Below are positions 1-37,518 of a stretch of DNA of 37,518 nt, one piece after another; positions within the stretch are counted from its first letter, which is position 1, and each line of letters opens with the position of its first letter. The stretch is from Streptomyces rochei (lineage in GTDB: Bacteria > Actinomycetota > Actinomycetes > Streptomycetales > Streptomycetaceae): positions 1 to 37,518 of the forward strand of contig MUMD01000186.1 in NCBI GenBank assembly GCA_002155895.1, in the 5' to 3' direction. Below the pieces are notes generated by a model, which made no database searches, had not been told where the DNA came from, and worked only from the letters and a program-made list of their open reading frames with translations. The position numbers and the translations under genes are program-made.

Positions 1-1337
1 CCCCCGAGGGCACCAGGCACACCCGCCGCTTCGGCCTCCCCGTCGCCACCGCCCTGGTCATGGGCAACATCATCGGCGGCGGCATCTTCCTGCTCCCGGC
101 CTCCGTCGCCCCCTTCGGCACCATCAGCCTGCTCGCCTTCGGCGTCCTCACCGTCGGCGCCATCGCGCTCGCCCTGGTCTTCGGCCGCCTCGCCCGGCGC
201 GACCCGCGCACCGGCGGCCCCTACGTCTACGCCCGCGAGGCATTCGGCGACTTCGCCGGCTTCCTCGCCGCCTGGGCGTACTGGATCACCACCTGGGTGT
301 CCAACGCGGCCCTCGCCGTCGCCGCCGTCGGCTATCTGGACGTCCTGATCCCGGTCGGTGACCACCGCTGGACCGCCTGCCTGGCCGCCCTCGTCATCCA
401 GTGGCTGCCCGCGCTCGCCAACTTCGCCGGCACCCGCTACGTCGGCGCCGTCCAGCTCGTCGCCACGGTCCTGAAGTTCGCCCCGCTCCTGCTCGTGGCC
501 GTCGGCGGTCTGTTCTTCTTCGACGCCGACAACCTGGGCCCGTTCAACGCCACCGGCGGCAGCGGCATCGGCGCCGTCTCGGCCGCCGCCGCGATTCTCC
601 TCTTCTCCTACCTCGGCGTGGAGTCCGCCGCCGTCAGCGCCGGCGAGGTCAAGGACCCCCGCCGCACGGTCGGCCGCGCCACCGTCATCGGCACCGCGGG
701 CGCGGCCCTCGTCTACCTGCTGGGCACCCTCTCGGTCTTCGGCACGGTCGCCCACGACCGCCTGGTGGACTCCACCGCGCCCTTCTCGGACGCCGTCAAC
801 GCCATGTTCGGCGGCGCCTGGGGAGGCTGGGCCGTCGCGCTGGCCGCCCTGGTCTCCATGACCGGCTGCCTCAACGGCTGGACCCTGCTGAGCGCCCAGA
901 CCCCGTACGCCGCCGCCAGGGACGGCCTCTTCCCGGCCGCCTTCGCCCGCAAGCGGCGCGGTGTCCCCACCGTCGGCGTCGGCGTCACCGTCGTCCTCGC
1001 CTCCCTGCTCACCGTCTACAACTACACGTCCGGCTCGGCGAAGGTCTTCGAGATCCTCGTCCTCGTCACCACCTTCACCGCTACCGTGCCCTATCTGCTG
1101 GCCACCGCCGCCCAGATCTTCCACCTCGTCTCCGGGCAGGGCGAGAAGGTCGACCGGGCCCGCCTGGTCCGCGACGGCGTGATCGCGGCGGTCGCGGCGG
1201 GCTTCTCCCTCTGGCTGGTCGCCGGCGCCGGCTACGCGGCGGTCTACCAGGGCGTGCTGTTCCTCTTCGCGGGTGTGCTGGTCTACGCGGTGATGGCGGC
1301 CCGCAGGCGGCGCGCGGAGGGGCCCGCGGCACCGTAA
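1..1337 (+). CDS. APC-family amino acid permease (5' end outside window)
   Basis: An integral membrane amino acid/polyamine transporter of the APC superfamily. The reading frame is open from base 3, and the residues before the first ATG (position 60) already look like the normal N-terminus (RRFGLPVATALV), so the true start lies left of the window and the ATG at 60 is internal. The first transmembrane helix carries the family signature GNIIGGGIFLLP, where the unwound glycine-rich stretch binds the substrate amino/carboxyl groups. About 12 hydrophobic helices follow over roughly 440 visible residues, the usual APC length. The C-terminus ends in a short basic tail (ARRRRAEG). The substrate cannot be told from sequence. 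The next gene is on the same strand 75 bases downstream with its own ribosome binding site. Confidence 0.88.
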   Translation, partial: PEGTRHTRRFGLPVATALVMGNIIGGGIFLLPASVAPFGTISLLAFGVLTVGAIALALVFGRLARRDPRTGGPYVYAREAFGDFAGFLAAWAYWITTWVSNAALAVAAVGYLDVLIPVGDHRWTACLAALVIQWLPALANFAGTRYVGAVQLVATVLKFAPLLLVAVGGLFFFDADNLGPFNATGGSGIGAVSAAAAILLFSYLGVESAAVSAGEVKDPRRTVGRATVIGTAGAALVYLLGTLSVFGTVAHDRLVDSTAPFSDAVNAMFGGAWGGWAVALAALVSMTGCLNGWTLLSAQTPYAAARDGLFPAAFARKRRGVPTVGVGVTVVLASLLTVYNYTSGSAKVFEILVLVTTFTATVPYLLATAAQIFHLVSGQGEKVDRARLVRDGVIAAVAAGFSLWLVAGAGYAAVYQGVLFLFAGVLVYAVMAARRRRAEGPAAP

Positions 1338-1412
1338 TTGGGCTGCGCGGGAACGGCGGGACACCCACACTGGTGCGGTCCCCTCCCGACGATCCTCTCG
1401 AGGAGCCCCTGC

Positions 1413-2474
1413 GTGCAGGCAGCCGTCACCGTCACTCCCGCCCGACTCCCGGAACTGCTGCTCGGCCTCGCCACCGTGCGGCCGGTCTTCCTGTGGGGCG
1501 CACCCGGCATCGGCAAGTCCTCCCTGGTGAGGAACTTCGCCGACTCGCTGGGCCTGGAGTGCGTGAGCCTGCTCGGCACCCAGCTCGCGCCCGAGGACCT
1601 GATCGGCGTCCCGCAGATCCGGGACGGCCGGTCGGTGTTCTGCCCGCCGGAGTCCATCGCCCGCGACGAGCCGTACTGCCTGTTCCTGGACGAGCTGAAC
1701 GCGGCCACCCCCGACGTGCAGAAGGCGTTCTACTCCCTCATCCTCGACCGCCGCATCGGCAGCTACGAACTTCCCAAGGGCTCCATCGTCATCGGCGCCG
1801 GCAACCGCGCCACCGACAACGCCCTGGCCCGCCCCCTCGCCTCCGCGCTGGTCAACCGCCTCACCCACGTCCACCTGGACGCCTCCGCCCACGACTGGCT
1901 CACCTGGGCCGGCGAGAACGGCATCCACCCCTGGATCACCGACCACCTCACCGACCGCCCCGACCACCTGTGGTCCAAGCCGCCCAAGACCGAGGAGCCG
2001 TTCTCCACCCCGCGCTCCTGGCACATGCTCTCCGACGCCCTGCACTCCTTCGGCCGCGACCTCGACGAGGACACTCTCAAGGTCCTCGCCCACGGCACGC
2101 TCACCCCCGCCCACGCCACCGCCTTCTGCGGCTACGTCAAGATCGTGCGCAGCCGGTTCGGCATCGAGGCGATCCTCAAGGGCGAGGCCCGCTGGCCCAG
2201 CCGCCTCCAGGACCGCGACCTGCTCTACTACCTCGCCGAGTCCTTCCGCGGCCGGCTGGTCAAGGAACTGCCCGCGAGCAAGGAGCACATGTCGGCGAAC
2301 GGCCGCCAGACCGCCTACCGCGCCAAGTCGCTGCTGGTGCAGCTCGCCGAGATCTCCGTGGAGGTCGCCCAGAGCGTCATCGCCTCCGACGCCGACGGCA
2401 ACCCGGTGCTGCCCGCCTGGTTCCTGGTCGAGGCCGCCCGCGACATGCCCCGGCTGGTCGAGGCCCGCCGATGA
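1413..2474 (+). CDS. MoxR-type AAA+ ATPase
   Basis: A 353-residue cytoplasmic AAA+ ATPase of the MoxR type, a class that remodels partner proteins together with a vWA-domain protein. Visible motifs: Walker A GAPGIGKS at about residues 29-36, Walker B CLFLDEL at 89-95 (D93, E94), and sensor-1 GAGNRATDNA with N131. I chose GTG 1413 because AGGAG lies at 1401-1405, seven bases upstream; the in-frame TTG at 1338 would add 25 non-conserved residues and has no ribosome binding site. The stop overlaps the start of the next gene in the arrangement ATGA (2471-2474), so the two are translationally coupled and probably made in a fixed ratio. The function is inferred from this pairing: ATP-driven loading or activation of the downstream metallopeptidase/vWA protein. 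The actual client is unknown. Confidence 0.85.
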   Translation: MQAAVTVTPARLPELLLGLATVRPVFLWGAPGIGKSSLVRNFADSLGLECVSLLGTQLAPEDLIGVPQIRDGRSVFCPPESIARDEPYCLFLDELNAATPDVQKAFYSLILDRRIGSYELPKGSIVIGAGNRATDNALARPLASALVNRLTHVHLDASAHDWLTWAGENGIHPWITDHLTDRPDHLWSKPPKTEEPFSTPRSWHMLSDALHSFGRDLDEDTLKVLAHGTLTPAHATAFCGYVKIVRSRFGIEAILKGEARWPSRLQDRDLLYYLAESFRGRLVKELPASKEHMSANGRQTAYRAKSLLVQLAEISVEVAQSVIASDADGNPVLPAWFLVEAARDMPRLVEARR

Positions 2475-4279
2475 GCCGCACCCGCAGGCAGAAGCAGCAG
2501 CAGAAGAAGAAGGACCCGGCGGCGGAGGACTGCGCCGAGGGCGTCCGGCTGGTGTGGGCCAACCCCGCCCTGGCGGCGATGGAGGTCAAGCTGTGCCGTG
2601 AGGAGGAGTGCCGGGTCGCGCCCCGTCAGGGACTCGTCCGCGTCAGCTCCAACGGCCGGGTCCACCTCAGTCACACCCGTCACGCCGAGCCCGCCGAGTG
2701 GGCCTGGGCCATCGCCCACGCCCTGATCCACCTCGGCTTCGGCCACGTACCCGCCGCGACCGGCGAGCGCCCCCAGCCCGACCGCTACGACCTCGCCGCC
2801 CGCTGCGTCGTCGTCAACCGCTTCCTGGCGACCTTCCCGGTCGGCCGCACCCCGGACCACCTGCCGCCGACGTACCCCGACGGCGACGAGGAACGCATCG
2901 CCGCCGCCTGGCGCCGCGAGGGCGGCATCCCGGCCGCCTACGAGCACTGCGGCACCGCGGGCGCCGAACCCGACCAGCTCCTGGTGCCCTGGGACGGATA
3001 CAACGGCCAGGCCCCCGACTGGCAGCTGGCCTTCGCCCACGCCCTGACCCGCACCATGTCCACCGCCCTCGACCTCGCGGGCGGCCGGCGCGACGACATG
3101 CTGGGCGGCCCCACCCGACTGCACCCCTGGCAGCAGGCCCTGAGCTGGTTCGTCTCCTCCTACCCGCTCCTCGGCGGCATCGCGGCCGGCATCACCCTCG
3201 TCGCCGACGCCGAACTCGCCCGCGCCCACGGCATCTCCGTCGCCGCCGTCGACGCCGAGGCCGGCGAGATCTACGTCAACCCCCTGCGCCGGTACGACGA
3301 CGAGGAATGGCGCTTCATCCTCGCCCACGAGATGCTGCACGCCGCCCTGCGTCACGGCGACCGCCGCGGCACCCGCGACCCCTACCTCTTCAACGTCGCC
3401 TGCGACTACGTGATCAACGGCTGGCTGGTCGAGATGCGGGTCGGCACCATGCCCGAGGGCCTGTTGCACGACCCGGCCCTCGCCGGCCTGTCCGCCGAGG
3501 AGGTCTACGACCGCATCGCCGGCGACCTGCGCCGCATGCGCCGCCTGTCCACCCTGCGCGGCAAGGGCGTCGGCGACATCCTCGGCGGCCCGCTCGGCGC
3601 GCCCCGCGACCACGTCGACCTCGACGGCTTCTACCGGCGCGGCCTGACCCAGGGCCTGGACCTGCACCAGCGGCAGGAACGCGGCTACCTGCCCGGCGGC
3701 CTGGTCGAGGAGATCCGCGCCCTCAGCCACCCGCCGCTGCCCTGGGACGCCCGCCTCGCCCGCTGGTTCGACGAGTTCGTGCCCCGCCCCGAGCCCGTAC
3801 GCTCGTACGCGCGCCCCTCCCGGCGCCAGGCCGCCACCCCGGACATCCCGCGCGCCGGACGGTACTTCCCGCCCGAGGAGATCGCCCGCTGCACCTTCGG
3901 CGTCGTCCTGGACACCTCCGGCTCCATGGACCGCACCCTGCTCGGCAAGGCGCTCGGCGCCATCGCCTCCTACGCCGAGGCCCGCGACGTGCCCGCCGCC
4001 CGCGTCGTCTTCTGCGACGCGGCACCGCACGACGCCGGCTACCTGCCGGTGACGGAGATCGCGGGCCGGGTCCGGGTGCACGGTCGCGGCGGCACCGTCC
4101 TCCAGCCCGGCGTCGACCTGCTGCTGCGCGCCGACGACTTCCCGCCCACCGCGCCGGTCCTCGTCATCACCGACGGCTGGTGCGACGTGCTGCGGGTGCG
4201 GCGCGAGCACGCCTACCTGATCCCGAAGGGCGCACGGCTGCCGTTCACCGCCCGGGGACCGGTCTTCCGGGTGAGCTGA
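2471..4279 (+). CDS. metallopeptidase/vWA protein (DUF2201-like), partner of the MoxR ATPase
   Basis: A 602-residue soluble protein starting at the ATG that overlaps the ATPase stop. The N-terminus is very basic and Gln/Lys-rich (residues 1-14). A zinc-peptidase motif lies at H286-E287-x2-H290 with a further H295, followed by C311-D312-Y313. A von Willebrand A domain begins near 474 with the MIDAS motif D481-T-S-G-S. An earlier stretch, H83-A-L-I-H87 with H92 and then D104-x-Y106...C112, repeats the peptidase motif at identical His spacing but with Ala in place of the catalytic Glu, so the protein looks internally duplicated with a dead first copy. This domain combination matches proteins annotated as DUF2201 putative metallopeptidases beside MoxR ATPases. 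Substrate and biological role are unknown. A hairpin at 4301-4328 may end the operon. Confidence 0.8.
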   Translation: MSRTRRQKQQQKKKDPAAEDCAEGVRLVWANPALAAMEVKLCREEECRVAPRQGLVRVSSNGRVHLSHTRHAEPAEWAWAIAHALIHLGFGHVPAATGERPQPDRYDLAARCVVVNRFLATFPVGRTPDHLPPTYPDGDEERIAAAWRREGGIPAAYEHCGTAGAEPDQLLVPWDGYNGQAPDWQLAFAHALTRTMSTALDLAGGRRDDMLGGPTRLHPWQQALSWFVSSYPLLGGIAAGITLVADAELARAHGISVAAVDAEAGEIYVNPLRRYDDEEWRFILAHEMLHAALRHGDRRGTRDPYLFNVACDYVINGWLVEMRVGTMPEGLLHDPALAGLSAEEVYDRIAGDLRRMRRLSTLRGKGVGDILGGPLGAPRDHVDLDGFYRRGLTQGLDLHQRQERGYLPGGLVEEIRALSHPPLPWDARLARWFDEFVPRPEPVRSYARPSRRQAATPDIPRAGRYFPPEEIARCTFGVVLDTSGSMDRTLLGKALGAIASYAEARDVPAARVVFCDAAPHDAGYLPVTEIAGRVRVHGRGGTVLQPGVDLLLRADDFPPTAPVLVITDGWCDVLRVRREHAYLIPKGARLPFTARGPVFRVS

Positions 4280-4300
4280 GCCGGAGTGTGATCGGATGGG

Positions 4301-4328
4301 GGTGGGAACCCGGTCGCGGGCTCCCACC
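4301..4328 (+). terminator. hairpin after the ATPase/metallopeptidase operon
   Basis: A 12-bp stem with one mismatch (4301-4312 pairs with 4317-4328, loop GTCG) begins 21 bases after the stop at 4279. No T-tract follows, as is common in Streptomyces. It could instead shape the 5' leader of the OsmC gene that starts at 4365. Confidence 0.45.
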
Positions 4329-4364
4329 GCCCCAGTACAGCAAGAGATTTCGAGAGGAACCGCC

Positions 4365-4790
4365 GTGGCAACCACGCGCTCCGCACACACCGTCTGGGAA
4401 GGCAACCTGCTCGAGGGCAACGGTGTCGTCACCTTCGACTCGTCCGGCATCGGCGAGCAGCCGGTGTCGTGGCCGTCGCGCGCCGAGCAGGCGAACGGGA
4501 AGACCAGCCCCGAGGAGCTGATCGCCGCCGCCCACTCCAGCTGCTTCTCCATGGCGCTGTCGCACGGCCTGGCCGGCGCCGGCACCCCGCCCACCAAGCT
4601 CACCACCTCCGCCGACGTCACCTTCCAGCCGGGTGAGGGCATCACGGGCATCCACCTCACCGTGGAGGGCACCGTCCCCGGCCTCGACAACGACGCGTTC
4701 GTCGCCGCCGCCGAGGACGCCAAGAAGAACTGCCCGGTCAGCCAGGCCCTGACCGGCACGACCATCACCCTCACGGCCAAGCTGGCCTAG
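4365..4790 (+). CDS. OsmC/Ohr-superfamily peroxidase
   Basis: A 141-residue cytoplasmic OsmC-type thiol peroxidase, which reduces organic hydroperoxides. The two redox cysteines are C60 in AAHSSCFSMAL and C123 in KKNCPVSQAL, the family positions; length and the ELIAAAHSSC context fit OsmC rather than Ohr. I start at GTG 4365 because GAGAGGA lies at 4352-4358 with good spacing and the protein then begins MATTRSAHTVWEG like relatives. An in-frame ATG at 4296 would run through the hairpin at 4301-4328 and has no ribosome binding site. The gene converges on narI with only 12 bases between the stop codons. Confidence 0.9.
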   Translation: MATTRSAHTVWEGNLLEGNGVVTFDSSGIGEQPVSWPSRAEQANGKTSPEELIAAAHSSCFSMALSHGLAGAGTPPTKLTTSADVTFQPGEGITGIHLTVEGTVPGLDNDAFVAAAEDAKKNCPVSQALTGTTITLTAKLA

Positions 4791-4802
4791 TCGGACAGGG
4801 CG

Positions 4803-5525
4803 CTAGGAGCCCGCGCGCTCCCAGCCCCGCCGGTCCGGGCGCGGCCCCAGCTGCCTGGGGTCGCGCGACCGGTACACCACGTACGGGCGGGTCAGGTACT
4901 GCACCGGCGCGCTGAACATGTGCACCAGCCGGGTGTACGGCACCAGGGCGATCAGCAGCATCCCCACCACCGCGTGCACCTGGTACAGCACCGGGACTCC
5001 CACCATCAGCTCCGTCTTCGGCTGGAGGGTGAACAGGCTGCGCGACCAGGGCGCGATGGTGTGCCGGTAGTCGTAGCCGGTGCCGGAGGAGTGCGCCAGC
5101 TTGGCGACCATGCCGAGGACGATCGCCGCAAGCAGGAAGACGTACATGACCTTGTCGTTGGCGGTCGTCGCCCGGAAGACGGGCGCGTTGGTGCGCCGGC
5201 GGTAGATCAGCATGAGGATGCCCGCGACGGCCAGCACACCGGCCGCCGTGCCGCCGTACAGCGACAGCAGGTGGTAGGCGTGCTCGCTCACGCCCAGCGC
5301 GTCCGTCCACGACTCGGGAACGAACAGCCCGACGAGATGGCCGACGAGCACGAACAGGATGCCGTAGTGGAACACCGGCGAGGCGATGTTCAGCAGCTTC
5401 GACTCGTACACCTGCGAGGAGCGCGTCGTCCAGCCGAACCGGTCGTAGCGGTGCCGCCAGACCAGGCCCGCGACCAGCAGGGCGAAGGCGGCGTAGGGCA
5501 GCACGCCCCAGAGGAAGACGGTCAC
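4803..5525 (-). CDS. narI: respiratory nitrate reductase, gamma (cytochrome b) subunit
   Basis: The 240-residue di-heme membrane anchor that oxidises menaquinol and passes electrons to NarH. Five hydrophobic segments are visible. Candidate heme ligands are H53 and H63 near the start, and H184 and H202 near the end; their spacings of 10 and 18 match the E. coli pairs 56/66 and 187/205. The start GTG (5525-5523) overlaps the narJ stop in a GTGA arrangement, so it is translationally coupled; longer in-frame extensions overlap narJ and look unlike NarI. The C-terminal tail is Arg/Pro-rich and presumably cytoplasmic. It is the last gene of the operon. Confidence 0.95.
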   Translation of the reverse strand: MTVFLWGVLPYAAFALLVAGLVWRHRYDRFGWTTRSSQVYESKLLNIASPVFHYGILFVLVGHLVGLFVPESWTDALGVSEHAYHLLSLYGGTAAGVLAVAGILMLIYRRRTNAPVFRATTANDKVMYVFLLAAIVLGMVAKLAHSSGTGYDYRHTIAPWSRSLFTLQPKTELMVGVPVLYQVHAVVGMLLIALVPYTRLVHMFSAPVQYLTRPYVVYRSRDPRQLGPRPDRRGWERAGS

Positions 5526-6016
5526 GGGCGGGCTCCGGTGGGTGCGGGCGGCAGGGTGGCGCACACCGCGTCCAGGACGCACGCGTAGGGCGTCCCGAAG
5601 GCGGTGAGCCGGGAGCGGAGCTGGTCCAGGGCGTCGCGGTGCTCGGTGAGCATGCCGATGTTCCCGGTGCGGGAGGCGAACTCCAGCACGGCCGGCAGGA
5701 AGTCGGGCAGTTCCTCGTCGGTGAACTCCAGCCCGTGCGCCCGGTACAGCTCCTTGAAGCGGACCAGCGACATGCCGCGGTTGCGGGTGTCGCCGTCGGT
5801 CCACCAGCTCAGATAGAGGCTGTGCCGGTTCTTGAAGTCGAAGACCTCCACGTAGTGCGCCTGGAGCGCGCCCTGTTCGGTCGCCGCCGCGTGGTCGGTG
5901 AAGCCCCGCAGTTGCGGAGCGGCCTCCCGCAGCAGCGGCAGCCGGGCGCGGAAGTCGTCGTCGGGATACGTCAGACAGAGCGCCGCCGCCTGGTACAGCA
6001 GCTCGAAGCCGGGCAT
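5522..6016 (-). CDS. narJ: nitrate reductase molybdenum cofactor assembly chaperone
   Basis: A 164-residue NarJ (TorD-superfamily) chaperone that binds NarG and holds it until the molybdenum cofactor and Fe-S clusters are in place; it is not part of the final enzyme. It starts MPGFELLYQAAALCLTYPDD, typical for the family, and contains the segments SLYLSWWTDGD and DFLPAVLEFA. The ATG is at 6016. A GAGGGAGG run overlapping the end of narH provides the ribosome binding site. The stop at 5522-5524 overlaps the narI start, and narH ends five bases before the narJ ATG. Length is somewhat shorter than E. coli NarJ (about 236) but usual for actinobacteria. Confidence 0.93.
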   Translation of the reverse strand: MPGFELLYQAAALCLTYPDDDFRARLPLLREAAPQLRGFTDHAAATEQGALQAHYVEVFDFKNRHSLYLSWWTDGDTRNRGMSLVRFKELYRAHGLEFTDEELPDFLPAVLEFASRTGNIGMLTEHRDALDQLRSRLTAFGTPYACVLDAVCATLPPAPTGARP

Positions 6017-6021
6017 GGGAA

Positions 6022-7617
6022 TCAGACCTCCCTCTCGTCGTCCGCCGTCTGCCGCCTGCGCAGGATGTGGAAGTTCTCCACCGGCACCAGCGGCAGCCGC
6101 CTGCGCCCCGAGTCCTGGCCGAACGGCCCGTCCCCGCCCATCCCCGGCCCGCCGTCGGTGTCCAGGCTGCACGTGTCCGGCAGCGCCGACGCCTCCAGCC
6201 GGTGCGCGTCGCCGACGGCCGCCGTCGGGATCACGTACCGCTCCTCGTACTTGGCGATCGCCAGCAGCCGGTACATGTCCTCGACCTCCTGCGGGCTCAT
6301 GCCGACACCCGCGCAGACGGCCGGGTCCGGTTCCTCGCCGAGGTTGATCGCCCGCATGTGGGCCCGCATCGCCGCCAGCTTCTCCAGCGACGCCCGTACC
6401 GGGCCGGTGTCGCCCGCCGTGAACACCTCCGCCAGGTACTCCAGTGGGATGCGGAGCGTGTCGATGGCCCCGAAGAGGTTGTCGGCGTCCTCGCCGTCGT
6501 GCCCGGTCTCCGTCAGGGCGTCCACCACCGGTGACAGCGGCGGGATGTACCAGACCATCGGCATGGTGCGGTACTCCGGGTGCAGGGGCAGGGCGACACG
6601 GTACCTGCTCACCAGCGCGTGCACGGGGGAGCGCCGGGCCGCCTCGATCCAGTCGAACGGAATGCCCGCCTTCTCCGCCTCCCGCCGCACCTCGGGGTCC
6701 TCCGGGTCGAGGAAGACGCCCAACTGTGCCGCGTACAGGTCGTGCTCGTCCGGCGTGGAGGCCGCCTCGGTCACCTTGTCGGCGTCGTACAGCACCACAC
6801 CCAGGTACCTCAGCCGGCCGACGCAGGTCTCCGAGCAGACCGTCGGCTGCCCGATCTCGATGCGCGGATAGCAGAAGGTGCACTTCTCGGCCTTGCCGGT
6901 GCGGTGGTTGAAGTACACCTTCTTGTACGGGCATCCGGTCACGCACATCCGCCAGCCCCGGCAGCGGTCCTGGTCGACCAGGACGATGCCGTCCTCCGAG
7001 CGCTTGTACATCGCCCCGGACGGGCACGACGCCACGCACGACGGGTTGAGGCAGTGCTCGCAGATGCGCGGCAGGTAGAACATGAACGTCTCTTCGTACG
7101 CGAACCGCACCTTCTCCGAGGCCCGCTGCCGCGTCCGTTCCACCATCGGGTCGAGGTCGCCGTAGGCGGGGGCGCCGCCCAGGTCGTCGTCCCAGTTCGA
7201 GGACCAGCCGATCTTCATCGGTTTGCCGTCGAGCTGCGAGACGGGCCGGGCGACCGGGTAGTCGGAGCCGAGCGGGGCGTCGGTGAGGTTCTTGTAGTCG
7301 TAGGTCCAGGGCTCGTAGTAGTCCTTGATCTCCGGGAGCTTCGGGTTGGAGAAGATCCCGGCGAGCTTCCTGATCCGGCCGCCCGCCTTGAGCTTGAGCG
7401 CGCCCCGCCGGTTCAGCTCCCAGCCGCCCTTCCACCTCTCCTGGTCCTCGTAGCGGCGCGGGTAGCCCTGACCGGGGCGGGTCTCCACGTTGTTGAACCA
7501 GACGTACTCCATGCCCCGACGGTTGGTCCACGCCTGCTTGCAGGTGACCGAGCAGGTGTGGCAGCCGATGCACTTGTCGAGGTTCATGACCATCGCGACC
7601 TGGGCCATCACTCGCAT
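6022..7617 (-). CDS. narH: respiratory nitrate reductase, beta (Fe-S) subunit
   Basis: A 531-residue cytoplasmic-face electron-transfer subunit carrying four Fe-S clusters between NarI hemes and NarG. The first cysteine group is C16-x2-C19-x2-C22-x3-C26 in KCIGCHTCSVTCKQAW. Further groups are CEHCLNPSC, the 3Fe-4S type CRGWRMCVTGC in which a Trp replaces one Cys as in E. coli NarH, and CTFC...CSETC. The start ATG at 7617 shares one base with the narG TGA stop (TGATG), so it is coupled to narG; a second ATG nine bases on is possible but family members begin MRVMAQ. Length matches E. coli NarH (512). Confidence 0.96.
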   Translation of the reverse strand: MRVMAQVAMVMNLDKCIGCHTCSVTCKQAWTNRRGMEYVWFNNVETRPGQGYPRRYEDQERWKGGWELNRRGALKLKAGGRIRKLAGIFSNPKLPEIKDYYEPWTYDYKNLTDAPLGSDYPVARPVSQLDGKPMKIGWSSNWDDDLGGAPAYGDLDPMVERTRQRASEKVRFAYEETFMFYLPRICEHCLNPSCVASCPSGAMYKRSEDGIVLVDQDRCRGWRMCVTGCPYKKVYFNHRTGKAEKCTFCYPRIEIGQPTVCSETCVGRLRYLGVVLYDADKVTEAASTPDEHDLYAAQLGVFLDPEDPEVRREAEKAGIPFDWIEAARRSPVHALVSRYRVALPLHPEYRTMPMVWYIPPLSPVVDALTETGHDGEDADNLFGAIDTLRIPLEYLAEVFTAGDTGPVRASLEKLAAMRAHMRAINLGEEPDPAVCAGVGMSPQEVEDMYRLLAIAKYEERYVIPTAAVGDAHRLEASALPDTCSLDTDGGPGMGGDGPFGQDSGRRRLPLVPVENFHILRRRQTADDEREV

Positions 7618-10600
7618 CAGTACTCGACCTCCTGGCCGCGGCGGCGGATCACCGTCACCTCGTCGCGCTGGTTGCCCGTCGGGCCCAGGTAGTTGAACGC
7701 CCACGACAACTGGGCGTAGCCGCCGATGAGATGGCTCGGTTTGAGGAGCAGGCGGGTGAGCGAGTTGTGGATGCCGCCGCGCTTCCCGGTCGTCTCCGCG
7801 AGGGGCACGTTGACCGTGCGCTCCTGCGCGTGGTGCATGTAGACCGTGCCCGGTGGCATCCGGTGCGAGACGATCGCGCGGGCCACCACCACGCCGTTGC
7901 GGTTGATCGCCTCGATCCAGTCGTCGTCGCCGACGCCGATCGCCTCCGCGTCCCGCGCCGACATCCAGATGGTCTGGCCGCCCCTCGACAGGGCCAGCAT
8001 GAACAGGTTGTCCTGGTACTCGGAGTGGATGGACCACTTGTTGTGCGGGGTCAGATAGCGGACCGTCACCTCACGGTGCCCGTCCGGGCCGAGCCGCGGT
8101 TCGCCGAACAGCCGGCTCATGTCCAGCGGCGGCCGGTACACGGGCAGCGCCTCGCCCAGCTCGTGCATCCAGTCGTGGTCCAGGAAGAAGTGCTGCCGTC
8201 CGGTGAGGGTGTGCCAGGGCTTGAGATGCTCGGTGTTGAGCGTGAACGCCGTGTACCGCCGCCCGCCTGCCTCGCTGCCCGACCACTCCGGGGAGGTGAT
8301 CACCGGCACGGGCGCCGCCTGGGTGTCCGCGTAGGTGACGCGCTTGCCCTCGTGCTCGGCGGCGAGGTGGGCCATCTCCTGACCGGTCTTCGCCTCCAGG
8401 GTGTGGAAGCCCTGGGTGGCCAGGCGCCCGTTGGTGGTGCCGGAGAGGGCCAGGATGGTGTTGGCCGCCTTCACCGCCGTGTCCAGCGCCGGGCGGCCGT
8501 CGGCCGGGCCGCCGCGCACCGCGCCGTTCAGCTCCCGCAGCCGCGCCACCTCCTCGTCCGGCCTCAGCGTGATCCCCTTCGCGGGCAGGCCCTTGGCCTC
8601 CACCAGCGGGCCCAGCGCCGCGAACTTCGCGCCGATCGCCGTGTAGTCGCGCTCCACGACGACGAGGTTCGGCATGGTCTTCCCGGGCTCCGGATCGCAC
8701 TCCCCGCGCCGCCAGTCCCGTACCACCCCGCCCGGCTGGGCGATCTCGCCGGGGGTGTCGTGCTGGAGCGGCGCCGCCACGAGGTCCTTGCGTACCCCGA
8801 GGTGGCCGGCGGCCAGCTCGCTCAGCTTCTCCGCGAGCACCTTGAACGTGTCGAAGTCGGTGCGGGTCTGCCACGGCGGGCTCACGGCCGGGGAGAAGGC
8901 GTGCACATAGGGGTGCATGTCCGTGCTGGACAGGTCGTGCTTCTCATACCAGGTCGCGGCGGGCAGCACCACGTCGGAGAGCAGCGTGGACGAGGTGTGC
9001 CGGAAGTCCAGCGACAGCAGCAGATCGAGCTTGCCCTCGGGCGCCTCCTCGTGCCAGACCACGTCCCGGGGCCGCTCGCCCGGCGCGGCCTCCTCGGCGC
9101 GCAGCGAGGAGTGGGTGCCCAGCAGGTGCTTGGTGAAGTACTCGGCGCCCTTCGCCGACGAACCCAGCAGATTGGCCCGCCACAGCGTCACGATCCGCGG
9201 CCAGTTCTCCGGCGCGTCCGGGTCCTCGCAGGCGAACTTCAGGGTTCCCGCGCGCAGCTCGGCCACCGCGTTCGCCACCGGGTCGCCGAAGGTCTCGCCC
9301 AGCTCCAGGGGGTTGCGGTCGAAGGTCGGGTACGACGGCATCCACCCCGTGCGCGCCGACAGCGCCAGGCAGTCCGCGCCCGTCATCCCCTCGAACCTGC
9401 CCTCGCCCAGCGGCGAGGCCAGCACGTCCGCGCCGAACCGGTCGTAGCGGAACTGGTCGGTGTTCAGGTACCAGTACGCGGTGCCGATCATCTGGCGCGG
9501 GGGCCGCGACCAGTCCGAGGCGGCGGCCAGCGACGCCCAGCCGGTCACCGGACGGCACTTCTCCTGGCCCACGTAGTGCGCCCAGCCGCCGCCGTTGCGG
9601 CCCTGGCAGCCGGTGAGCTGGAGCAGGGCGAGGAACGCCCGGTAGATCGTCTCGGAGTGGAACCAGTGGTTGGTGCCCGCACCCATCAGGATCATGCAGC
9701 GTCCCCGGGAGCGCTCGGCGGTCCGCGCGAACTCCCGGGCGATCCGCACACAGGCCGCCGCCGGCACCGAGGTGTGCGTCTCCTGCCACGCCGGGGTGCC
9801 GGGCGCCTCCGCGTCCTCGTACGACGCCGGCCACCGGCCCGGCACCCCGGGCCGGGCCACCCCGTACTGGGCGAGCAGCAGGTCGAACACCGTGGTCACC
9901 AGCGGCCCGGTCGCCCCGCCCAGCCGGGTCGCCGGCACTCCCCGCCGGACCACCTCGCCGCGGCCCTGCGCGTGCGCGCCGCCCTCGGTGTCGAAGCGGG
10001 GGAGCAGCACCTCCACGCCCGACGCCATCTCGTGGCCGTGCAGGCTCAGCCGGGGGCGCACGTCGCCCAGGTCGAGGTTCCACCTGCCCTGGTCGGCCTC
10101 GTTCCAGCGGAAGCCCAGCGAGCCGTTGGGCACGACCGCACGACCCGTCGTGTCGTCCAGTACCACCGTCTTCCAGGCGGCGTCCGCACCCTCCTGCCCC
10201 AGGTCGGCCGCGCGCAGGAACTTCGCCGGCACGTACCCGCCGTCCCGCTCGGTCAGCGTCACCAGGAACGGCAGGTCGGTGAAGCGGCGTACGTAGTCGT
10301 CGAAGAACGGGGTCTCCCGGTCGACGAAGAACTCCTTGAGCACCACGTGCCCCATCGCCAGGGCCAGCGCGGCGTCCGTGCCCGGGTGCGGGTGCAGCCA
10401 CTGGTCGGCGAACTTGGTGTTGTCGGCGTAGTCGGGGGAGACGACCACGACCTTCTGGCCCCGGTAGCGGGCCTCGGCCATCCAGTGCGCGTCCGGCGTG
10501 CGGGTCACCGGGACGTTCGACCCCCACATGATCAGGTACGCCGCGTCCCACCAGTCACCCGACTCCGGCACGTCCGTCTGGTCGCCGAAGACCTGCGGGG

Positions 10601-11312
10601 ACGCCACCGGCAGGTCGGCGTACCAGTCGTAGAACGACAGCATCGGGGCGCCGATGAGGGAGTGGAAGCGGGCGCCCGCCGCGTGCGACACCATCGACAT
10701 CGCCGGGATGGGGGAGAAGCCCGCGATGCGGTCCGGGCCCTGGGTGCGGATGGTGTGCACATGGGCCGCGGCGACCATCTCGACCGCCTCGTCCCAGCTC
10801 GCCCGCACCAGACCGCCCTTGCCGCGGGCCCGCTGGTAGCGCCGCCGCCGCTCGGGGTCGCCCTGGATGTCGGCCCAGGCCAGCACCGGGTCCGTCAGCC
10901 GGGCCTTCGCCTCCCGGTACATCTCCAGCAGCACCCCGCGCACATACGGGTAGCGCACCCGGGTCGGCGAGTACGTGTACCAGGAGAACGCCGCCCCCCT
11001 CGGGCAGCCGCGCGGCTCGTACTCGGGGCGGTCCGGGCCCACCGACGGATAGTCCGTCGCCTGGGTCTCCCAGGTGATGATGCCGTCCTTGACGAACACG
11101 TTCCAGCGGCACGACCCCGTGCAGTTCACCCCGTGCGTGGAGGTGACGACCTTGTCGTGGCTCCACCGGTCCCGGTAGAACGCGTCCGACTCCCGGCCCC
11201 CGACCAGTCCGATGCTGTGCAGGTCGGGGGCGGCGGTGCCGGGCCGGAAGAACCGCCCCGCCCGCAGCAGTGCCGCGCCCGGCTCGGTGGGCGGTGTCCG
11301 CGTGTCGGTCAC
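7617..11312 (-). CDS. narG: respiratory nitrate reductase, alpha (molybdenum) subunit
   Basis: The 1231-residue catalytic subunit that reduces nitrate to nitrite at a bis-MGD molybdenum site. The FS0 cluster ligands are H60-x3-C64-x3-C68-x34-C103, the same spacing as E. coli H49/C53/C57/C92. The predicted molybdenum ligand is D233 in FYDWYADLP, equal to E. coli D222 after the same 11-residue offset. No Tat signal is present, in keeping with a cytoplasm-facing NarGHI. The start is GTG 11312 with AGGGAGAG just upstream. A TAGGTT -10 candidate and an inverted repeat lie in the 104-base gap to the upstream gene. No narK transporter or two-component sensor is encoded in this window. By neighbourhood it looks like the nar1 type of S. 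coelicolor, which is associated with spores; that parallel is from memory. Confidence 0.97.
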   Translation of the reverse strand: MTDTRTPPTEPGAALLRAGRFFRPGTAAPDLHSIGLVGGRESDAFYRDRWSHDKVVTSTHGVNCTGSCRWNVFVKDGIITWETQATDYPSVGPDRPEYEPRGCPRGAAFSWYTYSPTRVRYPYVRGVLLEMYREAKARLTDPVLAWADIQGDPERRRRYQRARGKGGLVRASWDEAVEMVAAAHVHTIRTQGPDRIAGFSPIPAMSMVSHAAGARFHSLIGAPMLSFYDWYADLPVASPQVFGDQTDVPESGDWWDAAYLIMWGSNVPVTRTPDAHWMAEARYRGQKVVVVSPDYADNTKFADQWLHPHPGTDAALALAMGHVVLKEFFVDRETPFFDDYVRRFTDLPFLVTLTERDGGYVPAKFLRAADLGQEGADAAWKTVVLDDTTGRAVVPNGSLGFRWNEADQGRWNLDLGDVRPRLSLHGHEMASGVEVLLPRFDTEGGAHAQGRGEVVRRGVPATRLGGATGPLVTTVFDLLLAQYGVARPGVPGRWPASYEDAEAPGTPAWQETHTSVPAAACVRIAREFARTAERSRGRCMILMGAGTNHWFHSETIYRAFLALLQLTGCQGRNGGGWAHYVGQEKCRPVTGWASLAAASDWSRPPRQMIGTAYWYLNTDQFRYDRFGADVLASPLGEGRFEGMTGADCLALSARTGWMPSYPTFDRNPLELGETFGDPVANAVAELRAGTLKFACEDPDAPENWPRIVTLWRANLLGSSAKGAEYFTKHLLGTHSSLRAEEAAPGERPRDVVWHEEAPEGKLDLLLSLDFRHTSSTLLSDVVLPAATWYEKHDLSSTDMHPYVHAFSPAVSPPWQTRTDFDTFKVLAEKLSELAAGHLGVRKDLVAAPLQHDTPGEIAQPGGVVRDWRRGECDPEPGKTMPNLVVVERDYTAIGAKFAALGPLVEAKGLPAKGITLRPDEEVARLRELNGAVRGGPADGRPALDTAVKAANTILALSGTTNGRLATQGFHTLEAKTGQEMAHLAAEHEGKRVTYADTQAAPVPVITSPEWSGSEAGGRRYTAFTLNTEHLKPWHTLTGRQHFFLDHDWMHELGEALPVYRPPLDMSRLFGEPRLGPDGHREVTVRYLTPHNKWSIHSEYQDNLFMLALSRGGQTIWMSARDAEAIGVGDDDWIEAINRNGVVVARAIVSHRMPPGTVYMHHAQERTVNVPLAETTGKRGGIHNSLTRLLLKPSHLIGGYAQLSWAFNYLGPTGNQRDEVTVIRRRGQEVEY

Positions 11313-11342
11313 GTGCGCTCTCCCTCGGTCGCCCTGGCTCCG

Positions 11343-11372
11343 AACCTAGGGGCGGGTGCGGGAGCGCACCCG
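11343..11372 (-). promoter_or_regulatory. candidate narG promoter with overlapping inverted repeat
   Basis: Reading the minus strand, TAGGTT (11348-11343) resembles the Streptomyces -10 and lies about 31 bases before the narG GTG. Immediately upstream is a perfect 8-bp inverted repeat, CGGGTGCG-GGAG-CGCACCCG (11353-11372), covering where the -35 would be. It could be an operator, or a terminator for the upstream methyltransferase gene that ends at 11417. I see no Rex-type site. Confidence 0.4.
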
Positions 11373-11416
11373 TTCGCGGCGCCCGTACGGGTCAGGGCGG
11401 ACGCCGGCCGGTCCTG

Positions 11417-12238
11417 TCAGACCTTGCGCGCCACCCCCGCGTACACCGGCACGATGCCCTCCGCCTGGACCGCCACGTCCTCCGGGTCCGGCCGCCAGCC
11501 GGTGACCGGGATGACGCCGGGGCCCAGCAGCTCCAGGCCGTCGAAGAAGCGGGAGAACTCACCGAGCGAGCGCGGGTAGAACGGCGTGCCGCTGCGCGCG
11601 AACAGACCGGCCGCCTTGCCCACCGCCTCCGGGTTCAGGTCCGGCGTGACCTGGGAGAGGACCAGATAGCTGCCCGGCGCCAGGGCGTCCACGTACCGCT
11701 TCAGCAGACCGTGCACGTCGTCGCCGTCGGCCGCGTCCCCGAGGTAGTGCGTCAGGGCCACCAGGGACAGGGCGACCGGCCGGGCGAAGTCCAGCGACTC
11801 GGCGGCCAGCCGCAGGATGGTCTCCGGGTCGCGCACGTCCGCGTGGACGTACTCCGTCGAGCCCTCGGCGGAACCGTGCAGCAGCGCCTCGGCGTGCCGC
11901 AGCACGATCGGGTCGTTGTCGGCGTAGACCACCCGCGCCTCGGGGGCCACCGCCTGGGCGACCTGGTGCAGGTTCGGCTCGGTGGGGATGCCGGTGCCGA
12001 TGTCCAGGAACTGGCGCACCCCCGCCTCGGCGAGGGTCCGCACCGCACGGTGCATGAACCGGCGGTTGGCCCGCGCGCCGCGCACCGCCGTGTCGTCCGC
12101 GGCGAGGATTGTGCGGGCCAGTTCCTCGTCCACGGGGTAGTTGTCCTTGCCGCCCAGCCACCAGTCGTAGACCCGGGCCGGGTGCGGCCGGCTGGTGTCG
12201 ACGGGAGCGGCGGCGGACGTGGCGTCGGATCCGGTCAT
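11417..12238 (-). CDS. DUF574-type SAM-dependent methyltransferase
   Basis: A 273-residue methyltransferase of the actinobacterial DUF574 family (PF04672, Methyltransf_19). The N-terminus has the family mark RVYDWWLGGKDNYPVD; the SAM-binding glycine loop is FLDIGTGIPTEPN, followed by the acidic motif VVYADNDPIVL. The ATG at 12238 has GAGGAGAG upstream. These enzymes are frequent near HTH-DUF5753 (WhiJ-like) regulators in Streptomyces, and here such a regulator lies 67 bases upstream on the same strand. The substrate is unknown for the family. No hydrophobic helix is present. Confidence 0.87.
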   Translation of the reverse strand: MTGSDATSAAAPVDTSRPHPARVYDWWLGGKDNYPVDEELARTILAADDTAVRGARANRRFMHRAVRTLAEAGVRQFLDIGTGIPTEPNLHQVAQAVAPEARVVYADNDPIVLRHAEALLHGSAEGSTEYVHADVRDPETILRLAAESLDFARPVALSLVALTHYLGDAADGDDVHGLLKRYVDALAPGSYLVLSQVTPDLNPEAVGKAAGLFARSGTPFYPRSLGEFSRFFDGLELLGPGVIPVTGWRPDPEDVAVQAEGIVPVYAGVARKV

Positions 12239-12305
12239 GCGGTGTGCTCTCCTCGGGTGCCTGGGGGTCGGGACCGCCGGGTCGGAAGCTTTCGAGGCGG
12301 CCGGT

Positions 12306-13169
12306 TCAGAAGTTCTCGCGGTAGCGGCGCAGGATCTTCTCGGTGCGCTGGGTCGAGGCGGCCCGCGCCGTCATGTGGTCCAGGACCTCCAGGTGCGCGG
12401 AGACCTCCGTGCGGGAGTCCAGGTACAGGGCGCCCGTCAGGTACTCGGTGAAGACCATGTCGGGCAGCTCCGGCTCCGCGAACCGGAACAGGGTGAACGG
12501 TGCGTACGTCCCGGGGTGCGGCCCGTCGTCGAACTCGGCGACCTGGAGCGTGACCCGGTCGCGGGTCGCCAGCTCCAGCAGCTTGTCCAGCTGGTCGCGC
12601 ATCACCCGTCCGTCGATGCTCACCGGCCGCCGCAGCACCGTCTCGTCCATCACCACCCACAGGTGCGGCGGGTCGGCGCGCTCCAGCAGCCGCTGCCGCT
12701 CCATGCGCAGGGACACATGGCGTTCGACCGCGTCGCCGCCCGCGTTCCCGATCGTGCCCGCCTCCATGACCGCGCGCGCGTAGTCCTCGGTCTGCAGCAG
12801 CCCCGGCACGAAGTGCGGCTCGTAGGAACGCACGATCCGCGCGGCGCCCTCCAGGCTCACGTACATGCTGAACCAGTCCGGGAGCACGTCGTGGTACCGC
12901 TGCCACCAGCCCGGCTGATTGGCCTCCTCGGCCAGCGCGACGAACGCGGAGACCTCCGCCGCGGGCACCCCGTACGCCGTCAGCAGGATCTGGACGTACG
13001 GTATTTTCAGCGCGACCTCGGCCATCTCCATGCGCCGCACGGTCGCCGGGGCCACCCGCAGCACCTTGGCGGCCTCCTCGCGCTTGAGGCCCGCCGTCTC
13101 CCGCAGTTCCTGCAGCCGCCTGCCCAGGACCACCTGGCCCACGGTGGGTGCGGCCCGCCGCTCACTCAC
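12306..13169 (-). CDS. HTH-XRE regulator with DUF5753 domain (WhiJ/BldB-associated type)
   Basis: A 287-residue transcription factor. The N-terminal helix-turn-helix (about residues 12-65) shows LGRRLQELRETAGLKREEA and VAPATVRRME; the rest is a DUF5753 ligand/partner domain with signatures SYEPHFVPGLLQTEDYARAV and the C-terminal VFTEYLTGALYLD. I start at GTG 13169 because GGAGG lies about eight bases upstream; an in-frame start eight codons earlier (13193) lacks a good site. Length is usual for the family. Such regulators are typically paired with a small DUF397 protein, but none is visible beside this one. A 7-bp dyad at 13217-13237 lies 48-68 bases upstream and may be its operator. Confidence 0.88.
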   Translation of the reverse strand: MSERRAAPTVGQVVLGRRLQELRETAGLKREEAAKVLRVAPATVRRMEMAEVALKIPYVQILLTAYGVPAAEVSAFVALAEEANQPGWWQRYHDVLPDWFSMYVSLEGAARIVRSYEPHFVPGLLQTEDYARAVMEAGTIGNAGGDAVERHVSLRMERQRLLERADPPHLWVVMDETVLRRPVSIDGRVMRDQLDKLLELATRDRVTLQVAEFDDGPHPGTYAPFTLFRFAEPELPDMVFTEYLTGALYLDSRTEVSAHLEVLDHMTARAASTQRTEKILRRYRENF

Positions 13170-13216
13170 GCCACGCCTCCCCAACGCGCCCAAGTCTCAC
13201 CGCAGTCTGTCATGTT

Positions 13217-13237
13217 CCCCTGTCAGTCTCACAGGGG
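13217..13237. promoter_or_regulatory. dyad CCCCTGT-N7-ACAGGGG
   Basis: A perfect 7-bp inverted repeat 48-68 bases upstream of the HTH-DUF5753 start, in the promoter zone of that gene. Autoregulation is a guess based on position alone. Confidence 0.4.
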
Positions 13238-13267
13238 TGGTGGTGGATCAAGGCGCGGAGCGGCGTC

Positions 13268-13284
13268 ATTACCCGACGGGTAAT
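13268..13284. promoter_or_regulatory. perfect operator-like palindrome ATTACCCGACGGGTAAT
   Basis: A perfect 7-bp dyad around a 3-base centre, AT-rich at its ends in very GC-rich DNA, between two divergent genes (GTG at 13169, ATG at 13399). Its form resembles TetR-type operators, but no TetR gene is in the window and no specific regulator can be named. Confidence 0.5.
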
Positions 13285-13319
13285 CGACCGGGACCGCGCC
13301 GGACGCGATCGTGGAGTCA

Positions 13320-13357
13320 CCGGGTCACGGGCCGGCGCACTCCGGCCCGTGACCCGG
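13320..13357 (+). promoter_or_regulatory. perfect 16-bp hairpin in the leader of the membrane-protein gene
   Basis: Bases 13320-13335 pair perfectly with 13342-13357 around the loop CGCACT. No plus-strand gene ends upstream and the minus-strand neighbour reads away, so it is not an obvious terminator of an annotated gene. It ends 41 bases before the ATG at 13399. It may act as an attenuator, an mRNA-stabilising element, or a terminator for an unannotated transcript. Confidence 0.5.
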
Positions 13358-13398
13358 CCCCCCAGCAGTGTCCCGACCCCGACGGAGGGTGACCTGTC

Positions 13399-13824
13399 AT
13401 GTCCGCCAACCAGTTGGCCGTCCTCGCCCGCACCGCCGAACCGCAGCTGATGCTGCGCCGCTTCCTGGCCCTCGACGCGGTGGTGACCGGCACCAACGCG
13501 GTCGCCTACCTCACGCTCTCCGGACCGCTCGGCCGGCTCCTCGGCGCCCGCTCCGGACTGCTGCTCGCCCTCGGCGCGTTCCTCGCCGTCTACGCCGGCT
13601 GCGTGGCGCTGCTGGCCGCGCGCACCCGGCCGCCGGCCCTCGGGGTGCGGGCGGTCGTCGAGGCCAACCTCGCCTGGGCGGCGGTCAGCTTCGCCGCCCT
13701 CGGTCTGTGGTTGTCGCCCACCACGACCGGTGCGGTGTGGACCGTCCTTCAGGCGCTGGTCGTCGCCGGGTTCGCGCTGCTCCAGTACGCGGCGCTGAGG
13801 CAGCGTCAGGGCAGCAGCGTGTGA
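13399..13824 (+). CDS. small four-helix membrane protein, unknown function
   Basis: A 141-residue protein that I do not recognise beyond its being an integral membrane protein. Four hydrophobic segments are visible, at about residues 22-40, 52-73, 84-105 and 111-132, joined by short Arg-containing loops (LLRARS-type and ARTRPP). It starts with a 20-residue cytoplasmic-like stretch. GGAGGG lies upstream of the ATG. The long leader carries the palindrome at 13268-13284 and the hairpin at 13320-13357, suggesting dedicated control. Its 3' end overlaps the 3' end of the convergent regulator gene by 19 bases (13806-13824), which could cause transcriptional interference or antisense pairing. Confidence 0.8.
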   Translation: MSANQLAVLARTAEPQLMLRRFLALDAVVTGTNAVAYLTLSGPLGRLLGARSGLLLALGAFLAVYAGCVALLAARTRPPALGVRAVVEANLAWAAVSFAALGLWLSPTTTGAVWTVLQALVVAGFALLQYAALRQRQGSSV

Positions 13825-14621
13825 AGGTACTTGACCGTCGCCGGGTCGGCCGGGAGCAGTGTCTCGATGGCCAGCTCGGCGACGGTGACGTCCATCGGCG
13901 TGTTGAACGTCGAGATGGAGGAGATGAACGACAGGGTCCGTCCTTCGTGCTCGATCTGCATCGGCAGCGCGAAGTACGGCACCGGCTCGGCCGGCTCCTC
14001 ACCCGCCCCGCTCTCCGGCACCGGATACGCCGCCACCTCCTCGTACAGCGCGCGCAAGGGCTCCGAGCGGTGCAGGGCGATCTGGCGCCGCATCTGCTCC
14101 AGCAGGTGCCCGCGCCATTCGCGCAGGTTGCGGATGCGCGGCGCCAGTCCCTCCGGGTGCAGGGTCAGCCGCATCGCGTTGACCGGTGGCTGAAGCAGGT
14201 GCTCGGGCAGGCCGTCCAGCAGCATCAGGATGCCCCGGTTGGCGGCCAGCACCCGGTACGTCGCGTCCACGACCAGCGCGGGGTAGGGCTCGTATCCCCG
14301 GATCAGCCGCTCCATGCCCTCGCGCAGGGCGTCCAGCGCCGGGTCGTCCAGCGGGGTCTCCGGGTAGTGCGGGGCGTAACCGGCCGCGAGCAGCAGCGCG
14401 TTGCGTTCCCGCACGGGCACGTCCAGGTGCTCGGCGAGCCGCAGCACCATCTCCTCGCTCGGCCGGGAGCGGCCCGTCTCGATGAAGCTGATGTGCCGGG
14501 CGGAGGAGTCCGCGCGCAGCGCCAGCTCCAGCTGGCTGACCCGCCTCCGCTCCCGCCAGGCCCGCAGCAGTGGGCCCACGCCCTGGGCGGTGGGGACTGT
14601 GTCCGACACGAGTGCGGTCAT
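13806..14621 (-). CDS. HTH regulator with MmyB-like ligand-binding domain
   Basis: A 271-residue transcription factor. Residues about 15-75 form an XRE-type helix-turn-helix (SQLELALRADSSARHISFIE, then GRSRPSEEMVLRLAEHL), followed by an MmyB-like domain (PF17765 type) with ALVVDATYRVLAANRGILML. Relatives often regulate a divergent oxidoreductase, sometimes in response to a fatty-acid-like ligand; here the divergent neighbour is the pterin dehydratase gene. I chose ATG 14621: no ribosome binding site precedes it, but a TACCGT -10 candidate ends six bases before it, which fits a leaderless transcript. The 3' end overlaps the convergent membrane-protein gene by 19 bases. Confidence 0.85.
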   Translation of the reverse strand: MTALVSDTVPTAQGVGPLLRAWRERRRVSQLELALRADSSARHISFIETGRSRPSEEMVLRLAEHLDVPVRERNALLLAAGYAPHYPETPLDDPALDALREGMERLIRGYEPYPALVVDATYRVLAANRGILMLLDGLPEHLLQPPVNAMRLTLHPEGLAPRIRNLREWRGHLLEQMRRQIALHRSEPLRALYEEVAAYPVPESGAGEEPAEPVPYFALPMQIEHEGRTLSFISSISTFNTPMDVTVAELAIETLLPADPATVKYLHTLLP

Positions 14622-14627
14622 ACCCGC

Positions 14628-14633
14628 ACGGTA
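14628..14633 (-). promoter_or_regulatory. -10 candidate for a leaderless mRNA
   Basis: TACCGT on the minus strand ends six bases before the ATG at 14621, which would place transcription start at the start codon itself. No good -35 is seen 17-18 bases further up. Confidence 0.3.
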
Positions 14634-14754
14634 GCCGACCGGGGCCGCCGTCGGAGTGCCGGTCCCGCCCGGCCGGGGCCGGGTGCGCCGCCCTGTGGCA
14701 GGCTGAGGGCGCCGAGCCGCCCCGGCGGCGCCGTCCAGGAGAGGAGCGCGGCCC

Positions 14755-15060
14755 ATGCCCGTCGAACCGCTGTCGCAGAAGGAGATCGAGGAGCGGCTGG
14801 CCGAGCTGCCGGGCTGGTCCCTCGACGACGGCCGCCTCACTCGCACCTACCGGCTCGGCTCGCACTTCGCGGCGACCGCGATGGTCGTCCACGTCGCCCA
14901 GGTGCAGGAGGAGCTGGACCACCACTCCGACCTGACCCTCGGCTACGACACCGTCTCCCTCGCCGTGCACACCCACAGCGCGGGCGGCGCCGTCACCGAG
15001 AAGGACGTGGAGCTCGCCCGCAGGGTGGAGGACCTGGCCACCGGCCACGGGGCACACTGA
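14755..15060 (+). CDS. 4a-hydroxytetrahydrobiopterin dehydratase (pterin-4a-carbinolamine dehydratase)
   Basis: A 101-residue PCD/DCoH-family enzyme that dehydrates 4a-carbinolamine pterin during recycling of the aromatic amino acid hydroxylase cofactor. The active-site region is visible as ELDHHSDLTLGYDTVSLAVH with the two adjacent His, and the family C-terminal stretch GGAVTEKDVELARRVEDL follows. Length is standard. AGGAGAGGAG precedes the ATG. The next gene starts five bases after its stop, so the two are an operon. No phenylalanine hydroxylase gene is nearby, so the pathway here is unclear; moonlighting is known in the family. Confidence 0.92.
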   Translation: MPVEPLSQKEIEERLAELPGWSLDDGRLTRTYRLGSHFAATAMVVHVAQVQEELDHHSDLTLGYDTVSLAVHTHSAGGAVTEKDVELARRVEDLATGHGAH

Positions 15061-15065
15061 CGGGT

Positions 15066-15806
15066 GTGCTGGACTACGACAAGGAAGCGGAAGTCTACGA
15101 CGCCTCACGCGGCGGCGAACCCCGCGCCGAGGCCGCCGCACGGGCGGTACTGAGCCTCGTTCCGCCGCGCGCCCGCGAACTGCTCGACGTGGCCTGCGGC
15201 ACCGGCATCGTCACCCGCCGGCTCGCGGCCGGCCGTGCGGCCCTGCGCGTCACCGGGGCCGACCTCGCGCCCGCCATGGCCAGGCGGGCCGCCGCCCGGC
15301 TGCCCGGCGCGGTGGTGCTCGCCGACAGCCGCCGGCTGCCCTTCCGGGAGGGCGGATTCGACGCCGTCACCAGTGTGTGGCTGCTCCATCTGGTCGGCGG
15401 TGAGCGGAACGTACGGGCGGTCGTCGGCGAGTGCGCGCGCGTGCTGCGCCCCGGCGGGGTGTACGTGACCACCGTCGACAAGGGCCCCTCGCACAACGTC
15501 GGCAGCGACATCGACGCGGTGCTCGCCGACCGCCCGCCCAGCACCGCGCACGACGCCGCCCCCCTCGTCGAGTCCTGTGCCCGCGCGCACGGCCTGGTCC
15601 CCGCGGGCGAGGCCCGCTTCACCGGCCACGGCCAGGGCCGCAGTCCGCGCCGCACCATCGCCGACCTGAGGCGCGGCTGGTTCGTCACCCTGCCGCCGGG
15701 GGAGCCGCTCGCGGAGGAGTTCGCCGCCCGCCTCGCGGCCCTGCCCGACCAGGACCGGCCCCGGCCCGACCCGGTGTTCACCCTGCGGGCGTTCGCGAAG
15801 CCGTAG
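15066..15806 (+). CDS. class I SAM-dependent methyltransferase (UbiE/Methyltransf_11-like)
   Basis: A 246-residue methyltransferase. Motif I is LLDVACGTGIVTRRLA, motif II is the acidic end of VTGADLAPAM, and motif IV is GGFDAVTSVWLLHLV with the following VLRPGGVYV. It starts at GTG 15066, five bases after the dehydratase stop, which implies translational coupling; the open frame continues far upstream only because of base composition. The N-terminus VLDYDKEAEVYDASRGG is typical for this class. The acceptor is unknown. Coupling to a pterin enzyme is unusual and may reflect a shared small-molecule pathway, which is an inference. Confidence 0.82.
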   Translation: MLDYDKEAEVYDASRGGEPRAEAAARAVLSLVPPRARELLDVACGTGIVTRRLAAGRAALRVTGADLAPAMARRAAARLPGAVVLADSRRLPFREGGFDAVTSVWLLHLVGGERNVRAVVGECARVLRPGGVYVTTVDKGPSHNVGSDIDAVLADRPPSTAHDAAPLVESCARAHGLVPAGEARFTGHGQGRSPRRTIADLRRGWFVTLPPGEPLAEEFAARLAALPDQDRPRPDPVFTLRAFAKP

Positions 15807-15818
15807 CGGACCCCTGAA

Positions 15819-15858
15819 TTGCCGGGCCCCGGGCGGCAACCCGGCGGCCCCGGGCGGC
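15819..15858 (+). terminator. inverted and direct repeats before the PL11 gene
   Basis: TTGCCG at 15819-15824 pairs with CGGCAA at 15834-15839, and GCCCCGGGCGGC occurs twice (15826-15837 and 15847-15858), each containing CCCGGG. Several hairpins can form just after the methyltransferase stop at 15806. It could be a terminator or part of the PL11 leader. Confidence 0.35.
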
Positions 15859-15901
15859 GACCAGAAGGCGGAACCCATCCGTCCACCAGGAGGTTCGTCC
15901 C

Positions 15902-17779
15902 GTGAGCCACCCCCACACGCACCGCAGACGCCGTCCGCTCGTCCTCGGCGCGGCCCTCGCCGCCGCCGGGCTCGTCGGCACCGGCCTGACCACGCTCACC
16001 ACCGACACCGCCCAGGCCGCGACCGCCCGGCAGGTCGAGGCCCTCGACCGGGGCGTGGTCAGCGTCCACACCGGCGACGGCAATCTGGTCAGCTGGCGCT
16101 GGCTGGGCACCGACCCGGACGGCGTGGCCTTCAACGTCTACCGCGCCGGCACGAAGGTCAACTCCGCGCCGGTCACCGGCTCCACCACCTTCTTCCACGC
16201 CGGCGCCCCCTCGCACGCCGACTACACCGTCCGCGCGGTCGTCGGCGGCACCGAGCAGGGCGACTCGGTCCACGCGATCCAGTTCCGGGCCGGGTACAAG
16301 GACGTGCCGATCTCCCCGCCCGCCGGCGGCACCACCCCCGACGGCGTCGCCTACACCTACGAGGCCAACGACGCCTCCGTCGGCGACCTCGACGGCGACG
16401 GCGCCCTCGACCTCGTCCTGAAGTGGCAGCCCACCAACGCCAAGGACAACTCCCAGTCCGGCTACACCGGCAACACGATCGTCGACGGCGTCAAGCTCGA
16501 CGGCACCCGGCTGTGGCGCGTCGACCTCGGCCGCAACATCCGCTCCGGCGCCCACTACACGCAGTTCCAGGTGTACGACTACGACGGCGACGGCAAGGCC
16601 GAGGTCGCCATGAAGACCGCCGACGGCACCAAGGACGGCACGGGCGCGGTCGTCGGCAGCTCCTCGGCCGACCACCGCAACTCCTCCGGCTACGTGCTGA
16701 CCGGCCCCGAGTACCTGACCATGTTCAACGGGCAGACCGGCAAGGCCATGGGCACGGTCGACTACGTCCCCGGCCGGGGCAACGTCTCCTCCTGGGGCGA
16801 CTCCTACGGCAACCGCGTCGACCGCTTCCTGGCCGGCACGGCCTACCTGGACGGCTCCCGCCCCTCCCTGATCATGGCGCGCGGCTACTACACCCGGTCG
16901 GTCATCGCCGCCTGGGACTGGCGCGACGGCCGCTTCACCCGCCGCTGGACCTTCGACACCGACTCCTCCACCAACGCCGGCAAGGGCTACGACGGCCAGG
17001 GCAACCACCAGCTCTCCGTGGCGGACGTCGACGGCGACGGCCGGGACGAGATCGTCTACGGCGCGATGGCCGTCGACGACAACGGCCACGGCCTGTGGAC
17101 CACACGCAACGGCCACGGCGACGCCCTGCACGTCGGCGACCTCGACCCGTCCCGGGCGGGCCTGGAGGAGTTCAAGGTCGACGAGGACGGCTCCAAGCCC
17201 TCGTCCTGGATGGCCGACGCCCGCACCGGTCAGATCATCTGGGCCACGGGCGCGAGCGGCGACAACGGCCGCGGCGTCTCGGCCGACATCTGGTCCGGCA
17301 GCGCGGGCGCCGAGTCCTGGTCGTCGGCCGAGAGCGGCATCCGCGACCCCAAGGGCACGGTCGTGAACAGCCGCAAGCCCTCCAGCACCAACTTCCTGTC
17401 CTGGTGGGACGGCGACCCCGTCCGCGAACTCCTCGACGGCACCCGTGTCGACAAGTACGGGACCTCCGGTGACACCCGCCTGCTCACCGGCTCCGGCGTC
17501 GCCGCCACCAACGGCACCAAGGCCACCCCGGTCCTGTCCGGCGACATCCTCGGCGACTGGCGGGAGGAGATCGTCTGGCGCACGTCGGACAACAGGGCCC
17601 TGCGGATCTACTCCACCCCGCACGACACGGACCGCAGGATCACGACCCTCCTCCACGACACCCAGTACCGCACGGCGCTGGCCTGGCAGAACACGGCATA
17701 CAACCAGCCGCCGCACCCGAGCTTCTTCATCGGCGCGGGGATGGCGACGGCACCCAGGCCGACGGTGTACACGCCCTGA
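15902..17779 (+). CDS. secreted rhamnogalacturonan lyase, polysaccharide lyase family 11
   Basis: A 625-residue exported enzyme that cleaves the rhamnose-galacturonate backbone of pectin by beta-elimination, like Bacillus YesW/YesX. The N-terminus has an Arg-rich region (HRRRRP), a hydrophobic core and an AQA-A cleavage site near residue 38. The PL11 beta-propeller shows repeated calcium-type Asp motifs: DLDGDGALDLVLKW, YDYDGDGKAEVAMKTADGT and ADVDGDGRDEIVYGAM. The end, YNQPPHPSFFIGAGM, is typical of the family. No carbohydrate-binding module is attached. The start is GTG 15902 with GGAGG upstream. The gene lies beside the cellulase/xyloglucanase cluster and converges on a small gene with a 15-base gap. 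Confidence 0.92.
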   Translation: MSHPHTHRRRRPLVLGAALAAAGLVGTGLTTLTTDTAQAATARQVEALDRGVVSVHTGDGNLVSWRWLGTDPDGVAFNVYRAGTKVNSAPVTGSTTFFHAGAPSHADYTVRAVVGGTEQGDSVHAIQFRAGYKDVPISPPAGGTTPDGVAYTYEANDASVGDLDGDGALDLVLKWQPTNAKDNSQSGYTGNTIVDGVKLDGTRLWRVDLGRNIRSGAHYTQFQVYDYDGDGKAEVAMKTADGTKDGTGAVVGSSSADHRNSSGYVLTGPEYLTMFNGQTGKAMGTVDYVPGRGNVSSWGDSYGNRVDRFLAGTAYLDGSRPSLIMARGYYTRSVIAAWDWRDGRFTRRWTFDTDSSTNAGKGYDGQGNHQLSVADVDGDGRDEIVYGAMAVDDNGHGLWTTRNGHGDALHVGDLDPSRAGLEEFKVDEDGSKPSSWMADARTGQIIWATGASGDNGRGVSADIWSGSAGAESWSSAESGIRDPKGTVVNSRKPSSTNFLSWWDGDPVRELLDGTRVDKYGTSGDTRLLTGSGVAATNGTKATPVLSGDILGDWREEIVWRTSDNRALRIYSTPHDTDRRITTLLHDTQYRTALAWQNTAYNQPPHPSFFIGAGMATAPRPTVYTP

Positions 17780-17794
17780 CCCGGGCCCGCGTCC

Positions 17795-18040
17795 TCACGC
17801 GGCCTCGTCCACCGGCGGGCGCTTCCCGCCGGTGACCACCTCCCTGACCCGCCCCTGCGTCAGCCGCGTCCGGGAGGCGAGCACCTCCAGCGGTACGCCC
17901 CGCCGGTACGCGGCGCGCAGGGCCGCGTCCCGGCAGTCGTGCAGTCTCTTCCTCGCGGCCTTTCCCGTGACCGTCCGGTGCAGCAGCGCCGCCAGTGCGA
18001 GCATCAGCCGCCCCGCCGCGCCCTCCCATGTCCGCGCCAT
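17795..18040 (-). CDS. very small helix-turn-helix protein
   Basis: An 81-residue protein with no family I can name. Residues 1-20 include a hydrophobic helix (RLMLALAALLH), the middle is basic (GKAARKRLHDCRDAALRAAYRRG), and 49-69 reads like a helix-turn-helix (GVPLEVLASRTRLTQGRVREV) resembling sigma region 4 or small phage-type binders. The start is uncertain: ATG 18040 gives this form, while in-frame starts upstream would add up to 48 residues without clear sequence character. Codon bias is genuinely streptomycete. It lies downstream of the GH74 terminator on the same strand and converges on the PL11 gene. Confidence 0.55.
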   Translation of the reverse strand: MARTWEGAAGRLMLALAALLHRTVTGKAARKRLHDCRDAALRAAYRRGVPLEVLASRTRLTQGRVREVVTGGKRPPVDEAA

Positions 18041-18139
18041 ACGGCGCCCCCTGTCCTCGCCACCCACTCCTGCTGACACAACGGTCGAAGAAGTGCAGCG
18101 CGGCCACAAGGGCGTGAAACGGGCGCACAGGTCCCGGAA

Positions 18140-18176
18140 GCGGGAGGGGCGCGCCGTACGCACGCGCCCCTCCCGC
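18140..18176 (-). terminator. terminator after the GH74 gene
   Basis: A perfect 14-bp stem (18140-18153 with 18163-18176, 9-base loop) starts four bases after the GH74 stop codon on the minus strand. No T-run follows. Confidence 0.7.
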
Positions 18177-18180
18177 GAGG

Positions 18181-20835
18181 TCACGCCCGACCGCAGACCC
18201 GGTCACCCATCGCGAACGACGCCGGTGCCGCGTTCGTCCCCGACCAGCTCCCGGTGAAGCCGAAGCTCACCGAAGCGCCCGGTGCCACGTCGGCGTTCCA
18301 GCCGACGTTCCTCGCCGTCACCACCGTGCCCGACCGGGTGTGCTCGGCGTTCCACATCTGCGTCACCTCCTGGCCGCCCGGGAACGACCAGTCCAGGGAC
18401 CAGCCCCGCCACGCGGCGGTGCCCGTGTTGGTGAGCCGCACATCGGCCTGGAAGCCGCCCGCCCACTGGTTGGTGACCTTGTACGTCACCGCGCAGGTGC
18501 CGGCCGGGTCCGGGTCCGGTCCCGGACCGGGGCCGGTACCGGCGGTGTCGCCGTAGACGATCCCGCGCCCGTTGGTCGCCACGTACACCCGCCCGTACAC
18601 CCGCGGGTCGCCCGTGATGGCCGCGCCGGTCCAGCCCCACTGGTGGGCGTCGTCGTTGACGCGGGTCCAGGTGGCGCCCCGGTCGGTGGAGCGGAAGATG
18701 CCGCGGACCCCGGCGATCTTCGCACTGGTGTACAGGGTCTGGTAGGAGGCGCCCGGCGCCGCCTTGCCGAAGCCCACCGTGTCGGCCTCCTCGACGTTCG
18801 GCAGCTCGGTGAAGCTCGCGCCGCCGTCCGTGGAGTGCCACAGCCCGTACGGGCCGTCCGCCGCCCCGCCGGCCAGCCAGATGTCGCCCTTCGCACCCGG
18901 CAGCGCCTTGAAGCGGACGCTGTCCCCGGCGGGCAGTCCGGTGGCCGCCGACGCGGTGAAGGTCGCGCCGCCGTCCGTACTGACGTAGAACTTCCCGGAC
19001 TTGAAGCCGTAGAAGGTGTTCGGGTCGACCCGGTCGGACTCGACGACCGCCCCGGCCGGGATGCCGCTCGACGCCTGCCAGGACGTGCCGAAGCCGTGGG
19101 TGAAGTGGACGCCGGCGCCCTGCGGGCTCCACACGAAGCGCTTCCCGTCCGCGCCCGCGGCCACCGTGCCGCCGCCGCTCACGCCCGCCGGGTCGGTCCC
19201 GCCGAACCAGTTGGCGCCGTTGTCCGTGGAGAAGGCGATGTGCGGGCCCGCGTCCAGGTTGCCGGCCCGCACGACGACGTCCGGGTTCGACTCCGCGAAG
19301 TCCAGGCTGGTGGTGGAGGTGAAGTTCGGGGAGGTGAACATCATCGACGGCACCTCGGTCAGGCTCGTGTGCCGGAAGCCGCCGATGTCACCGAGCGCGC
19401 TGAGCAGCGGGGCACCCGACGGGGGAGCGGCCAGGTCGTTCACCGCCGTCTCCTCCAGCCCGCGGACCATGGGCTGGATGGCGAACTTTCCGCCCTCGTC
19501 GTCCCAGTCCGTGAGGTTCTCCGTGCCGTAGATCGTCGCCCCGGTGCCGTACATCATCCGGTCCGAGTCGAACGGGTCGATCTCCAGCGCCTCCGTCATC
19601 CAGCCCAGCTTCGGCGTCTGCTCGGGCGGCGCCGGGTTCGCGCCCCAGGTCAGCCACGGGGACGAGGAGACGTCCATGGTGTAGCGGTTCTCGCGCGTCG
19701 GGTACGACGTGTACTCCCACGCCTGCGTCCAGGTCGCGCCGCTGTCCGTGGACCGGTAGATCTGCGTGTCCGGCCACCAGGAGCTGTACGCCGTCGCCAT
19801 CACGGTGCCGGGGTTCTGCCGGTCGACGGTCAGTCCGCTGAAGCCGAAGTAGGTGTCGGCCTCCGCCACCGGGCTGATGTCCGTCCAGGTGCCCGTCCCC
19901 GTCGCGTACCGGTACAGCCGGCCCTTGCCGCCGTCGTAGGGGCCGCCGGTGTCGCTGTAGGCGAGGTAGAGGTAGCCGTTCTCCGCGTCCAGGACGCCCT
20001 TGTGCGCCAGGTAGCCCGTGGGCTGCCCGGCGACCCGCTGCCAGGTCGCGCCCGCGTCGGTCGAGCGGTAGACGGCGTTCTCCTTGTCGGCGACCCCCAC
20101 GTAGACCGTCTTCGTGGGCGTGCCCGCCGTGCCCGTGGACTCGTCGAAGGTCACCCAGACGATGCCCTGGTTGTCGGAGGCGTAGCCGCTGGTGTCCGTC
20201 GGGTCCTGCGCGTAGTTCCCGGGGTTCGGGAAGGCCGTCACCTCGGACCAGGTCACGCCCGCGTCCGTCGAGCGCCACAGGCCGTGGCCGCTGGGCGCGC
20301 CCAGGTACAGCACGTCGTTGTCGTGCGGGTCGACGGCCAGCCGCTCGCCCATGCCGCGGCCCGGCATGTTGCCGCCCAGCTTGAACGGCAGGTCGGCCTT
20401 CTCCCAGGTGGCGCCCCGGTCGGCGGAGCGCAGCACCGCGCCGTTGCCCGGGTCCCAGTCGTTGGTGTACGTGCCGACTGCCGCGTACACCCGGTCGGGA
20501 TCGACGGCGTCGGAGGCGACGCTGACCACGCCCGTGTGGCCCCAGTCGTCCCAGCCGACGTGGTCCAGCAGCGGGGTCCAGGACTTCGTCCCCTCCTGCC
20601 AGCGATAGGCCCCGCCGATGTCGGTGCGGGCGTAGGCCAGGTCCTTCTCGGAGCGGTTGAAGACGATGCCGGGGACGAAGCCGCCCCCGTCGACGCGCGC
20701 GTTCTTCCAGGTGTAGGTGTCGGCGGACACGGCGGCCGGCCTCGGTGACTCGGCGGCCAGCGCGGCCGGCGGGCCGCCGGTGAGGAGGCCGGCCGCCAGG
20801 GCCAGCAGGGCTGTGAGGAGCCGGGTTCTTCGCAC
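18181..20835 (-). CDS. secreted GH74 xyloglucanase with C-terminal CBM2
   Basis: An 884-residue exported beta-glucanase, probably hydrolysing xyloglucan. The signal peptide covers about residues 1-28. The two seven-bladed propellers are marked by many Asp-box turns (for example STDAGVTW, STDSGATW, STDRGATW). Catalytic Asp candidates are D72 in ARTDIGGAYRW and the Asp of ALGDIGGFRH, equivalent to the pair known in C. thermocellum Xgh74A. A Gly/Pro/Asp linker (about 766-780) leads to a family-2 cellulose-binding module at 781-884 with terminal cysteines and conserved Trp. The start GTG 20835 follows GGAAGG at a rather long distance. No CebR-type box lies in front of it; it may be reached by transcription from GH48 244 bases upstream. 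Confidence 0.92.
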   Translation of the reverse strand: MRRTRLLTALLALAAGLLTGGPPAALAAESPRPAAVSADTYTWKNARVDGGGFVPGIVFNRSEKDLAYARTDIGGAYRWQEGTKSWTPLLDHVGWDDWGHTGVVSVASDAVDPDRVYAAVGTYTNDWDPGNGAVLRSADRGATWEKADLPFKLGGNMPGRGMGERLAVDPHDNDVLYLGAPSGHGLWRSTDAGVTWSEVTAFPNPGNYAQDPTDTSGYASDNQGIVWVTFDESTGTAGTPTKTVYVGVADKENAVYRSTDAGATWQRVAGQPTGYLAHKGVLDAENGYLYLAYSDTGGPYDGGKGRLYRYATGTGTWTDISPVAEADTYFGFSGLTVDRQNPGTVMATAYSSWWPDTQIYRSTDSGATWTQAWEYTSYPTRENRYTMDVSSSPWLTWGANPAPPEQTPKLGWMTEALEIDPFDSDRMMYGTGATIYGTENLTDWDDEGGKFAIQPMVRGLEETAVNDLAAPPSGAPLLSALGDIGGFRHTSLTEVPSMMFTSPNFTSTTSLDFAESNPDVVVRAGNLDAGPHIAFSTDNGANWFGGTDPAGVSGGGTVAAGADGKRFVWSPQGAGVHFTHGFGTSWQASSGIPAGAVVESDRVDPNTFYGFKSGKFYVSTDGGATFTASAATGLPAGDSVRFKALPGAKGDIWLAGGAADGPYGLWHSTDGGASFTELPNVEEADTVGFGKAAPGASYQTLYTSAKIAGVRGIFRSTDRGATWTRVNDDAHQWGWTGAAITGDPRVYGRVYVATNGRGIVYGDTAGTGPGPGPDPDPAGTCAVTYKVTNQWAGGFQADVRLTNTGTAAWRGWSLDWSFPGGQEVTQMWNAEHTRSGTVVTARNVGWNADVAPGASVSFGFTGSWSGTNAAPASFAMGDRVCGRA

Positions 20836-20878
20836 GGTGGGGAACCGTCCTTCCGTCAGGAACAGAACACATGCGAGG

Positions 20879-20913
20879 CCGGGCGGCCCTCGGCGTGGAC
20901 GAGGGCCGCCCGG
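20879..20913 (-). terminator. perfect 14-bp hairpin between GH48 and GH74
   Basis: Bases 20879-20892 (CCGGGCGGCCCTCG) pair with 20900-20913 around a 7-base loop. On the minus strand it lies 167 bases after the GH48 stop and 44 bases before the GH74 start, so it may end GH48 transcripts, attenuate readthrough into GH74, or protect a processed 3' end. No T-tract. Confidence 0.55.
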
Positions 20914-20985
20914 CAGGTTGTCCCGCCGTCCGGTGGCGGGACCGAGCACGCGGAGCCGTCGAGCGCCACGGGGGAGGAGCGGTGC

Positions 20986-21049
20986 CCCCGCGCCCGTCAG
21001 GGGCGCGGGGAACTGCGCGACCGGCCACACACGGCCCGCAGTCGAGGAA
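20986..21049. repeat. Streptomyces intergenic repeat (GGGGCGCGGGGAACTGCGCGA type)
   Basis: A 10-bp hairpin (20986-20995 with 21001-21010) is followed by GAACTGCGCGACCGGCC and then CCCGCAGTCG. I recognise this string as a dispersed palindromic intergenic element that recurs across Streptomyces chromosomes; that recognition is from memory. On the minus strand it follows the GH48 stop at 21080 and could serve as its terminator. Confidence 0.6.
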
Positions 21050-21079
21050 CCGCCGATCCCGCCCGGCGCTCCGCGGGGG

Positions 21080-24001
21080 CTATTCGAGAAGCTCCGCGTA
21101 CGAACCCATGGCGAGGGCGATGTCCGCCTGCGCCCAGAACCGGTGGTACGTGAACGTGGGCGCGGCACCGCCCGCGAGATAGCTCTCGATCTTCGACCAG
21201 GCGGGGTCGTCCTGGTAGAAGGAGCGGATCGAGGAGAAGGTCGACGACGCGTCGATCGTGTCGCCGTTCGGCATGGTCCCGGTCCACCCGTTGGGGACGT
21301 GCACCGGGTCGTCGAAGCGGTTGTAGTCGGCGCGGGTCTCCGGGACGGCGATGCCGAGCGCGTCCTGGTTGTTCTCCCACATGCCGTCCAGCAGCGCCTT
21401 CGCGGTCGCCGCCGCCTCGGTGTCGCCCGAGCGGTCCGCGTAGTACGTCAGCGTCTTGGCGTAGGCGGCCGCCACACCGACGTCGTTGGTGTAGTCCGCG
21501 ACCGTGACGTGCAGCGAGGCGTTGTCACCGGGGGAGGCCGCGTTCCAGGTGTCCGGCTGCCCCGACCACTTCAGCGTCGAGGGCATCAGGAAGCTGCCGT
21601 CCGGGTTGACCGTCGTCTCCGACAGCGCCCAGTCGACCCACTTGTCCAGGACCTCCTCGGCCCGCGCGTCGCCGCTCTGCCGGTAGTACTCGGCGACCCG
21701 CTCCATGGACCACGCCTGGAAGCCGAACCACTGGTTGGACGGCGGGTCGTGGTACACCGGCTTCTCGTCGTAGTACATGCCGTAGAAGGTCGGCGTACCG
21801 GCCGGCGGGGTCGCGTAGCGGCCCGCCCAGCTGTTGGTCGCGCCGCCCGCGATGGCGCCCTCGTCGGACTGGAGCCAGCGGTAGAACTCGATCTGCCGGT
21901 CCAGGGACTTGGCCCAGTCCGCCGCGCCCGTCGCCGACTTCGGCTTCAGGTCGTCGTACGTGCTCAGCGCGTACGCGGCCAGCGGGTTCTGGTAGCCGCC
22001 GTGGGTGTGGCTGGAGCCGATGCGCCAGGCCCAGCCCGCCGAGGTGTCGACCGCGCCGCCCCACGCGTAGTACCAGGACAGCAGGTAGTGCGCGGAGTCC
22101 TTGCCGGTGCCGGCCGGGCAGCTCGACGGCCCCACGCAGTTCCCGACCTTCTTGAAGTACTTGTCGTACATCGCGTAGCGCAGGTAGTCGCCCATCTTGG
22201 CGGCCTTGTCCAGGGTGCCGGCGATCTCCTCGCCCTTGCCCTGCTCCTCGGCCCAGATGTCCGCCCAGTACGCCGCCTGCACCGCCCGCGCGTCGGCGTC
22301 CGGGGCGTTGGTGAACTTCCACTGCTTGGCGTAGGAGGCGTCACCCGTGAACAGGTCCAGGTAGCCGTTCTTCCCGCCGTACTTGAAGGCGTCGCAGGTC
22401 GGCTGCGGCACCGTCTCCCACACCGACTCCTGCGCGCCGCGCTGGAAGGTGTTGATGTAGGACGGACCGGTGTCGGAGGGGCCCGCCTCGCACTTGCCGG
22501 GCGAGTTGCCGTAGCCGTAGGTGTTGTCGACGTCCTGGAGCCAGTGCATGCCGTAGACGTCGTCCGTGCCGTACGCCGACTTCAGCTCACCGGCGATCGG
22601 GTCCGGGCCGACGGAGACCGTGCCGTCCAGCTTCGCCGGGTACTCCTGCGGCGTGTCCAGCTCGGGGGCGTAGGTCGCCGGCTTGGACGCGTTGTAGGAG
22701 GAGTTGGTCGGCTGGTCGGCGTGGGTGGGGATCATGTAGGTCTCCATGATCTCCCAGGCGTTGTTGAACCGGTCCCAGTCGCCGGTCACCTTGCCGTACA
22801 TGGCCTGGAGCCACAGCAGGTAGCTGTACGCCTCGGACGTGGTCTCGTGCCCGTGGTCCGGCGCCTCCACGATCAGCGTCTCGACCGAGTGGTACGGGAT
22901 GCCCTCGGGGGAGAAGTAGCCGTTGGCCGGGTCGGTGATCTTCCCGTACAGCTCCAGGAAGCGGGCGTCGTAGTCCTTCTGGGCGCCCAGCTGGGTCACG
23001 GTGACCGTGGCCTTGCCGTGGCCGGGGGCCGTGGACTCGAAGACCGCCGAGCCGCTGCCGGAGGCGTCGGCCGCGATGGTCACCCGCTGCGCGGTGTTCC
23101 AGTTCGACGGGGTGAAGGTGAGGCTCGCCCCGGCGGAGACCGACAGACCGGAGTTGCCGCTCGCGCGGGCCGTCGTCACGGTGACGTTCGCGGTCGGCTG
23201 CTTCGACAGCTTGACCTCGAAGCTCCCCGACTCGCCCTGCTGGACACCCAGTTGGGCCGGCGTGGCGACCACGGTCGGTCCCGAGGCGACCGTGATGCCG
23301 ACCGGCACGGAGGCGGCGGAGGCGCCCATGCTGTCGTAGGCCTTCGCCACCAGTGAATGACTGCCCACGGTCAAGCCAGAGGCCGAGTGCGTGTAGGGCG
23401 CGCTGGTGTCGGTGCCCAGCAGCGTGGTGTCGTCGTAGAACTCCACCTTGCTGATGGTGGCGTTGTCGGCCGCGGCGGCCGTGGCGGCCAGCGGGACGGC
23501 CTCGCCCTGCGAGTAGACCGACCCCGGCTCCGGGCTGGTCAGCACCGTGATCGGCGGCTGGTGCGCGCCGGCGCAGGTGGTGCCGTTGACGGCGAAGTTC
23601 GTCGGCGCGGTGTTGGTGCCGCTGTAGGTGAACTGCCCGCCGGTGGTGACGGCGGCGCCGGCCGCGACCCGGGCGTTGTACGCGGCGTTCTTGACGGTGA
23701 CGGTCTTCCCGGACTGGCTCCAGCTGCCGTTCCAGCCGTTGGTCAGCCGCTGGTTGCCCGCGTAGTCGTACGTCAGGGTCCAGCCGTCGATGGCTTCGGT
23801 GCCGCGGTTGGTGAGCGTCAGTTCGGCGGTGAAGCCGGAGCCCCAGTCGTTGGTCCGGTAGTCCACGCTGCACTGGAGTGCGGCCGCCTGGGCGGGAGTC
23901 GAACCGGTACCCAGCATGGTGAGGGGTAACGCGAGGGCCGCCAGCGCGGCCGTCCACAGCCGCCGCGCGGTGCGGCGTCTGCGTCTGTGGGCGGGGTGCA
24001 T
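21080..24001 (-). CDS. secreted GH48 cellobiohydrolase with N-terminal CBM2 and two beta-sandwich modules
   Basis: A 973-residue processive reducing-end exocellulase. Order of parts: signal peptide (about 1-40, TPAQAA-A), family-2 cellulose-binding module (41-143, C44 and C143), an Ig-like module (about 149-240, with [18 protein letters not shown]), a second Ig/Calx-beta-like sandwich (about 243-338), then GH48 (about 344-973). The catalytic region reads [18 protein letters not shown]379 and E390 are 11 apart, exactly like E44 and E55 of C. cellulolyticum Cel48F. ATG 24001 has AAGGAGGAAC upstream. A promoter with a perfect CebR-type box lies 61-102 bases upstream. It is divergent from the GH6 gene and precedes GH74. 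Confidence 0.95.
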
Positions 24002-24061
24002 GGTGCTGGTTCCTCCTTGCGGCTCGGGGGTGTGGGGGCGGAGCAACAAGCCTTGAACCAG

Positions 24062-24075
24062 TGGGAGCGCTCCCA
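24062..24075. promoter_or_regulatory. perfect CebR-type operator TGGGAGCGCTCCCA
   Basis: A perfect 14-bp palindrome identical to the known CebR consensus, the LacI-family repressor that releases DNA in the presence of cellobiose. It touches the -10 hexamer of the GH48 promoter and covers the expected transcription start, so binding should block initiation. Confidence 0.9.
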
Positions 24076-24103
24076 TAGTGAGGAGGGGGGTCGGTGCGGT
24101 CAA
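24075..24103 (-). promoter_or_regulatory. GH48 promoter
   Basis: On the minus strand, -35 TTGACC (24103-24098) and -10 CACTAT (24080-24075) are separated by 17 bases. The -10 ends at the edge of the CebR-type box, placing +1 near 24067 and giving a leader of about 65 bases. Confidence 0.6.
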
Positions 24104-24115
24104 GATGTGTGAAGA

Positions 24116-24131
24116 GTCGAAAAGATTCGAC
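24116..24131. promoter_or_regulatory. palindrome GTCGAA-AAGA-TTCGAC
   Basis: A perfect 6-bp dyad, unusually AT-rich for this DNA, between the two divergent cellulase promoters and 13 bases upstream of the GH48 -35. It is a possible second operator or activator site; the factor is unknown. Confidence 0.4.
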
Positions 24132-24204
24132 AGTCGGCGCCGGGAGAAAGTCGGTAACTCCTCTGTTCTTTGCCGTCACTTGGCGCTACCTTCATCGGCA
24201 CCAG

Positions 24205-24218
24205 TGGGAGCGGTTCCA
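24205..24218. promoter_or_regulatory. imperfect CebR-type operator in front of GH6
   Basis: TGGGAGCGGTTCCA matches the 14-bp box at 12 of 14 positions; both differences are in the right half. It lies 312 bases before the GH6 ATG. A weaker hold by the repressor than at the GH48 box is expected. No convincing -35/-10 pair was found beside it. Confidence 0.7.
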
Positions 24219-24266
24219 TCAGTCGACGCGTCCGTCACGACGCGTCCGACCTGCGAGGAGTCGCTC

Positions 24267-24401
24267 ATGCGCCACCCCCCGCACCACCTTCTGCGTTCAG
24301 GACTTTTAGCCGCGTCCGCGGTCCGTCCGACGCGTCCTCGGCCGGCGTGCCGGCTCGCACACCCCCCGGGCGGTTCCACCGCGCCCGCGGGCCGTTCCTG
24401 A
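24267..24401 (+). other. 44-codon leader ORF or gene remnant
   Basis: ATG 24267 follows GCGAGGAG at good spacing. The peptide begins like a signal peptide (MRHPPHHLLRSGLLAASAV) but turns into Pro/Arg-rich sequence and stops at 24401. It lies in the 312-base leader between the imperfect CebR box and GH6. It may be a regulatory leader peptide, the surviving 5' end of a lost secreted enzyme, or chance. The rest of the leader holds two 11-base direct repeats (24224-24234 and 24238-24248) and nothing else I recognise. Confidence 0.3.
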
Positions 24402-24529
24402 TCTCCGTCCGCGACGGCACCCCCGTGCCGTCCGGGACGGGCCGCGCCCCGTGGGCGCGGCCCCGGACGAACAGCACGCGCACCCCTGACCACAGCACGC
24501 GCACCCCACGAAAGAAGGAACCCGCACTC

Positions 24530-26266
24530 ATGACCCGCAGCAGAACCGCGATGCTCGCCGCCCTGGCGCTGGTCGCCGGGGCCTCCGGCACGGCCTTCGC
24601 CGCGCAGTCCGCCGGCTCCGGCGCGGCGGCCGTCCCCTGTACCGTCGACTACCAGGTGCAGAACGACTGGGGCAACGGCTTCACCGCCGCCGTGACGGTC
24701 ACCAACAACGGTGCCGCGACCTCCGGTTGGTCACTGGGCTGGACCTTCGCAGGCAGCCAGAAGGTCACCAACAGCTGGAACGCGAAGGTCGGCCAGAGCG
24801 GCGCCGCCGTCACCGCGACCAACGAGTCGTACAACGGCACGCTCGCCACGGGCGGATCGGCGAGCTTCGGCTTCCAGGGCACCTACAGCGGCAGCAACGC
24901 CGTCCCCGCCACCTTCACCCTCAACGGCGTGACCTGCAACGTCGACGGCGGCGGCTCGACCGACCCGGACCCGACCGACCCGCCGGACCCGACGGACCCG
25001 CCGGAGCAGGGCGAGCGGGTGAACAACCCGTACGACGGCGCCAAGGTCTACGTGAACCCGGAGTGGAGCGCCAAGGCGGCGGCCGAGCCCGGCGGCGACC
25101 GCATCGCCGACCAGCCCACCGGCGTGTGGCTCGACCGGATCGCCGCCATCGAGGGCGTCAACGGCGGCATGGGCCTGCGCGACCACCTCGACGAGGCGCT
25201 GACGCAGAAGGGTTCCGGCGAACTCGCGATCCAGCTGGTCATCTACAACCTGCCCGGACGCGACTGCTCCGCCCTCGCCTCCAACGGCGAACTGGGCCCG
25301 ACGGAGATCGACCGGTACAAGACCGAGTACATCGACCCGATCGCGGAGATCCTGGGCGACCCGAAGTACGCGGGCCTCCGGATCGTCACCACGGTCGAGA
25401 TCGACTCGCTGCCCAACCTCGTCACCAACGTCTCCGGGCGGCCGACCGCCACGCCCAACTGCGACGTGATGAAGGCCAACGGCAACTACCAGAAGGGCGT
25501 CGGCTACGCCCTGAACAAGCTCGGCGCCATCGGCAACGTCTACAACTACGTCGACGCCGGCCACCACGGCTGGCTCGGCTGGGACAGCAACTTCGGTCCC
25601 TCGGCCGAGATGTTCAAGACCGCCGCCACCACCGAGGGCGCGACCGTCGACGACGTGCACGGCTTCATCGTCAACACCGCCAACTACAGCGCCCTCAAGG
25701 AGGAGAACTTCAAGATCACGGACTCGGTGAACGGGACCTCCGTGCGCCAGTCCAAGTGGGTCGACTGGAACCAGTACACCGACGAGCTGTCCTACGCCCA
25801 GGCCATGCGCGCCAAGCTGGTCTCGCTCGGCTTCGACCAGAACCTCGGCATGCTGATCGACACCTCACGCAACGGCTGGGGCGGCACGGCCCGGCCCGCC
25901 GGTCCCGGCCCGCAGACCAGCGTCGACGCCTACGTGGACGGGGGCCGCTACGACCGCCGCATCCACCTCGGCAACTGGTGCAACCAGTCCGGAGCCGGCC
26001 TCGGCGAGCGTCCGCAGGCCAGCCCCGCCGCCGGGATCGACGCGTACGTGTGGATGAAGCCCCCGGGCGAGTCCGACGGCGCGAGCAAGGAGATCCCGAA
26101 CGACGAGGGCAAGGGCTTCGACCGGATGTGCGACCCCACCTACGAGGGCAACGCGCGCAACGGCAACAGCCCCTCCGGAGCGCTGGCCGACGCCCCGATC
26201 TCCGGGCACTGGTTCTCCGCGCAGTTCCAGGAGCTGATGAAGAACGCCTACCCGCCGCTGTCCTGA
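24530..26266 (+). CDS. secreted GH6 cellobiohydrolase with N-terminal CBM2
   Basis: A 578-residue exocellulase expected to act from non-reducing ends. Parts: signal peptide (about 1-25), family-2 cellulose-binding module (35-136, C37 and C136), a Thr/Pro/Asp linker (about 138-161, repeats of DPTDPP), then GH6 (about 166-578). The catalytic acid is D245 in LPGRDCSALASNGE, matching D221 of T. reesei Cel6A, and the family segment YVDAGHHGWLGW is present. The long C-terminal half with the PPGESDG region fits exo-type enzymes such as T. fusca Cel6B rather than the shorter endoglucanases. ATG 24530 has GAAGGA upstream. An exceptionally clear terminator follows at 26289. Confidence 0.95.
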   Translation: MTRSRTAMLAALALVAGASGTAFAAQSAGSGAAAVPCTVDYQVQNDWGNGFTAAVTVTNNGAATSGWSLGWTFAGSQKVTNSWNAKVGQSGAAVTATNESYNGTLATGGSASFGFQGTYSGSNAVPATFTLNGVTCNVDGGGSTDPDPTDPPDPTDPPEQGERVNNPYDGAKVYVNPEWSAKAAAEPGGDRIADQPTGVWLDRIAAIEGVNGGMGLRDHLDEALTQKGSGELAIQLVIYNLPGRDCSALASNGELGPTEIDRYKTEYIDPIAEILGDPKYAGLRIVTTVEIDSLPNLVTNVSGRPTATPNCDVMKANGNYQKGVGYALNKLGAIGNVYNYVDAGHHGWLGWDSNFGPSAEMFKTAATTEGATVDDVHGFIVNTANYSALKEENFKITDSVNGTSVRQSKWVDWNQYTDELSYAQAMRAKLVSLGFDQNLGMLIDTSRNGWGGTARPAGPGPQTSVDAYVDGGRYDRRIHLGNWCNQSGAGLGERPQASPAAGIDAYVWMKPPGESDGASKEIPNDEGKGFDRMCDPTYEGNARNGNSPSGALADAPISGHWFSAQFQELMKNAYPPLS

Positions 26267-26288
26267 GCGGACTCCGGCATGACCGACG

Positions 26289-26340
26289 CCCTCGGGGCCC
26301 GGCCTTCCCGGCCGGGCCCCGAGGGTCCTCCCTCTTTTTT
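26289..26340 (+). terminator. strong intrinsic terminator after GH6
   Basis: A perfect 16-bp stem (26289-26304 with 26310-26325, 5-base loop) is followed by TCCTCCCTCTTTTTT. It is the best-formed intrinsic terminator in the window and insulates GH6 from the next gene. Confidence 0.92.
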
Positions 26341-26348
26341 GCGGTCAT

Positions 26349-26364
26349 GGCAACTTTGTTTGCC
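26349..26364. promoter_or_regulatory. AT-rich dyad GGCAA-N6-TTGCC before the His-rich methyltransferase
   Basis: A perfect 5-bp inverted repeat in an AT-rich patch directly after the terminator and 56 bases before the ATG at 26420, where the promoter should be. A second small hairpin, GGTGCG-TCGT-CGCACC, follows at 26372-26387. The dyad loosely recalls the Nur nickel box (TTGCAA-N5-TTGCAA) but spacing and outer bases differ. Confidence 0.4.
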
Positions 26365-26419
26365 CCGCGCCGGTGCGTCGTCGCACCCTGGCGGCACCGC
26401 GAACGGGAGGCTGACCACC

Positions 26420-27364
26420 ATGGCGCACGACCACCACGACACCCACCACCGCCAGGATGCGGGCCACAGCCACAGCCACGGCCACGGGCACAGCCACGGG
26501 CACGGCCACGACCACGACCACACCGACCTGGACTGGGCCGAGATGGCCCCGGTGCTGGAGGCCCAGGCGGAGCTGTACACGCCCCTGTACCGGCAGGCGA
26601 TGACCTGGCTGGCGCGGGAGGTGACCGAGCCCGGCCTGGTCGTCGACGTCGGCAGCGGACCCGGCGTCGTCTCCTGCCTCTTCGCCGACACCTTCCCCGG
26701 CGCCCGCGTCCTCGCCGTCGACGGCGCCGAGCCCCTGCTGGAGCGGGCCCGCGACCGCGCCGCCCGCCTCGGCGCCGCCGACCGCTTCGGCACCCTCGCC
26801 GGTGACCTGCCCGGCGTGCTGGGCGAACTGGAGTACCCGGCCGACCTGATGTGGGCGAGCCAGAGCCTGCACCACCTGGGCGACCAGCGGGCGGCCGTGG
26901 CCGCACTCGCCGGGCACCTCGCGCCGGGCGGCACCCTGGCGGTGCTGGAGGGCGGGCTGCCCGCCCGGTTCCTGCCCCGCGACATCGGGATCGGGCGCCC
27001 CGGGCTGCAGGCCAGGATGCACGCCCTGGAGGAGGACTCGTTCGCCGAGATGCGCGCGAACACGCCCGGCTCCGTCGCCGAGACCGAGGACTGGCCCGCG
27101 ATGCTGACGGCGGCGGGCCTGGAGCACACCGGTACCCGCAGCTTCCTGCTGGACCTGCCGGCGCCCCTGTCGGACGAGGCCCGCGCCTACGTCACCACGG
27201 CCCTGTCCCGCCTGCGCGACCGCATCGGCGACGGCCTCGACGCCACCGACCGCGACACCCTCGACCGGCTGCTCGACCCCGCCGACGAGGCGAGCGCGCA
27301 CCGGCGGACGGACGTCTTCGTGCTGGTCGCGCACACGGTCTACACCGCGGTCCGGCCCGCCTGA
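26420..27364 (+). CDS. SAM-dependent methyltransferase with histidine-rich N-terminus
   Basis: A 314-residue class I methyltransferase. Its first 34 residues contain 15 histidines alternating with Gly, Ser and Asp (HSHSHGHGHSHGHGHDHDH), a pattern typical of zinc, nickel or cobalt binding in metal transporters and metallochaperones, not of methyltransferases. The catalytic domain has motif I VVDVGSGPGVVSCLFA, the acidic motif VLAVDGAEPLLERA, and WASQSLHHLGD around motif IV, with VLEGGLPARFLP after it. ATG 26420 is nine bases after GGGAGG. The gene stands alone between two strong terminators. The methyl acceptor is unknown. Metal dependence or metal sequestration is an inference from the histidines alone. 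Confidence 0.86.
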   Translation: MAHDHHDTHHRQDAGHSHSHGHGHSHGHGHDHDHTDLDWAEMAPVLEAQAELYTPLYRQAMTWLAREVTEPGLVVDVGSGPGVVSCLFADTFPGARVLAVDGAEPLLERARDRAARLGAADRFGTLAGDLPGVLGELEYPADLMWASQSLHHLGDQRAAVAALAGHLAPGGTLAVLEGGLPARFLPRDIGIGRPGLQARMHALEEDSFAEMRANTPGSVAETEDWPAMLTAAGLEHTGTRSFLLDLPAPLSDEARAYVTTALSRLRDRIGDGLDATDRDTLDRLLDPADEASAHRRTDVFVLVAHTVYTAVRPA

Positions 27365-27393
27365 CGGCCCGGCGGGCCCGCCCGCGCACACGT

Positions 27394-27424
27394 GAGGGGC
27401 CCGGTCACCGCGACCGGGCCCCTC
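27394..27424. terminator. bidirectional terminator between convergent genes
   Basis: A perfect 13-bp stem (27394-27406 with 27412-27424, loop ACCGC) midway between the methyltransferase stop at 27364 and the convergent aldo/keto reductase stop at 27441; it can serve both strands. Confidence 0.8.
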
Positions 27425-27440
27425 GCGCACGGGCGTCGTC

Positions 27441-28277
27441 TCACTCGGCGTTGAACTCCGCCGGGTCCGGACCCGTGCGCCGGTCCTCGTTCAGCGCGCT
27501 GATCGCCGCGAGGTCCTCGGTGTCCAGGCTGAAGTCGAACACGTCGATGTTCTCCTTGATCCGCGACGGCGTCACGGACTTCGGGATCACCACGTTGCCG
27601 ATCTGGAGGTGCCAGCGCAGCACGACCTGGGCCGGGGTGCGGCCGTGCTTCTGGGCGATCGCCACGATCGCGGGGATCTCCAGGATGCCCTTGCCGGAGC
27701 CCAGCGGGGACCATGCCTCGGTGGCGATGCCCTGCTCCGCGTGGTACTCGCGGGCGGCGTGCTGCTGCAGGTGCGGGTGCAGCTCGATCTGGTTGACGGC
27801 CGGGATCACCGACGTCTCGGCGGTCAGCCGCTCCAGGTGCTCCGGCAGGAAGTTCGAGACGCCGATGGCGCGGATGCGGCCGTCGGCGTGCAGCTTCTCG
27901 AACGCCTTGTAGGTGTCGACGTAGCGCTCCTTGGCCGGCATCGGCCAGTGGATCAGGTACAGGTCCACGTACTCCAGGCCGAGCTTCGCCAGCGAGGTGT
28001 CGAAGGCGCGGAGGGTGGAGTCGTACCCCTGGTCCGTGTTCCAGAGCTTGGTGGTGACGAACAGCTCCTCGCGGGGCACGCCGGAGGCCGCGATCGCCCG
28101 GCCGGTGCCCTTCTCATTGCCGTAGATCGCCGCTGTGTCGATGCTGCGGTACCCGGCCTCCAGCGCCTGGGCGACGGCCGTCTGCGCCTCGTCGTCCGGC
28201 ACCTGCCAGACGCCGAAGCCCAGCTGGGGCATCTCGACGCCGTTGTTCAGGATGATCGGGGGGACCTTGCTGCTCAC
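27441..28277 (-). CDS. aldo/keto reductase
   Basis: A 278-residue NADPH-dependent carbonyl reductase of the AKR superfamily, nearest in look to the AKR5 2,5-diketo-D-gluconate reductase type. The catalytic tetrad is D47, Y52 (SIDTAAIYGNE), K77 (VTTKLWN) and H110 (LYLIHWP). The cofactor-binding loop is VIPKSVTPSRIKEN. The start is GTG 28277 with GAAGGA upstream. A candidate promoter lies at 28295-28324, so it need not depend on the acyl-CoA synthetase gene 83 bases upstream on the same strand. The natural substrate cannot be told. Confidence 0.93.
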   Translation of the reverse strand: MSSKVPPIILNNGVEMPQLGFGVWQVPDDEAQTAVAQALEAGYRSIDTAAIYGNEKGTGRAIAASGVPREELFVTTKLWNTDQGYDSTLRAFDTSLAKLGLEYVDLYLIHWPMPAKERYVDTYKAFEKLHADGRIRAIGVSNFLPEHLERLTAETSVIPAVNQIELHPHLQQHAAREYHAEQGIATEAWSPLGSGKGILEIPAIVAIAQKHGRTPAQVVLRWHLQIGNVVIPKSVTPSRIKENIDVFDFSLDTEDLAAISALNEDRRTGPDPAEFNAE

Positions 28278-28294
28278 GAGCTCTTGATCCTTCG

Positions 28295-28340
28295 GTTGTG
28301 GTCAGGTGGTACTCACATCGTCAACGATCACGGGCCGTGA
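28295..28340 (-). promoter_or_regulatory. candidate aldo/keto reductase promoter with adjacent dyad
   Basis: On the minus strand, -35 TTGACG (28324-28319) and -10 CACAAC (28300-28295) are 18 bases apart. Directly upstream is the perfect dyad TCACGG-G-CCGTGA (28328-28340). It may bind a regulator; none is identified. Confidence 0.4.
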
Positions 28341-28360
28341 CGCATTCCTGACCGGCGAAT

Positions 28361-30187
28361 TCACGCGCGGTAGAGCGCCTCGACCTCGGCGGAGTAGGCG
28401 TTCTCGATGGCCTTGCGCTTGAGCTTGAGCGAGGGCGTGAGCAGCCCGTGCTCCTCGGTGAAGGGCTGGGCGAGGATGCGGAAGGTGCGGATGGACTCGG
28501 CCTGCGACACCAGTGTGTTGGCGGCGACGACCGCGCGCCGCACCTCCGTCTCCAGGTCGGCGTCGTGCACCAGCTCGGCCGGGGACATCCGGGGCTTGTT
28601 GCGCATCGTCAGCCAGTGGTCGACCGCCTCGGTGTCCAGGGTGATGAGGGCGGCGACGTAGGGACGGTCGTTGCCGACGACGATGCACTGGTTGACCAGC
28701 GGATGGTCCCGGACGCGCTCCTCCAGCAGGCCGGGGGAGACGCTCTTGCCGCCGGAGGTCACCAGGATCTCCTTCTTGCGGCCGGTGATGGTGAGGTAGC
28801 CGTCCTCGTCCAGCGCGCCCAGGTCGCCGGTGGCGAGCCAGCCCTCGTGCAGGGCCTCGTCGGTGGCCTTGGGATTGTTCAGATAGCCCTGGAAGACGTT
28901 GTCGCCGTTCAGCCAGATCTCGCCGTCGTCCGCGATGTGCACGGTGACGCCGGGGATCGGCCGGCCGACGGTGCCGTAACGGGTGCGTTCGGGCGGGTTG
29001 GCGGTGGCCGCCGCCGTGGACTCGGTCAGCCCGTAGCCCTCGTAGATCTGCACGCCCGCGCCCGCGAAGAACAGCCCGAGCCGCCGGTCCATCGCCGAGC
29101 CGCCCGACATGGCGTTGCGGATGCGTCCGCCCATCGCGGCCCGCACCTTGGCGTAGACGAGCTTGTCGAAGAACTGGTGCTGCATCCGCAGGCCCGCCGA
29201 CGGGCCCGGTCCGATGCCCCAGGCCCTCGCCTCCACCGCCTCCGCGTACCGCACGGCCACGTCGACGGCCTTCTCGAAGGGGCCGCCCTTCCCCTCCTTC
29301 TCGGCCTTGCGCCGGGCCGCGTGGAACACCTTCTCGAAGATGTACGGCACGGCCAGGATGAAGGTCGGCTTGAAGGCGGCCAGGTCGGGCAGGAGGGCCG
29401 CGGCGTTGAGCTGCGGCTGGTGGCCGAAGCGCACCCTGCCGCGGATCGCCGCGACCTCCACCATCCGCCCGAAGACATGAGCGAGCGGCAGGAACAGCAG
29501 GGTCGCCGCCTCGTCGCCCTTCTTGGAGTGGAAGACCGGCTCCCAGCGCTCGATGACGGTGTCCGCCTCGTACATGAAGTTGCCGTGCGTCAGCACACAG
29601 CCCTTGGGGCGGCCCGTGGTGCCCGAGGTGTAGATGACGGTGGCGACCGTGTCCGGTGTGACCGCCTTGCGGTGCCGGTGCACCACCTCGTCGTCGAGGT
29701 GGGCGCCCGCGTCGTACAGCTCCTGGACGGCGCCGGCGTCGAGCTGCCACAGGCCGCGCAGCCGCGGCAGCCGGTCGATGACGGTGGCGATCGTCATCGC
29801 GTGGTCCTCGTGCTCCACGACCGCGGCCGTCACCTCGGCGTCGTGGAGCATCCACAGGCACTGCTCGGCCGAGGAGGTCGGGTAGACCGGCACCACCTGG
29901 GCGCCGATGGTCCACAGGGCGAAGTCGAAGAGCGTCCACTCGTAGCGGGTGCGGGACATGACGGCGACCCGGTCGCCGAAGCGGATGCCCTGGGCGAGCA
30001 GGCCCTTGGCGAGGGCCAGGACCTCGTCGCGGAAGGCGCCCGCGGTCACGTCCCGCCACCGCCCGGCGTCGTCCTTGCGGCCGAGCGCGATGTGTCCCGG
30101 GTCCTCCTGGGCATGCCGGAAGACGACATCGGCCAGACCGCCCACCGGTGGTGCCGACGTCGACGGAGGACTGGTGAACTCGCGCAA
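28361..30187 (-). CDS. long-chain fatty acid-CoA ligase (AMP-forming)
   Basis: A 608-residue acyl-activating enzyme that forms acyl-AMP and then acyl-CoA, feeding beta-oxidation or lipid synthesis. Motifs: the AMP-binding P-loop VIYTSGTTGRPKGCVLTHGN near residue 190, YGLTEST (A5 region), LATGDLGALDEDGYLTITGRKKE (A7-A8), and LTPSLKLKRKAIE with the catalytic Lys near the C-terminus. Length and the insertion between A3 and A5 fit the FACS/FadD15 type rather than short-chain ligases. The start appears to be TTG 30187 with GGGGAG upstream; no ATG or GTG sits at a sensible place. A TAGCTT -10 candidate lies at 30245-30250. Confidence 0.93.
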   Translation of the reverse strand: MREFTSPPSTSAPPVGGLADVVFRHAQEDPGHIALGRKDDAGRWRDVTAGAFRDEVLALAKGLLAQGIRFGDRVAVMSRTRYEWTLFDFALWTIGAQVVPVYPTSSAEQCLWMLHDAEVTAAVVEHEDHAMTIATVIDRLPRLRGLWQLDAGAVQELYDAGAHLDDEVVHRHRKAVTPDTVATVIYTSGTTGRPKGCVLTHGNFMYEADTVIERWEPVFHSKKGDEAATLLFLPLAHVFGRMVEVAAIRGRVRFGHQPQLNAAALLPDLAAFKPTFILAVPYIFEKVFHAARRKAEKEGKGGPFEKAVDVAVRYAEAVEARAWGIGPGPSAGLRMQHQFFDKLVYAKVRAAMGGRIRNAMSGGSAMDRRLGLFFAGAGVQIYEGYGLTESTAAATANPPERTRYGTVGRPIPGVTVHIADDGEIWLNGDNVFQGYLNNPKATDEALHEGWLATGDLGALDEDGYLTITGRKKEILVTSGGKSVSPGLLEERVRDHPLVNQCIVVGNDRPYVAALITLDTEAVDHWLTMRNKPRMSPAELVHDADLETEVRRAVVAANTLVSQAESIRTFRILAQPFTEEHGLLTPSLKLKRKAIENAYSAEVEALYRA

Positions 30188-30497
30188 ACCCCGCTCCCCG
30201 CTCTGGCTCCCTGGCTCCGGGTGACGCCCCGCACAGCGCGGTGAAAGCTACCCCACGCGCACCGGTGGCGGCAGGGGTGCCGAAGGCGAGCAGTGCTCAG
30301 GTCCACGCTGGTCAGCGGGAGGAAATGCGCTCACATGGGGAAGGGTCGGGCACGTTCCTGACGTTTGAGTAAGTTTCGGTGGCGTGATCTCCACGGAATC
30401 TGTACGACCCGCTCACCGCCGGTCGCGGGGGCGCGGCGGCGCCGTTTCCCCTTACAGCGCGGGCGGGGCGGACGGTGTCACACCCCGTGCCGCGCGG
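30188..30497. other. intergenic region between the acyl-CoA ligase start and the LysR stop
   Basis: 310 bases with no gene I can support. It contains the likely ligase promoter (TAGCTT, minus strand, 30245-30250) and the short repeat CTGGCTCC twice near 30200-30220. On the plus strand, an AT-richer patch around 30360-30385 has no matching start or box. No strong hairpin follows the LysR stop. Confidence 0.5.
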
Positions 30498-31379
30498 CTA
30501 CCCGAGACCGGTCCGCCGGGACCGGTGCAGACGGTCGCCGCCCGCCAGGATCGCGGCCGCCAGGGCGTCCGCCGCCCCCTGTGCCGAGGGGTGCCGCCTG
30601 CCGTGCACCAGCACGAAGTCGACCCGGCCCAGCTCCGGCAGCCCCGCCCGGTCGGGCACCCGCACCAGCCCGGGCGGGATCAGCCCGCGCGAGTGCGCCA
30701 TCACGCCCAGCCCGGCGCGGGCCGCCGCGATCAGTCCGTTGAGGCTGCCGCTGGTGCACGCGACGCGCCACTCGCGGCCCTGACGTTGCAGGGCGTCGAA
30801 CGCGAGCGCGCGGGTGATGCCCGGCGGCGGATAGACGATGAGCGGCACCGGACGGTCCGGGTCGAGCCGCAGACGCTCCGCGCCGATCCACACCAGCCGG
30901 TCGCTCCAGACCGGTTCGCCCCGCGGGTCCTCGGGCCGGCGTTTGGCCAGGACCAGGTCCAGCTTCCCGGCGGCCAGCTGTTCGTGCAGCGTCCCCGACA
31001 GCTCCACCGTCAGCTCCAGGTCGACCTCGGGGTGGTCGTGCCGGAAGCCTTCGAGGATCTCCGGCAGCCTGGTCAGCACGAAGTCCTCGGACGCCCCGAA
31101 ACGCAGCCGACCGCGCAGCCTGGTCCCGGTGAAGAACGCCGTCGCCTGCTCGTGCACCTCCAGGATGCGGCGCGCGAAACCGAGCATCGCCTCCCCGTCC
31201 TCCGTCAGCTCCACGGAGTGGGTGTCGCGGCTGAAGAGCTGCCGGCCCGTGGCGTCCTCCAGGCGCCGCACGTGCTGGCTCACGGTCGACTGGCGCAGTC
31301 CGAGCCGCCGGGCGGCCTGCGTGAAGCTCAGCGTCTGGGCCACCGACAGGAAGGTGCGCAGGTGGGACGGCTCGTACAC
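30498..31379 (-). CDS. LysR-family transcriptional regulator
   Basis: A 293-residue LysR regulator. The N-terminal winged helix-turn-helix is clear (HLRTFLSVAQTLSFTQAARR, QSTVSQHVRRLE, LFSRDTHSVELTEDGE), followed by the co-inducer domain from about residue 92 (GRLRFGASEDFVLTRLPEIL). It starts at GTG 31379. It is divergent from the SBF-like transporter gene with 140 bases between, the usual LysR arrangement in which it regulates its neighbour and itself; a T-N11-A dyad lies at 31391-31405. The inducer is probably the transporter's substrate or a related acid, which is an inference. Confidence 0.93.
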   Translation of the reverse strand: MYEPSHLRTFLSVAQTLSFTQAARRLGLRQSTVSQHVRRLEDATGRQLFSRDTHSVELTEDGEAMLGFARRILEVHEQATAFFTGTRLRGRLRFGASEDFVLTRLPEILEGFRHDHPEVDLELTVELSGTLHEQLAAGKLDLVLAKRRPEDPRGEPVWSDRLVWIGAERLRLDPDRPVPLIVYPPPGITRALAFDALQRQGREWRVACTSGSLNGLIAAARAGLGVMAHSRGLIPPGLVRVPDRAGLPELGRVDFVLVHGRRHPSAQGAADALAAAILAGGDRLHRSRRTGLG

Positions 31380-31390
31380 GCCGTCAGCCT

Positions 31391-31426
31391 ATCGCGGTCC
31401 GTGATGACAGTCAGAGCGGTATACCG
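31391..31426. promoter_or_regulatory. LysR-type operator region
   Basis: ATC-N9-GAT at 31391-31405 has the T-N11-A dyad form of LysR sites and begins 12 bases upstream of the LysR start. A second perfect palindrome, CGGTATACCG, lies at 31417-31426. Both sit between the divergent LysR and transporter genes. Confidence 0.45.
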
Positions 31427-31519
31427 GATTCCCGATCGCGCGGCGGGGGAGCAGGATGGAGCGGGGACCCGTGAGACCCGCGAGCGGAACGAACGAGCAC
31501 GACGAGCAAGTGGAGCACC

Positions 31520-32551
31520 GTGAGACGCCTGCGATGGCCGCGTTGGATGCCGGTCGACCCGTACATCCTGCTGCTGCTCGGGACGGTGGGCCTCGCGGCC
31601 CTGCTGCCGGCCCGCGGCGCGGGCGCGGACGTCGCCTCCGGCGCGTCCACGGCCGCGATCGCCTTCCTCTTCTTCCTCTACGGCGCCCGGCTCTCCACCC
31701 GTGAGGCCATGGACGGCCTGCGGCACTGGCGGCTCCACGTCACCGTGCTCGCCTGCACCTTCGTCGTCTTCCCGCTGCTGGGCCTCGCCTCGCGCGGCCT
31801 CGTGCCGGTCTTCCTGACCGACCCCCTCTACCAGGGCCTGCTCTTCCTCACCCTGGTGCCGTCCACCATCCAGTCGTCGATCGCCTTCACCTCGATCGCC
31901 CGCGGCAACGTGCCCGCCGCGATCTGCGCCGGGTCCTTCTCCTCGCTGGTGGGCATCGTGGCGACGCCGCTGCTGGCGGCCGCGCTGCTGGGCGGCGACG
32001 GCGGCGGGTTCTCCGCCGACTCGCTGGTCGAGATCGTGCTGCAGCTGCTGGTGCCGTTCGTCGCCGGGCAGGTGCTGCGCCGCTGGATCGGAGGCTTCGT
32101 CACCCGGCACAAGAAGGTCCTCGGACTCGTCGACCGGGGCTCGATCCTCCTCGTCGTCTACACGGCGTTCAGCGAGGGCATGGTCGAGGGCGTCTGGCAC
32201 CAGGTCAGCCCGGTCCGGCTGGCCGGGCTGCTGGCGGTCGAGGCCGTACTGCTCGCCGTGATGCTGCTGCTGACCTGGTACGGGGCCAAGGCGCTGCGCT
32301 TCGACCGGGCGGACCGCGTCGCCATCCAGTTCGCCGGGTCGAAGAAGTCCCTCGCCGCCGGACTGCCGATGGCGAGCGTCCTGTTCGGCGCCCAGGCGTC
32401 CCTGGCCGTGCTGCCGCTGATGCTCTTCCACCAGATGCAGTTGATGGTCTGCGCGGTCATCGCCAAGCGCCGGTCGCACGACGCGCAGGCGGACCCCGAC
32501 GAGGGGCCCGCCGTCCCGGTGCGCGCGACGGCGGGTACCGGCGGCCGCTGA
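31520..32551 (+). CDS. SBF-like (bile acid:sodium symporter family) transporter
   Basis: A 343-residue membrane transporter of the SBF-like family (PF13593 type, as E. coli YfeH), with about 9-10 hydrophobic helices. Family segments visible are FLFFLYGARLS near the start, LTLVPSTIQSSIAFTSIARGN in the middle, and FAGSKKSLAAGLPMA near the end, where the sodium and substrate sites of relatives lie. It starts at GTG 31520 with GGAG just upstream. The soluble C-terminal tail is Asp/Ala-rich. The substrate is unknown; members carry organic anions in symport with sodium. Control by the divergent LysR gene is likely. Confidence 0.88.
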   Translation: MRRLRWPRWMPVDPYILLLLGTVGLAALLPARGAGADVASGASTAAIAFLFFLYGARLSTREAMDGLRHWRLHVTVLACTFVVFPLLGLASRGLVPVFLTDPLYQGLLFLTLVPSTIQSSIAFTSIARGNVPAAICAGSFSSLVGIVATPLLAAALLGGDGGGFSADSLVEIVLQLLVPFVAGQVLRRWIGGFVTRHKKVLGLVDRGSILLVVYTAFSEGMVEGVWHQVSPVRLAGLLAVEAVLLAVMLLLTWYGAKALRFDRADRVAIQFAGSKKSLAAGLPMASVLFGAQASLAVLPLMLFHQMQLMVCAVIAKRRSHDAQADPDEGPAVPVRATAGTGGR

Positions 32552-32560
32552 TCCCAGGTC

Positions 32561-32581
32561 CGGGGCGGCGGCCTCAGCCGC
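32561..32581. terminator. short hairpin between convergent transporter and sialidase genes
   Basis: GGGCGGC (32561-32567) pairs with GCCGCCC (32575-32581). It overlaps the sialidase stop codon and follows the transporter stop by nine bases. It is only seven pairs, so support is moderate. Confidence 0.35.
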
Positions 32582-34463
32582 CCGCCGAGACGCCGTCCAG
32601 GGGCAGGTGCAGCACGGTGTTCCCCGCCGCAGAGGGCGGGTCACCGGCGGCGATCTCCGCGTCGGTCAGCGCCCGGTCCCACACCCGCACCTCGTCGATC
32701 GCGCCGGTGAACCGGGCGCGGCCGTCCATCCGTTCGCCGATGTGCACCCCGAACGGCGAGCTGCGGCTCACCGAACCGGGGACGTCCGCCGTGCCGGCCG
32801 CCGTACCGTCCAGGAACAGGGTGAGCCGGCCACCGCCGCGCCGCAGCGCCACATGGTGCCAGCGGCCGTCGTTGTGGGCGTCGTCGGTGCGCACCCACGC
32901 CGAGCGCGGGGCCGCCGCGCCGTCGCGGGCGGTGATCAGCCCCTGGACGCGGTCCTCGCCGGGCTCGGCGCGCAGCCACACCTGCGGCTGCCGGGTGCCG
33001 ATCCCGCCCATCCACAGCAGCGGCTGCTCCCCGCCGCTCGCGGAGTACCGGAACCACAGCGACACCGTGAAGTCCCCGTCCCCGAGCGGCAGCCGCTCGT
33101 CGTACGGCAGCCGGACGGCGTCGTCGGCGCCGTCGAAGGCGAGCGCGCCGCCCACCGCGCCGTCCGTCGTCCCGGCGCCGCCGAGCACGGCCGCGGGCGC
33201 GGCGCCCGGCGCGAGGTCGGCGGTGGTGGGGTCGGCTCCCCGGCGGGGCCGGAGCCAGTCCTCGGTGAAGCGGGCGAACCGGATCTCGTCGCGGGCGTCC
33301 ACCGGCCCGGCCTCGTACATCAGGCCCACCGTCGCGTCGTCGACGGCCACCATGTCGGAGTAGCCGGCCCAGTCCCGGGTGACGACCGTGCCGCGGTCCA
33401 CGCTGTCCCAGGTCGCGCCGCCGTCGTAGGAGGAGCGGACCGCCATCGTGCGGCGGCGGTCCGGGTCGGCGGGGGCGGACAGCAGGAGCCGGTCGCCGAG
33501 GCGGAGCACGGCGCCCTGCACCTGCGGGGTGTACAGGTCCGGCAGGGCCCGGAACGGGGCGGTGAAGCTGTCGCCGCCGTCGCGGCTGACGGCCTGGGTG
33601 CGGTGGCCGAGGTCGGTGCCGTTGTCCTCCCGGCCGCTGACCAGGAGCGAGCCGTCGGCGCGTTCGGTCAGGGTCATCTCGGACGGCTTCTGCCGGAAGG
33701 TGCCGTCGGCGGCCACGGGCCAGGTGTCGGTGGCCCCGATCCTCCAGTGCTCGCCGCCGTCGTCGCTGACCACCAGCGCCGCGTGGTTGGCGGTGACCCG
33801 GTCCCCGTCCCAGGTCTCGGCGTTGACCCCGATCACCAGCCGTCCGGCGTGCGCGCCGCCGCTGAGCTGGACGCCGTGCACGGGACCGGTCGCGTACCAG
33901 GAGTTCCAGTCGGGCGGCAGGATCTGCGCGCCGAGGTCGCGGGGCGCGGACCAGGTGCGGCCGTCGTCGTCGCTGTACTGGAGGTGGGGCGTGCGGGCAC
34001 AGGGCACCGCGCAGTTGCCGCCGTCGGTGCGGCCCGCGTTGTACGTCTCCACCAGCAGGACGCGGCCGGTGTCGCGGTCCACGACCGGGGTCGGGTTGCC
34101 GTGGGTGTCGCCGCCTCCCTCGTTGACGACCTGGAGCGGGCCCCAGGTGCGCCCGCCGTCGGTGGAGCGCTTGACGACGATGTCGATGTCGCCGGCGTCC
34201 CCGCAGTCGAGGACGCGTCCCTCGGCGAAGGCGAGCAGGGTGCCCTCGTTCGTCCGCACGATCGCCGGGATGCGGAAGCAGGCGTAGCCGCCGGGGTCCC
34301 GGTCGGCCCGGAAGAGGACCTGCTGTTCGAACTCCGCCGCCCGGTCCCGCTGTTCGGCGTGGGCGGGCGGCGTGGAGGCGGGCAGCGCGGAGGCGGCCAG
34401 GGCGCACAGGGCGGCGAGGACGAGCAGGGGGGAGCGCGGACGGGTGCGGGGAGGTGACGGCAT
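32574..34463 (-). CDS. secreted exo-alpha-sialidase (GH33-type) with C-terminal LamG domain
   Basis: A 629-residue exported enzyme that releases terminal sialic acid. The signal peptide is about residues 1-36 (AHA-E). The propeller has the FRIP motif at 63-66 with R64 as the first Arg of the substrate-binding triad, and five Asp boxes: STDGGRTW, SDDDGRTW, SDDGGEHW, SRDGGDSF and SYDGGATW. From about residue 435 a concanavalin-like LamG (Laminin_G_3) domain follows (LAFDGADDAVRLPYDE, WHHVALRR, IDEVRVWDRALTDAEI), which usually binds glycans. ATG 34463 is used. No sialic acid uptake genes are in the window, so the released sugar may be used elsewhere. Direct and inverted repeats at 34504-34540 lie in its promoter zone. 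Confidence 0.92.
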   Translation of the reverse strand: MPSPPRTRPRSPLLVLAALCALAASALPASTPPAHAEQRDRAAEFEQQVLFRADRDPGGYACFRIPAIVRTNEGTLLAFAEGRVLDCGDAGDIDIVVKRSTDGGRTWGPLQVVNEGGGDTHGNPTPVVDRDTGRVLLVETYNAGRTDGGNCAVPCARTPHLQYSDDDGRTWSAPRDLGAQILPPDWNSWYATGPVHGVQLSGGAHAGRLVIGVNAETWDGDRVTANHAALVVSDDGGEHWRIGATDTWPVAADGTFRQKPSEMTLTERADGSLLVSGREDNGTDLGHRTQAVSRDGGDSFTAPFRALPDLYTPQVQGAVLRLGDRLLLSAPADPDRRRTMAVRSSYDGGATWDSVDRGTVVTRDWAGYSDMVAVDDATVGLMYEAGPVDARDEIRFARFTEDWLRPRRGADPTTADLAPGAAPAAVLGGAGTTDGAVGGALAFDGADDAVRLPYDERLPLGDGDFTVSLWFRYSASGGEQPLLWMGGIGTRQPQVWLRAEPGEDRVQGLITARDGAAAPRSAWVRTDDAHNDGRWHHVALRRGGGRLTLFLDGTAAGTADVPGSVSRSSPFGVHIGERMDGRARFTGAIDEVRVWDRALTDAEIAAGDPPSAAGNTVLHLPLDGVSAGG

Positions 34464-34503
34464 GGAGCGGTCTGCCCTTCAGGCGGCTGGTCGGAGCCGG
34501 TCG

Positions 34504-34540
34504 TCAGGACATCAGTACATCAGGACGTTCGTCGCCTGAT
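34504..34540. promoter_or_regulatory. repeats upstream of the sialidase gene
   Basis: TCAGGAC occurs twice 16 bases apart (34504-34510 and 34520-34526), and ATCAGG-N10-CCTGAT (34519-34540) forms an inverted repeat with a further half site. They lie 41-77 bases before the sialidase start, in the place of an operator. The regulator is unknown. Confidence 0.45.
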
Positions 34541-34600
34541 CCGCCCCGTTCGTTCACGCGCGTGTCGCCGGACGCCGCTCGCTGTCCGGGGCCGGGATCA

Positions 34601-34652
34601 CGGCGGGGCCCCGCGGCGCAGGGGGCGCTCCCCGCCGCTCGGGGCCCCGCCG
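34601..34652 (-). terminator. long hairpin after fdhD
   Basis: CGGCGGGGCCCCG (34601-34613) pairs perfectly with 34640-34652, and the bases between can pair further with a small bulge. It starts 20 bases after the fdhD stop on the minus strand. Confidence 0.7.
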
Positions 34653-34672
34653 CCGTGCCGCGGGGGAACCGG

Positions 34673-35521
34673 TCAGCCCCGGGCGGCCGCGGCCCGGAGG
34701 ACGACGCGGTCCTCACCCGCGTACACGTTCATGGAGTCGCCGCGCAGGAAGCCCACCAGCGTCAGCCCCGTCTCGGCGGCCAGGTCCACCGCCAGCGAGG
34801 ACGGCGCCGACACGGCGGCCAGCACCGGGATGCCCGCCATCACGGCCTTCTGCGCCAGCTCGAAGGAGGCCCGTCCGGACACCAGCAGGACGGACCGGGA
34901 CAGCGGCAGGTCCCCGTTCCGCAGGGCGCGGCCGACCAGCTTGTCGACCGCGTTGTGCCGGCCCACGTCCTCCCGGACGTCCACCAGTTCGCCGCCCTCG
35001 TCGAACAGGGCCGCCGCGTGCAGGCCGCCGGTGCGGTCGAAGACCCGCTGGGCGGCGCGCAGCCGGTCGGGCAGACTCGCCAGCAGTTCCGGGGTGACGC
35101 GGACCGGGGGAGTGTCGGCGATGGGCCAGCGGGCGGTCGTGCGCACCGCGTCCAGGCTCGCCTTGCCGCACAGGCCGCAGGACGAGGTGGTGTAGACGTT
35201 CCGCTCCAGGGTGATGTCCGGAGCCCGGACGTGCGCGGCCGTCCGCACGTCCACCACGTTGTACGTGTTCGACCCGTCGGCGGTCGCTCCCGCGCAGTAG
35301 ACGATGTTCCGGAGGTCGCCCTGCTCCGCGAGCACGCCCTCGCTCACCAGGAAACCGGCGGCCAGCGCGAAGTCGTCGCCCGGGGTGCGCATCGTGATGG
35401 CGAGGGGCTTGCCGTTCAGCCGGATCTCCAGCGGTTCCTCGGCGACGAGCGTGTCCGGGCGGGTGGAGACCGCCCCGCTCCGAATGCGGATGACCTTGCG
35501 TCGTTCCGTGACTCGTCCCAT
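34673..35521 (-). CDS. fdhD: formate dehydrogenase accessory sulfurtransferase
   Basis: A 282-residue FdhD protein, which carries sulfur from a cysteine desulfurase to the molybdenum cofactor and is required for active formate dehydrogenase. The sulfur-carrying pair is C115-x2-C118 in TSSCGLCGKAS. Other family marks are EEPLEIRLNGKPLAITMRTP, DVREDVGRHNAVDKLVG and LLVSGRASFELAQKA. ATG 35521 is used. It follows the Fe-S protein gene by five bases and is last in the operon, before a strong hairpin. Confidence 0.96.
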   Translation of the reverse strand: MGRVTERRKVIRIRSGAVSTRPDTLVAEEPLEIRLNGKPLAITMRTPGDDFALAAGFLVSEGVLAEQGDLRNIVYCAGATADGSNTYNVVDVRTAAHVRAPDITLERNVYTTSSCGLCGKASLDAVRTTARWPIADTPPVRVTPELLASLPDRLRAAQRVFDRTGGLHAAALFDEGGELVDVREDVGRHNAVDKLVGRALRNGDLPLSRSVLLVSGRASFELAQKAVMAGIPVLAAVSAPSSLAVDLAAETGLTLVGFLRGDSMNVYAGEDRVVLRAAAARG

Positions 35522-35526
35522 GTGTG

Positions 35527-36387
35527 TCAGTCCCGGTTCTGTACGTGCTGGTAGCCGAAGCGGCCCTTGATGCAGAGGTTGCCGTGGGTCACCGGGTTGT
35601 CGTGCGGGGAGGTGACCTTCACGATCTCATTGTCCTGCACGTGGAGGGTCAGGTTGCAGCCCACGCCGCAGTACGCGCACACGGTGGTCGTCTCGGTCTG
35701 CCGCTCCTCGTCCCAGGTGCCGGCCGCGCGCATGTCGAACTCCGACTTGAACGACAGCGCCCCGGTGGGGCACACCTCGATGCAGTTGCCGCAGTAGACG
35801 CACGCCGAGTCGGTCAGCGGGGCGTCGTGCTCCACGGAGATCCGGGCGTCGAAGCCCCGCCCCGCGACGGAGATCGCGAAGGTGTTCTGCCACTGCTCGC
35901 CGCAGGCGTCCACGCACTTGTAGCAGAGGATGCACTTGCCGTAGTCCCGGACGTAGAGATCGTTGTCGATCCGCGGCTGCTCGTCGACCCGGGCCGCGTC
36001 CGGGCCGAAGCGGTCGGGTTTCGCCTCGTACTCCTTCAGCCACCCGGCGACCGCCGGGGTCGTGGACAGGTCGACGGAGGAAGCGAGCAGTTCGAGGACG
36101 ACCTTGCGGCTGTGCCTGGCCCGCTCGGTGTCCGTGCGCACCACCATGCCCGGTTCCGCCCGGCGCGAGCAGGCGGGGGCGAGGGTGCGGGCGCCCTCGA
36201 CCTCGACGACGCAGACCCGGCAGGCGTTCTTCGGGGTGAGCGTGTCGCCCTCGCACAGCGTCGGGACGTCCTTCCCGGCGGCCCGGCAGGCGTCGAGGAT
36301 CGTGGAGCCCTCGGGGACACGGACCTCCTGCCCGTCGAGGGTGAACTCCACCGGCCGGCGCGGCACTCCGAGCGGTATCGCGGTCAT
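35527..36387 (-). CDS. Fe-S protein resembling the N-terminus of formate dehydrogenase alpha (no catalytic domain)
   Basis: A 286-residue protein built like the first third of a NAD-linked formate dehydrogenase alpha subunit. A 2Fe-2S ferredoxin domain has C45, C56, C59 and C73. Two 4Fe-4S groups follow: C152/C155/C158/C162 and C196/C199/C202/C206. Then comes the 4Fe-4S motif of molybdopterin enzymes, C237-x2-C240-x3-C244-x27-C272 (CAYCGVGC ... LCIKGRFGY), after which the protein stops at residue 286. The several hundred residues that would bind molybdopterin are absent, and fdhD starts five bases later, so no frameshifted remainder follows. The His-Cys3 cluster motif of NuoG is not visible. 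ATG 36387 overlaps the upstream stop (ATGA). Likely an electron-transfer partner; a separate catalytic subunit would have to be encoded elsewhere. Confidence 0.85.
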   Translation of the reverse strand: MTAIPLGVPRRPVEFTLDGQEVRVPEGSTILDACRAAGKDVPTLCEGDTLTPKNACRVCVVEVEGARTLAPACSRRAEPGMVVRTDTERARHSRKVVLELLASSVDLSTTPAVAGWLKEYEAKPDRFGPDAARVDEQPRIDNDLYVRDYGKCILCYKCVDACGEQWQNTFAISVAGRGFDARISVEHDAPLTDSACVYCGNCIEVCPTGALSFKSEFDMRAAGTWDEERQTETTTVCAYCGVGCNLTLHVQDNEIVKVTSPHDNPVTHGNLCIKGRFGYQHVQNRD

Positions 36388-37518
36388 TCGTACGCCCCCA
36401 GACGGTCGATGGCGGATTCCACGGCGTTCCACGCGGTCTGCCCCAGACCGCAGATCGAGGCGTCCCGCATCGCGCGGCCCACCTCCCGCAGCAGGGCGAC
36501 GTCCCCGGCCGCCGCGTCGCCCGTGCGCTCGGCGATCCGGCGCAGCGCCTCCTCCTGACGCACGGTCCCGACCCGGCAGGGCACGCACTGCCCGCACGAC
36601 TCGTCGCGGAAGAACTCGGCGATGCGCAGGAGCAGGCGGGGGAGGGGAACGGTGTCGTCGAAGGCCATCACGACCCCGGAGCCGAGTGTCGTGCCGGCCT
36701 CGCGGGTGCCCTCGAAGGTGAGCGGGAGGTCGAGTTCGTCGGGGCGCACGAAGCCGCCGGCGGCGCCGCCGAGCAGGACCGCGCGGAGGCGGTCGCGGAC
36801 ACCTGCGAGGGTGAGCAGCTCGCCCAGGGTCGCGCCGAAGGGAAGTTCGTAGACGCCGGGGCGGGCGACGCTCCCCGAGACGCAGAACAGCTTCGGGCCG
36901 GTGGAGGCGGGGGTGCCGATCGCCGCGTACGCCCGGGCGCCCAGGGTGAGGATCGGCAGGACGTTGACCAGCGTCTCGACGTTGTTGGCCACCGTGGGCT
37001 TGCCGAACAGGCCCTTCTCCACGGGGAACGGCGGCTTGGAGCGCGGCTCGCCCCGGTGGCCCTCGATGGAGTTGAACAGGGCGGTCTCCTCGCCGCAGAC
37101 GTACGCGCCCGCGCCGCGCCGGATCTCGATGTCGAAGGCGTAGCCCCGGCCCATGACGTCGTCGCCGAGCAGGCCGCGGGCGCGGGCCCGCTCGATCGCG
37201 TGGGTGAGGCGGTCGAGGGCGCGCGGGTATTCGCCGCGGAGGTAGAGGTAGCCCCGGTGGGCGCCGGTGGCGTAGGCCGCGACGGTCATCGCCTCGACCA
37301 GCGCGTACGGGTCGCCCTCCATGAGGACGCGGTCCTTGAAGGTGCCCGGCTCGGACTCGTCGGCGTTGCAGACGAGGTAGTGCGGATGGTCGGGCTGGGC
37401 GGCCGTGGCCTGCCACTTGCGTCCGGTGGGGAAGGCGGCGCCGCCGCGCCCGAGCAGGCCGGCGTCGGTGACCTCGCGGATGACGCCGGCGGGGCCGAGG
37501 TCGAAGGCGCGGCGCAGG
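36384..37518 (-). CDS. NuoF-like NAD- and FMN-binding subunit of a formate dehydrogenase complex (5' end outside window)
   Basis: The visible 377 residues are the C-terminal part of a NuoF/FdhB-type flavoprotein that exchanges electrons between NAD(H), FMN and Fe-S clusters. The frame is open to the right edge, beyond an internal ATG at 37322, and contains the FMN/NAD glycine motif GRGGAAFPTG and the segment CNADESEPGTFKDR. Later parts are RGAGAYVCGEETALFNSIEG and the 4Fe-4S site SCGQCVPCRVGT with a last Cys in ICGLGQ. The stop overlaps the Fe-S protein start in an ATGA arrangement. An N-terminal thioredoxin-like (NuoE) part could lie outside the window. Confidence 0.9.
   Translation of the reverse strand, partial: LRRAFDLGPAGVIREVTDAGLLGRGGAAFPTGRKWQATAAQPDHPHYLVCNADESEPGTFKDRVLMEGDPYALVEAMTVAAYATGAHRGYLYLRGEYPRALDRLTHAIERARARGLLGDDVMGRGYAFDIEIRRGAGAYVCGEETALFNSIEGHRGEPRSKPPFPVEKGLFGKPTVANNVETLVNVLPILTLGARAYAAIGTPASTGPKLFCVSGSVARPGVYELPFGATLGELLTLAGVRDRLRAVLLGGAAGGFVRPDELDLPLTFEGTREAGTTLGSGVVMAFDDTVPLPRLLLRIAEFFRDESCGQCVPCRVGTVRQEEALRRIAERTGDAAAGDVALLREVGRAMRDASICGLGQTAWNAVESAIDRLGAYE

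Follow-up and report, generated by a model that had tools for sequence, protein, structure and literature searches.

A doubled DUF2201_N-type domain beside a MoxR ATPase gene in Streptomyces rochei, with a first copy that lacks the glutamate and keeps the histidine triad

Introduction

MoxR AAA+ proteins and their vWA partners remodel targets and insert metals, and the mechanism of these machines is called poorly understood in the available text of PMC13036017. One sub-branch of these machines includes a putative peptidase. In group 2.2 jumbo phages, a MoxR protein accompanies a vWA protein with an N-terminal metallopeptidase, and the pair has been proposed to act in virion assembly and processing (available part of PMC7824862). 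Fused peptidases of the M16A and M16C groups contain a pseudopeptidase half on which the entire enzyme critically depends; MPP-alpha, which is without a zinc motif, contributes to the clamshell and takes part in substrate binding (both from the accessible portion of PMC11266112).

Here, we analyzed a stretch of 37,518 nucleotides of Streptomyces rochei (contig MUMD01000186.1 of assembly GCA_002155895.1; referred to below as the window), which comes from a 7.68-Mb genome assembled into 808 contigs. It encodes a MoxR-type ATPase and, next to it, a 602-residue vWA protein in which an original prediction, made from the sequence, had seen a duplicated metallopeptidase fold with a dead first copy. 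The parts are ordinary, since both the family and the neighboring motor have been described before; for the doubled and conserved architecture, the DUF2201 protein with two such domains, we found no description in the literature searched (titles and abstract openings).

Results

Two genes on the forward strand make up the locus. The first (1338..2474) encodes the MoxR-type AAA+ ATPase (Pfam AAA_5, 41.5 bits; cut-off, 22), with the Walker A motif GAPGIGKS at 1497; its start is uncertain, since the open reading frame was called from TTG at 1338 and a GTG at 1413 is also a candidate. The second (2471..4279) encodes the 602-residue protein, in which a pair of DUF2201_N-type domains is followed by a vWA-like domain; the ATG of this gene shares the sequence ATGA (2471-2474) with the stop codon of the MoxR gene. 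The named relatives closest to this protein are from Streptomyces (among 80 of 437 relatives). Conservation was read from two sets of rows. An 86-row alignment consisted of the window, those 80 loci, and 5 loci from 296 genomes drawn from the phylum; because 79 of the 80 loci are titled Streptomyces (the other is "Actinobacteria bacterium OV320"), a single genus supplies the majority of the 86 rows, which are not independent. A set of 18 divergent rows (window, L006, L142-L146, L155-L160, L163-L165, L167, and L168) was aligned over the whole protein without use of the motif. Two rows are common to both sets, giving 102 rows in all from Actinomycetota, Cyanobacteriota, and a gut contig.

The proposed internal duplication was borne out by a shuffle test and by profile comparison. 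Local alignment of residues 1-210 with residues 211-420 scored 74 (2000 shuffles: mean 31.9, sd 5.0, maximum 62; 0/2000 as high), and the halves of a 53% identical relative (L006) scored 60 against a shuffled value of 30.1 +/- 4.8 (0/1000 as high). Comparison of the two halves of the 86-row alignment by hhalign gave an E value of 9.6e-7 (probability, 91%), or 1.8e-7 (94%) with tighter limits on the halves; either half compared with the vWA part gave E values of 0.35 and 0.2. In six loci from four genomes, an HMM of the first copy also picked up each protein's own second copy (E 3e-8 to 3e-5), and no second-copy match was printed for L006 or L105. Self-alignment, which had been suggested as a check, bore the repeat out when the halves were compared separately by BLASTP (E 8e-6), but self-BLASTP of the whole protein gave the trivial match only. 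Two further signals were dropped: a third copy at about residues 183-193 (DWQLAFAHAL, which BLASTP pairs with the second copy) comprises 10 residues at E 1.8, and an hhalign score for residues 140-225 was an artifact whose sole source was 11 residues shared by the compared profiles through the chosen limits. The duplication of the domain is thus almost certainly real.

All 15 residues named in the original prediction were correct (H83, A84, H87, H92, D104, Y106, and C112 in the first copy; H286, E287, H290, H295, D303, Y305, C311, and D312 in the second), but its register after the motif was not. C112 had been paired with C311, leaving D312 without a counterpart, and BLASTP of the window protein alone places a gap at that same point. 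However, the helix that follows the motif aligns gap-free at an offset of 200 (A110=A310, R111=C311, C112=D312, and N116=N316), so C112 (2804..2806) stands opposite D312 (3404..3406); to pair C112 with C311 instead, a gap would have to be opened within that helix. The matter is settled by the divergent rows and the deep alignment: in a cyanobacterial protein, in which the first copy reads WNAACNYFIAKFL and the second copy reads WNVACDYVINSWL, the register is clear, as it is in the gut rows.

A template-free AF2 model of the first copy (residues 15-206; 2513..3088), built from 81 rows of first copies only, had a mean pLDDT of 92.8 and a pTM of 0.90. It consists of a helix, strands at 40-42, 56-59, and 63-66, a motif helix at 74-89, and a second helix at 105-121 (protein numbering). 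A Foldseek search of BFVD (predicted viral structures) ranked an unnamed protein first (E 7.2e-4, the sole match below 0.001) and the "VWA-like domain-containing protein" of Klebsiella phage FBKp27 second (prob 1.00; TMq 0.60; E 1.3e-3), followed by an uncharacterized Zuri protein. The "Putative metallopeptidase domain-containing protein" of Shigella phage pSb-1 (153 residues) was ranked sixth (prob 0.99; TMt 0.59; E 0.039), and SprT, IrrE, and M48 proteins came lower (E at least 0.27). These TM-scores are moderate and do not locate the match within the target, and the DUF2201 identity of the named matches rests on their names. Nothing in the PDB matched the model significantly (best E 0.48).

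Sequence searches with the first copy yielded matches in a few rows. Residues 2-220 of the window protein alone had no Pfam match at E up to 1, and the 602-residue protein had no NCBIfam match at the same limit. Among the first copies of the 12 divergent rows searched in Pfam, that of L168 exceeded the DUF2201_N cut-off (27.0 bits; cut-off, 23.2), those of L164, L165, and L160 fell under it (20.6, 18.1, and 13.5 bits), and the remaining 8 had zero DUF2201_N match. Four of the 81 Streptomyces-type first copies matched this family, none above the cut-off (best E 0.063). Against solved structures, the copy-1 sequence profile found no match, and the window protein gave a weak one over residues 15-51 (E 1.3). 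Because the PDB matches were insignificant, the fold assignment draws on the BFVD names, the Pfam match in one divergent row, and sequence. Taken together, the first copy is predicted to share the DUF2201_N-type fold.

In zincins, a His triad provides the zinc ligands and the Glu of the motif is the general base. The first copy contains the triad without the Glu (HALIHLGFGH, 2717..2746; H83-x3-H87-x4-H92, with A84 where the Glu is expected). All three His were unchanged in 86/86 and 18/18 rows (102/102 overall), and D104, C112, and V115 were likewise invariant in the 86 rows. Position 84 was occupied by A in 62, G in 15, and C in 9 of the 86 rows, and by A in 7, L in 5, C in 5, and N in 1 of the 18 divergent rows. 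Thus, the absence of the Glu from the first copy was upheld in 102/102 rows, but the Ala is not fixed (A 68, G 15, C 13, L 5, and N 1 overall). The HExxH motif of DUF2201_N is therefore absent from the first copy in every row. Across the divergent rows, 8 of its 192 columns were invariant (G24, W77, H83, H87, H92, G125, G152, and A203); for all three His of the triad to fall among these has a probability of 4.8e-5 if columns are exchangeable, which they are not fully.

Outside the triad, the first copy varies more. In the 18 divergent rows, position 112 was C in 13, D in 3, and N in 2, position 116 was N in 10, D in 5, A in 2, and T in 1, and position 108 held mixed residues; the first-copy residues that face N308, D312, and N316 are thus variable. 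By a simple counting method on 21 of the 81 rows, which gives rough values, dN/dS was about 0.44 for the first copy, 0.32 for the second copy, and 0.10 for the vWA part. Given this faster evolution and the variable counterparts of N308, D312, and N316, function may be eroding in the first copy. The word "dead" fits the catalytic role, for which the Glu is never present, and not the metal site, because the three His are never lost in the rows examined. From the residue pattern, the first copy very probably lacks zincin-type peptidase activity and probably still binds a metal. Glu absent and triad kept, it would thus be peptidase-dead but not metal-dead.

The second copy (residues 212-440; 3104..3790) matched Pfam DUF2201_N (PF13203), which Pfam labels a putative metallopeptidase domain, at 82.5 bits, with the best stretch at 220-349 (cut-off, 23.2), and the search of the whole genome found the same domain at 3131-3835 (84.4 bits). 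Its motif (HEMLHAALRH, 3326..3355; H286-E287-x2-H290-x4-H295) and N308, D312, and N316 were invariant in 86/86 rows. The proposal that this unit retains the putative catalytic set agreed with the divergent rows, of which 18/18 contain HExxHxxxxH ... N-x3-D-x3-N, and 58 of 234 columns were invariant in the second copy and 51 of 162 in the vWA part. The His at +9, N308, D312, and N316 are also shared with 17 single-copy relatives, themselves picked by HExxH and a loose N/D pattern. Since the single-copy relatives and the second copy have this set in common, it is the probable metal and catalytic set of the family. One relative from Deinococcus (L166) instead has E and L at the positions expected for H286 and E287; it was left out of the divergent alignment and the tree, as HExxH is missing from its second copy and the N-terminal part of the protein could not be aligned.

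The vWA-like part (residues 475-570; 3893..4180) carries the MIDAS-type residues D481, S483, S485, T542, and D568 in 86/86 and 18/18 rows. Its match to the VWA-like Pfam family DUF2201 (PF09967) at residues 477-567 scored 20.5 bits, under the cut-off of 26.4, as did those of L164 and L168 (25.9 and 25.4 bits); the relatives L163, L006, and L166 passed it (33.4, 27.9, and 35.1 bits). An AF2 model of the entire protein was of low quality (pLDDT 56 on average, with averages over ten-residue blocks of 29-78 in the second copy and 25-47 in the vWA part) and had no PDB match at E 0.001 by Foldseek (best E 0.86). Within it, the helices of the second copy (277-293 and 304-321) follow one another as in the first copy, with matching offsets, at low to middling confidence. 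By sequence, the second copy matched solved structures weakly (an M48 peptidase and MJ1213; E 0.089 and 0.19-0.20). We came across no DUF2201_N protein with a reported peptidase activity; from the residue set, we infer that the second copy is a zinc peptidase.

In a tree of 53 domain sequences, all 18 first copies grouped as a single clade (100/99), and both copies were separated from the 17 single-copy domains (99/95); the tree was built on 73 columns, few in number, with long branches that meet and an arbitrary root, and it does not group the second copies as a clade. For the tree, first copies had been found by a pattern of three His and no Glu, and second and single copies by HExxH. Because such patterns demand the motifs, counts from copies located in this way hold partly by construction, and the unbiased counts are those from the whole-protein alignments. 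These data fit one duplication within the family, with the Glu probably lost before the known members split.

Matches to the protein were present in 86 of 197 genomes of the order, some of them fragments or the vWA part alone. Double proteins occur in the 80 loci, in further genomes of the order, and in additional families. A second family of the order had 6 genomes with a match (loci were taken from five of them), and 6 genomes of two further families of the class contained near full-length matches, two of these in two pieces of one frame. In another class of the phylum, the double protein was found in 1 of 24 genomes (G253). Of 296 genomes drawn evenly across the phylum, 10 matched the protein at all and 21 matched the DUF2201_N family. 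In the genomes drawn, the double form is therefore common in its order, though not present throughout, and sporadic outside it. Broken copies of the whole gene occur in some Streptomyces genomes.

Double proteins are also encoded on plasmids of a Streptomyces (75.6% identity), Miltoncostaea oceani (47.2%), and the cyanobacteria Sphaerospermopsis kisseleviana (46.5%) and Nostoc sp. UHCC 0870 (45.3%), and on a contig from the gut whose record is titled "UNVERIFIED: Bacteriophage sp." (43.9%). The first 205 residues used as query returned 4 plasmid records and 1 phage record. The other genes of the gut contig (transketolase, FGGY kinase, and metallophosphoesterases) look bacterial. A search of viral contigs gave 241 pattern matches, none of which was a relative. 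Besides its one double protein, the S. rochei genome encodes a single additional DUF2201_N protein, which lies on a different contig.

The proposed link to an AAA+ motor holds at the level of genes: a MoxR gene adjoins in 80/80 loci, in 11/11 others, among them the aberrant L166, and at L168. When gene families were compared across 10 divergent loci (7-18 kb each), MoxR and the double protein alone reached 10/10. The next clusters (9 and 8 of 10 loci) were opposite-strand frames of the same two genes, and the rest reached fewer. Because no other family is common to all 10, the two genes there form a module without a fixed third partner. Functional ties to osmC (80/80 loci, but 0/11 others) and to the nar genes (narI in 33/80 loci and 0/11 others) were set aside as synteny; the 11 other loci carry just about 4 kb of flank. 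No PADLOC model matched the 602-residue protein at E up to 0.1, and the MoxR protein had three weak matches (best E 0.013).

Discussion

By analogy with peptidases that pair an active with an inactive half, we lean toward the first copy being a partner lobe of the second, that is, a metal-holding pseudopeptidase. In such a machine, the first copy would pack on the second and help to hold or position the target, or stabilize the active lobe. The vWA domain would dock on the MoxR hexamer, and ATP hydrolysis by MoxR would remodel the protein or its target, after which the second copy would cut. A metal in the first copy would probably matter because, unlike in MPP-alpha, the three His are kept; it could serve stability, bind part of a peptide, or do something new.

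A purely structural metal site, at which the His triad and C112 (or D/N) hold a zinc that stabilizes the N-terminal domain, itself just a scaffold or a contact for MoxR or vWA and uninvolved in the handling of substrate, would account for three His that stay invariant while most of the domain drifts to 8 invariant columns of 192, and for C112 in 86/86 rows. However, residue 112 is D or N in 5 of the 18 divergent rows, and a scaffold and a substrate-binding lobe are not told apart by the present evidence. We consider this account rather unlikely.

The first copy may instead have chemistry or cargo of its own, as a metal carrier for insertion into clients or as a Glu-independent hydrolase like YbeY, whose motif HGxLHLxGYDH contains an HxxxH-type triad without Glu. 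The three invariant His without Glu suit this possibility, and HxLLHLGFGH resembles the YbeY motif, a resemblance to be taken as a lead only and in which the third His is shifted by one position. However, the four Pfam families with a match (E up to 10) in any of the 81 first copies do not include YbeY, and the 50 PDB fold matches listed contain no structure of it. Insertion of metals by MoxR/vWA pairs such as NorQD (available text of PMC13036017) favors a carrier, but no metalloenzyme gene common to all 10 loci compared was found. We regard a separate chemistry or cargo as unlikely; were it true, the protein would be a two-center machine, one center cutting and one holding metal, on one AAA+ motor.

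That the first copy is a functionless, decaying remnant of the duplication would agree with its higher dN/dS, the lost Glu, the drift at the equivalents of N308, D312, and N316, and the broken whole-gene copies, but it is very improbable given a triad invariant over deep divergence (102/102 rows), a confident predicted fold, and the presence of the first copy in 18/18 divergent double rows aligned.

With a first copy that lacks the Glu but lost its three His in no row examined, across two named phyla and a gut contig, the locus offers a well-defined example, open to experiment, of a putative pseudopeptidase that has kept its metal site within an AAA+ machine. Because the S. rochei genome has one double and one single-copy protein, it provides a natural comparison for the purpose of the pseudopeptidase half.

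Several described systems share part of this arrangement. Ternary MoxR-vWA conflict systems have the same MoxR-vWA core and include inactive peptidase domains among their effectors (accessible portion of PMC7159879); in contrast to the ternary design outlined there, no third gene is common to all 10 loci here, and it is a duplicate of the active domain that is inactive. Adjacent MoxR AAA+ and vWA genes are likewise found in NorQ/NorD and other MoxR/vWA pairs, whereas NorQ/NorD bring metal into nitric oxide reductase and no peptidase domain is mentioned in the available text (PMC13036017). The M16A and M16C peptidases and MPP likewise combine homologous active and inactive halves, in one chain in M16A and M16C; however, their motif, HxxEH, is unrelated, the accessible part of PMC11266112 mentions no AAA+ partner, and MPP-alpha has lost the zinc motif where the first copy keeps its His triad. 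The pair in group 2.2 jumbo phages has one metallopeptidase domain as described in the available part of PMC7824862, whereas the protein described here has two, one of them without Glu, and is encoded mostly on bacterial chromosomes and plasmids. In the loci of single-copy relatives searched, nothing matched the first-copy HMM. The DUF2201 family, in which PF13203 and PF09967 occur together beside a MoxR ATPase, has the same second copy, vWA part, and MoxR neighbor, and the window protein differs from it in carrying an extra N-terminal DUF2201_N-type copy without the Glu.

Genomic neighborhood and gene integrity

Downstream of the gene for the 602-residue protein lies osmC (4296-4790, forward strand), and the reverse strand at 4803-11312 carries putative narI, narH/J, and narG ORFs, names that were assigned by eye rather than by family search. 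Among the best 80 of 437 relatives, osmC adjoined the MoxR pair at every locus (80/80), and narI was found near the pair at 33 of the 80. The gene was in pieces or carried an internal stop in several genomes of the same genus, which may reflect either decay or sequencing error (genome:contig G407:C1, G396:C1, G471:C54, G358:C135, G475:C1, and G393:C5).

Residues of the two copies

Two cysteines of the first copy, C42 (2594-2596) and C47 (2609-2611), were invariant in the alignment of Streptomyces-type first copies (81/81 rows); C42 was apparently not retained in an aligned double-copy relative of 53% identity (L006). These residues could bind a second metal or form a disulfide. The 761-residue relative encoded on a plasmid of Deinococcus sp. 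QL22 (L166; CDS 6777-9062), which a MoxR gene adjoins, has E and L at the positions of H286 and E287, while H290, H295, N308, and D312 are retained. L166 is possibly a version whose remaining copy is dead as well. A TerD-family gene lies close to this locus.

Relatives in phages and phage-labeled records

In PHROGs, phrog_1314 matched residues 259-571 of the window protein (2471-4279; E = 1.2e-40), spanning the metallopeptidase and vWA regions. The family is labeled "HNH endonuclease" there, as are such proteins in several phage records (e.g., NC_023581, NC_023719, and NC_023556); for proteins of this type, the label looks like a propagated misannotation. Gut contig L168 (MT835968.1) was deposited as an unverified bacteriophage scaffold. 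Its flanking ORFs, namely transketolase halves, an FGGY kinase, and four metallophosphoesterase-type genes surrounding its MoxR pair, look bacterial in character despite the phage label.

Single-copy relatives annotated as N4 gp25-like were found in the N4-like phages Presley of Acinetobacter (L169) and EcP1 of Enterobacter (L175), each with an ATPase or gp24-like gene immediately upstream. N4 gp24/gp25 may be a MoxR/metallopeptidase-vWA pair of the same sort.
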